Of a DNA stretch of 64,000 nt, positions 1 to 64,000 are shown one piece after another (position 1 is the stretch's first letter; the number at the start of each line of letters is the position of its first letter). The stretch is from Haloarcula taiwanensis (GTDB lineage Archaea > Halobacteriota > Halobacteria > Halobacteriales > Haloarculaceae). The position numbers were made by a program, and so were the translations under genes. The notes under the pieces are model-generated. The model worked only from the letters and a program-made list of their open reading frames with translations. It ran no database searches and was not told where the DNA came from. The DNA is taken from the NCBI GenBank assembly GCA_002844335.1, contig CP019154.1, positions 1,736,001 through 1,800,000 of the forward strand, given 5' to 3'.

Positions 1-130
1 GTCCGAGACCAACACCGGCACCCGCTGCCAGTCCGGTGCCGATGCTTCCAGTCAACACGACCGTTCCGACGCCGAAGGCGATTCCCGGCGGGAACGCGAG
101 CAGTGACGGGTACACCAACGACACTCGCAT
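1..130 (-). CDS. Partial membrane protein (N-terminal 43 residues)
   Basis: Only the N-terminus is inside the window; the gene runs off the left edge on the minus strand. Reading down from the ATG at 130 gives MRVSLVYPSLLAFPP followed by a Gly/Ala/Val-rich stretch that would form a transmembrane helix. A TATA-like box at about 152-160 (minus strand) lies roughly 25 nt upstream, which suggests a leaderless transcript starting at this ATG. The codon use and the well placed promoter argue that it is real, but the visible part is too short to name a family. Confidence 0.5.
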   Translation of the reverse strand, partial: MRVSLVYPSLLAFPPGIAFGVGTVVLTGSIGTGLAAGAGVGLG

Positions 131-260
131 GCGTAGTGATGACGTGTCGTGCGTATAACGGTTCGCCCGTGTGTCCTCGGAGAATAGCAGTCGCTCGGAG
201 TCATAAAGCCGCTCGCTGGCGCACAGCTCTGCAGACCCGATCGGCGTGTTCGCGGCGCAG

Positions 261-1208
261 TTACTCTTCAGCGCCTTCGATCTCTTCGACGATCTCCTCG
301 GCGTCTACGTCGGCGTCTTCCAGCGCGTCTTCGATGTCTGCGCCGCCGGCACCGCCCATGCCGCCCATCATACCGGGCATGCCCATGCCGCCACCGCCGA
401 TCTCCTCCTGGACGATGATGCGATCGATGTCGAGCAGCTGGGTGAGCTGCTGGGCGATCTGCTGTTTGCCCATCATCCACTGCTGGTTCATCGTCAGCTG
501 CGGCGTCGCCTCGATGTAGAGCGTTTCTTTCTCGACTTCGACAGTTTCGTACTCAGGCTCGGACTCTTCGTCCTCGCCTTCGTCGTCTTCACTCTCGACG
601 AGCTGTTCTTCCTCGACGGTGTCGGTCTGGAACCACACGTCAAGTTCCATGTCGAGCATCATCTGAATGATGCCCTGTGCCTTCTCCTCGCGGTCTGTGA
701 CCTCTTCGAGAATCTCGTAGTCGTACTCGACATCTTCACCGGCCAGCGGATGGTTGAAGTCCACTCGCGCGCGCCCGCCGATGATGGTCTCGACGTGACC
801 GTGCTCGCCCTCGATGTCGACGTGTGCACCGGGATAGCGGTCATCCTCGGGGATCTTGTCCTTTGAGACCGTCCGGACTTCTTCCTCGTCGTACTCGCCG
901 AAGGCGTCGGCTGCTGCAACGGTCACGTTGCCCTCGTCGCCGACCTCTTTGCCGTAGATGTCCTGCTCGACGTCCGGGAAGATGTGGTTCTCGCCCAGCA
1001 CGATGGTTCGCGGGCCGAACTCCTGCTGTTCGGTATCGATGCCGTCTTCCTCGGCGACCGCTTCGTCAGTCGTGTCGACAAGCTGGCCGCCGTCGACGGT
1101 GCGGGCGGTGTAGGCGAGCTTGACAACATCGCCCTTCTGGAGTCCCTCCGCCTGTTCTTCTTCGTCTGCGGTTTCTTCATCGACTTCAGTCTCAGACTCG
1201 TTGCTCAT
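261..1208 (-). CDS. FKBP-type peptidyl-prolyl cis-trans isomerase (SlyD-like) with chaperonin-like Gly-Met tail
   Basis: A 315-residue cytoplasmic prolyl isomerase/chaperone. After a very acidic N-terminal leader (about residues 1-25) comes an FKBP domain of SlyD type, marked by KGDVVKLAYTAR, the LGENHIFPDVEQDIYG strand-helix and the flap-insert signature GRARVDFNHPLAG near residue 145. An acidic linker (about 195-215) leads to a second small domain and then a tail from about residue 270 that is rich in Gly-Met repeats (GGGGMGMPGMMGGMGG) followed by an acidic helix. SlyD proteins assist proline-limited folding. The Gly-Met tail resembles the C-terminal tails of group I and II chaperonins and is not a standard FKBP part. 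The gene stands alone, followed downstream by the clipped membrane gene and preceded by ilvA on the same strand. Confidence 0.9.
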   Translation of the reverse strand: MSNESETEVDEETADEEEQAEGLQKGDVVKLAYTARTVDGGQLVDTTDEAVAEEDGIDTEQQEFGPRTIVLGENHIFPDVEQDIYGKEVGDEGNVTVAAADAFGEYDEEEVRTVSKDKIPEDDRYPGAHVDIEGEHGHVETIIGGRARVDFNHPLAGEDVEYDYEILEEVTDREEKAQGIIQMMLDMELDVWFQTDTVEEEQLVESEDDEGEDEESEPEYETVEVEKETLYIEATPQLTMNQQWMMGKQQIAQQLTQLLDIDRIIVQEEIGGGGMGMPGMMGGMGGAGGADIEDALEDADVDAEEIVEEIEGAEE

Positions 1209-1290
1209 ACCCTGTTCGTCAGTCGTGGCACTCTTAAGGACAACGTTTCCCGGTCAACAGCGGTCGAGCAACTTCGGAAGTGACCAGCTA

Positions 1291-2316
1291 CTACTCGCTT
1301 TCAGCCAGCAGTCGGTCGAACTTCTCTCGGCCGATGTTCCGCCCCGAGATGGGGAGAACGACCGTTTCACCCCGTAGTTCGTCTCCAGCCTGAAGCGCCG
1401 CAGCGACAGCCGTCGCACAGGCCCCTTCCATGACAATTCGGTCCGTCTCGAACAGGCGTGCTACGGCGTCCGCAATTTCGTCTTCGGAGACGAGCCGGAA
1501 GTCAGCGAGTCCCGCCTGCAGTATTTGCGTCGGGAGCGCGAACGGCACCCGGGTCGCGACGCCCTCTGCGATGGTGTCGACGCTGTCGAGGGGCTCCAGC
1601 GTCTCCTCGTTCCAAGCGCGGTACACCGCGGGCGCACCCGCCGCCTGGACACCGACGACGGCGGCGTCGGTCATCGCCCCGAGCGTGATGCAGTACCCGG
1701 CTGCGGCGGTGCCGCCGCCGACGGGGCAGAACACGCGGTCGACATCGGGGCGCTCGTCGAGGACCTCCAGCCCGGCAGTGCCGACGCCAGCGAGCAACTT
1801 CGGTTCGTTGCCCGAGTGGACGTAGCGCGCCGCACGCTGGGTCGCCAGGGTCTCGATGTGTTCGCGGGCCTCGTCGTAGTCCTCGCCATGCTGAATGACT
1901 TCTGCGCCGAGTTGCTCCAGCGCATCGACTTTTCCGGCGTTGGCCTCTTCCGGGACACCGATGGTGACCGGTACGTCGAACTCGCGGCCGGCCCAGGCGA
2001 TAGACTGGCCGTGGTTCCCCGTACTCGCGGCGAGCAGTCCAGCGTCTTGGAACTCCTCGTCTATGGAGGCGACGAGATTTACACCCCCACGGACTTTGAA
2101 CGCTCCAGTCGGGAGCGTATCCTCCCGCTTGAGCAGAACATCCGCGTCGAGGGCTTCGGAGAGGGCTTCGCTGCGGACCAGCGGCGTTTCCGGGAGATGC
2201 TGCCGGATGCGTTGCCGGGCGCGCGCGACCGTTGCAACTGTCGGCGGCGTCAGGTCGTGGTACGGAAAGAGGGTCGTCTCGTCCGGGGAGTCGATCGGCT
2301 CGTAGCGACCGGCCAT
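1291..2316 (-). CDS. ilvA: Threonine dehydratase (threonine ammonia-lyase)
   Basis: PLP-dependent fold-type II enzyme of 341 residues that deaminates threonine to 2-oxobutanoate, the entry to isoleucine synthesis or threonine breakdown. The PLP lysine is in TGAFKVRGG at about residue 74, the substrate loop is AASTGNHGQS near 100, and the phosphate-binding glycine loop is VGGGTAAAG near 200. It ends without an ACT regulatory domain, so it is the short form, probably not isoleucine-feedback controlled. I start at the internal ATG (MAGRYEPIDS) rather than one eight codons upstream because the upstream residues look unrelated to the family. A serine/threonine dehydratase of related specificity cannot be excluded. 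Confidence 0.88.
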   Translation of the reverse strand: MAGRYEPIDSPDETTLFPYHDLTPPTVATVARARQRIRQHLPETPLVRSEALSEALDADVLLKREDTLPTGAFKVRGGVNLVASIDEEFQDAGLLAASTGNHGQSIAWAGREFDVPVTIGVPEEANAGKVDALEQLGAEVIQHGEDYDEAREHIETLATQRAARYVHSGNEPKLLAGVGTAGLEVLDERPDVDRVFCPVGGGTAAAGYCITLGAMTDAAVVGVQAAGAPAVYRAWNEETLEPLDSVDTIAEGVATRVPFALPTQILQAGLADFRLVSEDEIADAVARLFETDRIVMEGACATAVAAALQAGDELRGETVVLPISGRNIGREKFDRLLAESE

Positions 2317-2396
2317 ACTACTACCCGAGAGAGCGGACACAGTAAATGGCGCGGTCGACGGGAGCGTTTTTCAGCGGCCCGGCCCAGCCCCACAGT

Positions 2397-2939
2397 ATGT
2401 ACGAAGTCGAGGTGAAAGTGCCAGCGGACATCGAGACTGTCGCGGAGCGACTCGACGAACTCGGGGCCGAGCAGGTCGATACGGTGATACAGACGGACAC
2501 GTACTACGATGCGCCCCACCGGAATTTCGCCGAGACAGACGAGGCGTTCCGGGTCCGCCGTGAAACCAGAAAAGGCGAAACGGACGCGAAAGTTACTTAT
2601 AAGGGCCCACTCCTCGAAGCGGAGTCGAAGAGCCGAGAGGAGTTCGAAACAGGCGTCGAGAACGGCGACGATATCGACGCAATCGTCCAGCACCTCGGTT
2701 TCGAGCCGGCGGCGACCGTCCGGAAGAACCGCCGGGTGTACGAAGTCCGGGAATACGACGTCACGCTTGACGCGGTCGACGGTGTCGGCGAGTTCGTTGA
2801 AGTCGAACGAGAGACTGACGGCGACATCGAACCCGTTCGAGAGGGGGCCTACGGGGTGCTTCGGGACCTCGGTCTGAATCCCGACGAGCAGCAACGGACC
2901 TCCTATCTCGGTATGCTACTTAGCGATGCGAACGAGTAA
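2397..2939 (+). CDS. cyaB: CYTH-domain protein (class IV adenylate cyclase CyaB family)
   Basis: 180 residues covering a complete CYTH (CyaB-thiamine triphosphatase) tunnel-fold domain. The family signature E-x-E-x-K is present at the start (YEVEVKVP), followed by the paired basic/acidic strand motifs FRVRRET, KVTYKGP and EEFETGV that line the triphosphate and metal site. Members bind organic or inorganic triphosphates: some are adenylate cyclases, many are triphosphatases. In an archaeon the substrate is unknown. The start at MYEVEVK is chosen because the signature must lie at the very N-terminus. It is divergent from ilvA across an 80-nt promoter region and lies about 60 nt before mat. Confidence 0.85.
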   Translation: MYEVEVKVPADIETVAERLDELGAEQVDTVIQTDTYYDAPHRNFAETDEAFRVRRETRKGETDAKVTYKGPLLEAESKSREEFETGVENGDDIDAIVQHLGFEPAATVRKNRRVYEVREYDVTLDAVDGVGEFVEVERETDGDIEPVREGAYGVLRDLGLNPDEQQRTSYLGMLLSDANE

Positions 2940-2998
2940 TCATTCAGCCGTTATCTGTTCCCGTAAGTTATAGAACCCGGCCAGACGAAGTCGAGGCA

Positions 2999-4201
2999 AT
3001 GACTGAGCGGAACATCCACGTCCAACCTGCGAGCGGGCTCGCCGTCGAAGATCAAGACATCGAAGTCGTAGAGCGCAAGGGTATCGGCCACCCGGACTCA
3101 ATCTGTGACGGCATCGCGGAGACGGTGTCGCGTGCGCTGGCACAGACGTACATCGACCGCTTTGGCACAGTCTTGCATTACAACACAGACGAGACACAGC
3201 TCGTCGCTGGCACCGCCGCCCCGGCGTATGGCGGCGGCGAGGTGCTTGAGCCGATCTACATTCTGGTCGTCGGTCGAGCGACGAAGAAGTTCGACGGCGA
3301 ACGCATCCCGGCCGAAAGCATCGCTCTTCGGGCCGCACGCGACTACCTCGACGAGCAGTTCCCACATCTCGACCTCGGGTCCGATGTCATCGTCGACGTT
3401 CAGTTCGGCGAAGGGTCGGGCGATCTCCAGACAGTGTTCGGCGAGGAGGCGACAGTTCCGATGGCAAACGACACGAGCTATGGCGTCGGCCACGCTCCGC
3501 TAACGGAAACAGAACAGATCGTCCGAAACACCGAGCAGAAACTGACCGGCGAATACGCCGAGGCAAACCCGGTCGTCGGCCAGGACGTCAAGGTGATGGG
3601 CAAGCGCGAGGGCGACCACATCGATGTGACCGTGGCCGTCGCAATGGTCGACGAACACGTCCCGGACCTCGAAGCGTACAAAACCGCTGTTTCGGACGTT
3701 CAAGCATTCGTTACCGACCTCGCAGAGGAGTACACCGACCGTGACGTAACGGTCCACGTCAACACGGCCGACGACTACGACGCCGAGTCAATCTATCTCA
3801 CGACCACTGGGACCAGCGCCGAGCAGGGCGATGACGGCTCCGTCGGGCGCGGAAACCGCGCGAACGGGCTCATCACGCCGAACCGCCCGATGAGCATGGA
3901 GGCGACATCCGGCAAGAACCCAGTTAACCACATCGGAAAAATATATAATCTTCTCTCGACAGAAATAGCACAGTCCGTCGCGAATGAGGTTGACGGCATC
4001 CGACAGGTCCAGATGCGCCTTCTCTCACAGATCGGGTCACCGATTGACGAACCCCACGTCGCCGATGCCACAGTTGTCACCGAAGACGGTATCGCGGTCG
4101 GCGACGTCGAATCGGAGATTCAGGCCACGATTGACGACGAACTGGCCGACGTGACCGACATTACGCGACAAGTCATCGAGGGGAACCTCTCGACGTTCTG
4201 A
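2999..4201 (+). CDS. mat: Methionine adenosyltransferase, archaeal type
   Basis: 400-residue enzyme that makes S-adenosylmethionine from methionine and ATP. It belongs to the archaeal MAT family, recognisable from [18 protein letters not shown] near residue 30, the long glycine-containing segment [19 protein letters not shown] near 280 and the [13 protein letters not shown] block near 300. The length is normal for the family. A TATA-like element (GTTATAG) sits about 30 nt upstream of the ATG. It provides SAM for methyltransferases such as the O-methyltransferase at 29.8 kb. The archaeal family is very distinctive, so the call is secure. Confidence 0.96.
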
Positions 4202-4248
4202 GACGGCCAAGCGATATCCCTTTACTCGCTGGTAGTCAACTCGCAGAC

Positions 4249-5436
4249 ATGCATCCCCCAGACGCCGACAGCGTACTCGTCCGCCACGGCGAGCTCGGCG
4301 TCAAAAGCGACCAGGTCCGCCGGAAGATGGAACACCAGCTGGCGGACAACCTCCGTGCGATGCTCGACGCCCGCGACCTGCCGGGAGATATCGACCAGCG
4401 GCGGAACCGACTGTTCATCCACACCGACCACCCCGAGGGCGTGACTGCGGCTGCGGCCGACACGTTCGGCGTCACCTCCGCATCGGCAGTCGCGACGACC
4501 GACCCGACGCTATCCGAAATCGCAGACACATTGGCCGAAACCACGCGAGAGCAGTACGACGGTGGCACATTTGCCGTCGAGGCCCGCCGGGCGGGGCCAC
4601 CATCGGCACATCCCTTTTCGAGTTCGGACATCGAGTCCACCGGCGGGACCGCTGTCGGGGAAACAATAACCGACATGGGCGGCGAGCCCGTTGTCGACCT
4701 CGACGAGCCCGATTTCGAACTGTTTGTCGAGTGTCGCGCCGACAAGGCGTACGTCTTCTGTGAGAAGCGCGCCGGCCCGGGCGGGCTCCCGCTGGGGACC
4801 CAGCGACCCGTCGTCGCGCTCGTCAGCGGCGGCATCGACTCGCCCGTCGCCGCCTGGAAGCTCATGAAACGCGGCGCGCCGGTGATTCCCGTCTACGTCG
4901 ACCTCGGTGACTACGGCGGCCCCGACCACCGGGCCCGGGCCCGTTCGACCGTCGAGACGCTCGCCGCGTACGCGCCCGGACACGACCTCTCGCTTTCCGT
5001 GGTCGACGCCGGGGACGTCGTCGCCGACCTCTCGGAAGACCTCGGGTCGCTCCGGATGCTCGCGCTCCGCCGGTTCATGCTCGCGGTCGCCGAGGCTATC
5101 GCCCGCGAGCGCGACGCCGTCGGCATCGTCACCGGGGAGGCCATCGGCCAGAAGTCCAGCCAGACCAGCGCGAACATCGCGGTCACGGACGCCGCGACGA
5201 CGCTCCCGGTCCACCGGCCGAACCTCACCGTCGACAAATCCGAGATAACCGACCGCGCGCGGGCCATCGGAACCTTCGAGGACTCGACAATCGACACCGG
5301 CTGCAACCGTGTCGCGCCGTCACACCCCGAGACCAACGCCTCGCTCGAAGCGGTCCGAGCGGCCGAACCCGACGACCTGCTCGACCGAGCCGAGGCCCGC
5401 GCCCGGGACCGCGCCGTCGTCCCCATCGAAAGCTAA
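4249..5436 (+). CDS. thiI: tRNA 4-thiouridine synthase / thiamine biosynthesis protein ThiI
   Basis: 395 residues with an N-terminal ferredoxin-like/THUMP RNA-binding region (about 1-165) and a C-terminal PP-loop ATP pyrophosphatase domain with the motif SGGIDSPVA at about residue 193. The enzyme adenylates U8 of tRNA for thiolation and may also supply sulfur for the thiazole of thiamine. There is no C-terminal rhodanese domain, as in many archaeal ThiI proteins, so sulfur must come from another carrier. A conserved cysteine is seen in DTGCNRVAP near residue 350. The gene follows mat by 47 nt on the same strand and is followed 27 nt later by a small conserved protein. Confidence 0.93.
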   Translation: MHPPDADSVLVRHGELGVKSDQVRRKMEHQLADNLRAMLDARDLPGDIDQRRNRLFIHTDHPEGVTAAAADTFGVTSASAVATTDPTLSEIADTLAETTREQYDGGTFAVEARRAGPPSAHPFSSSDIESTGGTAVGETITDMGGEPVVDLDEPDFELFVECRADKAYVFCEKRAGPGGLPLGTQRPVVALVSGGIDSPVAAWKLMKRGAPVIPVYVDLGDYGGPDHRARARSTVETLAAYAPGHDLSLSVVDAGDVVADLSEDLGSLRMLALRRFMLAVAEAIARERDAVGIVTGEAIGQKSSQTSANIAVTDAATTLPVHRPNLTVDKSEITDRARAIGTFEDSTIDTGCNRVAPSHPETNASLEAVRAAEPDDLLDRAEARARDRAVVPIES

Positions 5437-5463
5437 ATTTCCGGGGCGGGCCAGAGTTGAGCC

Positions 5464-5973
5464 ATGACGCAGGTCTGTCTCGTCGGGAGCGAGGACGTGA
5501 ACCTCCGGTACGAACTCCTCTCGCGCGAGACCGCACGGAACGCGCTTGCCACCTACGACCTGCAGGAACCGTTCGCGAACACCGTCGCCGTCGACACCGT
5601 GAGCCTGGGGGCGGCGGTGGCGCTCCTGAACGACCTGAACTGGTATCTCATCCGTTTCGCCGACGCCGCCCTCGTCCGCGACCCCTCCATCAGCGAGACG
5701 GAGTGGCTCTCCCGAGACCTCGCCGCCGCGATTCGGGACGACGACATTGCCCCCGAGGACACCGGGCGCTTTCTCAACGTGTACGGCGTCGTCGAGAGCG
5801 AGCCATCGGACGCGGACGAGACGGCTGACACCCAGGCAGCGGCCGAGCGACCGCCGGAACTTGTCGAGCCGATGCTTCTGACGCGGACCGGCGACACGAT
5901 TCCCGAGTACGACCTGCAGGACGTGGACGACACGCTCGTCGTGCGGGTGACCGAGTCCGAGTTCGGTGCCTGA
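5464..5973 (+). CDS. Conserved haloarchaeal protein of unknown function (DUF5804-like)
   Basis: 169 residues, soluble and acidic, with no signal peptide or membrane segment. The first half (to about residue 110) is a compact region starting MTQVCLVGSEDVNLRYELL; a short acidic linker rich in Glu, Asp and Ala (about 118-130) leads to a C-terminal strand pair ending DTLVVRVTESEFGA. The start lies 27 nt after thiI, with which it is probably co-transcribed. I recall similar proteins in haloarchaea as a domain of unknown function (DUF5804), but I cannot confirm this by search. No catalytic motif is visible. Confidence 0.72.
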   Translation: MTQVCLVGSEDVNLRYELLSRETARNALATYDLQEPFANTVAVDTVSLGAAVALLNDLNWYLIRFADAALVRDPSISETEWLSRDLAAAIRDDDIAPEDTGRFLNVYGVVESEPSDADETADTQAAAERPPELVEPMLLTRTGDTIPEYDLQDVDDTLVVRVTESEFGA

Positions 5974-6178
5974 GAAAAGCGCCCGGGTGTCAGAGGCACG
6001 GGCACTCCGGGTGGGCGCTGCCGACGGGCTGTTCGCCCACGGTCCCCACCACTCGTCCGAACCGTATATACCGAATGGCCGGGAAAGTTCCCGACCCCTG
6101 AGAATCAATGCCTGTTTTCAGAAATACTGGGGCGAAGAGCAAGAACGATACCGGATAGCGACGAACGACGAGACGGAC

Positions 6179-6943
6179 ATGGGACAGCCCTCACCGGTGG
6201 TCGACGTCGTCACGAAGCGATACGAGTTCCTCGTCGCGTTATCAGCGCCGAAAACAAAACCCGAACTCGTAGCCTCGCTCGACCGGTCGCGGTCCACCGT
6301 CGACCGGGCGGTCGGCGCGCTCCGCGAGGCCGACCTCGTCGAACGGACCGGCAGCGAGTACGTCGTCACCTATGCGGGCCGACAGGCGACGGCAGCCTAC
6401 GAGGGGTTCTGCGACCGGCTCGACGCCCTCCAGCGTGCCCATCCCGTTCTCTCCGCGCTGCCCGCCGACGTCGACATCGACCCGGCTGTCCTCCACGGCG
6501 CGGACGTAGAGACCGCGTCGCCGGCCGCACCGACCGTCCCGACCGAGGAGACCGTCGACGTCCTGGACGGAACGACGTCGTTTCAGGGGACCGGCCCGGC
6601 CGTCCTCCCGCGCTACGTCGACGTCATCGAGTCCCTGTGGAGCGACACGACCGTCGACGTCGAACTGGTGGTGACGGAGGCCGTCGCCGAGTCGCTGGAG
6701 AGCGCGCTCCCCGACAGGCGTGAGACGCTCGAAGACCTGTCGAACGTCTCGCTGTACGTGACCGGGGAACCGATGCCGTACGCGGTCTGGACCGCCGACA
6801 GGGCCGACGGGGCCGTCAGCGGTATCGTCGTCTACACGGAGACAGGTATCAAGGGGACCATCAACAACGACACCGCGGCGATGAACGAGTGGGCCCGCGA
6901 GAAGTACGAGGCCTACAGGCGGGACGCGCGCCCGCTCGACTAG
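6179..6943 (+). CDS. Helix-turn-helix transcriptional regulator with FilR1-type effector domain
   Basis: 254 residues. An N-terminal winged helix-turn-helix (about 10-75; YEFLVALSAPKTKPELVASL and SRSTVDRAVGALREADLV) is followed by a linker and a C-terminal sensor region of the DUF1724/FilR1 middle-domain type common in haloarchaeal regulators (ends GTINNDTAAMNEWAREKYE). An upstream ATG in the same frame at 5966 overlaps the previous gene and gives residues unlike the family, so the start at MGQPSPVVDVV is preferred. Its 3' end overlaps the convergent cysK by 4 nt. The effector is unknown. Confidence 0.85.
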   Translation: MGQPSPVVDVVTKRYEFLVALSAPKTKPELVASLDRSRSTVDRAVGALREADLVERTGSEYVVTYAGRQATAAYEGFCDRLDALQRAHPVLSALPADVDIDPAVLHGADVETASPAAPTVPTEETVDVLDGTTSFQGTGPAVLPRYVDVIESLWSDTTVDVELVVTEAVAESLESALPDRRETLEDLSNVSLYVTGEPMPYAVWTADRADGAVSGIVVYTETGIKGTINNDTAAMNEWAREKYEAYRRDARPLD

Positions 6944-7854
6944 TCGTCGAACATCCCGGTCGACATGTACCGCTCGCCGCTGTCCCAGTAGACCGTGACG
7001 ACGAGCGGGTCGTCGACGCCGTCGGCAACGAGTTTCCCGGCCACCTCCCGCGCGGCGAGATTCGACGCGCCCGAGGACTGGCCGACGAGGATACCCTCCT
7101 CGCGGGCGAGGCGTCGACACTCGTCTTCCGCGTCCGCAAGTTCGACCGTCACCACGTCGTCCAGCAAGTCGGTGTCGAGGTTGTCACTGACGAAGCCCGG
7201 CCCCATCCCCTGGAAACTATCCTCGCCGGTTCCCGGTTCCATTCCCGAGAGGACGGCGTTGTCCGCCGGCTCGACCGCGACGATGTCCATCTCGGGGAAC
7301 GCCTCGCGCAGCCGGCGGCCGGTTCCGGTGAGGGTCCCGCCGGTCCCGACGCCCGCGACCAGGGCGTCGACGGTCCGGTCGCCGACCTGTTCGAGTATCT
7401 CCTCGCCCGTCGTCTCGTAGTGTGCCCGCGGGTTCGCCGGGTTCTCGAACTGCCGGAGCTGGACGTGGTCGTCGCGGTCACACAGTTCGTCGGCGCGCTC
7501 TTTCGCGTCGGAGATGTCGCCCTCGACCAGTTCGATGTCCGCGCCGTAGGCCTTCATTATCTGGCGGCGCTCGGGCGACTTCGAGGCCGGCATCACCAGC
7601 ACCACGTCGTACCCCTTCGTCGACCCGACCATCGCCATCCCAATGCCGGTGTTCCCACTTGTCGGTTCGACGAGCGTATCACCCGGTTCGAGTGCCCCGT
7701 TTTGCTCGGCGTCGTCTATCATGTACTTGGCCGGCCGGTCCTTGGCGGAGCCGCCGGGATTGAACGACTCGACCTTCGCCGCGACGGTTGCCCCCTCCGG
7801 CGCGCGGACCGAGACCAGCGGGGACCCGATTGTATCGAGAATGGAGTCTTTCAT
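6940..7854 (-). CDS. cysK: Cysteine synthase (O-acetylserine sulfhydrylase family)
   Basis: 304-residue PLP enzyme of fold type II that forms cysteine from an activated serine and sulfide. Key motifs are NPGGSAKDRPA with the PLP lysine at residue 38, the substrate-binding loop PTSGNTGIGM near 66-72, the phosphate-binding loop GVGTGGTLTG near 172-181 and GQSSGASN near 260. Length matches CysK. In haloarchaea related enzymes can also act as cystathionine beta-synthase, so the exact substrate is inferred. It is convergent with the FilR1-type regulator (4-nt overlap of the 3' ends) and has no same-strand operon partner. Confidence 0.9.
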   Translation of the reverse strand: MKDSILDTIGSPLVSVRAPEGATVAAKVESFNPGGSAKDRPAKYMIDDAEQNGALEPGDTLVEPTSGNTGIGMAMVGSTKGYDVVLVMPASKSPERRQIMKAYGADIELVEGDISDAKERADELCDRDDHVQLRQFENPANPRAHYETTGEEILEQVGDRTVDALVAGVGTGGTLTGTGRRLREAFPEMDIVAVEPADNAVLSGMEPGTGEDSFQGMGPGFVSDNLDTDLLDDVVTVELADAEDECRRLAREEGILVGQSSGASNLAAREVAGKLVADGVDDPLVVTVYWDSGERYMSTGMFDD

Positions 7855-7953
7855 CGCCGCCGGCTACGCGGCCCCGACTTAAACGCCTACTGAAGGTCCC
7901 AAACAGTTCGTTGTCTCCCGGGCCGCGGCAGCGCTTTCCGGCGTCGACACCAT

Positions 7954-8373
7954 TCAGGTGAACATGTTTATGTCGTCGACCGGCAGTACCGAGTAATCAA
8001 CCGACAGCGTGTCCTTCGTCGCCCGGACCTTGCCGACGAACGCGGAGATGTCGTCGAGTTGTCCCTCCAAGACGAACAGTTCCATACAGTACCGGTCGCC
8101 GACGTGACTGTGGAAGTTCGACGCGACGATCGACTCGTGGTCGTGGCGGAGGTGCATCATCTTCTCCTCAACCGTGGTCGTCTCGTAGTCAAACAACACA
8201 GTGACGACCGCCATCAGTTCGCGGTCCTCCAGTCGCTTGTCCTCGAACTCGCCCATCAGGTTCCGGACTGCTTCACGAACTACTTCGCTGCGACCCGTGT
8301 ATCCGTGTTCGTCGGCGAACGTGTCGATTCGCTCTTCCAGTTCGTCCGGCATCGAGATGCTGACTACGCCCAT
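7954..8373 (-). CDS. nikR: Nickel-responsive ribbon-helix-helix regulator NikR
   Basis: 139 residues. An N-terminal ribbon-helix-helix DNA-binding arm ([20 protein letters not shown]) and a C-terminal ACT-like metal-sensing domain give the NikR architecture and length. The square-planar nickel ligands of E. coli NikR (His76, His87, His89, Cys95) are matched by His77, His88, His90 and Cys96 ([12 protein letters not shown]), so nickel sensing is likely intact. It probably represses nickel uptake; no nickel transporter lies in this window. A perfect inverted repeat spans its own TATA region (8388-8419), suggesting autoregulation. Confidence 0.92.
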
Positions 8374-8387
8374 GTAATAACTCGGTC

Positions 8388-8419
8388 GCGTTGGGGTATT
8401 AATATTTCATATCCAACGC
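8388..8419. promoter_or_regulatory. Inverted repeat over the nikR promoter (candidate NikR operator)
   Basis: Perfect 7-bp inverted arms GCGTTGG (8388-8394) and CCAACGC (8413-8419) are separated by 18 AT-rich bases that include the likely TATA box of nikR (AATATTAATA on the minus strand), about 25 nt upstream of the nikR ATG. NikR family operators are two half-sites spaced in this way, so an autoregulatory operator is a reasonable inference. Confidence 0.5.
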
Positions 8420-8468
8420 ATCGGACGGCGCTGCGGCTGTCCGCGTGCGCTCGTCTATACATACAGAA

Positions 8469-8504
8469 AGCCCACCCGGGAGAGATGTCTCTCCCGGGTG
8501 GGCT
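8469..8504 (-). terminator. Perfect 17-bp hairpin downstream of 5S rRNA
   Basis: Two 17-nt arms, AGCCCACCCGGGAGAGA and its exact complement, flank a 2-nt loop, only 16 nt beyond the 5S 3' end. In the transcript it is followed by TTCTGTATG, which is T-rich but not a clean T-run. It probably ends or stabilises the rRNA transcript. It sits where other haloarchaeal operons carry tRNA-Cys; no tRNA is seen here. Confidence 0.6.
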
Positions 8505-8519
8505 GTGTAAGATATGAAT

Positions 8520-8641
8520 GGTGGCGGCGAACCGGATTTCCCAGAGGCTCGCGCACTCCAGTACTCCCCGGAACGCTGGCGGGCTTATCTTCCGTGTTCG
8601 GGATGGGTACGGGAGGCAACCCCGCCGCTGTGGCCGCCTAA
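8520..8641 (-). rRNA. rrf: 5S ribosomal RNA
   Basis: 122-nt 5S rRNA on the minus strand, starting TTAGGCGGCCACAGCGG and ending CGGTTCGCCGCCACC. The terminal helix (GGCGGC pairing with GCCGCC), the CCCGAACACGG loop and the GGGGAGTACTGGAG segment identify haloarchaeal 5S. The 122-nt length matches the value known for Haloarcula. It follows the 23S gene after about 139 nt and is preceded immediately by a tRNA-like minihelix (8642-8682). Confidence 0.97.
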
Positions 8642-8682
8642 CGCCGAGTCGCGGAATCGAACCGCGAGGATACCGGTCTCGG
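8642..8682 (-). other. tRNA-like minihelix directly upstream of 5S rRNA
   Basis: The minus strand just before the 5S start holds a canonical T-arm: stem CGCGG/CCGCG closing the loop TTCGATT (8650-8666). Outside it, CCGAG (8678-8682) can pair with CTCGG (8644-8648), giving an acceptor-like stem coaxial with the T-arm. No D-arm or anticodon arm is present. In Haloferax volcanii the 5S 5' end is known to be matured by tRNase Z acting on a tRNA-like element, and this element fits that role. Confidence 0.6.
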
Positions 8683-8693
8683 TCGGTCTCCAC

Positions 8694-8734
8694 CGTGTGT
8701 TCGTGCGATCCAGTTTGCGCCTGGACTCGTTCAG
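8694..8734 (-). other. 23S rRNA processing stem, 3' strand (bulge-helix-bulge)
   Basis: This stretch downstream of 23S pairs with 11722-11762 upstream of it. The outer helix is 20 positions (one mismatch) and the inner helix 14. Between them GCGC pairs with GCGU on the other strand, leaving bulges AAA here and CCA opposite. That is the standard archaeal bulge-helix-bulge cut by the splicing endonuclease to release pre-23S. Confidence 0.8.
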
Positions 8735-8779
8735 CGACGAGTAAATCGTCGGTGAATGAGTCACAGTGCGTATGAATGA

Positions 8780-11702
<2,923 letters not shown>

Positions 11703-11721
11703 GTCGTTGTGACTCGTTCAA

Positions 11722-11762
11722 CTGAACGAGTCCAGTGGACGCCTGGATCGCACGTACACACG
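11722..11762 (-). other. 23S rRNA processing stem, 5' strand (bulge-helix-bulge)
   Basis: Partner of 8694-8734. Read on the minus strand it gives the outer helix, then GCGT (the 4-bp central helix), the 3-nt bulge CCA and the inner 14-bp helix ending about 20 nt before mature 23S. It is a complete bulge-helix-bulge motif. Confidence 0.8.
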
Positions 11763-11908
11763 GTTTCATATTCGCCCCCAAGGTGGAGATGGTGGGCGAA
11801 TCGACCCTTCCCAGGCTCGGTTTCACCCGGCCTGGTGCATCTGTCGTCGTATCACATCCGAACGCCGTCCCACACTTAAGGGGCACGGTTCGGGAGCGAT
11901 ACGAAGTA

Positions 11909-11986
11909 CGGACCCGTCGGGAGTTGCACCCGACATCCCGTGAAGGGATATCCGCCTCGGATAGGTCTTGTGAGCCCAGTGGGCCC
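11909..11986 (-). pseudogene. Degenerate tRNA-like segment, possible tRNA-Ala remnant
   Basis: Read on the minus strand, 78 nt begin GGGCCCA, include GGGCTCA where a D-arm would start, and end with a 5-bp T-arm-like stem and GGGTCCG. The acceptor strands pair at six of seven positions (one G-U), with position 7 mismatched. The middle folds as two 5-bp hairpins with 5-nt loops, so no anticodon can be assigned. The end sequences resemble haloarchaeal tRNA-Ala, suggesting decay of the usual spacer tRNA; chance resemblance is possible. Confidence 0.35.
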
Positions 11987-12075
11987 ATGCAGTAGTCGGC
12001 GCTTGCCGACTCGCGGTGACTTGTGGTCACCAGTCAGTGTAGGTGGGTCAGGGCAAGGCCCTGATCCCGGTCAGT

Positions 12076-13547
<1,472 letters not shown>

Positions 13548-14181
13548 GTGCTGATATACATCAGCGGCGGAAGTGGTTGCACTCCGTCGGAAGCAAACAC
13601 ACTGGTTCCTACGCCAGTGTTGACTACTGCATGGGTCCGTGGGCTCACATCAGATTCCATCTTGACGGCGGACCGCAGGGGTGGAATCCTCATAGCGTGG
13701 ATCTCGCCAACCCCAGAAGGGAAGGCGAGTTCCGTTCGTGGCTCGGGCCGACCCAGGTGGCCGACCGAGCATGTCGACCCGGGCTCGCTGCCCGGTGCGA
13801 CCTTCGCATTAGTTCAGAAGACGGGGGGAACATATAAATGAATCGTCTCGGACCTGCCCTGTGCAGGACACACACGACGCATACGTAACGTGATGCCGTG
13901 ACACGAATAACCGCAAGACAGCGACAGGATGTCTATGATCCAAGGTGTCTTTATATTTGGACTTTGACACAGGGCCCAGCAGCCAAGGGCCAGCAATCCA
14001 TTATATATCAATCGGGAGGGTTACGAACCTGACGGTAGACAGTTGTAGTGTACTAAACGGTGTGACAAAACAAGTGTCGGGACGCCGGGGAAGCTATCGC
14101 TCAGAACAGGGGCCAGCGCTGATCGCGACAGAGAAATATCTTACCGTCATCGTGAACCAGGACGCGCGTACAGTGGTAAAA
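13548..14181 (-). promoter_or_regulatory. rRNA operon leader and promoter region
   Basis: A 634-nt gene-free region upstream of 16S. Three TATA-like elements face 16S on the minus strand: 14001-14008 (GATATATAA), 13951-13957 (AAATATAAAG) and 13831-13839 (CATTTATATG). Several initiation sites are typical for haloarchaeal rRNA operons. Close to 16S, 13621-13648 pairs with 11969-11997 beyond the 16S 3' end, forming the 16S processing stem. Local hairpins occur (for example ACACTGG/CCAGTGT near 13597-13619). The repeated boxes typical of well-known haloarchaeal rRNA promoters were not recognised. Confidence 0.65.
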
Positions 14182-14478
14182 TCAGGCGGTCAGCGAGTCA
14201 ATGTGGCCTTCCGAACGGAGCTGGTCAGCGTCTTGTCCCTTGTAGCGCCATTCGATGTTGGCCTTCTCGTCTTGCCAGTCCCACGGTTCAGCGAGAACGA
14301 TGTCGTCCTCGTTGATCCAGGTCCGGAACTTCATTCGGCCCGGAATCCGACCGAGTCGAGTTTCACCGTCCTCGCAGCGAATACGGACGTGATTCCCGCC
14401 AAGGTGCTCTGTTACCACTGCGAACATCTCGTCACTTGTAGGCATGCGGAGATTCCGCCGCCCTGAATCGTCGCTCAC
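14182..14478 (-). CDS. eif1A: Translation initiation factor aIF1A
   Basis: 98 residues forming an S1-like OB fold that promotes scanning and initiator tRNA binding on the small ribosomal subunit. The signature runs from [20 protein letters not shown] through [19 protein letters not shown] to [20 protein letters not shown] choose the GTG start (SDDSGRRN follows) because a TATA box (CTTATACGG, minus strand) lies about 27 nt upstream, giving a leaderless mRNA; in-frame ATGs further upstream would lie in the promoter. It is the gene nearest upstream of the rRNA operon on the same strand. Confidence 0.93.
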
Positions 14479-14618
14479 AGTATAAATACGGTCGCCGTCC
14501 GTATAAGTTGTTTGAGAGGCGAGATAGCGTGTACCATGCCGCCGTGCCATGACAGGAATTGACCAGTGACTATCGGAAACAGTGAAATCCAAGAACGGAC
14601 TGACGACAAGACGTAGAT

Positions 14619-14855
14619 TCAGTCGGCAGTCAGCGCCTGCGGTTCGTCGGCTTCCTCGGACATCGCATCCGTCAGTCCGGATGCGAGCGCAAACACCGCT
14701 TCCTTATGATCTGTCTTTGATTTGTGGATCGATGTCGGTTTCACACCAAGGTCAGCGTACAGATCATGCTGGACGCTTGTGTCCGCCTCGTGCTCGTAGT
14801 GGTGTTGTACCTGCGCGAGAAGGCTGTGAAGGTGAATGAGTTCTTGTTTCTTCAT
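14619..14855 (-). CDS. UPF0058 family protein
   Basis: 78 residues beginning [21 protein letters not shown], the hallmark N-terminus of the UPF0058 family found in haloarchaea and some methanogens. The protein is small, helical and soluble, with several His and Glu in the first helix. Function is unknown. It lies upstream of aIF1A on the same strand with about 140 nt between them. Confidence 0.85.
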
Positions 14856-15191
14856 TAGTGTCCAATCTTATGGTGTGGAGGGTAATAGTACTACCTTGCC
14901 AACGACCCACACGTGGTGCCCATTCAGATACAGTCCTCATCAGTCTCAGGTACAAATATCGGATGGAATACCAGCGCAATAACTCCGACAACCCGGGTTT
15001 CGGCTTCAGTTGGTACTATTCATATACTTATTGCCGATGTTAAATGAAGGGTGCAAACGCAATTATGACAGTTCTCTGTCGCTACTGTTCCAAGGGAGTA
15101 ACGGACTATTGACCTGCGAAGCGCTCTCAATCATGAAAGACCACGAAATATATTAGATATCGAACACTTAATACCTGGTGAGCACGTACCT
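14856..15191. other. AT-richer intergenic region
   Basis: 336 nt without a supported gene, clearly AT-richer than its surroundings. It contains the divergent promoter of the UPF0058 gene and, on the plus strand, a TATA-like element at about 15147-15156 (AAATATATTAG) upstream of the small ORF at 15192. I see no repeat or RNA gene. Confidence 0.6.
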
Positions 15192-15308
15192 ATGGCCGTG
15201 ATGAACTGGAAACACCCACGAGACAAAACTGCGGCTATGGCGAAACAAGAAGAAGCAGACAGCGGGACAGAGTGGTCATTCATTGCAGCGCTGGTTGCTG
15301 CTGCATAA
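15192..15308 (+). CDS. Small hypothetical protein, 38 residues
   Basis: A short ORF starting MAVMNWKHPRDKTAAMAKQE and ending EWSFIAALVAAA. It is preceded by AT-rich sequence with TATA-like elements about 20-40 nt upstream. The composition (basic N-terminus, short hydrophobic C-terminus) suggests a small membrane-associated peptide. It lies between two minus-strand genes. I recognise no family; a chance ORF is possible. Confidence 0.35.
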   Translation: MAVMNWKHPRDKTAAMAKQEEADSGTEWSFIAALVAAA

Positions 15309-15372
15309 CGACTTTTTCCCGTTCAGGGTCGGGTTCTGTAGCAGCAGGTGTATGTACCGCAGACAGGGATCA

Positions 15373-16122
15373 TCAAGTGACGGTCCTGACACCGACCGAC
15401 GTATTGTGGACAACAGCGCGGTTGATGCCAGTACACTGGTATGTATGCGGTTCCGAATGGTCCGACCAGTGCGACAGTTCCTCCTCGAACAGCCGGTGCC
15501 ACGCATCCGGGTACGCAGTCTTCGAGACGTTGACTGAGACGGTTGTCGCGGAAGGTGACTTGCCAGCCCGTGGCGAAACAAGCGTCCTGTTCTGGATAGT
15601 GGTCTCGATGGTAATGCGGCTCGACGACGAGAAATCCGTCTGTCCATCGAGCGAAAGGACAGAAAGGTAGACGCTGCCGCTTTCGGGAGTACACCGAAAG
15701 CCAGGTTTCCGTGAGACAACCAGTCCCTCCTCCTGAACCCGGTACACTGCACCGCTGGTGTAGACGATATCAGTCCCCGAATCGGTTTCCCGGATGAACG
15801 CTCCAGTGGAAATATTCGCGGACCGTCCGTCAACAGTCACGTTCAGGGTTGACGACCGGATAGAGAGTCCGTGGCCCTGTAGCTTCATACTCGTGGTTCG
15901 TCGTGGGGCTTCGCTCTGGATGTGGTCGTCCGTCGTCTCTGCGAACCCAATCATCGACGTTTCGGCGACATCAGTTGTCGCTCCCTGTTGAATGGCGTCG
16001 AAGGCACCAAGCCCACCAAGCGTTACCAGCGCAATGCCGGTGATGATGATACTGAACGTGAGCGTAAACGCGAGCAGGTCGGACACACCGCGGTCGTGAC
16101 CGTTTGACAGTTGTGCGATCAT
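15373..16122 (-). CDS. Pilin-like secreted protein of the pil operon (DUF7289-like)
   Basis: 249 residues. A charged N-terminus (MIAQLSNGHDRG) precedes a hydrophobic helix (VSDLLAFTLTFSIIITGIAL), the arrangement of class III or archaeal pilin-type signal sequences; the rest is a beta-rich extracellular-type domain containing N-glycosylation sequons. It is the last gene of the seven-gene pilus-like operon, overlapping the preceding gene by 4 nt (ATGA). It probably is a minor pilin or assembly component of the pilus built by the ATPase and GspF-type protein upstream. I recall such proteins as haloarchaeal DUF7289. Confidence 0.72.
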   Translation of the reverse strand: MIAQLSNGHDRGVSDLLAFTLTFSIIITGIALVTLGGLGAFDAIQQGATTDVAETSMIGFAETTDDHIQSEAPRRTTSMKLQGHGLSIRSSTLNVTVDGRSANISTGAFIRETDSGTDIVYTSGAVYRVQEEGLVVSRKPGFRCTPESGSVYLSVLSLDGQTDFSSSSRITIETTIQNRTLVSPRAGKSPSATTVSVNVSKTAYPDAWHRLFEEELSHWSDHSEPHTYQCTGINRAVVHNTSVGVRTVT

Positions 16123-16583
16123 CCGCGTGTCACCTCCATACAGTTGGCTGTCGCATTATACGAAACCGCCAGCGGCCCGCTAGAGACGACAGACGAGCAG
16201 ACACTAGTTTCATTCTCGAATCGGACGACAGCGTACCGATTCAACCCTGATGCGTTCACGTACACGCGCGTTCGTGACGGGTCCCCAGTGACCTCGACAT
16301 TATACGACTGATCCGCGATCCGTTCCGGGTATGTCGCTCGAAACGACACTGACGAATTGAGGGTCTCGGTATCGAATGCATCCAAGCGAATGAGGTCGCG
16401 CGCGATACCATCGCCGATGTTCTCTAGAGCTTCTTCCGTCACTCGCTCACGCTGTGACTCGACCATCTGGCTCCCGCCGATGAGGAGACCGGTCACCAGC
16501 AGCGACGTGATGCCGATAGTGAGCGCCTGCGTGACCGCGGGCGAGACGCCGCGACTGTCAGACAGCAGTTGGTCAAGGCTCAT
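16119..16583 (-). CDS. Pilin-like protein of the pil operon (DUF7266-like)
   Basis: 154 residues. The N-terminus (DSRGVSPAVTQALTIGITSL) strongly resembles archaeal type IV pilins (RGVSPV followed by a hydrophobic helix), and the remaining 110 residues form a small domain with two cysteines near residues 123 and 143. It is translationally coupled on both sides by 4-nt overlaps. The likely role is a minor pilin or priming subunit. Confidence 0.75.
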   Translation of the reverse strand: MSLDQLLSDSRGVSPAVTQALTIGITSLLVTGLLIGGSQMVESQRERVTEEALENIGDGIARDLIRLDAFDTETLNSSVSFRATYPERIADQSYNVEVTGDPSRTRVYVNASGLNRYAVVRFENETSVCSSVVSSGPLAVSYNATANCMEVTRG

Positions 16584-17470
16584 CCGCCGTCCACCTCCAC
16601 CAGAACTGTTCGGTTGTAGCTCGCAGATGGCCTGTCATAGGTCACATCTATAGCAGGGACGACGGGATAGTTGACACGCGAAACTGGAGATGCATAGTTC
16701 GAGGACGGGAACGTCCCGACTGCCGCAAACCGGTATTTCCCTTCGGCCTTATTTCCGTTCTTTATTTTCACTGAGTACGGTGGGTCGAGACTGTGGTAGC
16801 TATCGAAGGAACTGCTGTTGCTTCCGACAGTGCATGACCCGGCAACCAAGTCGACGGTGACATCACCGCTGCCGTGACATTGCGTCTTGCCGTCGACTGT
16901 GACATTGTTCCCACTCCCAACAGTGCTCGGCTCGATTGACAGTGTTAGATCCGTGGAGCTGTTTCGAACACTAACAGTGAAGGTATTCATCGAACCGCCA
17001 ACGACATCAGCAGTGAGGTTGAACACCGCGATACGAGAGATATCATTGGCAACTAGCCAGTCGTTCTGTGGACCACCCGATGGGTCTGGTCGCTGGAACT
17101 TGGAGGACGTGCCCGTCTGGTTTACTTCAGTGCCGAGCGACGCGGACTCGTTCAGCGTCGCGTTGAGATAGGTGCCGCCGCTGCTTGCGACAACCCGGTT
17201 GTGTGTCCGCGTGTAGTTCTGGAGCGCGTGTTCATATCGCCCCTCGAATCCGTCGAGATCGTCGCCGCGTGCCTTAATTGCAAGCACACCGAGGTCCCGC
17301 TCGACGGAGGCTTCGCGGTCAGCCGAACGCTCAATAGTATCTGCACTTCCGGTGGTCGTGATACCGTCAGTGACAGCGAGACTGTGGGCAAACAGTATCG
17401 TGCTGAACACGACAATAGCGATGGCGACGCCACCGATCAACAACAGTTGTCCGCGTTCGTTGGCTACCAT
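16580..17470 (-). CDS. Membrane-anchored secreted protein of the pil operon (DUF7261-like)
   Basis: 296 residues. MVANERGQLLLIGG starts a single N-terminal hydrophobic helix (about 8-32), followed by a large Thr/Ser/Asn-rich domain with many N-glycosylation sequons (for example NYT, NRT, NLT). The RGQ motif before the helix resembles signal anchors of TadE/TadG-like pseudopilins. Overlaps of 4 nt with the next gene and 7 nt with the previous one show tight co-translation. It is predicted to be an extracellular component of the pilus apparatus. Confidence 0.72.
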   Translation of the reverse strand: MVANERGQLLLIGGVAIAIVVFSTILFAHSLAVTDGITTTGSADTIERSADREASVERDLGVLAIKARGDDLDGFEGRYEHALQNYTRTHNRVVASSGGTYLNATLNESASLGTEVNQTGTSSKFQRPDPSGGPQNDWLVANDISRIAVFNLTADVVGGSMNTFTVSVRNSSTDLTLSIEPSTVGSGNNVTVDGKTQCHGSGDVTVDLVAGSCTVGSNSSSFDSYHSLDPPYSVKIKNGNKAEGKYRFAAVGTFPSSNYASPVSRVNYPVVPAIDVTYDRPSASYNRTVLVEVDGG

Positions 17471-18045
17471 ACGACCAGACGCACCTCCACGACATTGTAG
17501 ACAATAGAGTCAGGCTCCGCGTCGGGGGCGAAATACCCGTCGACAGCCGAGAGGGACGGGCCGGTACCGCTGCAGTCGCCGATCCGGGCGGGCATATTGT
17601 CGGTCAGTGTCACTGTTTCGGTTGCGACGGCTGCATCTGCCGGCCTCTCAACGACGTTCTCGTCTGATTCCTGCGAGACGAGCGCGGTCTGTCGTGCACT
17701 CGAATCCGAGTCCCAGTAACTGAAGTAGAGGTTGTACTGTTCTCCCTGCCGGTCAAAGCTCCGATTCAACATCGACTCGAAGGCTGTGGAGCTACCCGTC
17801 TGGTTGCCGTTGAGTGTCGGTGTGCCGACGCTGTAACACGCCGTCGCGTTGTGCAGCGCTCCGGTTTCTGCCGCCAGTGATAGCGTGTCGCTCGCGCGTG
17901 TTTCCAGTGCCGCCGTCCGCTGCTGAGCGCCTGTCTGGAACGGGCCGGTGTCGACTGCTGACAGGCCGTAGACGGTCGCCGTCACAACGACGATAGCCGC
18001 GAGAACGCCTTCCAGCGTGTAGGCTTGGCCGCGCATCGTTACCAC
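17464..18045 (-). CDS. Membrane-anchored secreted protein of the pil operon (DUF7288-like)
   Basis: 193 residues with an N-terminal signal anchor (MRGQAYTLEGVLAAIVVVTATVYGL), again carrying an RGQ motif just before the hydrophobic helix, followed by an exported domain with two cysteines. Both neighbours overlap it by 7 nt. It is part of the same operon; the function is inferred only from position and topology. Confidence 0.72.
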   Translation of the reverse strand: MVTMRGQAYTLEGVLAAIVVVTATVYGLSAVDTGPFQTGAQQRTAALETRASDTLSLAAETGALHNATACYSVGTPTLNGNQTGSSTAFESMLNRSFDRQGEQYNLYFSYWDSDSSARQTALVSQESDENVVERPADAAVATETVTLTDNMPARIGDCSGTGPSLSAVDGYFAPDAEPDSIVYNVVEVRLVVW

Positions 18046-18563
18046 ACCCTCACGACGAGCCAGCAGACCGGGTCACACTGGCCGGTTGCGTTGGTCAGTT
18101 TCACGACACGGGTCGTCGACGCAACGTTGTCTCGACCGGCGGCATCAGGCCCCCAAGCGAGCCGTTGGCCGTGGCTATCGACTGCCGGGTCCCGTGTTCC
18201 TGCTTTGAGCGCTGACGCGTTGACCACCGTTACGTTCACGCGTGGATTCACGCGGCGTTCCGTCGCGACATCGAGTCCGGCGTTGGTCTTGAGGTTATCG
18301 AGTTCGGAACTGTCCTCGTTGAGGGACTCGTTGATCCCACCGCTCGTGTTGTATCGAATGAAGTTCCGTGTCCCCTCAACCGAGTGGTTTTCAACAAGGT
18401 ACGTCGCCGCCCTGTCTGCAATTGGTTGGTTACGCTGTACGTCTGGGGATTCGTACACGCCGACCGCACTGCCCTGTACGAATGCCAATACCCCGATGAT
18501 CGTCACGAGCAGGACACTCACTCCGATGGCGAAGTCCTGCGGTGTTTGTGCTCTTGTATCCAT
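18039..18563 (-). CDS. Membrane-anchored secreted protein of the pil operon (DUF7287-like)
   Basis: 174 residues from the ATG at 18563 (MDTRAQTPQDFAIGVSVLL); another ATG three codons upstream is possible. A single hydrophobic segment (about 12-32) anchors an exported domain containing several Asn-X-Ser/Thr sequons. It begins 56 nt after the GspF-type gene and overlaps the next gene by 7 nt. It is the first of five consecutive small exported proteins in the operon. Confidence 0.72.
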   Translation of the reverse strand: MDTRAQTPQDFAIGVSVLLVTIIGVLAFVQGSAVGVYESPDVQRNQPIADRAATYLVENHSVEGTRNFIRYNTSGGINESLNEDSSELDNLKTNAGLDVATERRVNPRVNVTVVNASALKAGTRDPAVDSHGQRLAWGPDAAGRDNVASTTRVVKLTNATGQCDPVCWLVVRVW

Positions 18564-18619
18564 ATCCCACACACCCTATTTGTATTTGATACGTCCGCTG
18601 TCGACCCGCGAGTTGGATG

Positions 18620-20656
18620 CTAGCCCACGGCGATCCACACCACCAGTGCAATTGTCGACAGGACGACCGCGAATTTGACGCCTGCGACGAGCTTCACTTC
18701 CCGAATGTAACCGGCGATAAACGACGACAGCAACGCCTGCAGCGTCACCGCATGGAAGAACAGCATCGACAGCAGTTCCGTGTCGACGCTGCCACCGAAC
18801 CCGCCGCCGGGCGCGCTCGGGTTGCTCGCCCCGGACGCCTGCGTCGCCAGCCCAGACATCACGTCGAGGAACTGTGTTTTCAGCAACGCCATCACGCCGA
18901 GCAGCGTCAGGTACGTCATCAGAATGATGACCGTCTGCATCCGCGTCCGGGATTTGCGCTCCCGTTCGATATCGTCTTGATTTTCCGAGGCCTGTGCGGC
19001 CGTCGAAAGCACGTCCTGAATCTGACTGGAGGCTTCCTGTGCCTCAGCGATGAGCTTGACCGTCCGCGCCAGTCGCGGGACGTTGTACTTGTTGTTGAAT
19101 TCCCGGAGCGCATCTTTCAGGCTCGTGCCGTAGTTGACCTTCGCGTGAATGGTCTCAAACTCCTCAGAGAGTTTTCCCGAGGACGTTTCGGAGACAACCT
19201 TGACCGACTCCAAAAGCGTCATCCCAGTGTCGTTGGCCGACGCCAGCTTCCGGAGGTTCTCGGATAGCTTTCCGATGATCGCCTTCCGCGAGCGTTGGTT
19301 CCATTCGTAGAATATCATCAGCGGGACGAAATTGAGGTACATCGGGACGTACACCCAGAAAAACGTCGACCGAACCGGGACAGCGATCATCCCATCCAGC
19401 GATAGCGGGGCCCAGCCGATGACGATAGCCGCGACGACAGCGAGAATTGACAGCGGAACCGTCAGCCACAGCACCAACAGCGGATGGTCACGGAAGAACA
19501 GGTCAGGCCGTGTAAGGATAGCGAGGAGTTCGTGAGTTCCTTCCCGGCTCTTGATCCGGTCGAAGACGCTGTAGGTCCCTGTGTAGCTCTCGATGAGCCC
19601 GAGGTTGAACACGCCGACACCTTCGTCGACGACGAGTTCCTTCTCACCGGGGCTCGAACGCAGATAGCCGTCGCCGATGGAGTCCTGCGTGACAGTCGAG
19701 ACGAGGACGAGAAAGCCCAGCCCGGTCAAGGGAATCAGCCCGTACACGGTGCCGTAGATGAGCGACTTCTGGGCGTTACCCATCATCGACATAATGACCA
19801 GAATGATGATGAGAAGCAGCGGGAACAGCGAGAGCGTCATGTACATCTCGCCGAACAGCTCCAGCGTCTCCAGCATCTTCTCCTGTTCCTGCCGGGCGGT
19901 TCGCATGTGTTTTTCCTTCTGATCTTCGAGGAAGGAGGTCATGTCTCCGCCGGAGTTGATGATGGAGAGCATATCCGTCAGGAACTGCGACAGTTCGTCC
20001 GAGGGGGTCTGGAGCGCTTGATTCCGAACAGCAGTCCGGTAGTCGGTATCGAAATACTCCGTCTCCAGCACGATAGACTGGAACTCCTTTGCGACCTCAC
20101 CGTACGTGTCTTCGGCCTTCCCCATCGATTGCAGAATTTCGAGTTGGTTGAGCCCGCCGACGGACAGCGCATACATGAACGAGATCGAGTCGGACAACAG
20201 GACATTGATTTCGCGCTCGCGCGCGCTCGCACGGAAGTACGGTATCGAGACCAGCGACCCGAACCCGATTCCGAACCCGATGGCACCGAATACGAACCCG
20301 GTCACGATGACGAGGAATGGGAGTTTCAGCATATCGAGGATCGCTGAGACGCTCTCAGACACCGGAATCCCGATGAGTGTCGGGGCCTCTCCACCGGTAA
20401 ACAGCAACTGGACCAGCAGATACCCGAGGAACGTGCCGACGAGCCAAAGCGCCAAGCCGGCGATGACACCGACTGCGAGTGCGCGTGCAAGGAACATCTC
20501 AACGTTGTCGGCCATCCGGGCCTCTGCGAGTTTGTTCTCGACGCTGTTGACGAAGTCGCCCTCGTCGTCGAACACCATCTGGTACGCCGGGTAGAACGTG
20601 TCACCGAGGGCACCGCCGCTGCCCACCTGTTGCTGACTCGGTGTGTCGAGGCTCAT
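18620..20656 (-). CDS. pilC: Type II/IV secretion system F-family membrane platform (PilC/TadC-like)
   Basis: 678-residue integral membrane protein with two GspF/TadC-like domains, one at about residues 150-290 (FMYALSVGGLNQLEILQSMG near the start) and one at about 465-600 (RKLASANDTGMTLLESVKVV), each flanked by transmembrane segments. Such proteins form the inner-membrane platform that pairs with the assembly ATPase. The duplicated architecture is typical of archaeal pili. It overlaps the ATPase gene by 4 nt, as expected for partners. It could equally be described as archaeal TadB/C. Confidence 0.9.
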   Translation of the reverse strand: MSLDTPSQQQVGSGGALGDTFYPAYQMVFDDEGDFVNSVENKLAEARMADNVEMFLARALAVGVIAGLALWLVGTFLGYLLVQLLFTGGEAPTLIGIPVSESVSAILDMLKLPFLVIVTGFVFGAIGFGIGFGSLVSIPYFRASAREREINVLLSDSISFMYALSVGGLNQLEILQSMGKAEDTYGEVAKEFQSIVLETEYFDTDYRTAVRNQALQTPSDELSQFLTDMLSIINSGGDMTSFLEDQKEKHMRTARQEQEKMLETLELFGEMYMTLSLFPLLLIIILVIMSMMGNAQKSLIYGTVYGLIPLTGLGFLVLVSTVTQDSIGDGYLRSSPGEKELVVDEGVGVFNLGLIESYTGTYSVFDRIKSREGTHELLAILTRPDLFFRDHPLLVLWLTVPLSILAVVAAIVIGWAPLSLDGMIAVPVRSTFFWVYVPMYLNFVPLMIFYEWNQRSRKAIIGKLSENLRKLASANDTGMTLLESVKVVSETSSGKLSEEFETIHAKVNYGTSLKDALREFNNKYNVPRLARTVKLIAEAQEASSQIQDVLSTAAQASENQDDIERERKSRTRMQTVIILMTYLTLLGVMALLKTQFLDVMSGLATQASGASNPSAPGGGFGGSVDTELLSMLFFHAVTLQALLSSFIAGYIREVKLVAGVKFAVVLSTIALVVWIAVG

Positions 20657-23145
20657 TCGCTATCTGCCTCCGCACCGGCCTTCGGAACGAACTGGCCGAA
20701 GTCGATGCTGTCTTCGTCATCACTCTCCTCAGAATCGTCCATCAGCGCTGAGACGATATCCGGGGTTTCGCGGCTCTTGTAGGTGTTGAACAGCGGTTGT
20801 GCGTTATCAAGTACCTGCTTGGTCTCCTCGACCATCTCCGGCGGCGCGTCCGGCCGGGGCACCATCTCCTCTTTCTCCGGGTCGATGTCGATCTTGACGG
20901 ATTCCATCTCTCGGAGGTCCTCAAGCGACAGTTCGAGCTGGTCGTTGGCGATGAGCGTGAGGATGGTCTCGGGGTCGTTGATGAACGCCTGTATTGTCGC
21001 TGCGACCTGCGTGTAGGTGTTTAGCCCCTTTTCGATGAGGTACGCGAGGACGACTTTCCGCTTGAACAGTTCCTCGTCGAGTTTGTCCTGGGTCCACCCG
21101 CGGTCGAACTTGATTTCTTCGAGGGTGTTGGAGTTCCCCATCTGGATGTACTCGTCCGTCTCGGCGCGCCACTCGTAGACGTCCCGGACGTTGATTTCGT
21201 CGTTCTCGGCGGAGTACTCGTTGATTTCGGTCAGGGACTTGTTCCGGCGGACCTTGTTCCCGTCGACCCGCGTCTGGGTCTGAATCGAGACGAGGTCGAG
21301 CGCCGTAAACAGCGTCTTCGAGACGTTGATTGGCTCGGTGGTGAACCGCTTGATGACCTCGCCCACGGAGTCGGCGTGGAAGGTGGTGTAGGTGGTGTGC
21401 CCGGTCGACATGACCTGGAACAGCGTCCGGCCCTCCTCACCACGAATCTCACCCATGACGATGTAGTCGGGTCGCTGGCGGAGCGCGGCCTCCAGCAGGT
21501 CGAACTCGTCGACATCGCCCTTGTCGTCCTCACCGAACGAGGGGCGCGTGACGCTGGCCACCCAGTTACGCTGTGGGAGTTCGACCTCACGCGTGTCCTC
21601 GATGGAGACGATCTTGGAGTTTGACGGGATGAACAGCGAGACAGCGTTTAGGCTGGTCGTCTTCCCCGAAGCAGTACCGCCGGCGAAGATGAGGCTCTTG
21701 TTGTTCTCGATACAGAGCCAGAGGAACGCCATCTCGTCCAAAGAGAAGGTGTTCCAGTTGATGAGGTCGACCGGGGTAAACGGGACGTCCTTGAACTGCC
21801 GGATGGTGTAGTTGGTCCCGTGATCGGACACCTCACGGCCGAGCGTCAACTGCGCACGCGACCCGTCCGGGAGCGTCGCGTCGACCTGTGGCTGGCGCTT
21901 CGAGATACCCTTCCCGGAACGCTGTGCGAGTTTGACGACGAAGTCGTCGAGTTCGCCCTTGCCGTGTTCGACGTTCGAGATGATCTGCTCGTAGTCGGTG
22001 TGATAGACGAACACCCGGGAGTTGTACCCGTCACAGGAGATGTCCTCCACGTTGATGTCGTGTTTGACGCCGTCAATGCGGGCGTAGCCGACGAAGTCCC
22101 GCTTGAGCATGTACAGCAGCTTCTCGACCTGATACTCGTTTAGTTTCGGTTCGTCGTCTTCGAGGATAGCCGGTTCCGGACGTGTCGAGATGCCGGAGAG
22201 TTGCCCCGTGGTTTCACTTTGAGTCTCCTCGTCTAGTCCGAACAGCTCTTTGACCTGGCCGAGAACGCTCTCTTCGCCGCTACCGGAGACTGAGCCGTCG
22301 TAGAGGTCGTACCGTGAAAGGAGCTGTTCGGCCTCCCGCTGGATGACCTGTGCCCGGTCGGCGTCGGTCCCCTGGACGATCACGTCATCCTCAGAATACT
22401 TGATCGCGGTTTTGAGTTTGCCCGACAGGAACTCCCGAAGGTCGATCTCGATGTCGGTGAGATACGGCTCGATGACGTAGTACTTCTTCTCGTTCTCTTT
22501 CCGTGAGTGGAAGATGACGACGCAGGCGTAGGGCTTGTTCACCCAGTACCGTTCCAGTTCCCTGAAGTGGGATTTCTTCGACTGGGGAACGGCTTTTTCG
22601 AGGTCATAGCGGTTAACGACAGTTGTGTGGCCCTCCCGTGTCGAGAAGAACTCGTCTTCGTCCAGTTCCGGATTCACGTCGACGGTGTTTTCGTCAACGT
22701 ACTCGTGCAGTTCACTGGCGATGCCTTCGGCGGCGGAGAGCTTGTTTTCCGTGTGTTCAGGGTCGAAGGTTAGATACTCACTGGCATCGAAAGGAATGAC
22801 CTCGCCGTCACTGTCACGGGGGAGGCTGCCGTCCTCGTAGTAATACTCCTGTTTGAAATGCTCCCACGTGTAGATATCTTTCGCGACTGGCGTCGTTGTT
22901 GGATCAAGATACTCTTCGAATGGCGCTTGGAGTGTTTTCCCGGCGCTCGCCGCGTTTTCGAGTCGCTGGCTGAGTTCTCTCGGCTCGAAGCCGAGGTACA
23001 CGCTCCGGTCAAACCGGCCGCCGTCGTGGACCTCCCGCCGGAGATCATCCCACGTGTATTCGCCGACCCGGACAGGCTTGTCAGTCAGGCTCCCCCCACT
23101 ATTGACCTGCTCTGACTCACCTCCCCCAGTATCATCGATAGCCAT
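20653..23145 (-). CDS. pilB: Type II/IV secretion system ATPase (PilB/TadA-like)
   Basis: 830-residue cytoplasmic ATPase that powers pilus assembly. A long N-terminal region (about 1-350) unique to haloarchaeal pilus ATPases is followed by the GspE catalytic domain: Walker A GGTASGKT near residue 485, an Asp box (EDTREVELPQRNW) and Walker B YIVMGEIRGEE near residue 565, then a His box (GHTTYTTFHAD). The C-terminal acidic tail is typical for the group. The start has a GGGAGATG ribosome-binding site 9 nt upstream and a TATA-like TAAAG element further up. It is the first gene of the operon and overlaps pilC by 4 nt. Confidence 0.93.
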   Translation of the reverse strand: MAIDDTGGGESEQVNSGGSLTDKPVRVGEYTWDDLRREVHDGGRFDRSVYLGFEPRELSQRLENAASAGKTLQAPFEEYLDPTTTPVAKDIYTWEHFKQEYYYEDGSLPRDSDGEVIPFDASEYLTFDPEHTENKLSAAEGIASELHEYVDENTVDVNPELDEDEFFSTREGHTTVVNRYDLEKAVPQSKKSHFRELERYWVNKPYACVVIFHSRKENEKKYYVIEPYLTDIEIDLREFLSGKLKTAIKYSEDDVIVQGTDADRAQVIQREAEQLLSRYDLYDGSVSGSGEESVLGQVKELFGLDEETQSETTGQLSGISTRPEPAILEDDEPKLNEYQVEKLLYMLKRDFVGYARIDGVKHDINVEDISCDGYNSRVFVYHTDYEQIISNVEHGKGELDDFVVKLAQRSGKGISKRQPQVDATLPDGSRAQLTLGREVSDHGTNYTIRQFKDVPFTPVDLINWNTFSLDEMAFLWLCIENNKSLIFAGGTASGKTTSLNAVSLFIPSNSKIVSIEDTREVELPQRNWVASVTRPSFGEDDKGDVDEFDLLEAALRQRPDYIVMGEIRGEEGRTLFQVMSTGHTTYTTFHADSVGEVIKRFTTEPINVSKTLFTALDLVSIQTQTRVDGNKVRRNKSLTEINEYSAENDEINVRDVYEWRAETDEYIQMGNSNTLEEIKFDRGWTQDKLDEELFKRKVVLAYLIEKGLNTYTQVAATIQAFINDPETILTLIANDQLELSLEDLREMESVKIDIDPEKEEMVPRPDAPPEMVEETKQVLDNAQPLFNTYKSRETPDIVSALMDDSEESDDEDSIDFGQFVPKAGAEADSE

Positions 23146-23282
23146 TGTTATTCATCTCCCGTTAGGCAGGAAAAAACTTTACCCCCATCAAATGTAACTG
23201 AAAAAGAGCTTCCGGTCGTTTGTATCACGGTCTCCTCACGGTAGTAAGTGGACCATACTGAATGTTTCGCCGACCCTTACTG

Positions 23283-24428
23283 TCAATTAATGAACGACTC
23301 TATCCGGGCCATCGCTTCTTTGAGGTCATCAAGGCCCGTCGCGTACGACACTCGCAGATGACCTGATCCACCCTCGCCGAAGGCTGTGCCGGGGACGACC
23401 GCGACTCGCTTTTCCTGAAGCAGACTTTCGGCGAACTCACCGGCATCGTCCCAGGGACACTCCGGGAACGCGTAGAACGCCCCAGCCGCCGGGAAGCAAT
23501 CAAGTCCCATTTCTTCGAAGCGCGTGAGGACGTACTTCCGTCGGCGGTCGTACTGCGCGGCCATTTCCGTGACCTCGTCGCGGCAGTTGTCGAGTGCCTC
23601 CATAGCGGCGTGCTGAGCCGTTGTCGGGGCCGAAAGCATCGAGTACTGATGGATTCGGTTCATCGCCTTGATAGCCTCTGGCGGGGCCATCGCGTAGCCC
23701 AGTCTGAACCCCGTCATCGCGAACGCCTTGGAAAACCCGTTGAACACGACGGTCCGCTCGCGCATCCCGGGAAGGGTCGCGATAGACGTGTGGTCGTGTT
23801 CGTACGTGAGATCGGCGTAGATCTCGTCGGCGAACACGAGGAGGTCGTTTTCGCGGCAAAAGGCTGCAACGGACGCCATCTCCTCGGCCGCCATCGTCGC
23901 TCCGGTCGGATTGTTGGGGTAGCAGTACACGAGTGCGTCGGCCTCGGCCGCACCGGACGACTCCAGCACCTCTCGGGTGAGTTTGAACTCGTCTTCCGCG
24001 CGTGTTGGAACGTCAATCACGTCGATGCCGGCGAACGTCGCGCCGGGGACGTACGAGACGTAGCAGGGCTGGGCGATAGCGATTGAGTCTCCGGGGTTTA
24101 GCAGCGCCCGAAAAGCGAGGTCTAGACCCTCGCTCGCACCCGCGGTGATGAGGATTTCCTCGTCAGGGTCGTACTGCAGGTTGTGTGTCGCCGCTTCGTA
24201 GTCTGCAATGCGTTCCCGGAGCTCCCGCTTGCCGCGATTGGCGGTGTAGGAGGTCTGGCCGCGTTCGAGCGACGCGATAGCGGCTTCACGGGCCGCCCAT
24301 GGGGCAGAGAAGTCCGGCTCACCGACCCCGAGCGAGATGATGTCGTCCATCTCCTCGGCCAGTTCGAAGAATCGACGGATGCCGGAGGGCGGCACGCTGT
24401 CGACTCTGTCCGCTGGCTCGAACGTCAT
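23283..24428 (-). CDS. PLP-dependent aminotransferase, fold type I (aspartate aminotransferase-like)
   Basis: 381 residues of the class I/II aminotransferase family. The PLP lysine lies in NGFSKAFAMTGFRLGYAM at about residue 234, with the conserved YCYPNNPTGA (about 172) and AGASEGLDLAF (about 99) cofactor-binding blocks. It probably transfers amino groups between an amino acid such as aspartate, alanine or an aromatic and a 2-oxoacid; specificity cannot be read from sequence. Its start overlaps the stop of the upstream Lrp-type gene by 4 nt, so the two are co-transcribed and the regulator may sense the amino acid involved. Confidence 0.88.
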   Translation of the reverse strand: MTFEPADRVDSVPPSGIRRFFELAEEMDDIISLGVGEPDFSAPWAAREAAIASLERGQTSYTANRGKRELRERIADYEAATHNLQYDPDEEILITAGASEGLDLAFRALLNPGDSIAIAQPCYVSYVPGATFAGIDVIDVPTRAEDEFKLTREVLESSGAAEADALVYCYPNNPTGATMAAEEMASVAAFCRENDLLVFADEIYADLTYEHDHTSIATLPGMRERTVVFNGFSKAFAMTGFRLGYAMAPPEAIKAMNRIHQYSMLSAPTTAQHAAMEALDNCRDEVTEMAAQYDRRRKYVLTRFEEMGLDCFPAAGAFYAFPECPWDDAGEFAESLLQEKRVAVVPGTAFGEGGSGHLRVSYATGLDDLKEAMARIESFIN

Positions 24429-24919
24429 GGTGAGACGGACAGCCGGTCATCGTCGTCGTGGTCGTCGAACTCCATCCCCTGCTCCTTGTACGACTCCATG
24501 ATGTAGTGGGTTACCGTCTGCGTAATCTCGGGGATTGGTGCGATTTTGTCGCTGATGAAGTGCGACACTTCGCGCATCGAATCGCCCTCAACCTCCAGAT
24601 CGAAGTCGTAGTCACCGCTGACGAGGCGCAGTGACGTCACTTCCGGGAACTTCGCTATCCGGTCGGAGATGTCGTCGTAGCTGGTCTCACGGTCCAGCGT
24701 AACGTTGAGTTCGACAGTGGCACGGACGCGTTCCTCGTCGCTCTCGACCGCGTTCCAGTCGACGACAGCTTGATAGCCGCGAATGATGCCTGCCTCCTCA
24801 AATTCGTCGATAAGTTCGGCTACCTCGCTCTCGGAGTAATCGGTCAACCGAGCGATGTCCTCGGTCGTGTAGCGAGCGTTCTCCCGTAGCAGGTCGAGTA
24901 TCTCGCGGCGACTGCTCAT
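24425..24919 (-). CDS. Lrp/AsnC family transcriptional regulator
   Basis: 164 residues: an N-terminal helix-turn-helix (REILDLLRENARYTTEDIAR) and a C-terminal RAM/AsnC effector domain (ETSYDDISDRIAKFPEVTSL, then GDYDFDLEVEGDS). An acidic His/Asp-rich tail follows. The ATG at 24919 (MSSRREIL) is preferred over an in-frame ATG nine codons upstream, because the family begins just before the recognition helices. It is translationally coupled to the aminotransferase, a common local-regulator arrangement. Confidence 0.88.
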   Translation of the reverse strand: MSSRREILDLLRENARYTTEDIARLTDYSESEVAELIDEFEEAGIIRGYQAVVDWNAVESDEERVRATVELNVTLDRETSYDDISDRIAKFPEVTSLRLVSGDYDFDLEVEGDSMREVSHFISDKIAPIPEITQTVTHYIMESYKEQGMEFDDHDDDDRLSVSP

Positions 24920-25036
24920 ACAGTGCCAGCAGAGTGACGCGGACAAAAGCCTTGCTCAATAGTGGGAGAGGATCACATCATTCGGGTCGAACCACACCAG
25001 ACGGTTTTAATATCTCTGCCGGTTAGATGTTGATTA

Positions 25037-25369
25037 ATGTTCGAAGAGGGTGGCCAGCGGGCAGATTCCGACACGGGATGGGCACACATCGCGAACCACG
25101 ATAAGGCGGCAACAGTTATCGACACGCTACTCCGTCTCGATGCGGACGAGACGTACACGAAAACCGCCCTGAGTGAAGCGGCCGGCGTGCCGCTGAAGAC
25201 GTTGTACCTTGATGGGACGCTCGAAGAGCTAGTGACGGTCGGACTGCTGGAAAAACACGAAGCAGACGGGAAAGAGACGCTGTTCTCCGTCGACAATGGG
25301 AGCGAGGCGTTCGAGGCAGCGAAGGCTTTCGATGCCGCAGCAGCGACATCTGGCGAAGTGGACAACTGA
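25037..25369 (+). CDS. Small winged-helix protein
   Basis: 110 residues with a predicted winged-helix: DKAATVIDTLLRLDADETYTK (helix 1-2), SEAAGVPLKTLYLDGTLEELV (recognition helix) and VGLLEKHEADGKETLFSVD (wing). There is no effector domain, so it may be a stand-alone DNA-binding regulator. A TATA-like GTTTTAATATC lies about 25 nt upstream, consistent with a leaderless start. The target is unknown. Confidence 0.75.
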   Translation: MFEEGGQRADSDTGWAHIANHDKAATVIDTLLRLDADETYTKTALSEAAGVPLKTLYLDGTLEELVTVGLLEKHEADGKETLFSVDNGSEAFEAAKAFDAAAATSGEVDN

Positions 25370-25440
25370 GTAAAGCGGCTGTCACAGAAGTCAGCCCAGC
25401 GTCCGTGGACTTTTGACGGTGACAGTCGTAGTGAGAGGCG

Positions 25441-26031
25441 ATGGTTTCACTCGATTCGGAGTCCGACGTGCTCGGACGTGGGGACAGAGCACCGACGTTC
25501 GAACTCCCGGGAGCGGACGGAAAAACGCACTCACTGTCGGATTTCACGGACAAGGACGCACTACTGGTCGTATTTACGTGCAACCACTGTCCGTACGCGA
25601 AAGCGAAGATTGGAGAGCTAAACCGTCTCGCGACAGACTACAACGATCTCGCTGTCATTGGAATCAACGCCAACGACCCTGAAGAGTACCCAGACGACTC
25701 GTTCGAGCGGATGCAGGAACTCGTCGACCGTGGAGAGATACAGTACGACGCGTATCTATTCGATGAGGCACAGGATGTCGCGGCCGCGTACGGCGCTCGC
25801 TGTACCCCCGATCCGTTCTTGTTCCGAAACGACGATGGAACGTTCAAACTGGCGTACCACGGCCGCCTCGACGACGCACCGAACCCGGACGACGAACCGA
25901 GCGAGCGGGAGATGGCTGCACACGTCGAAACGTTGCTCAGTGGCGACCAGATTACGGCAGTCGAGAAACCATCCAGAGGGTGCTCGATAAAGTGGAAGCC
26001 CGGTAACGAACCAGCCTACTGGGACGTCTGA
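25441..26031 (+). CDS. Thioredoxin-fold redoxin (AhpC/TSA-like) protein
   Basis: 196 residues with a peroxiredoxin/TlpA-type thioredoxin fold. GDRAPTFELPGADGKTHSL is the family start, and the redox motif CNHCPY places cysteines at 47 and 50 (CXXC). The later cis-Pro region is TPDPFLF, and a third cysteine lies near the C-terminus (RGCSIKWKPG). No signal peptide is visible, so it is probably cytoplasmic and acts in thiol-disulfide exchange or peroxide removal. It stands alone, 71 nt after the winged-helix gene. Confidence 0.87.
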   Translation: MVSLDSESDVLGRGDRAPTFELPGADGKTHSLSDFTDKDALLVVFTCNHCPYAKAKIGELNRLATDYNDLAVIGINANDPEEYPDDSFERMQELVDRGEIQYDAYLFDEAQDVAAAYGARCTPDPFLFRNDDGTFKLAYHGRLDDAPNPDDEPSEREMAAHVETLLSGDQITAVEKPSRGCSIKWKPGNEPAYWDV

Positions 26032-26165
26032 ATAGAACGGCGGAGCGCGAGCGGAAGCTTCGGGAAGTTGCGTTGCCGGAGCGAGTGACGACCTGTGGAG
26101 ACCGGTCGAGACATCCCGAGCTACAGTACCTTTATGCGGTGGTGAGACATTCGTCAACATAGATC

Positions 26166-27164
26166 ATGAAGAAGCTCATCAACGATGCGGAGACGGTCGT
26201 CGACGAGATGCTCGACGGGATGGTCGCGGCGTACCCCGACACCGTTCGCCGGTTACCTGACACACAAGTGCTGGTCCGGGACAGCGCGCCGGTCGACGAC
26301 AAGGTGGCGGTCGTCAGCGGCGGCGGGAGCGGTCACGAGCCGACACACGCCGGCTATCTGGGCGAGGGAATGCTCGACGGTGCAGCGGCGGGAGAAGTGT
26401 TCACCTCCCCGACAGCGGACGAACTCGAAGCGATGGTCGACGCCTGCGACAGCGGGGCGGGCGTCCTGCTGGTCATCAAAAACTACGAGGGCGACGTGAT
26501 GAACTTCGAAACGGCCGGGGAGATGGTGGAGATGGAGGGGACGGAAGTCGCCGAAGTCGTGGTCGACGATGACGTGGCCGTCGAGGACTCGCTGTACACG
26601 AGCGGTCGCCGCGGCGTCTGTGGGACGATTCTCGTCCACAAGGCCGCCGGCGCGAAGGCCGCTGAAGGCGCGGACCTCGACGAGGTACAGCGCGTGGCAC
26701 ACAAGGTCGTTAACAATGTCGGGACGATGGGCATGGCCCTCACCTCCTGTGTCACCCCTGAAAAGGGGGAACCGACGTTCGACCTTGGCGAAGACGAAAT
26801 CGAACTCGGCATCGGCATCCACGGCGAGCCGGGGGTCGAGCGGACAGAGGCGATGTCCGCCGACGAGATTACCGAGGAACTCACCGAGGCCGTCCTCGAC
26901 GACCTCGAACTGGACGCCGGCCAAGAGGTCGTCACCATCGTCAACGGGATGGGCGGGACGCCACAGATGGAACTGTTCGTCGTCAACCGTCGCCTGCAGG
27001 AACTCCTCGGTGAACGGGACATCGAGACGTGGGACGCGTGGGTGGGAGATTACATGACCTCGCTGGACATGGCAGGGTGTTCAATTACGGTCTGTGCGGT
27101 GGACGAGGAACTGAAAGCGCTGCTGGGCGCGCCAGCCGAAACACCGGCTCTGACGGTCCGATGA
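26166..27164 (+). CDS. dhaK: Dihydroxyacetone kinase subunit DhaK
   Basis: 332 residues; binds dihydroxyacetone covalently through a histidine (GIHGEPGVERTE, His near residue 218, the position of E. coli His218). The N-terminal glycine-rich block VVSGGGSGHEPTHAGYLGEGM is characteristic. With DhaL and DhaM it forms dihydroxyacetone phosphate using phosphate from the PTS rather than ATP. A TATA-like CTTTATGC lies about 30 nt upstream. The 3' end overlaps dhaL by 4 nt. Confidence 0.96.
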   Translation: MKKLINDAETVVDEMLDGMVAAYPDTVRRLPDTQVLVRDSAPVDDKVAVVSGGGSGHEPTHAGYLGEGMLDGAAAGEVFTSPTADELEAMVDACDSGAGVLLVIKNYEGDVMNFETAGEMVEMEGTEVAEVVVDDDVAVEDSLYTSGRRGVCGTILVHKAAGAKAAEGADLDEVQRVAHKVVNNVGTMGMALTSCVTPEKGEPTFDLGEDEIELGIGIHGEPGVERTEAMSADEITEELTEAVLDDLELDAGQEVVTIVNGMGGTPQMELFVVNRRLQELLGERDIETWDAWVGDYMTSLDMAGCSITVCAVDEELKALLGAPAETPALTVR

Positions 27165-27871
27165 GCCCGGAGAGCGACGCCGCGGCCGCTGCCGTCGCGG
27201 CCGTCGAGAACGTCGCGGACAGAATCGAGACCGAACGGGAGCACCTCACCGATCTTGACTCCGCAATCGGCGACGCCGACCACGGCGGTAACATGGCCCG
27301 GGGGTGGCAGGCAGCAGCCGAAGCGGTTACCGACCTCGACAGCCCAACGGTCGAGGCGGTCGTCAAAACTGCCGGAAAGACCCTGTTGTCGGAGGTCGGT
27401 GGGGCGTCGGGGCCGCTGTACGGCGGTTCGCTCGTGTTCGCCAGTGCGGAGCTGAGCGACGGCCTCACCGCCGAATCGGCCGTCGCCTTCGCGGAGACGT
27501 ACCTGGAGAAGGTGCAGGACCGCGGCGACGCGAAGGTCGGCGACAAGACGATGATCGACGCGCTCGTCCCAGCGGTTCACACGTTCAAGAAGTCCGTCGA
27601 GACGGACGACCTGCCCCCGCTCGACGCCCTCGCGAAAGCCGTCGCGGCAGCGGAGCACGGCGTCGCATTCACCGTCCCCATCCGGGCCGCAAAGGGTCGG
27701 GCGTCGTATCTGGGCTGGCGGTCAGTCGGGCATCAAGACCCGGGAGCGACAAGCACGCTGTACATCATGGAAGAGCTGCTGGCGACGGCCGCAGATCACC
27801 TCGACCAGGTAGTCCCGTCGGTCGACGCCACCTCTCCGACGATTCCCGATGGGGAGGCGACCGAGGAATAA
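27161..27871 (+). CDS. dhaL: Dihydroxyacetone kinase subunit DhaL
   Basis: 236 residues, the ADP-binding helical barrel subunit. The nucleotide-Mg motif is DLDSAIGDADHGGNMARGW near residue 30, followed by GGASGPLYG near 85. The bound ADP acts as a cofactor that is rephosphorylated by DhaM. The ATG overlaps the dhaK stop (ATGA), which rules out the longer in-frame ORF start at 27029. Its stop overlaps the dhaM start by one base. Confidence 0.95.
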   Translation: MSPESDAAAAAVAAVENVADRIETEREHLTDLDSAIGDADHGGNMARGWQAAAEAVTDLDSPTVEAVVKTAGKTLLSEVGGASGPLYGGSLVFASAELSDGLTAESAVAFAETYLEKVQDRGDAKVGDKTMIDALVPAVHTFKKSVETDDLPPLDALAKAVAAAEHGVAFTVPIRAAKGRASYLGWRSVGHQDPGATSTLYIMEELLATAADHLDQVVPSVDATSPTIPDGEATEE

Positions 27872-28251
27872 TGGTAGGACTCGTTGTCGTTTCCCATAGT
27901 TACACTGCCGCACAGGGAATCTCGGAAATAGCCGCGGAGATGGCCGGTGAGACACCCATCGAACCGGTCGGTGGCGACAGTGACGGTGGTATCGGGACGG
28001 TCCCCGACGACATCGAAGCTGCGCTTGCTGCCGCCGACGACGGCGACGGTGTCGTTGTCCTCGTGGACCTCGGTAGCGCCGTTATGAACACCGAGGTCGC
28101 CATCGAACTGAGCGAGACTGAGGCCGCGATAGCGGACGCGCCAGTGCTGGAGGGCGCAGTCAACGCGGCGGTAGCCGCCACCAGCCCGGACGCGACGCTC
28201 GGTTCCGTCCGGGAACAGGCAGAAGCGGCTCGGGATGTCGACAAGCTCTGA
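27871..28251 (+). CDS. dhaM: PTS-dependent dihydroxyacetone kinase phosphotransferase subunit DhaM
   Basis: 126 residues: a single EIIA-mannose-fold domain. The N-terminal strand VVVSHSY carries the phospho-acceptor histidine at residue 9, and the conserved VVLVDLGSAVMNTEVA follows near residue 66. Unlike E. coli DhaM it has no fused HPr or EI domains, so separate EI and HPr proteins must feed it; neither is in this window. It overlaps the dhaL stop by one base, completing the dhaKLM operon. Confidence 0.93.
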   Translation: MVGLVVVSHSYTAAQGISEIAAEMAGETPIEPVGGDSDGGIGTVPDDIEAALAAADDGDGVVVLVDLGSAVMNTEVAIELSETEAAIADAPVLEGAVNAAVAATSPDATLGSVREQAEAARDVDKL

Positions 28252-28360
28252 AAGAAGTCATGCTGGCGGTGCGTGTTGACCGACGAGAGTTCCGGCAAGC
28301 ACACACCTGACAGCCGTCGACCGAAGGCCCAGCGATGAAACGCAGGCTGTCGTGCTCCTG

Positions 28361-28510
28361 TTAGATTTCGTCCAGCGATTCGAACCCACTCCAGCACTCG
28401 CAATCGAGGTCGTCGATGGACGTGACTTCGTCCGGAAGCGAACTTATCGGCATCCCATCGTCGAACTCGTCACACTCCTCGATGTGGATAGAAAAGTCGC
28501 TACTCGACAT
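28361..28510 (-). CDS. Small acidic protein, 49 residues, with a C-terminal C-x-C motif
   Basis: The minus-strand ORF reads MSSSDFSIHIEECDEFDDGM and ends DLDCECWSGFESLDEI. It is very acidic, with a single Cys early and a Cys-Glu-Cys-Trp near the end. The coding-style composition and acidic pI match haloarchaeal proteins. It sits in the gap between dhaM and the next plus-strand gene. The family is unknown; the three cysteines could bind metal. Confidence 0.5.
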   Translation of the reverse strand: MSSSDFSIHIEECDEFDDGMPISSLPDEVTSIDDLDCECWSGFESLDEI

Positions 28511-28712
28511 GATTGGCATAGTCAATACTACCGCCTAGCACTGCAAAAATCCTCGGAATCGAGACGCACTGGCACACAGTACGAACTGATTACACAGCGA
28601 GAGCCGAGACGGATGCCGCTCGTATTAGAACATGGTCGTTACCCGGTATCGTCTGTCTAGAGAACGCTTATTTGTTGATGCCTTTATGGTTCCTGATACG
28701 ATACAGTACGCA

Positions 28713-29750
28713 ATGAACTCCGGGAGTGGGACAGTGGACCAACCTCTGAAAGAGGCGTCGTCCGTATTGGTGCTGGCACGCGATTCGAGCGACGCCGAAC
28801 GAGAGGGCTGTGCAGGATTCCTGGCTGAGCAAGGGGCCAGTGAGTCGAAAGCAATCTGTGTCACAGTGACTGAGTCCCCCGATTCCCGCCTCTCGCTGTG
28901 GCAACAGCACCTCGACGACGAGATGCCCGAGGAGGCGATCATCGTCGACGCCGGCAGCGAGTTACCGGCGAACTCACAGGCAGCGGCCTCTGGCGCATTT
29001 CCCTCATTGACGCTCGATACCCTCCCCGGGACAGTGGCCCCGATAGATATCGGCGCGACCGTCTCCCGACATCTCGGTCGACTGAAACAGTCGGATGCGC
29101 CGCTACTGCTCTGTCTCCATTCAATAACTGGACTGCTCGAGTCCTGGGAGCGTGACCGCGTCATCGCGCTGGTGACCGCATTGAACCGCCAGTGTGCCGA
29201 GATGAACGTCTCAAGCCACCACCACATGGACCCGGAGGCTCATACGGAAGAGACAGTTGAGATGTTTCGGCCGCTGTATGATGTCGTCTACGAGTATCTC
29301 CCGGGCCACGGCTGGACCGTCACGGCGTCGAAAGACGCAGAGGAGTCGCCGACGTTTCGGAATACCGTCACCCCACCCGGCGGCGTCAAGAAGGGCGACC
29401 CGGAGGAACCCGAAACGATTCCGATACCGTACTCGTTTGATCAGGTGCTGGAGCTGATCTCCGCCCCGCGGCGACGGAGTCTCCTGTATCACCTGAAAGA
29501 CCGGTCTGAAACCGAGATCCCACTTGACGACCTCGTCGACCGCGTCTACGAGCGCGAAAAGGCGATTCCAGCCAGGGAGACGCCAAAATCGCGCGACGAA
29601 GTGGGCGTATCGCTGGCACACAACCACCTGCCGCGGCTGGACGATCTCGGGATTCTCTCATACGAGACGGCGGCCAACACTGTCGAGTACTATCACAATC
29701 CCGCGCTGGAGTCGGTCATCCGGTACGTCGAACGCCTCGAACTCGGTTAG
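28713..29750 (+). CDS. Haloarchaeal RecA/KaiC-like and winged-helix two-domain protein (DUF7504/DUF7344-like)
   Basis: 345 residues. The N-terminal ~215 residues resemble the degenerate RecA/KaiC-like fold of haloarchaeal DUF7504 proteins (ASSVLVLARDSSDAEREGCA; LLLCLHSITGLLESWERDRV), without a Walker A motif. The C-terminal ~100 residues form a winged-helix of DUF7344 type (FDQVLELISAPRRRSLLYHL ... HNHLPRLDDLGILSYE). Such proteins probably act as regulators or bacterio-opsin-like signalling proteins; the ligand is unknown. The ATG at 28713 is favoured because a TATA-like CTTTATGG lies about 28 nt upstream. Confidence 0.72.
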   Translation: MNSGSGTVDQPLKEASSVLVLARDSSDAEREGCAGFLAEQGASESKAICVTVTESPDSRLSLWQQHLDDEMPEEAIIVDAGSELPANSQAAASGAFPSLTLDTLPGTVAPIDIGATVSRHLGRLKQSDAPLLLCLHSITGLLESWERDRVIALVTALNRQCAEMNVSSHHHMDPEAHTEETVEMFRPLYDVVYEYLPGHGWTVTASKDAEESPTFRNTVTPPGGVKKGDPEEPETIPIPYSFDQVLELISAPRRRSLLYHLKDRSETEIPLDDLVDRVYEREKAIPARETPKSRDEVGVSLAHNHLPRLDDLGILSYETAANTVEYYHNPALESVIRYVERLELG

Positions 29751-29800
29751 TCCCGGCCTGGACCCACTCATTTATGTCACCGCTCCCGACATAGCCCGAC

Positions 29801-30469
29801 ATGGATGAAACCCCGCTCCCGGAAGTGACAGCGCAGTTCGCCCGGACACTGGCACCGGCCAGCGATGCAGTCATCGAGGAGATGGACGCCAAAGCCGACC
29901 GGGAAGGATTCCCGACGGTCGGCCCCGCAGTCGGCGGGTGGCTCCGCCTCGTCGCCCGGATGGTCGACGCCGACCGCGTCTTCGAGTTCGGCTCCGGCTT
30001 CGGCTACTCGGCCTACTGGATGGCTCCAGCCGTGCCCGACAGTGGGCAGATCGTTCTGACGGAGATTGACGCCGACGAACTCGAAGACGCCCGTGAGTTC
30101 CTCGACCGCGGCGGGTTCAGCGACCGGGCAGCCTTCGAGCACGGGGACGCAATCGAAATTGTCGAGGGGTACGACGGCCCGTTCGACGTTGTGCTCATCG
30201 ACAACGAGAAACACCGATATACAGAGGCCTTCGAGGCTGTCCGGGAGAAAGTGCCGGTCGGCGGGGCCGTAGTCGCCGATAACATGATCGAGGCCGGGCC
30301 GCTGGAGTTCGAGGCAGTCCGGGCACTGCTGGACGGCGATGACATCGATGCGAACGAAACGAGTCGCGGTATCGCCGCGTATCTCGAATGCGTCGGCGAC
30401 GACCCGGAGTTCGAGACAGGGCTGTTGCCGCTAGGCGAGGGCGTTGCCGTGAGCGTCCGTATGGAGTGA
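29801..30469 (+). CDS. SAM-dependent O-methyltransferase (COMT/CCoAMT-like)
   Basis: 222 residues forming a class I Rossmann methyltransferase. Motif I is VFEFGSGFGYSAYWMA near residue 64, the acidic SAM-ribose binder is TEIDADELEDAR near 88, and DVVLIDNEKHRYTEAFE near 130 matches the metal-binding Asp region of catechol/caffeoyl-CoA O-methyltransferases. Substrate unknown. The start follows the previous gene by 50 nt. Confidence 0.88.
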   Translation: MDETPLPEVTAQFARTLAPASDAVIEEMDAKADREGFPTVGPAVGGWLRLVARMVDADRVFEFGSGFGYSAYWMAPAVPDSGQIVLTEIDADELEDAREFLDRGGFSDRAAFEHGDAIEIVEGYDGPFDVVLIDNEKHRYTEAFEAVREKVPVGGAVVADNMIEAGPLEFEAVRALLDGDDIDANETSRGIAAYLECVGDDPEFETGLLPLGEGVAVSVRME

Positions 30470-30570
30470 GCGGCACAGGACCAACACGCTCTGATTCTCG
30501 CCGACGAAAATGCGGGTGCATAGCTTATGTATGAGGCCACACAACTCAGCGGCAACGCTGGTCCTAACGA

Positions 30571-31173
30571 ATGAGTCTGATGATAGATATTCGGAAGCTC
30601 GGGTTGTTCAATCAGATGGCTAAAGAGGGCGGCAACACCGTTGCGAACCACCTCAGCCAGATGACAGGGATGGAGACGGAGATGGAGATCACGAAGATCA
30701 ACTTCATCGATATCCCGGATATCAAAACACACGTCGGCGACGAGAAGCAGATCGGTATCAGTATCGAAATGGTCGAAAAGCCCCATGGGCATATCCTGTT
30801 CCTGTTCAACGCCGCCAGTGCGAAGGACCTCGCTACTGGGATGATCGGCGATATGGGTGAGACAGACCCCAACGCGAGCGGTTTCACCGATATGGAGCGA
30901 TCAGCGATTCAGGAAATCGGCAACATAATGACCAGCGGCTTCATCGACGGCTGGGCGAACGTGCTCGATACCACCATCGACATCTCCACGCCGAACTTCA
31001 CGTTCGGCCCGGGGAGTGGAATGGTGGACCAGCTCGTCGGCGATCGGGACAACGAGATGGCGCTGATGTTCGACTCCCGCGTCCACGCACTGGAGTCCGA
31101 TATCAACGTAAAGGTGTACACGTTTCCGGAACTCGAAGAACTGGTCGACCTGATGCAGGAAATCGAAGTGTAA
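30571..31173 (+). CDS. cheC: Chemotaxis protein CheC
   Basis: 200 residues of the CheC/FliY/CheX phosphatase family. Both active-site-type helices are visible: GLFNQMAKEGGNTVANHLSQ near residue 12 and RSAIQEIGNIMTSGFIDGWA near 111, each containing the conserved N-x2-AN-type pattern. CheC dephosphorylates CheY-P and pairs with CheD. The gene is isolated here from any che or arl cluster. A TATA-like CTTATGTATG lies about 55 nt upstream. Confidence 0.9.
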   Translation: MSLMIDIRKLGLFNQMAKEGGNTVANHLSQMTGMETEMEITKINFIDIPDIKTHVGDEKQIGISIEMVEKPHGHILFLFNAASAKDLATGMIGDMGETDPNASGFTDMERSAIQEIGNIMTSGFIDGWANVLDTTIDISTPNFTFGPGSGMVDQLVGDRDNEMALMFDSRVHALESDINVKVYTFPELEELVDLMQEIEV

Positions 31174-31275
31174 GCAGGCCGTAATGATGGAGACGGCGGG
31201 CGCGACGGATGAACTCCTTGTCCTTCATAAAAGATTTAGCAGTGTTTCTTGTATCGTGGGCCCTTGCGTCATGAT

Positions 31276-32928
31276 ATGCCAGGAGGTAGCCCACAAACTC
31301 TCCGACCGTTCCTGTGGCGTGCAGAAACACTATATCCGGACACAGAGGTCGTCTCTCGTACCCACGAGGGCATCGTCCGTCACGACTACGCCGAATATGC
31401 CGAGCGGACGGCGCAGTTAGCGAACGCAATCGAGGCAGCCGGCTATGGCGACGGCGAACGACTCGGGACGTTCTGCTGGAACCACAGCCGTCACTTCGAG
31501 ACGTACTTCGGGGTGCCGGGGACCGGTGCGCAGCTACACACGATCAACCCGCTCCTGCCCGACAAACACATCCAGTATATCGTCAGCGATGCACAGGACG
31601 AACTCATCTTCGTCGACGAATCGCTCCTGCCGAAACTCGAGGGTGCCGCCGCCGATGATCCCGACTCCTTCGAAACGGTTGAGCAGTTCGTCGTGATGAG
31701 TGAGTCCGTCCCGGACACTGACCTCGATGCCGTTGCCTACGAGTCGTTCATCGCCGACCAGCCGACGGAGTACGACTGGCCCGAACTGGAGGAGGAGCGT
31801 CCTGCCGGCCTTTGTTACACATCCGGCACGACCGGGCGGCCGAAAGGCGTTGAGTACACCCAGCAGATGCTGTGGAGCCACACGATGGCGATTCAGTCGC
31901 CACAGGGGATTCCGCTCGACGACGACGACGTCGTGATGCCGGTCGTCCCGATGTTCCACGTCAACGCGTGGGGCCTCCCGTTTTCGGCAACTGCTGGCGG
32001 GGCCAAGCACGTCTACCCCGGGCCACAGCCGGAGCCGGCGGACCTCGCAAAGCTCATCGAGGAAGAGGATGTCACCGTCACGGCTGGTGTCCCGACTGTC
32101 TGGCTGGGGCTGATGGAGTACATCAAAGAGAACGATGTCGACCTCTCATCGCTTGAGCGGCTCATTGTCGGCGGAAGCGCCGCGCCGGAAGCAATGATTC
32201 GGTTCTTCGACGACCATGACGTGGAACTGGTCCACGCCTGGGGGATGACCGAGACGGCTCCGGTGGGTGCGGTAGCGTCCCTGCGGAGTGACTTGGCGGA
32301 CGCTGACTACCAGACGCAGCTAGATAAGCGGGCAAAGCAGGGGCTCGTCACGCCCGGGCTGGAGTTCCGTGTCATCGACGACGACGGCAACGAGGTCCCG
32401 CACAACGGCGAGGACTTCGGCGAACTCCACATCCGCGGCCCGTGGGTGACCACGGAGTACTTCAAGCGGCCGGAGGCAAACGAACAGGAGTTCGAGGACG
32501 GCTATCTGAAGACCGGCGACGTGGTGTCCGTCGACGAGGACGGCTACATCAAAATTGTCGACCGGGCGAAAGACGTCATCAAGAGCGGCGGGGAATGGAT
32601 CTCCTCGCTCGAACTAGAGAACGAACTGATAGCCCACGACGACGTGAACGAAGCCGCAGTCATCGGTGTCCCACACGAGCGCTGGCAGGAGCGCCCCCTC
32701 GCGATGATCGTTCCGACGGCCGACGCCGACGAGGAGACGCTCGGTGACGAACTCCGGGCGCACATCCTCGACTCCTACCCCAAGTGGTGGGTCCCGGACA
32801 ACTTCATCACCATCGACGAGGTGCCAAAGACAGCAACCGGGAAGTTCGACAAGAAGTCGCTCCGTGACGAGTACGCCGACGAATCGCTCGTTGAGGGCCG
32901 CGTCCCCGACGATGCCGCACCTGAGTGA
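31276..32928 (+). CDS. AMP-dependent acyl-CoA synthetase (fatty acid-CoA ligase)
   Basis: 550-residue ANL-superfamily enzyme. The AMP-binding signature is [15 protein letters not shown] near residue 181, followed by GWGMTETAP-type motif [12 protein letters not shown] near 330, the [19 protein letters not shown] hinge near 415 and the C-terminal catalytic lysine motif [13 protein letters not shown] near 524. It activates a medium- or long-chain carboxylic acid to its CoA thioester. The ATG at 31276 (MPGGSPQTL) is chosen since upstream codons do not resemble the family. Beta-oxidation-type company: an acyl-CoA dehydrogenase lies 0.9 kb downstream. Confidence 0.88.
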
Positions 32929-32943
32929 GAGAGTACGGTACAG

Positions 32944-33717
32944 TTACTGGACGCCTGCGACGAGATCCCGAACTTCGGTCCGGTAGGTGGCTGGCTGGAG
33001 GCCGAGGTCGACGTCGACTGAGACCGTGATGCCGTCGCTCAGGTCGGTTTCGACGGTCTGTGCGAAGTTCTGCGCCGGGTACGCACCCCCGGAGATGATG
33101 ACAAAATCACCGTGGTGCCAGACGGCGAACATCGCCGAGATGTCGATGTTGCTGGCCGGTATCTCGACCGCCTCATTTTCCGTCACCGCAAAAGAGATTC
33201 CCTCGAACGGGTACACAGCGGACAGTTCGACCGTTTCGGCCGTCTCACCGGTGGCGATATCGATTGTTCCCTCGCCGGATTGCTCGATGTCTGTCAGCCC
33301 CTGCGCTTCCATCTGTTGTTCGAAACTGTCGCGAGCGTTTGTTCTGACTTCCGAAAGTAGTTCCTCGCGGCCCGCGCCAGCCGGGAGATTGTCGAGGTTC
33401 GGGCTGAAATCCACTCGCGTGGCGAAAAACACGGAGAGCGCAGTCTGGACCTGGTCGAGGGTACGGCTGGCGACGCGCTCCTGTAGCTGTTCGTCGACAT
33501 ACTGGACCGTGCTGGAGACGGCCTCGACCGAAACCGGACCGTAGCTTCGGTCGAACACTGTGTCCGAGGACTGGTCCGTTCGCGTCCAGCCACCGTCTTT
33601 CAGTTGTGCTGTCGGAACGTTCGGTGGCGGTGCCTCGGCTGCAGCCAGAAACGAACACCCCGCAAGCCCGGCGGTTCCGAGGGTTGCTCCGGCGAGCAGG
33701 TAGTCTCGACGATTCAT
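32944..33717 (-). CDS. Tat-exported lipoprotein, DUF6517-like
   Basis: 257 residues. The N-terminus MNRRDYLLAGATLGTAGLAGC carries a twin-arginine signal and a lipobox (LAGC, cysteine at 21), so the mature protein is probably a lipid-anchored extracytoplasmic protein, as is common in haloarchaea. The rest is a beta-rich domain of unknown function resembling the shorter lipoprotein at 62.9 kb. The start is the ATG at 33717, because only from there does the signal make sense. It is divergent from the acyl-CoA dehydrogenase. Confidence 0.8.
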   Translation of the reverse strand: MNRRDYLLAGATLGTAGLAGCSFLAAAEAPPPNVPTAQLKDGGWTRTDQSSDTVFDRSYGPVSVEAVSSTVQYVDEQLQERVASRTLDQVQTALSVFFATRVDFSPNLDNLPAGAGREELLSEVRTNARDSFEQQMEAQGLTDIEQSGEGTIDIATGETAETVELSAVYPFEGISFAVTENEAVEIPASNIDISAMFAVWHHGDFVIISGGAYPAQNFAQTVETDLSDGITVSVDVDLGLQPATYRTEVRDLVAGVQ

Positions 33718-33843
33718 GTTCGAGGAAGGCCACAGCCATGCAAAAGCGTGCTGGCCGATTATCAGGAGTTTCCAGAAAACAACTACGACGGTGTTTGGCA
33801 GAGTTCCACGGAGTATATGAGTACACAAACCATGATATTTGCC

Positions 33844-34998
33844 ATGGACCTACTATCCGAGAAACTCGTTCCGGAGCACGCACACGAGGTCAAGGAAGAG
33901 GCTCGGGAGTTCGCCACGGAGCACATCGAACCAGTTGCAGGGGAATACTACGCGTCCGGAGAGTACCCCTGGGAAGTGCTCGAAGCGGCGACGGAGGCCG
34001 GACTCGTCGCTCAAGATATCGGCGAAGAGTGGGGTGGGAGCGGCTACGACCTCCAGCAGATGCTTGCGATGGCGGAGGAACTGTACAAAGCCGACGCAGG
34101 GATCGCGCTGACGATTCAGCTCGCTAGCTTCGGCGCAGAGATTGTCGAAGACCACGGCGCGGACTGGCAGAAAGAAGAGTTCCTCAAGCCCGTCGCCGGC
34201 GGTGACCAGCTTACTGGCCTCGCTGTCTCCGAGCCGGAGACGGGGAGCGACCTCGCCGGGATGACGACGGCCGCCGAGAAGGATGGCGACGAGTGGGTGA
34301 TCAACGGCGAAAAGTACTGGATCGGCAACGGGGTCGAGGCGGACTGGGTGACGCTGTACGCCAAGACCGGCGACGACCCGAACGACCGCTATGGGAACTA
34401 CTCGATGTTTATTGTCCCGACGGATGCCGACGGCTACCACGCCGAACACATCCCCGAGAAGATGGGCTTCCGGGCGTCCAAGCAGGCCCACATCGTGCTT
34501 GACGACTGCCGGATTCCGGAAGAGAACCTGATCGGCGTCGAAGGGGCTGGCTTCTATATGCTTGCCGAATTCTTCAATCACGGTCGCGTTGTCGTCGGCG
34601 GCCACGGCATCGGTCTCGCTGCGGCGGCCATCGAAGAAGCCTGGGAGTTCGTCCACGACCGCGAGGCCTTCGGCAAAACCGTCGACGAGTTCCAGGCTGT
34701 CCAGCACAAACTGGCCGATATGCAACTCGGCCTCCAGTCCGCCCGAGCCCTCACCTGGCACGCGGCCGAGCGCGTCGCCAATCAGGAGAACGCCGGCTAC
34801 TGGGCCGCGCTGGCAAAGACCAAGGCGACCGAGGCTGCGATGGACTGTGCGGAGAAGGGGATGCAACTCCACGGCGGCCGGTCCGTGCTAACGGAGAACC
34901 GGATCTCCCGCGTGTACCGCGACGTTCGGATTCCGGTCATCTACGAAGGAGCCAACGACATCCAGCGGAACCTCATCTACAACCAAGCCCCGATGTAA
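33844..34998 (+). CDS. Acyl-CoA dehydrogenase
   Basis: 384-residue FAD flavoenzyme that introduces an alpha-beta double bond in acyl-CoA esters. The central FAD motif LTGLAVSEPETGSDLAGM (near residue 122), the ISNG-type segment VINGEKYWIGNG (near 152) and the C-terminal RISRVYRDVRIPVIYEGAND block (near 352, with the catalytic Glu position in YEGAN) are all present. Length is typical. The start MDLLSEKLVPEH is preferred; an in-frame ATG nine codons upstream is possible. It may work with the acyl-CoA ligase upstream in fatty-acid or branched-acid breakdown. Confidence 0.92.
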   Translation: MDLLSEKLVPEHAHEVKEEAREFATEHIEPVAGEYYASGEYPWEVLEAATEAGLVAQDIGEEWGGSGYDLQQMLAMAEELYKADAGIALTIQLASFGAEIVEDHGADWQKEEFLKPVAGGDQLTGLAVSEPETGSDLAGMTTAAEKDGDEWVINGEKYWIGNGVEADWVTLYAKTGDDPNDRYGNYSMFIVPTDADGYHAEHIPEKMGFRASKQAHIVLDDCRIPEENLIGVEGAGFYMLAEFFNHGRVVVGGHGIGLAAAAIEEAWEFVHDREAFGKTVDEFQAVQHKLADMQLGLQSARALTWHAAERVANQENAGYWAALAKTKATEAAMDCAEKGMQLHGGRSVLTENRISRVYRDVRIPVIYEGANDIQRNLIYNQAPM

Positions 34999-35832
34999 CC
35001 GGTCGGTATCAGCCGACAGACACCGGTTGATTGATTGGGTCACGGACAGCGTGTTTTTCCCGGGAACACCACCCTTCGAGTGTTCTTTGGGGAATCTGAC
35101 TGGCCAGCTGTCGCTACGACGGCAGTTCACCCCTGACAGTCTCCACAGCCCGAATGTACCAACTAGACTGGTCAGTACGCTACTGTACGCGGTCTGTGTG
35201 GGTCATACTGAGCTGGTACACCACCCTACAAGTGTTCTGACATCACCACCCAGCTGACCCGACACCACTATACAAGTGTTCTATCACCACCCTGCGAGTG
35301 TTTTTAGTTCGGTTGCAACCGGACTAGAACAGTGAACACGCGTTCACACACCACCCTGCAAGTGTTCACACGGCGGTGTACAGACATCTGAAATTCCCGA
35401 AGACACCACGCTGCAAGTGTTTTATTGCGTTGTTCGGAGTCTCAACGCGTCCCCTCACACCACCGTGCAAGTGTTTCACGTACTAAGCGAGAAGACTGTA
35501 TCGGAACACCACCCTGCAAGTGTTTCAAAAAGACCGTTTTGGGCGGTTTTGCCGTCGGATCGAGGGTTCACACCACCCTGCAAGTGTTTTCGAAACGGAA
35601 TACCGTGGGGCTGTGGTAGCGAAAGAGGACACACCGGTCTGCAAGTGTTCTACACACCGCAACGGGGACCAGATGCCTGCATAGTCGCATCCAGCTTATT
35701 ATTGATTGTGGGTACACACACCACCGTGCAACTGTTCTTGTCGTCACGATATGGAGACTGCCGCTGAACACACACACACCACCGTGCAAGTGTTCTGCCG
35801 CGTGAGCCGGAAGGGGTGTGCAAAAACGTGGG
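34999..35832. other. Long intergenic region carrying the cdc6-associated repeat array
   Basis: 834 nt between the acyl-CoA dehydrogenase and the 3' end of cdc6, with no convincing ORF. It is filled by 12 copies of a 20-bp repeat (35066-35795) separated by irregular unique sequence. AT content is higher than in the flanking genes. Confidence 0.85.
35066..35795 (+). repeat. Array of 12 direct 20-bp origin-type repeats 3' of cdc6
   Basis: Consensus ACACCACCCTGCAAGTGTTT (last base T or C; position 9 C or G). Copies start at 35066, 35218, 35262, 35284, 35348, 35403, 35457, 35506, 35570, 35631, 35718 and 35776, all in the same orientation. Most differ from the consensus by 0-3 bases; the most divergent are 35066, 35262 and 35631. 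Start-to-start spacing ranges from 22 to 152 bp. The same element occurs on the other side of cdc6 (37198, 37244 and inverted at 37598), so it is most likely the binding site of this Orc1/Cdc6 protein. Confidence 0.93.
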
Positions 35833-37161
35833 CTACGTGAACTGCCAGAGGTTCTGTTGCTCATCGTCAGTGGTGTCCGGTGCCTCGAATTCAGTCGCCT
35901 CGTCTTCCAGATAGTGTTCGAGAATTCCGTTGACGTTACTCGGTACGGCATCACTGTAGGATGACTGGAGGGCGGCGTTGATGATATCGGTCGGGTCGTC
36001 GGTGACTTCGTAGATGTACTTGCGCCCGCCCTTGCGACCAAGGTTGCGCTCGGCTGAGCGGACCAGCCCCTGCATCGAAAGCTGGTCAAGGAACTCGTAG
36101 ATTTTCCGCTCAGACTTCACACGGCGGCCGCTCGACTCCGCGATAGAGGAGTAGAGGTTGTAGATCCGTTTCGTCGACGCTTCGTGTTTTGGTTCGATAA
36201 GTGCAAGCGTCGTCGCGAGATACGTTAGCGCCTGCTGTGAACTCAGGTCGTGCTCGAAGTAATCCAGCAGTTCGTCAGTCTCGATGGTGTCTGTCGCCCG
36301 CCGTGTATGGGCTTCCGTCACACCGTCTGCGCCTTCCATCCGCGCATACTCCCCGGCTTTTTCCAGAATTCGAAGCCCCTGTCGAACGTCGCCCCGTTCC
36401 TGTGCCGAGAAGGCCGCCGCAAGCGGGACGACATCTTCGCCGAGTACGTCTTCCCGGAACGCGATGTTGGCGTAGTAGCCCAGAATGTCGCGAAGTTCGG
36501 TCGCGTCGTACGGGCCAAACTTGATCTCTCGCTCGCCCAGCGTCGATTTTACCTTGGGTTCCAGCACGTCGACGAACTTGAGGTCGTTCGAGATACCGAT
36601 GAGTCCGACCTTCGCATCGGTGATCGGCGTGTTCTCGTTCGCTTCAGCCCGTGGCAGTTCGTAGAGGAAATCGTTCCGCGCGTCCGCTGGGATGTTGTCA
36701 ATCTCGTCCAGAATGATGAGGACGTTCCCACCAACAGCTTCAATCTCTTCGTAGAGAAATTCGAAGACGCTGTCAGTGCTGTAACCGCTCTCCGGGAGTT
36801 GGTTCTCAGGATCCCGGAACTCGTTGACGAGCGTGTTCACCAGTGCATACGCTGACCGGTAGTTCCGGCAGTTTATCGGCCCGACAACGGTGAGCGGGAT
36901 GTCCTCGGCCTCGGCCTTCTCCTCGAGTTTGTCCCGTACCCACTTCGTAACCGCCGTCTTTCCGACTCCTGTTGGGCCGTAGACGAAGACGTTGTTGGGG
37001 TCGTGGCCGACAATGACATCCTGAAGCGCGTTGATGTAGAACTCGATCTCCTCGTCGCGGTGAAATATCGTATCCGGCGTGAACGTGTCTTTTTTCAGCG
37101 GTTGCTTTCGTTCGAAGATTGCATCAGTCCCATCGAACGGGTTCTCGTTCACGTCGACCAT
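35833..37161 (-). CDS. cdc6: Orc1/Cdc6 family replication initiator
   Basis: 442-residue AAA+ origin-recognition protein. Walker A is YGPTGVGKTAVTKW near residue 62, Walker B is VLIILDEIDNIP near 150, and sensor 1 is LIGISNDLKF near 190. A C-terminal winged helix (about 340-420; RRVKSERKIYEFLDQLSMQG) reads DNA. I place the start at the ATG at 37161 (MVDVNENPFDG) because a TATATAAAA box at 37185-37193 is correctly spaced for a leaderless transcript beginning there; an ATG three codons upstream would lie too close. It is bracketed by its own repeat family, marking an adjacent origin. Confidence 0.95.
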   Translation of the reverse strand: MVDVNENPFDGTDAIFERKQPLKKDTFTPDTIFHRDEEIEFYINALQDVIVGHDPNNVFVYGPTGVGKTAVTKWVRDKLEEKAEAEDIPLTVVGPINCRNYRSAYALVNTLVNEFRDPENQLPESGYSTDSVFEFLYEEIEAVGGNVLIILDEIDNIPADARNDFLYELPRAEANENTPITDAKVGLIGISNDLKFVDVLEPKVKSTLGEREIKFGPYDATELRDILGYYANIAFREDVLGEDVVPLAAAFSAQERGDVRQGLRILEKAGEYARMEGADGVTEAHTRRATDTIETDELLDYFEHDLSSQQALTYLATTLALIEPKHEASTKRIYNLYSSIAESSGRRVKSERKIYEFLDQLSMQGLVRSAERNLGRKGGRKYIYEVTDDPTDIINAALQSSYSDAVPSNVNGILEHYLEDEATEFEAPDTTDDEQQNLWQFT

Positions 37162-37197
37162 GTATGCCACCTTTCGAGTGACTCTATATAAAACCAG

Positions 37198-37263
37198 TGA
37201 CCACCGTTCAAGTGTTTCAAGTGTTCCTACGTCGAACAGTCACACACCACCCTGCAAGTGTTT
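37198..37263 (+). repeat. Two direct origin repeats next to the cdc6 promoter
   Basis: Copies at 37198-37217 (a 3-mismatch variant with CCGTTCAAG) and 37244-37263 (exact consensus). An extra half-site CAAGTGTTC follows the first copy. The first copy begins only 5 nt from the cdc6 TATA box, so initiator binding could repress its own promoter. Confidence 0.85.
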
Positions 37264-37597
37264 CTCCACTCCATCTCGAAAACAGGCACGAACGGTCCGC
37301 TACGTCGAGAGCTGAGCTAACACACTTGAGTCCTGCGATTCTTGCTTCATCAATTCAGAGTAGATATAGAACTAGAATATAATTCTTATATCTTGTTGTA
37401 CATGCAATTTATACTGGTACATGTTGAATAGCGTGTTCTACAGATTTCCCACCAATAAGCCTCTCATCGCACCTAAATCACCGCATTGAGCTACTGGCCA
37501 GATCACATAATCTCAACAGACCAGAGCAATCTTGCGTCCGCTTAAATAACAAAAAAGGGGCTCCACCCCTCCCCACCCCCACCCCTGCAAATGCCAA

Positions 37598-37617
37598 GAA
37601 CACTTGCACGGTGGTGT
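37598..37617 (-). repeat. Inverted origin repeat
   Basis: Reverse-strand copy reading ACACCACCGTGCAAGTGTTC, identical to the array copy at 35776. It is the only copy found in the minus orientation and it bounds the AT-rich element on the right. Confidence 0.9.
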
Positions 37618-37770
37618 GTGTGGGTCCCAATCTGTGAGCGAGATTTGGTATAAAAACGCCCCGGCGTCTGTCTGGCATACAGTTACATTCCACAGTGAAC
37701 CGCAGACAGAACCGATCCTACCCACGACACGCGGCATCGTCTTTACTTTGTGACAGCCCGTAGACGCCGT
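37618..37770 (+). promoter_or_regulatory. Leader/promoter region of the metallo-hydrolase
   Basis: A strong TATA-like box GGTATAAAAACG at about 37648-37658 faces the downstream gene, with a second weaker element (CTTTACTT) near 37740, about 30 nt before the ATG. A 7-bp inverted repeat (CTGTCTG ... CAGACAG) lies between them. Confidence 0.5.
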
Positions 37771-38568
37771 ATGGACGATCTCACAGTAACGTTCGTCGAC
37801 CGGGGCCGCGTACAGGCTGACCGAAACTTTGTCGTCGATGGACACAGCGTTGCGACGGCCTCGAACCGCGACCCGGAACACGAGTACGAAACGTACGTCG
37901 TGTGGAACCTTGTCATCGAAACGCCCGAGTTGACCGTCCTCTGGGACACCGGCTCGCACCCGGAGGCTGGAGCCGGGTACTGGCCGACACCGCTGTATGA
38001 GGCGTTCGCGCACGTCGATGCCGCCGAGCACACTCTGCCAGCCGACCTAGAAGATGCAGGCTACAGCGTCGACGGCATCGACGCCGTCGTGATGAGCCAC
38101 CTGCACCTGGACCACGCCGGCGGCCTGCACAACTTCGCGGGAACAGACGTGCCTATCTACGTCCACCGTGACGAACTCCCATTCGCGTACTACAGTGCTA
38201 ACACCGACGAGGGTTCTATCGCCTACCTCGCCAGCGACTTCGACCGCGAGTTGAACTGGGAGGTCGTCCACGGCGACAGCCATCATCTCACCGACGGTGT
38301 CGAACTGCTGCACCTCCCCGGACACACGCCGGGACTCATGGGCGCGTTCATCGACCGGCCGGAACAGCCGCTGCTGGTCGTCGGCGACGAAGCGTACGTC
38401 GAGGCCAACTACGCCGGCCAGCCCATGGCGACGAGCCTCCTGTGGAACAACGGCGCGTGGAAGGAGAGCCTCGAACGGTGCCGCGACCGCCAGCGTGCCA
38501 CAGGGGCCGAAGTGCTGCTCGGCCACGATCTCGCGGTGTTTGAGGACGCATCCGGGACGATGGACTGA
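37771..38568 (+). CDS. Metallo-beta-lactamase-fold hydrolase (AHL-lactonase-like)
   Basis: 265 residues. The dizinc motif HxHxDH is SHLHLDHAGG at residues 109-118; further ligands are the His in LPGHTPG near 182 and the Asp in VVGDEAYV near 205, with a final His in LLGHDLAVF near 253. Overall arrangement is that of the AttM/AiiA-type lactonase branch, but many members have other substrates, so quorum quenching is not claimed. The start at MDDLTVTF is preferred over an in-frame ATG seven codons earlier. Confidence 0.85.
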   Translation: MDDLTVTFVDRGRVQADRNFVVDGHSVATASNRDPEHEYETYVVWNLVIETPELTVLWDTGSHPEAGAGYWPTPLYEAFAHVDAAEHTLPADLEDAGYSVDGIDAVVMSHLHLDHAGGLHNFAGTDVPIYVHRDELPFAYYSANTDEGSIAYLASDFDRELNWEVVHGDSHHLTDGVELLHLPGHTPGLMGAFIDRPEQPLLVVGDEAYVEANYAGQPMATSLLWNNGAWKESLERCRDRQRATGAEVLLGHDLAVFEDASGTMD

Positions 38569-38586
38569 GACACGGTTCGCGTCAAG

Positions 38587-38831
38587 TCAGTCCGAGACAG
38601 CGACGAGAGTTCGGCGTTCGCCGCCTTCGGTCGCTACGACCCACCGGTCATCGTGGCGCTCGACGACTGCCCACACGCCGAAAAACAAGTGTAACTCCAG
38701 TTCGAGACCGCTGACGCGTTCACCGGTCTCCTCGATACGGAACTCGCGTGCGTCGTGACATGTTTCCGCAAGGCTGCCGACGGGTCGGCCGTCGTGCGGA
38801 CCGCGGTGGCCAGGTCGGGGGGAGCCGTCAC
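38587..38831 (-). pseudogene. Small frameshifted or start-less gene behind the DICT gene
   Basis: The minus strand has a coding-like reading frame ending GVWAVVERHDDRWVVATEGG...AVSD, about 65 good residues (HDAREFRIEETGERV etc.), but with no ATG, GTG or TTG start in frame. A GTG overlapping the DICT stop (GTGA, 38828-38831) is in another frame and enters this frame only if a run of six C (38819-38824 region) were seven. One missing base in a homopolymer therefore explains the break: either a real frameshift mutation or a sequencing error. No family is recognised. Confidence 0.5.
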
Positions 38832-39547
38832 TGTTCGAGGTAACCGTACGTCTCCTCCAGATAATCGATAATCCAGTCGACTGTCGACTCGTCGTACGTC
38901 CAGAAGCCGTAGAACTCGCGTGGTTCGCGCTCCTCGGCCAGCAGGGCGCACTTCTGGGTCGGGTCACCGCCGCCGTCGAACACGACGAACCACGAGTCGG
39001 CGATTTCGTCGGACCGCTCCAGATGCAGCGTAAACGTGCTGTACTCGGGCGGGTCAACGTCAGGGACGGCATAGGCATGAACGTCCACATCGGTCTCGCC
39101 CAGCCGCTCGTAGAGGTCGAGTTCGCCCTGCAGGGTCGAGAGCGTCTGGAAGCCGGCGTGGAGGGTCCCCTGGCCCACCCGCCACGCGCGGTCTTCAATT
39201 TCGCGGGACGCGGCAGTCATCCGCTGGATAGACCACGAGGTGAACATTGTCTCGTCGAGGTGGTCGAGAATCGACGCGTACGGACTGTTGTCCCGCGTGA
39301 TGTACTGACGGCCTTGTTCGAGCGAGTCGGTGAACGAAGTGAGACTCGCAGCTGCGATGACCTCCTCGTCCTCGCTGAGGGTAATAAACTCGCCCGGTCG
39401 CCCGCTCTCAGTCTGCTCGGTCTGAACCTGAACGTTGCGGTCCGCGAAGCGCTCGCGCAGGTCTTCGGCCACTGTCGGCCCGGCGTTGAAGATAGTCAGC
39501 GTCTTCTGGTGGTCTTCGACGCCGGCGATGAGTTCCGTTAACGACAT
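38828..39547 (-). CDS. DICT sensory-domain protein
   Basis: 239 residues. The N-terminus MSLTELIAGVEDHQKTLTIF and the segment SWSIQRMTAASREIEDRAWR match the DICT domain (diguanylate-cyclase/two-component associated), here without a fused output domain. The C-terminal half contains a strand-rich region ending DWIIDYLEETYGYLEQ. DICT domains are thought to sense signals, often light-related, through interaction with other proteins. The start is placed at MSLTELIAG; upstream in-frame codons look non-coding. The small broken gene follows with a 4-nt overlap. Confidence 0.8.
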   Translation of the reverse strand: MSLTELIAGVEDHQKTLTIFNAGPTVAEDLRERFADRNVQVQTEQTESGRPGEFITLSEDEEVIAAASLTSFTDSLEQGRQYITRDNSPYASILDHLDETMFTSWSIQRMTAASREIEDRAWRVGQGTLHAGFQTLSTLQGELDLYERLGETDVDVHAYAVPDVDPPEYSTFTLHLERSDEIADSWFVVFDGGGDPTQKCALLAEEREPREFYGFWTYDESTVDWIIDYLEETYGYLEQ

Positions 39548-39813
39548 CCTCGACTGTACAACGGTATTCACTGTGTTAGTCGTTGCGGGAGGAGGAACGC
39601 GCATCGGTAATCACAGGCAAAAAGTGTCACAGAGATGTATAAACTGGATGAAAGGATACGCACAAACACCGACGAATCCGCATTTCGAAAACGGCAATCT
39701 GAGGTCCTGTGGCGAAAGATAACGATTAATGAGTGGTGATGTAGTGGAAAATCTTTAGTCATGGCCCCCCAACGGACTGGTACGGCACCAGAGCTGGGGC
39801 CGAGGATTTCACA

Positions 39814-41712
39814 ATGACAGACAACGAACTAATCTGGCGAATCGCCGGTGGTTCCGGTGACGGAATCGACTCGACAAGCCAGAACTTCGCGAAGGCCTTG
39901 ATGTGGTCGGGGCTGAACGTGTTCACACATCGTCATTACCCGTCGCGTATCCGCGGCGGCCACACGTACGTGGAAGTACGTGCGAAAGACGAACCGGTAC
40001 AGTCCCGCGGGGACGGCTACAACTTCCTGCTGGCACTGGGTGACTCTTTCGCCCGCAACCCACAGGAAGAGGCCTACTACGGCAAAGAGGAGCTCAAACC
40101 ACTGTACGAGAACTTCGACGACCTCCGAGAAGGGGGCGTGCTCCTCTACGACGAGGGACTGCTCGACGACGAGGATGTCGACGAGATCGGTCTCGAAGAG
40201 GCCGCCGAGGAGAACAACTGGCACGTCGTCCCGATGGATCTGCGCGGTATCGCCAAGGAACACGGCCGCGAGATCATGCGGAACACGGCCGGTATCGGCG
40301 CGACCGCGGCCATCCTCGACATCAGCACCGACGAGTTCGAGAAGCTCATCAAACAGAACATGAGCGGCGACATGCAGGAAGCGAACCTCAACGTCCTGCA
40401 CGACGCCTACGAAGCCGCGAGTGAACTCGACGTCGACCACGACATCGAGGTCCCCGAGGGCTCTCACGACGAGGAGCAGGTCATCCTCTCGGGCTCGAAC
40501 GCTATCTCTTACGGCGCAATCGACGAGGGTTGTCGCTTCATTTCGGGCTACCCCATGACGCCGTGGACCGACGTGTTCACCATCATGTCCCAACACCTGC
40601 CCGAGTTCGGCGGCATCTCCGAGCAGGTCGAGGACGAAATCGCGGCCGCCGCGCTCGCCCTCGGTGCGTCCCACGCCGGCGTGAAGGCCATGTCCGGGTC
40701 CTCCGGCGGTGGCTTCGCGCTGATGTCCGAGCCGCTCGGACTGGCGGAGATGACCGAGACGCCTATCGTGCTGGTCGAAGCGATGCGAGCCGGCCCCTCG
40801 ACAGGGATGCCGACCAAGCCCGAGCAGGCGGACCTCGAACACGTCCTGTACACTTCACAGGGCGATTCGGCTCGCGTCGTGTTCGCACCGGCGAACATCC
40901 GCGAGTGTTACACCCAGACCCGCTCGGCGTTCCGCATTGCCTACGAGTACCAGATTCCGGCTATCGTCATCTACGACCAGAAGATACAGGGCGAACTCCG
41001 GAATCTCCCTGCCAGCCACTTCGACGAGGAGCCGAACGCCGACCCCGGGTCCGTCCTCACCGAGGAGGAGATTCAGGACGCCGCACACCACTCTTCCGGG
41101 AAGTTCCAGCGGTTCCTCCACGAACCCGAAGACGGTTCGAACGTCAGCCCGCGCTCCGTGCCGGGCCAGAAAGACGGCCGCTTCCTCGCGACAGGCAACG
41201 AGCACAACCCGTCGGGCCACATCAGCGAGGACCCCGAGAACCGCGTTGCCCAGATGAACCGTCGGCTCAACAAGCTCGACGACATCCGTGCTGATCTGGA
41301 CGAAAACACGTCCCACCAGACCTACCACGGACCCGACGAGGCCGACTACGGCATCCTCGTGTGGGGCAGCCAGCAGGGGACCGTCTTCGAGGCTGTCGAC
41401 CGGCTCAACGAGAACGGCCACTCCGTGAAGGCGCTCGGCGTCTCGGATATGGCTCCGTACCCGAAGGAGGAAGTCTCCGAGTGGCTCGAATCGGTCGACG
41501 AGGCGCTCGTCGTCGAGATGAACGCCACGGCCCAGTTCCGCGGCCTGACCCAGAAGGAACTCGGCAAGTACGGCGACAAGATGTCGAGCTTGCTCAAGTA
41601 CAACGGCAACCCCTTCGAGCCCGCCGAAATCGTCGACGGGTTCGAGTCCAGCATCGACGGCGAGGAACTCGCCGCGAGCAACATGAAGTACCTACCCGCG
41701 GCAGGTGACTAA
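39814..41712 (+). CDS. porA: Pyruvate:ferredoxin oxidoreductase alpha subunit
   Basis: 632 residues: a fused gamma-alpha 2-oxoacid:ferredoxin oxidoreductase subunit. The gamma domain comes first (IAGGSGDGIDSTSQNFAKAL, then SRIRGGHTYVEVR), followed from about residue 220 by the alpha domain (SGSNAISYGAIDEGCRFISG; GYPMTPWTDVF). The 632-residue length equals that of halobacterial PorA and differs from the shorter haloarchaeal KorA, so pyruvate is the likely substrate. With PorB it converts pyruvate and CoA to acetyl-CoA, CO2 and reduced ferredoxin. porB begins 3 nt after its stop. Confidence 0.93.
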   Translation: MTDNELIWRIAGGSGDGIDSTSQNFAKALMWSGLNVFTHRHYPSRIRGGHTYVEVRAKDEPVQSRGDGYNFLLALGDSFARNPQEEAYYGKEELKPLYENFDDLREGGVLLYDEGLLDDEDVDEIGLEEAAEENNWHVVPMDLRGIAKEHGREIMRNTAGIGATAAILDISTDEFEKLIKQNMSGDMQEANLNVLHDAYEAASELDVDHDIEVPEGSHDEEQVILSGSNAISYGAIDEGCRFISGYPMTPWTDVFTIMSQHLPEFGGISEQVEDEIAAAALALGASHAGVKAMSGSSGGGFALMSEPLGLAEMTETPIVLVEAMRAGPSTGMPTKPEQADLEHVLYTSQGDSARVVFAPANIRECYTQTRSAFRIAYEYQIPAIVIYDQKIQGELRNLPASHFDEEPNADPGSVLTEEEIQDAAHHSSGKFQRFLHEPEDGSNVSPRSVPGQKDGRFLATGNEHNPSGHISEDPENRVAQMNRRLNKLDDIRADLDENTSHQTYHGPDEADYGILVWGSQQGTVFEAVDRLNENGHSVKALGVSDMAPYPKEEVSEWLESVDEALVVEMNATAQFRGLTQKELGKYGDKMSSLLKYNGNPFEPAEIVDGFESSIDGEELAASNMKYLPAAGD

Positions 41713-41715
41713 CCT

Positions 41716-42654
41716 ATGAGTGCATTCTCAGCAATCAACGAAGAACGCGAAATCGAGCGCGACGAGTTTACACCCGGCATCGAACCGCAGGCGACCTGGT
41801 GTCCGGGCTGTGGCGACTTCGGCGTCCTCAAGGCGCTCAAGCAGGCCATGCCGGAAGTCGGCAAGAATCCCGACGAGGTCGCGCTGTTTACCGGCATCGG
41901 CTGTTCGGGCAAGCTCAACAGCTACTTCAACAGCTACGGGTTCCACACCATCCACGGCCGCTCGCTGCCCGTCGCCCGGGCCGCGAAGCTCGCCAACCCC
42001 AACCTCGAAGTCATCGCGGCCGGCGGGGACGGCGACGGCTACGGTATCGGCGGGAACCACACCATCCACACGGCCCGTGAAAACCACGATATGACCTATA
42101 TCGTGTTCAACAACGAGATTTTCGGGCTGACCAAGGGCCAGACATCGCCGACATCGCCGAAGGGCCACAAGTCCAAGACACAGCCCCACGGGTCGGCGAA
42201 GTCGCCGATTCGCCCCCTGTCCCAGCAGCTCAACGCCGGCGCGACCTACATCGCCCGGACTGCCGCCGTGAACCCGAACCAGGCCAAGGAAATCATCGCC
42301 GAGGCCATCGAACACGACGGCTTCGCGCACATCGACTTCCTGACCCAGTGTCCGACCTGGAACAAGGACGCGAAACACTACGTCCCGTACACGGACGTGC
42401 AGCAGTCCGATGAGTTCGACTTCGACGTCTCGGACCGCGCGGAAGCCGCGGAGATGATGCGAAAGACCGAGGAACGCCTCTACGAGGGTGAAGTGCTGAC
42501 CGGACGGATGTACGTCGATGACAGTCGCCCATCCTACGGCGAGGAGAAGCGCCAGATCGGCGAGATGCCCGAGGAACCGCTCGCAGAGCGGTACTTCGAC
42601 GAGGACGCGGAGTGGGAGCGGACCTACGACAACCTCCTCGAACACCACAAATAG
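41716..42654 (+). CDS. porB: Pyruvate:ferredoxin oxidoreductase beta subunit
   Basis: 312 residues: the thiamine diphosphate and Fe4S4-binding subunit. Cluster cysteines are in TWCPGCGDFGVL (about residues 27-32), GIGCSGKLNSYF (about 56) and LTQCPTWNKD (about 213). The TPP motif GGDGDGYGIGGNH near residue 98 and VFNNEIFGLTKGQ near 131 are intact. The 312-residue length matches halobacterial PorB. A TATA-like ATATTTTTTC at about 42708-42717 separates it from the Lrp gene, which therefore has its own promoter. Confidence 0.95.
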   Translation: MSAFSAINEEREIERDEFTPGIEPQATWCPGCGDFGVLKALKQAMPEVGKNPDEVALFTGIGCSGKLNSYFNSYGFHTIHGRSLPVARAAKLANPNLEVIAAGGDGDGYGIGGNHTIHTARENHDMTYIVFNNEIFGLTKGQTSPTSPKGHKSKTQPHGSAKSPIRPLSQQLNAGATYIARTAAVNPNQAKEIIAEAIEHDGFAHIDFLTQCPTWNKDAKHYVPYTDVQQSDEFDFDVSDRAEAAEMMRKTEERLYEGEVLTGRMYVDDSRPSYGEEKRQIGEMPEEPLAERYFDEDAEWERTYDNLLEHHK

Positions 42655-42739
42655 GACTCGCTGCCGGACTGCGAATACCATCTCGAACGACGGTTTCCGG
42701 TTCGGAAGATATTTTTTCATGCACCGAAAAGATTAGTCC

Positions 42740-43168
42740 ATGAGTGCCGAGTCTACGGAGCGTCGAATCCTGTCGGTCCTCGAAGAGGACGCACAGGCCT
42801 CGTACGCAGAAATCGCGGAGCGAGCCGACGTATCGAAACCGACAGTCCGGAAATACATCCAGAAGCTCGAAGAGGAGGGCGTCATCGTCGGGTACTCCGC
42901 CGATGTTGACCCGAAGAAGCTAGCAGGCCAGTCGATTGCCCTGGTCGGCATCGATATCGCGAGCGATTGCTACGTTGAGGCTACGCGGAACCTCAAAGAG
43001 ATTCCGGAGATGGAAGAACTGTACACGTCAAGCGGTGACCACATGCTGATGGCGGAGGTCCGAGCGATGGACGGCGACTCGCTGGCGGATGTCATCGAAG
43101 ACAAGATTCTCGCCCTCGACGGCGTTACCGCCGCACATCCGTCGTTTCTCCAGGAACGGCTGAAGTAA
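42740..43168 (+). CDS. Lrp/AsnC family transcriptional regulator
   Basis: 142 residues: winged-helix with ERRILSVLEEDAQASYAEIA and recognition segment VSKPTVRKYIQKLEEEGVI, then an AsnC ligand-binding domain (QSIALVGIDIASDCYVEATR ... SSGDHMLMAEVRAMDG). It directly follows porAB, so control of pyruvate oxidation or amino-acid metabolism is plausible. It has its own TATA-like element about 25 nt upstream of the ATG. Confidence 0.9.
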   Translation: MSAESTERRILSVLEEDAQASYAEIAERADVSKPTVRKYIQKLEEEGVIVGYSADVDPKKLAGQSIALVGIDIASDCYVEATRNLKEIPEMEELYTSSGDHMLMAEVRAMDGDSLADVIEDKILALDGVTAAHPSFLQERLK

Positions 43169-43203
43169 CGGGTTTTTAGACGCTCCAGCGCTGACTGCAC
43201 GGT

Positions 43204-44919
43204 ATGCCTTCTCGGCTGGTGCTCGGCCTCGGGCCAACGGCCGCGGACATTCTCGACGCGATTAGCGGCGACCGCGGTGATCTGGCAGTCGTGACACAGG
43301 ACGAGCACCGTGCTGAAACGCTTCGAGCGGATGGAATCGATGTCCACGAAGCCGACCAGGCCGATCCGTCTGTTCTCGCCGGTCTCGACATCCAGCCCGA
43401 AAGCGTCATCGTCGCCAGCGAGGACCCAGAACAGAACGTCAGCGCGGCGATGACCGCGCGTGACCGCTTTCCGGACGCGTTCCTCCTCGCCTACGCCGGG
43501 CACGGCGCGACAGTCGACCAGCGCGACCGACTCGACAGCGTGGCGGACCGGCTGGTCACGCCGGAGACAGTCATCACCGACTACGTCACCCAATCCGTCG
43601 GCGACGAAGGAACGCGAGCCAGACAGCTCCATCAGGTGCTCCGGGACATCGACGACCATCTCGCCGTCGTCACGCACGACAATCCCGACCCTGACGCGAT
43701 TGCTAGCGCTGTCGCCCTCGGCGCGCTTGCTGAACGGGCCGACTGCGAGGTGACAATCTGTTACTACGGGGAGATTTCGCATCAGGAAAACCGGGCGTTC
43801 GTTAACCTCCTCGAATTCGACCTCCGGAACCTCGATGCTGAGTCGCCGGACGAGCTGGAAGCGTTCGACGGCTTCGCCCTCGTCGATCACTCCAGAGCCG
43901 GTGTCAACGACCAGCTCCCGCCGGAGACACCTATCGACATCGTCATCGATCACCACCCGCCGCGTGTCCCAGTCGAAGCCCGCTTCGTTGACCTCCGCAG
44001 CGGCGTCGGGGCGACGAGCACCCTGCTGGTCGACTATCTCCAGCGGTTCAACGTCGACATTCCGACACCTATCGCAACGGGCCTGCTATTCGGCATTCAG
44101 GTCGACACGAAGGACTTTCGTCGGGAAGTCGCTGCCGCGGACTTCGAGGCCGCCGCGCATCTCGTGACAAACGCTGACATGGCGACGCTCCAGCGTATCG
44201 AAGACCCGAGTGTGAGTCCGGAGACGCTGTCAGTCATCGGCCGCGCGATTTCGAACCGCGAACAGGAGGGGTCAGTGCTCCTGACCGGCGTCGGCGAGAT
44301 CAGTGACCGTGACGCGCTCGCACAGGCGGCCGACAGGCTACTTGATCTGGAAGGCGTCCATGCGACAATGGTGTACGGCGTCGTCGACGGGACGATTTAC
44401 GCGTCCGCTCGGGCACGCGGCGCGGATATCGACCTCGGCGAGGCGCTCCGGGACGCCTTCGGGCAGATCGGGTCCGCAGGCGGTCACGCCGATATGGCGG
44501 GCGCACAGATCGACCTCGGGATGATTACCGTCGACGACCGCGAAGAGTCGCTGGCGGAAATCGTCCGATCGATTGTCTCCGACCGGTTTCTCGACGCCAT
44601 CCAGTCGCGGTCCCACCGGCTGCTCGGCCGTGTCTATGCCCGCGCCGACTATGACGTGGCCGCGTTCACGGAGTCGACGGCGCTCAGACAGGACAGCGAA
44701 GATACCCCCGCGACGGCTGAAGACGCATCTGGGGAGGCCGGCGACGAGAGCACAACGGACTGGAACTCCGATGTGATGTTTCTCGAAAACGGTGACGAAG
44801 GCGGCAATGACGAGACAGAACAGGCAGCCGACGCGGCTGAACCGACAGACGACGAGTCAGAGCAGGGGGCGGACAGCCCGGAGACACTCATCGAACCAGA
44901 TGACAACGACCGGTCGTAG
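43204..44919 (+). CDS. DHH-family phosphoesterase with N-terminal TrkA-N-like domain
   Basis: 571 residues. Residues 1-125 form a Rossmann-like TrkA-N domain (LVLGLGPTAADILDAI). The DHH nuclease/phosphatase core follows: motif I HDNPDPDAIASA near 158, VDHSRAGVND near 225 and the DHH motif DHHPP near 248. A DHHA1 domain with GSAGGHADMAGAQI near 423 completes the active unit, and the last ~90 residues are a highly acidic, disordered tail. Members hydrolyse short oligoribonucleotides (NrnA) or cyclic di-AMP/pAp; the substrate here is not known. A TTTTTAG element about 30 nt before the ATG acts as the likely promoter. Confidence 0.87.
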   Translation: MPSRLVLGLGPTAADILDAISGDRGDLAVVTQDEHRAETLRADGIDVHEADQADPSVLAGLDIQPESVIVASEDPEQNVSAAMTARDRFPDAFLLAYAGHGATVDQRDRLDSVADRLVTPETVITDYVTQSVGDEGTRARQLHQVLRDIDDHLAVVTHDNPDPDAIASAVALGALAERADCEVTICYYGEISHQENRAFVNLLEFDLRNLDAESPDELEAFDGFALVDHSRAGVNDQLPPETPIDIVIDHHPPRVPVEARFVDLRSGVGATSTLLVDYLQRFNVDIPTPIATGLLFGIQVDTKDFRREVAAADFEAAAHLVTNADMATLQRIEDPSVSPETLSVIGRAISNREQEGSVLLTGVGEISDRDALAQAADRLLDLEGVHATMVYGVVDGTIYASARARGADIDLGEALRDAFGQIGSAGGHADMAGAQIDLGMITVDDREESLAEIVRSIVSDRFLDAIQSRSHRLLGRVYARADYDVAAFTESTALRQDSEDTPATAEDASGEAGDESTTDWNSDVMFLENGDEGGNDETEQAADAAEPTDDESEQGADSPETLIEPDDNDRS

Positions 44920-44957
44920 GCGAGCCTTTTTTATTGCCGGTCGAGAACTCTGTGCCG

Positions 44958-45749
44958 ATGGAGGACTCGAATCGGCCGACGGTCGGAGACTACATGACAC
45001 GCGAGGTTGCCACCGTCGAGCTCGACGATACCGTCGGGGAAGTCGCCCGACGAATCGCCGATAACGACCACTTCAGCGGGTTTCCGGTGACTGACGGCCG
45101 CCGCGTCGAGGGGTTTGTCAGCGCACGTGACCTGCTGCTCGCGGAGGACCACGAGCCGATGTTCCGCGTGATGACCGACGATATCCTCGTGGCGCACCCG
45201 GACATGGCCGTCCAGGACGCCGCGCGCGTCATCCTGCGGTCGGGGATCCAGAAACTCCCAGTTGTCGACGACGCCGGCCACCTCGTCGGCATCATCTCGA
45301 ACGCTGACGTGATTCGCTCACAGATCGAGCGGGCGACACCGGGCAAGGTGGACAAGCTTGGCCGGACGCTCGAGAACATCCACGGCATCACGACACACGA
45401 AGGCCGCCGTGAGGTAGAGCTTGCCGACCTGACGCCGACACAGACGACAGTGTACGCCGACGAACTCGAAGGACGGGTGTACGAACTGGAGCGCGGACTG
45501 GCGGAACCGCTCGTCGTTATCGACAACGGCGGCGACCTCTTGCTGGCGGACGGCCACCACCGCGTGAAAGCCGCCGCACGGCTCGACATCGATGAGATGG
45601 ACGCCTATGTCATTGTCCTCGATGAGACGGTCGAGCTTGGGATGGCCGAGACGGCCGCGGACTCCGACTTGGAGTCAATCGACGATATTGAAGTCGTCGA
45701 CTACGCCCACCACCCGCTCGTGCAGACGACGGAGCGACTCCAGGACTAG
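44958..45749 (+). CDS. CBS-domain protein with a ParB-like nuclease domain
   Basis: 263 residues. Two CBS domains (about 8-60 and 70-125; GDYMTREVATVELDDTVGEV and MTDDILVAHPDMAVQDAARV) make an adenosyl-ligand-binding Bateman module. The C-terminal half is a ParB/sulfiredoxin-like domain with LLADGHHRVKAAARL near residue 197, matching the G-x-H-R ParB motif II. A TTTTTTATT element at 44927-44935 is well placed as TATA box, so the gene probably is transcribed on its own. The function is unknown; it may be a nucleotide-sensing kinase or DNA-binding protein rather than a partition factor. Confidence 0.83.
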   Translation: MEDSNRPTVGDYMTREVATVELDDTVGEVARRIADNDHFSGFPVTDGRRVEGFVSARDLLLAEDHEPMFRVMTDDILVAHPDMAVQDAARVILRSGIQKLPVVDDAGHLVGIISNADVIRSQIERATPGKVDKLGRTLENIHGITTHEGRREVELADLTPTQTTVYADELEGRVYELERGLAEPLVVIDNGGDLLLADGHHRVKAAARLDIDEMDAYVIVLDETVELGMAETAADSDLESIDDIEVVDYAHHPLVQTTERLQD

Positions 45750-45824
45750 TCCGGAGCGATGTGATTGACGCTAGCACCCCGCTTTCCCCGAACCTTCTTA
45801 CTAAATCATGACATACACCGGAGT

Positions 45825-47528
45825 ATGTTCGACGAGTCGGACCTCCAGCGCATCCGCGAGCGGAAAGACGAGTGGGAAGCCGAGACACTGGACCCCGTAC
45901 TGGACGCCTACGGCGAGCGCAAAGAGCAGTTCGCAACGGTCTCAAACCTCGATGTAGACCGGCTGTACACGCCACTCGACGTGGATGACATCGATTATGA
46001 GGACGACATCGGCTTCCCCGGTGAGGAGCCGTTCACACGCGGCGTCTATCCAACGATGTACCGCGGCCGGCAGTGGACCATGCGACAGTTCGCGGGCTTC
46101 GGGACCGCTGACGAGACCAACGAGCGCTTTCACTACCTCATCGATGAAGGCCAGACCGGGCTGTCGACGGCCTTTGACATGCCGACGCTGATGGGGATCG
46201 ACTCCGACGACGTGATGGCCGATGGCGAGGTGGGCAAGGAAGGCGTCGCCGTCGACACGCTGGCGGATATGGAGCGGCTGTTCGACGGCATCGACCTCGG
46301 TGAGGTGTCGACCTCATTCACGATCAACCCTAGCGCTCCCGTTATCTATGCGATGTACATCGCGCTGGCCGACCAGCAGGGCGTCCCGCGTGAGGAGATC
46401 CGTGGGACGCTCCAGAACGATATGTTCAAAGAGTTTATCGCTCAGAAAGAGTGGGTTATCCCACCGGAGCCGTCGCTGAAACTCGTTACCGACACCATCG
46501 AGTTCGCCAGTCAGGAGACCCCGAAGTTCAAGCCCATCTCGGTGTCGGGATATCACATCCGCGAGGCGGGTTCGACGGCGGTACAGGAACTCGCGTTCAC
46601 GCTCGCGGACGGCTTCGCCTACGTCGAGGACTGCCTGAGCCGGGGTATGGACGTCGACGAGTTCGCCCCACAACTCTCCTTCTTCTTCAACTCACACAAC
46701 TCCATCTTCGAGGAGATAGCGAAGTTCCGCGCGGCCCGGCGCATCTACGCCCGCGTGATGGACGACTGGTACGGCGCAGAGGCCGACGCCAGCAAGCAAC
46801 TGAAGTTCCACACTCAGACCGCCGGTCAGTCACTGACCGCTCAGCAACCGCTGAACAATATCGTCCGTGTGACGATTCAGGCCCTCGCAGGTGTACTGGG
46901 CGGCACTCAGAGCCTGCACACCAACAGCTTCGACGAGGCCCTGGCCCTCCCGTCCGAGCAGGCCGTTCGAGTCGCCCTCCGGACACAACAGATCATCGCG
47001 GAGGAGTCGGGGGCCGCCGACATCGTCGACCCGATGGGCGGCAGTTTCGCCATCGAGTCGCTGACCGACGAGGTCGAAGAGAAGGCGATGGCCTACATCA
47101 ATCACATCAGGGACGAACTCGGCGACGGATCGGTCCGCGACGGCGTTATTCAGGGGATTCAGGACGGCTACTTCCAGCGTGAGATTCAGGACGCCGCCTA
47201 CGAGTACCAGCAGCGCGTCGAGAACGAGGACGAGGTCATGGTCGGCGTCAACAAGTACACGGTCGAGGAAGACACCGAACCCGAGATTCTCACCGTCGAC
47301 GAGGACGTACAGGAACGCCAGCGGGACAAGCTCGCGACGGTCAAGGCAGACCGCGACGACGCGGCCGTGGAAGCAGCGCTCGACGAACTGCAGCAGGTAA
47401 TCACTGACGGCGGGAACGTCATGCCAGTCATCATCGACGCGGTGAAAGCCTACGCGACGATGGGCGAGATTATGGCCGTCTTCGAGGCAGAGTACGGGAG
47501 CTATCAGGAGACAGCAAGCATTGCCTGA
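45825..47528 (+). CDS. mcmA: Methylmalonyl-CoA mutase large (catalytic) subunit
   Basis: 567 residues, the substrate-binding TIM-barrel subunit; the B12-binding domain is absent and must be a separate protein, as is normal for archaeal MCM. Conserved blocks include [19 protein letters not shown] near residue 70, [20 protein letters not shown] near 288 and [18 protein letters not shown] near 360. It interconverts (R)-methylmalonyl-CoA and succinyl-CoA in propionyl-CoA breakdown. The ATG at 45825 is preceded by a TATA-like CTTACTAAAT element about 27 nt upstream. Confidence 0.95.
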
Positions 47529-47584
47529 CCGCTAGACTGTCCGCTCCATTGTTTCCAAGGCACAAAATCCCCTCATCACCCGCA

Positions 47585-48991
47585 TCAGGCACACTGATAC
47601 GACCCGAGTCCCTCCCGGTCGACAGATTCGGACCCGTTCAGGTTGGTCGACTCGGTCAGGACAATCAACTCCACGCGTTTCATCGCGTCGCCGTGGCTTC
47701 GGTTCCACCGCGAACACAGATACGTTGCGAGCGACCGTCGGAGGCTGGGTTCGTGACGCGCTGTCCCGAGGAACTTCTTCCAGCGCTGGTTCGGGAACCG
47801 GTCGGACACCTCCGGTGGCCGTGAGAGATTGACCGGCTCCCCGGCAAGCGCGTCGACCCGGTTCCCAGACTCCAGAGTTGCCGGGGCCGCGTACCACCAC
47901 GTTTCCTGTGGCGGGTCTGGCGCGAACATGTTCCAGCTCCGGTCCTCGATTCTATCCGGCGTGCCCGTTGGTGCGGTGACAAAGCCGACCGCGACGGCGT
48001 TGAGAATCACAATCGCGACGATACCGAGCGTCGCTACCGAGCGCGTCGTCGTAGGGAACCAGATCTGTGGCGGACCTGTCGTTGAATCCGGCCACCGCGG
48101 GCGCAACGCTTCGATTGCGTCGGGCCAGCGGTCTGCGAGCGGGTCCCAGAACGGCGTCGGCAAAAATAGTACCAATCCGAGAATCGAAACGAGCGGAAAC
48201 ACACCCAGGAGAAACGAGAGTGCCATGCAGATGTGGGCGGTGACGAACGCCGCGACCAGTCCAGTCCGATATCTTCCGGTCCAGATAAGCAACAACGGGG
48301 ACCCCACGAGCAAGGCAAGCCAGAGCCAGTTCCCCAGGACCAGCACCGGGTCCCAGCCCGCAACCACGTCACCAAGCCGGATAGTGAGGTGGTCGAGCTG
48401 GAACGCGTACTGCACCGCAGTCCCTTGGTGCCAGTACGTACCACGAAGCTTCATGAGGCCGTTCGTCACGTACACGGCAAGCACTTGGAGGAGGATTCCT
48501 GCAGTGCCGGCGGTGGCGACCCGTGTCGAGGCGGACTCCGCCGACCCGTTTTCCCAGCCACAGCCGAGCGGGAGCAGGAGGCTCCAGAACAGTAGTCGCC
48601 GAAACAGCGTATCGCCGGCATTGAGGACGATGGGGTTCCGAAGCTGTATCGATACGAGCAGGACGAACGCGACGCCCGCACTCAGACGGGGTCGGTAGCC
48701 GACCACCAGCGCGAGGGCTGTGAGTGCTGTCAGTCCGAAGACTACTACCGGCAGCCAGACGGTCCCCCAGACAGCGAGCGGCGACATGGGCCCCAGAACT
48801 GGATACAGTTCAGTCAGTGTCGAGCGTGGGAGCGCGCCACTATCGGTATAAAACGCACCGATGTCCGACAACCGCAGCGCGATGTCGGTGAGGAGACACA
48901 GCCCGAGCACCACTCTGAACGCTGCAAGCGCACGTCGGTCGATAGCGATACGGCGGACCAGCCGCCGACGGAAGGCAATCTCGGAGAGCAT
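47585..48991 (-). CDS. HTTM-domain membrane protein
   Basis: 468-residue integral membrane protein with about 8-10 hydrophobic helices. The N-terminal segment AAFRVVLGLCLLTDIALRLS and FYTDSGALPRSTLTELYPVL match the HTTM (horizontally transferred transmembrane) domain related to vitamin K-dependent gamma-carboxylase; the soluble C-terminal part contains RSWNMFAPDPPQETWWY. Function in haloarchaea is unknown. It is convergent with mcmA, about 57 nt apart. Confidence 0.82.
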   Translation of the reverse strand: MLSEIAFRRRLVRRIAIDRRALAAFRVVLGLCLLTDIALRLSDIGAFYTDSGALPRSTLTELYPVLGPMSPLAVWGTVWLPVVVFGLTALTALALVVGYRPRLSAGVAFVLLVSIQLRNPIVLNAGDTLFRRLLFWSLLLPLGCGWENGSAESASTRVATAGTAGILLQVLAVYVTNGLMKLRGTYWHQGTAVQYAFQLDHLTIRLGDVVAGWDPVLVLGNWLWLALLVGSPLLLIWTGRYRTGLVAAFVTAHICMALSFLLGVFPLVSILGLVLFLPTPFWDPLADRWPDAIEALRPRWPDSTTGPPQIWFPTTTRSVATLGIVAIVILNAVAVGFVTAPTGTPDRIEDRSWNMFAPDPPQETWWYAAPATLESGNRVDALAGEPVNLSRPPEVSDRFPNQRWKKFLGTARHEPSLRRSLATYLCSRWNRSHGDAMKRVELIVLTESTNLNGSESVDREGLGSYQCA

Positions 48992-49143
48992 CTGTGGGGA
49001 GGGCGACGAGACACTGACTTAGTGTCACGTATGCGACTAGAATCCGCTTTTTAGCCGGGCTGAATTAAACTAACGGAATGTAGGGCTCAGGCAACAAGAG
49101 ACCGGACAGTCGCTATACACAGCGTGTGATGCCACACCGCCTC

Positions 49144-49410
49144 TCAGGACCCGGCCGCGTCGTCGATTCGCTCAGAGACGTATATGACGAGACCGAGCAA
49201 CACGCCAAGTACGATACCGATGGTGACGAATCCGTAGATAGCGACGCCAAACGGCGTCGGCGGCAGTGCGATCACACCGAACAGTTCCGGTTCGAGGTCC
49301 TCCGGCCGGATGCTGCCGAGAACGAACCCCATCACTCCGGCAAGAACAACGATAGCAACGTACAGGCGAAGGACGATCTGTCGTCCAGACCTGGCCTCAA
49401 CTTCGCTCAT
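49144..49410 (-). CDS. Small two-helix membrane protein (DUF7520-like)
   Basis: 88 residues with two hydrophobic segments (about 14-33 and 57-78) separated by a short loop, and a charged N-terminus. Similar small proteins are found beside cytochrome oxidase genes in haloarchaea; the location 0.2 kb from coxA fits. A direct role in oxidase assembly is only inferred. Confidence 0.7.
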   Translation of the reverse strand: MSEVEARSGRQIVLRLYVAIVVLAGVMGFVLGSIRPEDLEPELFGVIALPPTPFGVAIYGFVTIGIVLGVLLGLVIYVSERIDDAAGS

Positions 49411-49468
49411 GTGGAATCAACGGCGCGAAGACGATTAGCCTTTTTCACTTCCACGCCGTAGCTATCCT

Positions 49469-49561
49469 ATGTCACAGAAGGAGCTACTGTTTCTCGTCCT
49501 GACCGGAATTGCACTCATGATGTTCGTGACGGCTATGGTGCTCGTTTCCGGCGCAAGCTAA
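49469..49561 (+). CDS. Very small membrane protein, 30 residues
   Basis: Plus-strand ORF MSQKELLFLVLTGIALMMFV ending VLVSGAS: one single transmembrane helix. It lies divergently opposite the DUF7520-like gene in the cytochrome oxidase neighbourhood and is too short for usual gene finding. The TATA-like CTTTTTCAC about 26 nt upstream supports leaderless expression. Function unknown. Confidence 0.55.
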   Translation: MSQKELLFLVLTGIALMMFVTAMVLVSGAS

Positions 49562-49623
49562 CGGGCACTGTCAGTTCGGTCGTGGCTACGGATGAAACAA
49601 AAGCAGCGAAAACAGCGGGACGC

Positions 49624-51408
49624 TTACGAGTCGTCTTGTTCTTCCTGCCCGCCGTCGGCGAGTAGCGATGGGTCCTTTTCCGGACTGTCAGCTTCGAGCT
49701 GCTCGTCGAACCACTGGAACTCGCGGTCCAGCATGCCGTCGCGCTCAAGGTTCCACGGGTCACCGTCCTCGACCTTCGGGCCTTCGAGCCAGGACTGGAC
49801 GATGTTCCAGACGAAGAACAGCTGGCCGATAAACAGGATGACTGCGCCCACCGTCGCTGCTTGGTGGAACGTCGACACCTGCGTCAGTGGCGCGATAGCG
49901 CCGTCGAACTGGTAGGTGGCGTAGCGCCGGGGCATCCCCAGATAGCCCAGCGCGAGCATCGCGAAGAACGTGATGTTGGTCCCGACCATCGAGAGCCAGA
50001 AGTGCGCTTTGCCGAGGGTGCGCTGGTACATCCGGCCGGTGAATATCGGGAACCAGTAGTAGATGCCGGCGAAGGCCGCGAAGCCGATGGCCCCCATCAC
50101 GATGTAGTGGAAGTGACCCACGACGTAGTAGGTGTCGTGGAGGATCAGGTCGACGGGGATGGAGGCGAGGAACACGCCGGTGACGCCCCCGATGATGAAG
50201 TTCGAGACGAAGCCGATACAGAACAGCATCGGCGTCGTCAGACGTAGGCGGCCGTTCCACATCGTCGTGATCCAGTTGAACGTCTTGACAGCGCTCGGTA
50301 TCGCAATCGCAAGCGAGACGGCCATGAACGACGCCCGGAGCCGCGGGTCCATGCCCGTCGAGAACATGTGGTGGGCCCAGACGCCGAAGGAGAGGACCCC
50401 GATGGCGAGCGTCGAGTAGACGACGAACTTGAAGCCGAACAGCTTTCGGCCGGAGAACTTCGGCAGGATGAGGCTGACCAGTCCCATCGGCGGCAGGACA
50501 AGGATGTACACCTCAGGGTGGCCGAAGAACCAGAACAGGTGCTGCCACAGCAGCGGGCCGCCACCTTCGACGGCGAAGAACGTCGTCTGAAGGTTCCGGT
50601 CGAGTAGCAGCATCACGATAGCGCTCCCCAGCAGCGGGAAGGCGAACAGGATGAGCGCTGACTGGGTGAGGATCGTCCACGAGAAGATGTCGAGGTTCGC
50701 CCAGTTGACCTCCTCGTTGCGCTCCGTGAAGATGGTCGCGATGAAGTTGATCGCTCCCATCGTCGCCGCAACACCCGAGAGGTGCAGGCCCAGCAGCATC
50801 AGGTCGACGCCGGGGTTCGCCTGCTCGACCGATAGCGGCGTGTACATCGTCCAGGCCGTGCGGGCCGGCTCGATCATGTTGTCGGTCACCGGCGCGAGGA
50901 AGAATCCCGCCCAGATCAGCAGTGCCGCCGGCGGGAGGAGCCAGAACGCGATGGCGTTGATACGTGGGAACGCCATGTCGTCAGCCCCGATGAGCAGCGG
51001 GATGAAGTAATTCGCGAACGCCGCGATGATGGGCGTCCCGAACAGGAACAGCATCGTAATGCCGTGACTCGTCAGGATGGAGTTGTAGGCGTTGTTGCCA
51101 AGGATGGCTCCGGCGGGCGTGACGAGCTGGATGCGAATGAGCATCGCCATGATCCCACCGACGGCCAGGGCGATGACCGCGTACACCCCGTACAACAGTC
51201 CGATGTCCTTGTGGTCGACGGTTGTTAGCCAGCGAATGATACCTGCGGGCTTCTCACGGTTGATGACGGTCGTCTCGTCACCCGTGACGGCCCCGCCACC
51301 CGCGAGCGGCGTATACGAACGCCAGTTCTCGACACGGGTGAGAAGCGCGGCGACGCCGACGAGGAGGACGGCCATCAGCCCCGTCAGCACAATATCTCCT
51401 GCTACCAT
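49624..51408 (-). CDS. coxA: Cytochrome c oxidase subunit I (heme-copper oxidase)
   Basis: 594 residues with 12 or more transmembrane helices. The low-spin heme ligand region is SILTSHGITMLFLFGTPI near residue 114; the CuB histidine/cross-linked tyrosine motif is GHPEVYILVLPP near 290, followed by the His-His pair in WAHHMFSTGMD near 343; GHFHYIVMGA near 427 holds the high- and low-spin heme ligands of helix X. The HPEVY motif points to an A-type oxidase. It reduces oxygen to water and pumps protons. Subunit II is not adjacent in this window. Confidence 0.95.
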   Translation of the reverse strand: MVAGDIVLTGLMAVLLVGVAALLTRVENWRSYTPLAGGGAVTGDETTVINREKPAGIIRWLTTVDHKDIGLLYGVYAVIALAVGGIMAMLIRIQLVTPAGAILGNNAYNSILTSHGITMLFLFGTPIIAAFANYFIPLLIGADDMAFPRINAIAFWLLPPAALLIWAGFFLAPVTDNMIEPARTAWTMYTPLSVEQANPGVDLMLLGLHLSGVAATMGAINFIATIFTERNEEVNWANLDIFSWTILTQSALILFAFPLLGSAIVMLLLDRNLQTTFFAVEGGGPLLWQHLFWFFGHPEVYILVLPPMGLVSLILPKFSGRKLFGFKFVVYSTLAIGVLSFGVWAHHMFSTGMDPRLRASFMAVSLAIAIPSAVKTFNWITTMWNGRLRLTTPMLFCIGFVSNFIIGGVTGVFLASIPVDLILHDTYYVVGHFHYIVMGAIGFAAFAGIYYWFPIFTGRMYQRTLGKAHFWLSMVGTNITFFAMLALGYLGMPRRYATYQFDGAIAPLTQVSTFHQAATVGAVILFIGQLFFVWNIVQSWLEGPKVEDGDPWNLERDGMLDREFQWFDEQLEADSPEKDPSLLADGGQEEQDDS

Positions 51409-51577
51409 AGTCGTCCTTCAGGACTGGGACATTATCAAAGGGTCGATTCCTGCAGCAACGACCATAAAATACGGCTTCCATCCCACATTGAAACCGCAAA
51501 AACAAGCGGCCACCGCACACGGTCACCCAGTGGCAAGCGCGGTCGGTCTTCGAAGCAGTCTGTCCGACGCCCTCCGC

Positions 51578-51829
51578 TCAGTCTTCGTGGCCCAGTTCGC
51601 CGTTCTCTTTCTCAGCGTTCTCGACGGCCTTCCCCGCGTAGTAGGTCAGGACGGCGAGCAACAGGAACATCGAGATAATCAGTGCGAACTGCATCCCGGA
51701 GAAGACGGGGTCGGTTCCGAACGCCGGGAACGCGGCGAACGCGACGATGAAGAAGAAGAGAATCCCGAGCGGGATGACGTTCACGGTGAGGTCGAGCAGG
51801 GTATCTTTTTCGAACCCGAACAGTGCCAT
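51578..51829 (-). CDS. Small two-helix membrane protein (DUF6684-like)
   Basis: 83 residues with two hydrophobic segments (about 18-38 and 47-66) and a charged C-terminal tail (ENAEKENGELGHED). I recall such proteins as DUF6684, regularly located directly upstream of haloarchaeal cytochrome oxidase subunit I, as here. Function unknown. Confidence 0.78.
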   Translation of the reverse strand: MALFGFEKDTLLDLTVNVIPLGILFFFIVAFAAFPAFGTDPVFSGMQFALIISMFLLLAVLTYYAGKAVENAEKENGELGHED

Positions 51830-51892
51830 GCCTTCTCGTTAGGGCAGGCCAGTAAATAGAGTGTTGGTTTCCGAATCGCGCTGGTGCCTGTC

Positions 51893-52288
51893 TCAGGCTG
51901 CGGTCTGTTCCATAACCGAAGCGACGCCGCCCATCCCGATCATCACCGCGCCCGCCACGGCGACGGCCACCAGCCGAGTGAACAGCGGCCCGGTCCCGAC
52001 GTTCGAGAGCGCGATGTCGGCGGCCGGGACCTGCCAGACGGTAAACGCAGCGGCGAGGACGATAAGAACGACTCCGACTCCGAGCAGGGTCGGCCACGGC
52101 CGCTCCACGTACCCGGACTCGGTGAGGATACCGGCGATACTACCGCCGAACAGTATCAGGCCGAAAACAGCCACTGGAAAGAGTCCGACAAACACGCCAA
52201 TTTCTGACAGTGCTAATCCCAGTGCGACAAACAGCGGCCACGGACTTGCGGTCGGATACTGGTCGCTTAGTCCCGGCTCCTCTACCAT
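51893..52288 (-). CDS. Four-helix membrane protein (DUF7541-like)
   Basis: 131 residues from the ATG at 52288 (MVEEPGLSDQYPTASPWPLF), with about four transmembrane helices. It lies upstream of the DUF6684-like gene on the same strand and is probably part of the oxidase gene neighbourhood. Upstream in-frame codons up to 52342 do not look coding. Function unknown. Confidence 0.74.
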   Translation of the reverse strand: MVEEPGLSDQYPTASPWPLFVALGLALSEIGVFVGLFPVAVFGLILFGGSIAGILTESGYVERPWPTLLGVGVVLIVLAAAFTVWQVPAADIALSNVGTGPLFTRLVAVAVAGAVMIGMGGVASVMEQTAA

Positions 52289-52377
52289 ACCAGTTCTTGA
52301 GGCCGACTCGTCATATGTCCATCGGACCGCGCCCGTGGGCACAAACTATTTGTTCACCATCCGGCTTGGTGGGAGTA

Positions 52378-54909
52378 ATGAGTACACGCACGGTCGAACG
52401 GGTCGACGGCTGGGAGTCGGTTCCGTTCGACGGCGGGTTCGCGGGCCTGCAGGACCTCGCCGGACAGGAGTTCTCCGGCGCGGTCATCGCGGGTCCGACG
52501 CGCCTGTTCATGTTGAACGGGACCGTCGTCGGCGTCCTCGACGGCACCATCGAGGATTTCGAGGACGCGTCGGGAACAGCCAAACGGTCACCGCACGAGG
52601 CGCTGCCACTGCTTGCAGTGATGCAGGAACGCGCCGACGAGGTGAAAGCACAGTACTACACTGAAGATACAGCGCTTGCAGAAGTCGACCAGACACTGTC
52701 GAGCGGGAACTTTACTGGCTTTATCGAACTCTCCGAAAACGTCCTCTCGGGCGACTACTACACCGTGTATCATCAGGGCCGTTCGATGAGCGTCGCGTGG
52801 GTCGGTAACTCGGATAAGCTGCTCACCGATGACGAGGCCTTCGAGACAGCCAACGATGAGGTCGGTATCTACGAGGTCATGCCAGTCGATATCGAGCCGA
52901 TTGAGATTCCAGAACCGCCCGACGACAGGGCGGACGAGCAGTCAGCAGACTCGGCGGCCGCCGGCGTCGACCCGCTTGACGCTGATGATAAGGCGGCTGT
53001 CGCCGACGAACCGGCCGACGCCGGTGCGGCGGACGCCGCGCCGGCAGGCGGGGCAGAGCCGGGCGGAACAACGCAACACGACCACAGCAGCGACGACCCG
53101 GTGGAGCCGTCCACAGACTCGGCCGGAGATACTGTAGCCGATGGAACCGACGATGCTGGACAGGCCCAGGCCGAGACAGAGTCGACACCGGACCGCGGCC
53201 CCGCAAGCGGCGGCCCGCCCGGATCGAAAGCTGCCGGTGCGAATCCGGGCCGGTCCCGCGGTCGGTCCGGGTCAGATGCGCAACCGAATGCGGACGAGAG
53301 GCCGAAAGCGGATAGCCGGCCAGACAGCAGCGCAACCGAGCGAGCGACGACGGAGACTGACACCGCGACACGGAGAGAACCCGACCACGACGCCACCGAA
53401 CGGGAGACCGGAGTGCGTGAGACTGCCGGGGAGACCGAGCAGCAGCGACCGGCGACCGAGCCGTCACAGACACAGGAAACCCAGCACGCCAGCGCACGGA
53501 GCGCCCCGACACAGAGTGACCAGGCGGCTTCGACAGACCGCCGCGAAGAGCCGGCAGAATCGAAACCGACCCAGCGCTCCGAGTCACAGCCGTCCCGGTC
53601 CGGGGCTGATACGGCAACTCCGACGCCCGAAGCCGGTTCTGGCGGGGCGAGTGGGGATCTAGAGACGCGCTCGGTCCCGTCGCTGGACCCGAACAAGTCC
53701 GGCGGTGCGCAGGAAAGCACAGCCACCAGCGTGTCACCCACGCAGACGCCACCGACGGGTGGGCAACAGGCGTCGGCACCACGACGTGACCAGCCGGCAC
53801 AGGACGACTCGAAACCGTCGACCGACTCCAGCGTTCAGGGACCGGCACCGGCACAGGACAGCCGCGGCCCAGCCGAAAACGACCCACAGCAGGCCGAGGC
53901 ACCGCAGCCACAGCCGTCGGCAGGGGACCAGCGACAGTCGCCTGCCAGCGAGGAGCTGTCACCACGCGAGCGAGAGCGTGTCGCGGAGCTCGAATCCGAA
54001 CTCGAACAGCAAGCCGAGACGGTGTCGGAACTCGAATCTGAACTCACCGATCTGGAGGCAACGAACCGAGAGCTTCGAGACGAGCGCGACCGTCTGGAGT
54101 CGGAGCTAGCCGACGCACGGGCCGAAATCGACCGGCTGGAGGAACAACTCGACGAGCAGAACGACGCCGCCGCAGGTGGTGCCCGGCTCAGCGCCGGCGA
54201 GGCGATAAACGGGACGAACCTCTTCGTCAGGTACGATTCGAAGGGCAAGGCGACGCTTGAGGAGGCCAAGGACGGCGAGGCGAGCCGCGAGGAGGTCGAG
54301 GCGAACCTCAGGCTGGAGTATCACACGCAGTTCGAGGCCGAGGGCGCAACGGTCAACGGGACGCCTTTCGAGGAGTACCTCGAAGACAGCATCCAGTACC
54401 GCTTTGTTAACTGGCTCATCCGGAACCTCCTCTATGAGATTCGAGATACTGGCCATGCAGGGGCCATGAAGGACCTCTATGAGGGGCTTCCGGCCATCGA
54501 CCGCGCCGAACTGAACGGCAACGTCACAGTGACCTACACAGAAGACGGGCAGGAGAACCGCTCGCAGGAACGGTTCGATGTGGTCGTCCGCGACCGGATG
54601 GGGAACCCGCTGGTCGTCGCAAACATCAACGACTCGCGCGAACCGGCCTCCGAGGGCCAGATGTCGGACCTCATCCGAAACGCCGAGCGGGTCGGTAACG
54701 CCTCCGGGTCGCTTGCGTCGGCGTTTCTCGTCACGAGCAGTTTCTTCGAGCCGGGCGCGCTCGAAACCGCCGAAGAAGCGACCTCCAGTGGACTGTTCAA
54801 CCGCGATAAGCGCAAGAGCTTCGTGAACATCTCACGGAAAAAGGGCTTTCACCTCTGTCTGTTAGAAGCGAGAAACCAGGAGTTCCACCTGGCGGTCCCG
54901 GAACTCTGA
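52378..54909 (+). CDS. Large haloarchaeal protein: N-terminal sensor-like domain, disordered linker, coiled coil, C-terminal domain (DUF7527-like)
   Basis: 843 residues. N-terminal folded region (about 1-175; MSTRTVERVDGWESVPFDGG, FSGAVIAGPTRLFMLNGTVV). Then about 350 residues of low-complexity Glu/Ser/Thr/Asp/Ala/Gln sequence, which must be disordered. A coiled coil (about 530-600; ERVAELESELEQQAETVSEL) and finally a folded C-terminal region of ~240 residues (about 605-843). The whole acts as a long flexible scaffold. I recall this layout as haloarchaeal DUF7527. The start is the ATG right after a TATA-like element; the in-frame ORF extends 56 codons further without coding character. Confidence 0.8.
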   Translation: MSTRTVERVDGWESVPFDGGFAGLQDLAGQEFSGAVIAGPTRLFMLNGTVVGVLDGTIEDFEDASGTAKRSPHEALPLLAVMQERADEVKAQYYTEDTALAEVDQTLSSGNFTGFIELSENVLSGDYYTVYHQGRSMSVAWVGNSDKLLTDDEAFETANDEVGIYEVMPVDIEPIEIPEPPDDRADEQSADSAAAGVDPLDADDKAAVADEPADAGAADAAPAGGAEPGGTTQHDHSSDDPVEPSTDSAGDTVADGTDDAGQAQAETESTPDRGPASGGPPGSKAAGANPGRSRGRSGSDAQPNADERPKADSRPDSSATERATTETDTATRREPDHDATERETGVRETAGETEQQRPATEPSQTQETQHASARSAPTQSDQAASTDRREEPAESKPTQRSESQPSRSGADTATPTPEAGSGGASGDLETRSVPSLDPNKSGGAQESTATSVSPTQTPPTGGQQASAPRRDQPAQDDSKPSTDSSVQGPAPAQDSRGPAENDPQQAEAPQPQPSAGDQRQSPASEELSPRERERVAELESELEQQAETVSELESELTDLEATNRELRDERDRLESELADARAEIDRLEEQLDEQNDAAAGGARLSAGEAINGTNLFVRYDSKGKATLEEAKDGEASREEVEANLRLEYHTQFEAEGATVNGTPFEEYLEDSIQYRFVNWLIRNLLYEIRDTGHAGAMKDLYEGLPAIDRAELNGNVTVTYTEDGQENRSQERFDVVVRDRMGNPLVVANINDSREPASEGQMSDLIRNAERVGNASGSLASAFLVTSSFFEPGALETAEEATSSGLFNRDKRKSFVNISRKKGFHLCLLEARNQEFHLAVPEL

Positions 54910-54918
54910 GAAAGAAGC

Positions 54919-55224
54919 TTAGCCTTCGATTTCGGCCGCGTCTTCGATCTTCATACCCTCGAGCTTGTCGATGATTTCGTCGACCTTTTCGTCGAGGTCG
55001 TCGACGAACTCACCGGTCTGTTCGGTCGTGATCGCACCCTGGCTGGAGGGCTCGATGAGGTTCTCCTCTTCGAGAACGCGCAGGGAGTACCGCACCTTGT
55101 GGTGCGGGTAGCCGGTTTCGTTGGACATCTTCACGATACCGATAGGCTCGTTCTCGATAACCATGCGAAGCACCTGCAAGTGGCGCTCTAGCATGTCAAC
55201 TTCCTTTTCAAGCCTGTCTATCAT
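54919..55224 (-). CDS. Winged-helix transcriptional regulator
   Basis: 101 residues from the ATG at 55224 (MIDRLEKEVDMLERHLQVLR). An N-terminal helical segment and a winged helix (ENEPIGIVKMSNETGYPHHK, YSLRVLEEENLIEPS) are followed by an acidic C-terminal helix (DDLDEKVDEIIDKLEG) that could form a dimer. TTTAAATA, about 27 nt upstream on the minus strand, gives a leaderless promoter. The next gene on the other strand is purA. It is a conserved haloarchaeal type; the target is unknown. Confidence 0.82.
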   Translation of the reverse strand: MIDRLEKEVDMLERHLQVLRMVIENEPIGIVKMSNETGYPHHKVRYSLRVLEEENLIEPSSQGAITTEQTGEFVDDLDEKVDEIIDKLEGMKIEDAAEIEG

Positions 55225-55402
55225 GGCAATTGTTAACTTGTGTTTGCGGTATTTAAAGGTTCTCCCTCGGATAATCGCTACAACGTTGATACGTTCGAAC
55301 AGGGGTGTCTTAAAACCGTCGTAACGGTTCACATGGGTACTGCTCACGAGCGTGATTTCCGGACCGTAATCTGTTTATCACGGTGGCTGGAAGGTGCGTG
55401 CG

Positions 55403-56779
55403 ATGACCGTAACCATCGTCGGCTCACAGCTCGGCGACGAAGGGAAGGGCGGCATCGTCGACCTGTACGGCGACGACGTAGACGTCGTCGCGCGCTATCA
55501 GGGCGGCGACAACGCCGGCCATACCGTCGTCCACGAGGGCGAGGAGTACAAGCTCTCGCTGGTTCCGAGCGGAGCCATCCGCGGCAAGGTCGGCGTACTC
55601 GGCAACGGGTGTGTCGTCAATCCGCGAACGCTGTTCGACGAGATAGACACGCTTCAGGAACGCGGCCTCGACCCGGACGTTCGCATCGCTGAACGAGCAC
55701 ACGTCATTCTCCCCTTCCACCGCGTGCTCGACGGCATCGAGGAGGAAGTAAAGAGCGAAACGGATCAGGAAGTCGGAACGACAGGTCGGGGTATCGGTCC
55801 GACCTACGAGGACAAGGCCGGTCGGCGCGGTGTCCGCGTCGGCGACCTGCTTGACCCGGACGTACTCAGGGAGCGCCTCGAATACGTCGTCCCCCAGAAG
55901 CGGGCCGTCGTCGAGGACGTGTACGACCTCGACGTCGACGAGCTTGACGACCCGGACGCCTTCGACGTGGACGCCATCTTCGAGGAGTTCCGCGAGTTCG
56001 GCCGCCGCTTCGAGGCCGAGGACATGACTGTCAACGCTGGCGCGTTCCTCAGCGCGACCATCGACGAGGGCCAGAACGTCATGCTTGAGGGCGCACAGGG
56101 AACCATTATCGACATCGACCACGGGAACTATCCCTACGTCACCTCTTCGAACCCGACGGCCGGTGGCGCGGCGACCGGGACCGGACTCAGCCCCGGCGTC
56201 GTCGGCGACGGCGAGGTTATCGGTATCGTGAAGGCGTACCTCACCCGGGTCGGAAGCGGCCCGCTCCCGACCGAACTCGGGGGCGTCGCCGGCGATACGC
56301 CCGGCTACGACGAGCAGGGCGAAGGCGAAAACGAGGAGCTGGCGAACTACATCCGCGAGGAGGGGGGCGAGTACGGCACCGTTACCGGCCGTCCGCGACG
56401 CGTCGGCTGGCTCGACCTGCCGATGCTCCGCCACTCCACGCGGGTCTCCGGCTTCACCGGCCTCGCCATCAACCACCTCGACGTGCTCGCCGGCCTCGAC
56501 GAAGTGAAGGTCGGCCACAGCTACACGCTCGACGGCGAGCAGTTGGCGTCGATGCCCGCGACCACCGAGCAGTGGAAGCGCTGTGAAGCCAATTTCAAGT
56601 CCTTCGACGGGTGGCCCGAGGTCGACTGGGCGGACGCCGCCGACGAGGGGTACGACGCGCTGCCGGAGAACGCGAAGGCCTACGTCGAGTACATCGAGGA
56701 CGAACTCGACACCCCGGCCTACGCCATCGGCGTCGGCCCCGGCCGCGGTGAAACTATCGTCCGCGAGCATCCGTTCTAG
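55403..56779 (+). CDS. purA: Adenylosuccinate synthase
   Basis: 458 residues; makes adenylosuccinate from IMP, GTP and aspartate in AMP synthesis. The GTP/catalytic loop GSQLGDEGKGGIVDLYGDD is at residues 7-25, with GGDNAGHTVV at about 37, TGRGIGPTYEDKAGRRG near 120 and LEGAQGTIIDIDHGNYPYVT near 230. Full-length for the family. The ATG at 55403 lies three codons inside the longest frame, where the sequence MTVTIVGSQLGDEG begins as in the family. Confidence 0.97.
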   Translation: MTVTIVGSQLGDEGKGGIVDLYGDDVDVVARYQGGDNAGHTVVHEGEEYKLSLVPSGAIRGKVGVLGNGCVVNPRTLFDEIDTLQERGLDPDVRIAERAHVILPFHRVLDGIEEEVKSETDQEVGTTGRGIGPTYEDKAGRRGVRVGDLLDPDVLRERLEYVVPQKRAVVEDVYDLDVDELDDPDAFDVDAIFEEFREFGRRFEAEDMTVNAGAFLSATIDEGQNVMLEGAQGTIIDIDHGNYPYVTSSNPTAGGAATGTGLSPGVVGDGEVIGIVKAYLTRVGSGPLPTELGGVAGDTPGYDEQGEGENEELANYIREEGGEYGTVTGRPRRVGWLDLPMLRHSTRVSGFTGLAINHLDVLAGLDEVKVGHSYTLDGEQLASMPATTEQWKRCEANFKSFDGWPEVDWADAADEGYDALPENAKAYVEYIEDELDTPAYAIGVGPGRGETIVREHPF

Positions 56780-56890
56780 CAGGCGCTCCGTTCTGACTCG
56801 GCGGTCGAGTTCACACACGAGTACCCGGCGACGGGGCGATACCGCTGGGAGAGCGGCAGACTTTTGCGACCGCCGGTCTTGGTCGAATGT

Positions 56891-57085
56891 ATGAAAGAGG
56901 ACCTGATGGAAATTATCTGCTGCCCTCTGGACAAGCACGACCTCGACCTCGAAGTGACGGAGCGCGACGACGGCGAGATCCTGTCGGGCGAACTCGTTTG
57001 CACCGAGTGCAGTGAGACGTTCCCCATCGAGGACGGCATCCCGAACCTGCTCCCCCCGGACATGCGCGACGAGGCACCGGCCTGA
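56891..57085 (+). CDS. Trm112-like methyltransferase activator
   Basis: 64 residues with a Zn-type CCP motif (MKEDLMEIICCPLDKHDLDL) and CTECSETFPIEDGIPNLLPP, the Trm112/YcaR family signature. Trm112 partners with several tRNA, rRNA and protein methyltransferases and is required for their activity. A stretch of T residues (57088-57096) follows and may end transcription or serve as promoter of the next gene. The start is internal to a longer frame and matches the family N-terminus. Confidence 0.9.
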   Translation: MKEDLMEIICCPLDKHDLDLEVTERDDGEILSGELVCTECSETFPIEDGIPNLLPPDMRDEAPA

Positions 57086-57118
57086 ACCTTTTTTTCCTCG
57101 CCACGCGGAGTCACGTCC

Positions 57119-57682
57119 GTGCCTGACTCCCTGCCCGTGCACCTCAACCGGACGGACATCCACAGTCTGGAAGTTCCAAACGAGTTCGACGCGACAGGGA
57201 GTTTCGACGTTCGATTAGTCAACCACGGCGAGGCCCTGCACGTCCACCTTCATCTCGACGACTCGCTCTCTTCTGTCGCGTCGCTCGACGCCACAAACCA
57301 CCACGTACGGGCCGAAACCGATCGGTTAGTCAGAGTGACCGTTGACGGTGACGGGCCAGTCCGTGGCAAGCTAAAGGTCGTGACCGGATATGGCGCCGAG
57401 ACCCGGTACATCGACATCTATATTCCGGAAGGTGGGACCGAGAACGAACCGGTCATCGTCGACGACGAGCTGTCGAAGCCACAGCCGAAACCGGCGGCAG
57501 AATCAGCGTCCGGTCTCGAAGACCTGTCTGCGGGACCGATACTGGCGGCTGGCGGTTTCACCGTCCTGATTGCGGGACTCATCACGCTGGTGCTCACCGA
57601 GAGCGTGCTATTGACAGTCGTCGCTGTACTCGCGGTCACAATCGTCATAGGACTCCTCTCCGTCGCCGTTCGCCCGACCTGA
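57119..57682 (+). CDS. Membrane-anchored protein of unknown function (DUF7524-like)
   Basis: 187 residues from a GTG start (PDSLPVHLNRTDIHSLEVPN follows). An N-terminal beta-rich domain (about 1-120) is followed by a proline/alanine linker and two adjacent hydrophobic helices near the C-terminus (about 133-181). The domain presumably faces the cell exterior or interior depending on membrane insertion; no catalytic motif is visible. T-rich sequence about 25-30 nt upstream (57088-57096) could be the promoter. Confidence 0.72.
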   Translation: MPDSLPVHLNRTDIHSLEVPNEFDATGSFDVRLVNHGEALHVHLHLDDSLSSVASLDATNHHVRAETDRLVRVTVDGDGPVRGKLKVVTGYGAETRYIDIYIPEGGTENEPVIVDDELSKPQPKPAAESASGLEDLSAGPILAAGGFTVLIAGLITLVLTESVLLTVVAVLAVTIVIGLLSVAVRPT

Positions 57683-57689
57683 CGCGCCG

Positions 57690-58766
57690 CTACTGTTCCG
57701 TCTCGACGCCGCCGAGGTTCCCCTCGTCGTCGAACAGCTTTGCTCGCAGGAACCGTGTCCGGTACCGGTTGGCTCCCTCGTAGATATCGGCTTCACGGAT
57801 GTCGTCTGCCTCGCCGTCTGCGACGGCATCGATGATATCCTCGATCTGTTCTTTCTCGCTGGGCGTGAGTTCGAACTCGTAGGTCTGGGCTTGCTCGCCT
57901 TCGAGCTTTGTCCACTTGCGCGCGCCGGCGATGACAAGCGAGCAGGGCTCCCGGCAGGGAAACTCACCTGACCCGCCGTCGACATCGAGTTCTGTCTCCT
58001 CGTCGTACTGCCACTCCCGGCGTTTGAGACACTGGGAATCGTCACAGCAGGCCTCGGCGACCCAGTTGACGTGTTCGTAGCCGTCACCGCGGTCCCAGGT
58101 CTTGACAACGCCGTAAATCCCGGTCTGGCGGTCGACGGTGTCCCGCCAGTGGGTCACGTCGAGGTCCCCCTCCTGTTCCCGGTGCCAGTTCGCGATGGTC
58201 GCCGGGTAGAACGCGTCGACCGTCGTGACGAACTCGCTCGCCGATAGCTCGGGGAACGCCCACCCGGTCTGGAGCGACGGCGCGGTCTTGAGCGGGCGGT
58301 AGCCGCCGTCGTCGTCGTGTTTCGCAATTTCGCGTGCGTCGAGGGGGTCGTCGTACTCGTCGAGCGCGCTGGTTCCGACATCGACGTCGGCGCGGTGCCG
58401 GATGCTGTATGTCCGCGTTCCGTCGGAGAGCGTAACGGTCAGGTGCAGTTCCCCCCAGGTCGCGGACACCCCGTCGGCGAGCGCGTCGTAGCGCTCGGCC
58501 ACGTCTCGCTGCTCTGCCCCTTCGAGCCAGCGGAGGAACGCCCAGCGGTCCGCCTTCTGGGGCGCGGTGGCGTGCCAGAAGTACCAGTTTCGGACGTACG
58601 GTGACTCCGCCGCTACCGTCCGAAGCGTCTCCTCGTCGATGCCGCTGTGGTCCACATCCGGTGTTCGGAACGTGTACCCGTCACTCTCGTGGGTCACGTG
58701 GAGGTCGTCGAAGGCGATGCCATCGGGGGCAGTTGCCACCAGCGCGTCCACGTACTCGCCGTCCAT
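57690..58766 (-). CDS. DR2241 family protein with predicted 4Fe-4S site
   Basis: 358 residues of the DR2241 type. A cysteine-rich segment (ACCDDSQCLKRREW near residue 240 and FPCREPCSLVIAG near 270) could bind an iron-sulfur cluster. The DR2241 domain is typically found beside CbiX-type chelatases in haloarchaea, as in this window, so a role in corrin/heme-like metallation or sirohaem synthesis is inferred. It is transcribed with the CbiX gene (about 100 nt apart). Confidence 0.8.
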   Translation of the reverse strand: MDGEYVDALVATAPDGIAFDDLHVTHESDGYTFRTPDVDHSGIDEETLRTVAAESPYVRNWYFWHATAPQKADRWAFLRWLEGAEQRDVAERYDALADGVSATWGELHLTVTLSDGTRTYSIRHRADVDVGTSALDEYDDPLDAREIAKHDDDGGYRPLKTAPSLQTGWAFPELSASEFVTTVDAFYPATIANWHREQEGDLDVTHWRDTVDRQTGIYGVVKTWDRGDGYEHVNWVAEACCDDSQCLKRREWQYDEETELDVDGGSGEFPCREPCSLVIAGARKWTKLEGEQAQTYEFELTPSEKEQIEDIIDAVADGEADDIREADIYEGANRYRTRFLRAKLFDDEGNLGGVETEQ

Positions 58767-58867
58767 ACTGGAAAACGGTACTCGGTCGGCAAAAGTCGGC
58801 TGGTTCCGGCCAGCAAGCGGCGTAATCAGTTCCGGTCTCTGACCTGATAGCGGCAGTCGGCGACCTG

Positions 58868-59749
58868 TCAGTCGCCGGTCGCGGGCGTCGCGCCGCCAGT
58901 CTCCTCGCGCACCTGCTCGATGGCAGCGCTCACGTCCGCGCCCGCGTCGGCGGCCCGCTCCAGCACCACGTCAGCCATCAGCGGCTCCGTGCCGACTGCG
59001 CCGGCGTACCAGATGTCGTGGCCCTCGACAGTAGTCGGCACGTCGTAGCCCGTCCGGTAGTCGTCGGTCAGACCCATGTCCTCGGGGATGTCCTCCTGCG
59101 TGTGAAAGCCGTCGGCGATAAACAGCGGCACGACGACGATGTCGTCGCTCTCGAAGTAGTCCGCAACGTCGTCGACTTCAGGGTCCTCGTCCATGAACAG
59201 CGACTGCACCTCGTCGAAGCGGTCCCGCGCGCGGATGCGGTCGGCATGGTACTGGATGGCCTTCGCGGAGTTTTCGTTGCGCTCCGTCCCGTGGCCGACG
59301 ACTGCCAGACCGAACCCTTCGCCAACATCGGGATCGCCGGTGACAGACTCCGCTCGCTGGACGATGACATCGCTCATCGAATCATGCGTTCCGACCGGGC
59401 CACAGTAGTGGACCGTCTGGGCCGTGTCCTCGGCGGCCAGCGTCGCGTTGGTCGCGCTCGTCCCGTCGGAGTCCCACAGCTCGGGGTCCCAGTCTTCGAG
59501 TCGGAACTCCCGTGGGATGACCTGCTCGGTGAAGTAGCCCTCCGAAATGAACAGCGGGACCAGATACACCTCCTCGGCGTCGACGGTCCGCAGGGCCTCC
59601 CGGAACGACGGTTCCTCCTTCCAGAAGGACTCACGGACCTCGGAGAACGCGCCCGTCGCCCGAATCGTGTCGGCGTGGTCGTAGGTGGGCGTACTCGACT
59701 CGGCGTTCAGATGGGAGCCGTGGGCCGCGATAACGAGTGCTTCGTCCAT
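58868..59749 (-). CDS. cbiX: CbiX/SirB-type chelatase with two CbiX domains
   Basis: 293 residues comprising two tandem CbiX half domains. The first begins MDEALVIAAHGSHLNAESST (His11 as metal ligand) and the second near residue 145 with FGLAVVGHGTERNENSAK. The paired H-G motifs bind and insert a divalent ion (Co or Fe) into a cyclic tetrapyrrole such as sirohydrochlorin. The start is the ATG at 59749, where the CbiX motif must lie at the very N-terminus; longer in-frame codons run into the next gene. The neighbour is DR2241. Confidence 0.9.
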   Translation of the reverse strand: MDEALVIAAHGSHLNAESSTPTYDHADTIRATGAFSEVRESFWKEEPSFREALRTVDAEEVYLVPLFISEGYFTEQVIPREFRLEDWDPELWDSDGTSATNATLAAEDTAQTVHYCGPVGTHDSMSDVIVQRAESVTGDPDVGEGFGLAVVGHGTERNENSAKAIQYHADRIRARDRFDEVQSLFMDEDPEVDDVADYFESDDIVVVPLFIADGFHTQEDIPEDMGLTDDYRTGYDVPTTVEGHDIWYAGAVGTEPLMADVVLERAADAGADVSAAIEQVREETGGATPATGD

Positions 59750-59862
59750 GCACTTCGGTTGGGGCGAGTCGTCCTTAGGGCCTTCGTTGCCCTGTACAGA
59801 TAGCCGGCGAGCTGTGCAACATTGCGCGCCGAAATGTGTCTTTGCCGCCCGATTCCGCCCGA

Positions 59863-60021
59863 TCACAGCCCGAACAGGAGGACGTAGAACAACAGTCCAG
59901 CGGCCGCAAGCAGTGCCGCGTGTCCCAGCGCGCCGGCAGCGACGACGATGCCGCCGATGATTCGCTCCGCTGCTCCCAGGGGCTGTCCGAACGCCTTCCG
60001 CTCTCGTTGTGCAATCGCCAT
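59863..60021 (-). CDS. Small two-helix membrane protein, 52 residues
   Basis: The minus-strand ORF starts MAIAQRERKAFGQPLGAAER and ends FYVLLFGL. A basic N-terminus is followed by about 35 hydrophobic residues forming one or two transmembrane helices. It ends 114 nt before the CbiX gene on the same strand and may be co-transcribed. No family recognised; too short for routine gene callers. Confidence 0.55.
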   Translation of the reverse strand: MAIAQRERKAFGQPLGAAERIIGGIVVAAGALGHAALLAAAGLLFYVLLFGL

Positions 60022-60220
60022 TGTCTTTCCCTCGTGTAGAGAGCGGACGCCGAGGGGGACAAACCCCCCGGCCTGTTCTCACTCGCTGGGAGTGGGGCCG
60101 CAGTTCTGAGGGGATAGCGCGCCCGTGTGTCGGTTATGGCCCGACACGGCCTGTCCCGTACCCGTGGTCGCCCGCCGGCGATAGAACGACTTTTGCCCGC
60201 GCCGGGCGTGGCCGACGCCA

Positions 60221-60706
60221 ATGTCACTCGCCGCCGCGACCAGGGACGCCGTCCGCGAGCGCCCGTTTCTCTACGACGCACTTCGAGCGGGCGTCGTTAA
60301 CTACACGGCCGCCGCGCGCACGCTCGACATTGACGGCGATGCGGAAGCCGTCGCGACCGCCCTCCGACGGTTCGCCGAGGAACTGGACGACAGCCCGGCC
60401 CACGACAGCGACGCCCGCGTCTCGATGCAGAGCGGGCTGGGTCGGGTCGAATCGCCCGACGCTGTGTCGGCTATCGTCTTCCGAGTCGGGGACGCCGCCT
60501 TCGCCGAGGGCGCTGGCTCGCTAACGGGCATCGTCGCTACCGGCGACCTCTCGCCGCCGGCGCTGGCCGAGGTGCTGGGCCGCCTGCGGGCGGCGGACGT
60601 CGCGGTCGAGGCCGCCGGCGTCACCGACGACGCGCTCGTCGTGGTAGTGGGTCGCCGTGCGGGACCGGACGCGCTCCGGATGGTTGAGGCGGTGGTGCAG
60701 GGATGA
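60221..60706 (+). CDS. Conserved haloarchaeal protein of unknown function (DUF7523-like)
   Basis: 161 residues. The first part (MSLAAATRDAVRERPFLYDA) looks like a winged-helix or sigma-like helical domain; the second, from about residue 80, has strands (VESPDAVSAIVFRVGDAAFA) and ends with a Val-rich ACT-like segment (DDALVVVVGRRAGPDALRMV). I recall the haloarchaeal family as DUF7523. It lies 47 nt before cysS on the same strand, so co-transcription is likely. Confidence 0.72.
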   Translation: MSLAAATRDAVRERPFLYDALRAGVVNYTAAARTLDIDGDAEAVATALRRFAEELDDSPAHDSDARVSMQSGLGRVESPDAVSAIVFRVGDAAFAEGAGSLTGIVATGDLSPPALAEVLGRLRAADVAVEAAGVTDDALVVVVGRRAGPDALRMVEAVVQG

Positions 60707-60753
60707 GTCGCCTTCCGACGGCTTAAAGCGGGCGGACGCAGTTCCTCCCGGTA

Positions 60754-62232
60754 ATGACGCTTCGCGTGACGAACACGTTGACCGGTGAGAAAGAGGCCTT
60801 CGAGCCGCGCGACCCCGATTCCGTGTTGCTGTACTACTGCGGGCTGACGACCTCCGACCCGCCCCACCTCGGCCACGCGCGCGGCTGGGTTCATGTCGAC
60901 GTGATGGCCCGCTGGCTCGACTATCTGGGCTATGACGTCCACCACGTCGAGAACTTCACCGACGTCAACGAGAAAATCGTCGCCCGCGTCGGCGAGGACG
61001 GCGATAGCGAGGCCGACGTGGCCCGCCACTACGTCCGGCAGGTCATCGACGACATGCGCTCGCTCAACCTCGGCCGCGCGGAAGTGTACCCCCGCGTCTC
61101 AGAGCACGTCCCCGAAATCATCGACCTCGTCGAGCGCCTCGTCGAGAGCGGCCACGCCTACGAGGCCAACGGCTCCGTCTACTTCGACGTGACAAGCTTC
61201 GAGGACTACGGCAAACTCTCGAACCAGTCCGTCGAGGACATCGAATCACAGGGCGCGGACACCGAAGGCGAGAAGCGACACCCGGCCGACTTTGCGCTCT
61301 GGAAGGCCGGCGGCGTCGACCCCGAGGACATCGCCGAACATCAGCACCCGGAGGCCGCCCCGGCCGAGGAGGCCTGCCAGACCGCACAGACCTGGGACTC
61401 TCCGTGGGGTGAAGGCCGACCCGGCTGGCACATCGAGTGCTCGGCGATGTCGATGACACACTTAGACGAATCCATCGACATCCACGTCGGCGGGCAGGAC
61501 CTTGTCTTTCCCCACCACGAGAACGAGGTGGCCCAGAGCGAGGCCGCGACCGGCGAGCAGTTTGCGAAGTACTGGCTCCACGTCCGCCTGCTGGAGACCG
61601 AGGAGGAGAAAATGTCCTCCTCGCTTGGCAACTACTTCAGCGTCAGCGACGCAGTCGAGGAGTTCGGTCCCGACGTGCTCCGGACCTTCCTGCTGTCGAC
61701 GGCATATACTTCGCGGGCGACCTACAGCGACGAGACTGTCTCGGAGGCCGAGGAGCGCTGGGACCGCCTCTCCCGGGGCTACGAGCGAGCGGCTGAAGCC
61801 TGCGACGATGTGGACGCCCACGCGAAAGTGACCGACGAGACGCTTCGGGATGCTGTCGACGACGCCCGCTCGACGTTCGAGGCCGCGATGAACGACGACT
61901 TCAACACGCGGGAGGCGATGACCGCACTGCTGAACCTGACCGCTGCGGTCAACACGCACGTCGACGGCCGCGACGAGTACGACTACCGGGGGCTCCGGCG
62001 CGCCGTCGAGACGTTCGAGGAACTGGGCGGCGACATTCTGGGGCTGTCCTTCGGCGAGGACGGCGGCGGCGACGTGTCGCTGGCCGGCGACGTGGTCGAC
62101 CTGGTCCTGACAGTCCGTGAGCAGGAGCGGGACGCCGGCAACTACGAGCGGGCCGACGAACTCCGCGACGAACTCGAAGCCCTCGGCGTCGAGGTCCAAG
62201 ATACTGATGACGGGCCGACATATCGAATCTGA
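60754..62232 (+). CDS. cysS: Cysteinyl-tRNA synthetase
   Basis: 492-residue class I aminoacyl-tRNA synthetase. The HIGH-type motif is PHLGHARGW near residue 40 and the KMSKS-type motif is KMSSSLGN near 286. Zinc-binding cysteines include the CGLTTSDPP segment and the Cys-rich GWHIECSAMSMTHL region near 228. Length matches the family. It charges tRNA-Cys, whose gene is absent from the rRNA operon in this window. Confidence 0.97.
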   Translation: MTLRVTNTLTGEKEAFEPRDPDSVLLYYCGLTTSDPPHLGHARGWVHVDVMARWLDYLGYDVHHVENFTDVNEKIVARVGEDGDSEADVARHYVRQVIDDMRSLNLGRAEVYPRVSEHVPEIIDLVERLVESGHAYEANGSVYFDVTSFEDYGKLSNQSVEDIESQGADTEGEKRHPADFALWKAGGVDPEDIAEHQHPEAAPAEEACQTAQTWDSPWGEGRPGWHIECSAMSMTHLDESIDIHVGGQDLVFPHHENEVAQSEAATGEQFAKYWLHVRLLETEEEKMSSSLGNYFSVSDAVEEFGPDVLRTFLLSTAYTSRATYSDETVSEAEERWDRLSRGYERAAEACDDVDAHAKVTDETLRDAVDDARSTFEAAMNDDFNTREAMTALLNLTAAVNTHVDGRDEYDYRGLRRAVETFEELGGDILGLSFGEDGGGDVSLAGDVVDLVLTVREQERDAGNYERADELRDELEALGVEVQDTDDGPTYRI

Positions 62233-62318
62233 TATTTCATATCAAGATTGCGTATTTAGGACATTCTAACACGCCTCACTACGATTTTATATACTATTAG
62301 TGCGTTTATATAATTGTT

Positions 62319-62840
62319 ATGAAATACGTACCAACTACTGTCGGTTTCACCCGGATGATCGTCTCTCTCATGCTCGTTGTTGCCGCGGTCGGCGCGGTCG
62401 CATCCCCCGTCGCCGCACAGAGCGACCAGCCCGACTGGGCCGTCCAGATGTTCGAGGACATGGGACCGATGGTCGAGACGTACAACGCGAACGTCGACCC
62501 GGAGGACTTTGGCTTCATAGCTGGTGAGCTACAAGGTGAGAAGGTGAACCTCGTGGTGGACGACCCCGAGAACGGAACCGAAGCGTCGGTGTCGTTCAGC
62601 ATGAACAACGCCCTTCAGATGCAGGAACTGGCGCTTGGCACCCGTGACGACGCTACTATCCAGATGAACACGGACAAGGCGACGATGGACCGAGTCATCG
62701 CGTCGAACAACCCCACTGTGGAATTCAAGAATGCCGTCACCGCGGGCGAAATCAGCGTCTCCGGTATCGGCCTCTTGGGCGGCGTCAAGTGGTACGCGAT
62801 TAACGTGGTCGCCGACGTCCTCCGGGGCATCTTCGGCTGA
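62319..62840 (+). CDS. Secreted protein of unknown function
   Basis: 173 residues. The N-terminus is a Sec-type signal peptide (TRMIVSLMLVVAAVGAVASP, probably cleaved after VAAQS). The mature region is acidic and compact (about 135 residues) and ends with a hydrophobic segment WYAINVVADVLRGIFG, perhaps a membrane anchor. It follows an AT-rich promoter with a well-placed TATA (TTTATATAAT about 25 nt upstream). No family recognised. Confidence 0.72.
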   Translation: MKYVPTTVGFTRMIVSLMLVVAAVGAVASPVAAQSDQPDWAVQMFEDMGPMVETYNANVDPEDFGFIAGELQGEKVNLVVDDPENGTEASVSFSMNNALQMQELALGTRDDATIQMNTDKATMDRVIASNNPTVEFKNAVTAGEISVSGIGLLGGVKWYAINVVADVLRGIFG

Positions 62841-62900
62841 CGCGGCCGACGCCCAGCGGCCACAAAACGTTTTCCCGTACCGGACAGTGCTTGGAAGTAG

Positions 62901-63536
62901 ATGGTACGCCGCTTGCTCCCCGTCGCCGTGGCGCTCCTTCTCGTGACCTCCGGCTGTGTCGGGCTCATCACCGGCGAGACGGTCACCTTCGAGGCCTCGC
63001 CCGCGACCGTTTCTGACAGCACGCTCGACTCGACCGGATACGAACTTAACAACGCGACACAGGCGAACGTCACCCGCGACGTGACCGTCGCCGGGCAGGA
63101 CCGGACGGTGCGGCTCGTGACCGAGCGCAGACAGTACACCCGGAGCGGCTCCCTGCTCGGCGTCGAGGTCGTGGAGCTGTCGCGGTTCGTCGTCGTCTCC
63201 GTTCCGAGCGCGACCGTCGCCGGCCAGACGCTCAACCCCGCCGCCGACTGGGCGAACCGGCGGGTCCTCGAAGCGGTCCAGGGCCAGACCGGCAGCATCG
63301 ACGACGTCGAGTCGGCCGGGAACCGGACGGTCCGGGCGCTGGGCGCGGACCGCCAGGTCAGCGAGTACACCGGCACGACCGAGGTGGCGGGCCAGTCCAT
63401 CGACGTCCGCCTTCACCTCGTCAGCTTCCAGCACGAGGGCGACATCGTCATCGGCGTCGCCGTCCACCCCGAGACCGTCGACGAGACCGACGCCGTCGAC
63501 GACCTGCTGTCCGGCCTCCAGCACGGCGGCGACTGA
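62901..63536 (+). CDS. Secreted lipoprotein (DUF6517-like)
   Basis: 211 residues with a lipoprotein signal (MVRRLLPVAVALLLVTSGC, lipobox cysteine at residue 19). The remaining sequence is beta-rich and similar in style to the Tat lipoprotein at 32.9 kb, matching what I recall as DUF6517. It is probably anchored on the outer face of the membrane. Function unknown. Confidence 0.8.
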   Translation: MVRRLLPVAVALLLVTSGCVGLITGETVTFEASPATVSDSTLDSTGYELNNATQANVTRDVTVAGQDRTVRLVTERRQYTRSGSLLGVEVVELSRFVVVSVPSATVAGQTLNPAADWANRRVLEAVQGQTGSIDDVESAGNRTVRALGADRQVSEYTGTTEVAGQSIDVRLHLVSFQHEGDIVIGVAVHPETVDETDAVDDLLSGLQHGGD

Positions 63537-63615
63537 CGGGCTTCGGGATGCAGTGAGTTCGGACGCCGGCGGCCTCGGGCATACCCTTTTTATCGGGCGC
63601 GGTGATGGCTGGGCC

Positions 63616-63786
63616 ATGAACACCGTCCTGGCGCTGGGCCTGGGGCTCACCGTCGTCGGCCTGGCGGGCTACGTCGCGGGCGTCGCGGTGCCGTACCCCG
63701 GCCGCGCGTTCTCGGTGACCGCCTTGCTCGCCGGGATGACGCTGCTGGCCGTCGGCCGCTCGGACGAGACGGAGGGCGGGGCGTGA
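63616..63786 (+). CDS. Small two-helix membrane protein
   Basis: 56 residues starting MNTVLALGLGLTVVGLAGYV: two hydrophobic helices joined by a short loop (AGVAVPYPGRAF). A TTTTTATC element lies about 26 nt upstream. The next gene overlaps its stop (GTGA), suggesting translational coupling with the CorA-like transporter. Function unknown. Confidence 0.65.
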   Translation: MNTVLALGLGLTVVGLAGYVAGVAVPYPGRAFSVTALLAGMTLLAVGRSDETEGGA

Positions 63787-64000
63787 TATCCGCACTCGTC
63801 TACGCCGGCGAGACGGCCGAGCCCTACGACGACCTCGGGGCCGCCCGCGCGGCCGCGGGGACGACGTGGGTCCACGCCGCCGAGGCGACCGACGAGGAGA
63901 TACGCGCCGTCCAGTCGGCATTCGACCTCCACCCGCTCGCCATCGACGACCTCCGGGGGGACGTCCGGGCCAAGACCGAGGAGTACCGCGACTACACCTT
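63783..64000 (+). CDS. corA: CorA-like metal ion transporter (N-terminal part)
   Basis: The first 72 residues of a GTG-started gene running off the window end. The visible N-terminal cytoplasmic domain reads HAAEATDEEIRAVQSAFDLH then PLAIDDLRGDVRAKTEEYRD, typical of CorA-family Mg2+/Co2+ transporters (the HPLAIDD segment). The conserved GMN membrane motif would lie outside the window. The start overlaps the preceding small membrane gene by 4 nt. Confidence 0.7.
   Translation, partial: MISALVYAGETAEPYDDLGAARAAAGTTWVHAAEATDEEIRAVQSAFDLHPLAIDDLRGDVRAKTEEYRDYT

Follow-up and report, generated by a model that had tools for sequence, protein, structure and literature searches.

The oriC2-cdc6E-oriC2D replication module on a Haloarcula main chromosome, with a one-way array of twelve ORBs behind the initiator gene

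The locus described here belongs to the main chromosome and corresponds to the oriC2-cdc6E-oriC2D module of Haloarcula, its second chromosomal replication origin. The array of boxes behind its orc1/cdc6 gene is real and functional, but it is already known, having been published in 2012-2014 and genetically tested in the close relative H. hispanica, so that the novelty implied in the preliminary description of this DNA does not hold. Only the strict orientation of the boxes and a box at the cdc6E promoter go beyond the literature that we found. The best explanation of the whole, and in our judgment a very probable one, is a module in which oriC2D sequesters Cdc6E and restrains oriC2.

A consensus scan of the window (the whole stretch of DNA analysed, 64,000 nt) defined the ORB as a box of 19 bp, not 20 bp as first described, with the consensus ACACCACCSTGCAAGTGTT (scan pattern ACACCACCCTGCAAGTGTT). 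Downstream of cdc6 the scan returns exactly the twelve same-orientation copies of the preliminary description, all on the plus strand at 35066-35794 and each with 0-3 mismatches. They all lie within an 834-bp intergenic region, bounded on one side by the stop codon of an acyl-CoA dehydrogenase gene and on the other by the stop codon of the minus-strand orc1/cdc6 gene:

34999-35832, no strand: oriC2D, intergenic region with the ORB array, 834 bp; function from PMC3936714
35066-35084, plus: downstream ORB 1, farthest from cdc6E, ACACCACCCTTCGAGTGTT, 2 mismatches
35218-35236, plus: downstream ORB 2, 1 mismatch
35262-35280, plus: downstream ORB 3, 3 mismatches
35284-35302, plus: downstream ORB 4, 2 mismatches
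35348-35366, plus: downstream ORB 5, exact consensus
35403-35421, plus: downstream ORB 6, 1 mismatch
35457-35475, plus: downstream ORB 7, 1 mismatch
35506-35524, plus: downstream ORB 8, exact consensus
35570-35588, plus: downstream ORB 9, exact consensus
35631-35649, plus: downstream ORB 10, 3 mismatches, yet 98% conserved in that form in Haloarcula
35718-35736, plus: downstream ORB 11, 2 mismatches
35776-35794, plus: downstream ORB 12, adjoining the cdc6E stop codon, 1 mismatch, 99% conserved in Haloarcula

The expected small set upstream of cdc6 is also there, with three boxes at 37198, 37244 and 37599. Chance matches are rare, as Markov-shuffled sequence is expected to give 0.05 of them per 64 kb at up to 4 mismatches. 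When the entire 3.72-Mb genome was scanned, 13 of the 14 sites with at most 2 mismatches fell in the oriC2-cdc6E locus, and the reversed pattern, used as a control, gave no site in the same 3.72 Mb. A lone near-perfect box, AGACCACCGTGCAAGTGTT, lies within an ORF of the 130-kb secondary replicon (G000:C3:111203-111221; L051:3204-3222), and several Haloarcula genomes (G001, G007, G008 and G020) carry the same 19-mer on other contigs; a conserved coding stretch or a distant Cdc6E site may account for it.

The gene that adjoins the array belongs to the Cdc6E family of Orc1/Cdc6 genes. Its product has 442 aa with the ATG at 37161 as start (445 aa with a GTG farther upstream) and carries the Pfam domains AAA, Cdc6_lid and, at the C-terminus, the Cdc6_C winged helix. 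Orthologues in 14 other Haloarcula genomes are 97-100% identical to it, and 99-100% in most of those having cdc6E. The gene, its promoter and the origin upstream are arranged as follows:

35833-37161, minus: orc1/cdc6 initiator gene, orthologue of H. hispanica cdc6E (Pfam domains and orthologues)
37185-37193, minus: cdc6E promoter TATA element, TTTTATATA, located 24-32 bp upstream of the ATG; orthologues keep the position
37198-37216, plus: promoter-proximal ORB abutting the TATA element, 4 mismatches; candidate autorepression site
37218-37225, plus: conserved half-box beside the promoter ORB, CAAGTGTT, in most orthologues
37244-37262, plus: oriC2 ORB, inner arm of the inverted pair, exact consensus, 99% conserved
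37320-37440, no strand: AT-rich region between the inverted ORBs, GC 0.29-0.33 against about 0.5-0.6 around it
37599-37617, minus: oriC2 ORB, outer inverted arm, 1 mismatch, 95% conserved

An AT-rich stretch between inverted boxes, here those at 37244 (plus) and 37599 (minus) upstream of cdc6E, is the standard archaeal origin layout, and the AT-rich region is likely the unwinding element. Two other stretches of oriC2 stand out by their conservation in Haloarcula. The first, ACACTTGAGTCCTGCGATTC at 37322-37341, between the inner ORB and the AT-rich region, is 93% conserved and is possibly a further oriC2 element; the second, a C-rich run adjoining the outer ORB (TCCACCCCTCCCCACCCCCAC at 37562-37582), is 82% conserved and is reminiscent of the haloarchaeal G-string.

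The identification with the published module rests on the gene, its place, the boxes on both of its sides, the cluster of 12 copies of the same ORB in the 3' intergenic region directly behind it, and the rRNA neighbourhood, all of which agree with H. hispanica. The orthologous locus on a 2,995,271-bp contig, which we take to be the H. hispanica chromosome, has 11 boxes in the 722 bp between the two stop codons, against 12 in 834 bp here, the most distal box of the window (35066) being the one that is missing there. H. marismortui oriC2-cdc6h, which is likely the locus on contig G014:C8 (3,131,724 bp), has 12 boxes in an 828-bp region with nearly identical spacing and shows minor sequence differences only. 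On a 525,943-bp replicon (G189:C1), likely that of Halorubrum lacusprofundi, the homologue agrees in box orientation and box position but has 3 boxes, and its protein is 81% identical.

The H. hispanica oriC2-cdc6E locus and its downstream ORB cluster, named oriC2D, were reported together with genetic tests in 2013/14, and the counts from our scan are exactly those published, namely a 722-bp intergenic region with 11 boxes in H. hispanica and three downstream boxes at the oriC2 homologue of Halorubrum lacusprofundi (Wu et al., PMC3936714). H. hispanica cdc6E and H. marismortui cdc6h had also been listed among the genes flanked on both sides by ORBs (PMC3528665; further papers on the H. hispanica system are PMC4441112 and PMC4010727). 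The rRNA operon lies about 20 kb from oriC2 and points away from it (PMC4441112), and the window likewise has one some 20 kb off (8519-13547, minus strand, about 22 kb away) whose transcription is directed away from the origin.

Genetic work in H. hispanica gives the array its function. There, oriC2 is active as an origin and depends on Cdc6E, and oriC2D could be deleted only once oriC2 had been removed too, the failed deletion being negative evidence (PMC3936714). In the same study oriC2D reduced the replication of an oriC2 plasmid both from the chromosome, in trans, and on the plasmid itself; two boxes had an intermediate effect and repression grew with ORB number, from which the authors inferred a datA-like titration of Cdc6E (PMC3936714). 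Titration is their inference because direct binding is not reported in the main text, where a term search finds no mention of EMSA, footprint or in vitro binding (PMC3936714). The suggestion in the preliminary description that the one-sided array is a titration or copy-control element limiting the initiator thus matches the published genetics of this very locus in a relative, and that description also named the genus correctly. An alternative, that the array serves as another origin or prolongs the existing one on the 3' side, is brought to mind by the ORB element that it has in common with oriC2, yet the array contains neither an inverted pair nor a comparable AT-rich stretch (array GC 0.46-0.61), and on its own oriC2D showed no ARS activity in H. 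hispanica (PMC3936714), which refutes the idea there and leaves it with next to no probability here.

The downstream boxes run in a single orientation in 228 of 228 cases, with 1-12 per locus, across 30 orthologous loci, some of which are the same species from two collections, and no box of opposite orientation occurs within 1.2 kb downstream in any of the 30. The upstream set, two boxes one way and one the other, is constant across these loci except in Halobellus, which has five, and in L043, whose contig starts too late to show the outer box. In 14 Haloarcula loci, identity to the window is 91% inside boxes and 58% between them, a difference that no circular shift of the box mask reached in 839 tried. 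Among 32 Haloarcula genomes, boxes with at most 2 mismatches were found in all 16 that have a close cdc6E orthologue and in none of the 16 that do not. This gap in conservation, together with the co-occurrence with cdc6E, supports a Cdc6E-specific element that selection would have kept. A range of 1-12 copies among orthologues is what functionless leftovers of a repeat expansion, whether CRISPR-like or mobile, might also produce; we regard such an origin as extremely improbable, however, given that the boxes are far better conserved than their spacers, retain one orientation and are found only together with cdc6E, that their spacing is irregular, unlike CRISPR, and that deletion of oriC2D has a phenotype in H. 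hispanica (PMC3936714).

A check for loss of the array in close relatives found it in every orthologue examined, with 8-12 copies in Haloarcula loci that are near-identical to those of the window. Array size is 8-12 at Haloarcula main-chromosome loci and 2-5 within 1.2 kb on named plasmids; a tie between large arrays and chromosomal location is suggestive and is not claimed, as a 3.66-Mb contig has 4 boxes and a 3.18-Mb contig 6. The protein tree has too many open forks for independent array expansions to be counted. In Halobellus inordinatus (L008/L044) eight downstream boxes follow one another at a near-perfect 46-47 bp, in contrast to the irregular Haloarcula array, and this is perhaps a recent tandem expansion.

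Elsewhere in this genome, further orc1/cdc6 genes are flanked on either side by distinct repeat sets of their own. One such set includes four copies at exactly 36-bp spacing (L018 1242-1407, G000:C4), and another orc1/cdc6 gene is surrounded by ACACCACnnTGTCCGC boxes (L017 1374-3297, G000:C2). The genome's second-best Cdc6 match, in L017 (G000:C2:182851-184086), is interrupted by a TAG stop within the match and is possibly a decayed initiator gene.

Spacing within the array had been taken as a hint of binding to one face of the helix, given that eight of the eleven start-to-start distances are close to multiples of 10.8 bp. The arithmetic stands, with p=0.012 for the post-hoc 10.8-bp statistic, whereas same-face phasing is not robust. 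For the window array, standard phase statistics with the period left free give p=0.16-0.28 and a test at a fixed 10.5 bp gives p=0.25-0.35; phasing is weak or absent in most of the 11 other arrays tested, and the 46-47 bp spacing of Halobellus puts neighbouring boxes about half a turn apart. Same-face helical phasing is therefore not supported by the free-period, fixed-period or cross-array tests.

These results bear on directional handcuffing or looping, in which array-bound Cdc6E would pair with Cdc6E bound at oriC2 about 2 kb off and sterically block initiation while free Cdc6E is not lowered. Iteron plasmids handcuff, and both the strict orientation of 228 of 228 boxes and the constant position of the array right behind cdc6E in all orthologues would suit such a complex. 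Spacing that lacks a helical phase and differs among species fits it poorly, however, and the lowering of oriC2-plasmid replication by chromosomal oriC2D in trans (PMC3936714) is simply explained by titration, so that we consider handcuffing possible but unlikely.

Under titration, Cdc6E would bind the inverted ORBs on either side of the AT-rich region that lies upstream of cdc6E, and replication would start at oriC2, while the twelve one-way ORBs of oriC2D would take up additional Cdc6E and leave less for oriC2. Such sequestration would keep oriC2 from over-firing, and the fork would pass through the array immediately after initiation, doubling the number of sinks. We infer that repression acts through direct Cdc6E binding and titration, and that the mechanism of H. 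hispanica applies unchanged in this species.

A second level of control may lie at the promoter. Every orthologue examined has the TATA-abutting ORB, at about 55-58 bp upstream of the cdc6E ATG, and this placement suggests, from sequence, autorepression of cdc6E by its own product, which would probably add to the effect of the sink; a limited literature search turned up no case of a cdc6 promoter being autoregulated through ORBs. Given that a fixed orientation in 228 of 228 boxes is unneeded for pure titration, part of the effect may come from a directional complex or from loops formed with oriC2. It can be speculated, though we hold it improbable, that oriC2 is not controlled by simple titration and that a directional Cdc6E assembly on the array, acting on oriC2, and the invariant TATA-abutting ORB form a loop with two kinds of feedback, autorepression and sink, which moves as one cassette between plasmids and chromosomes.

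How archaeal origins are controlled is poorly understood, and for few cis elements other than oriC2D is there genetic evidence that they restrain one. The same layout recurs in several haloarchaeal families, on plasmids as well as chromosomes, with arrays of 1-12 boxes, a natural series on which the effects of dose and orientation could be tested.

Outside the archaea, the module has two counterparts. The DnaA-titrating locus datA of E. coli is likewise a cluster of initiator boxes that limits initiation, but its DNA elements are unrelated, and datA, which binds IHF and stimulates the hydrolysis of DnaA-ATP, is not linked to dnaA, whereas oriC2D adjoins cdc6E. Iteron copy control by the inc arrays of bacterial plasmids, which cause incompatibility, is alike in that direct repeats of the initiator site lower replication, with Rep proteins in place of the AAA+ Orc1/Cdc6 proteins.
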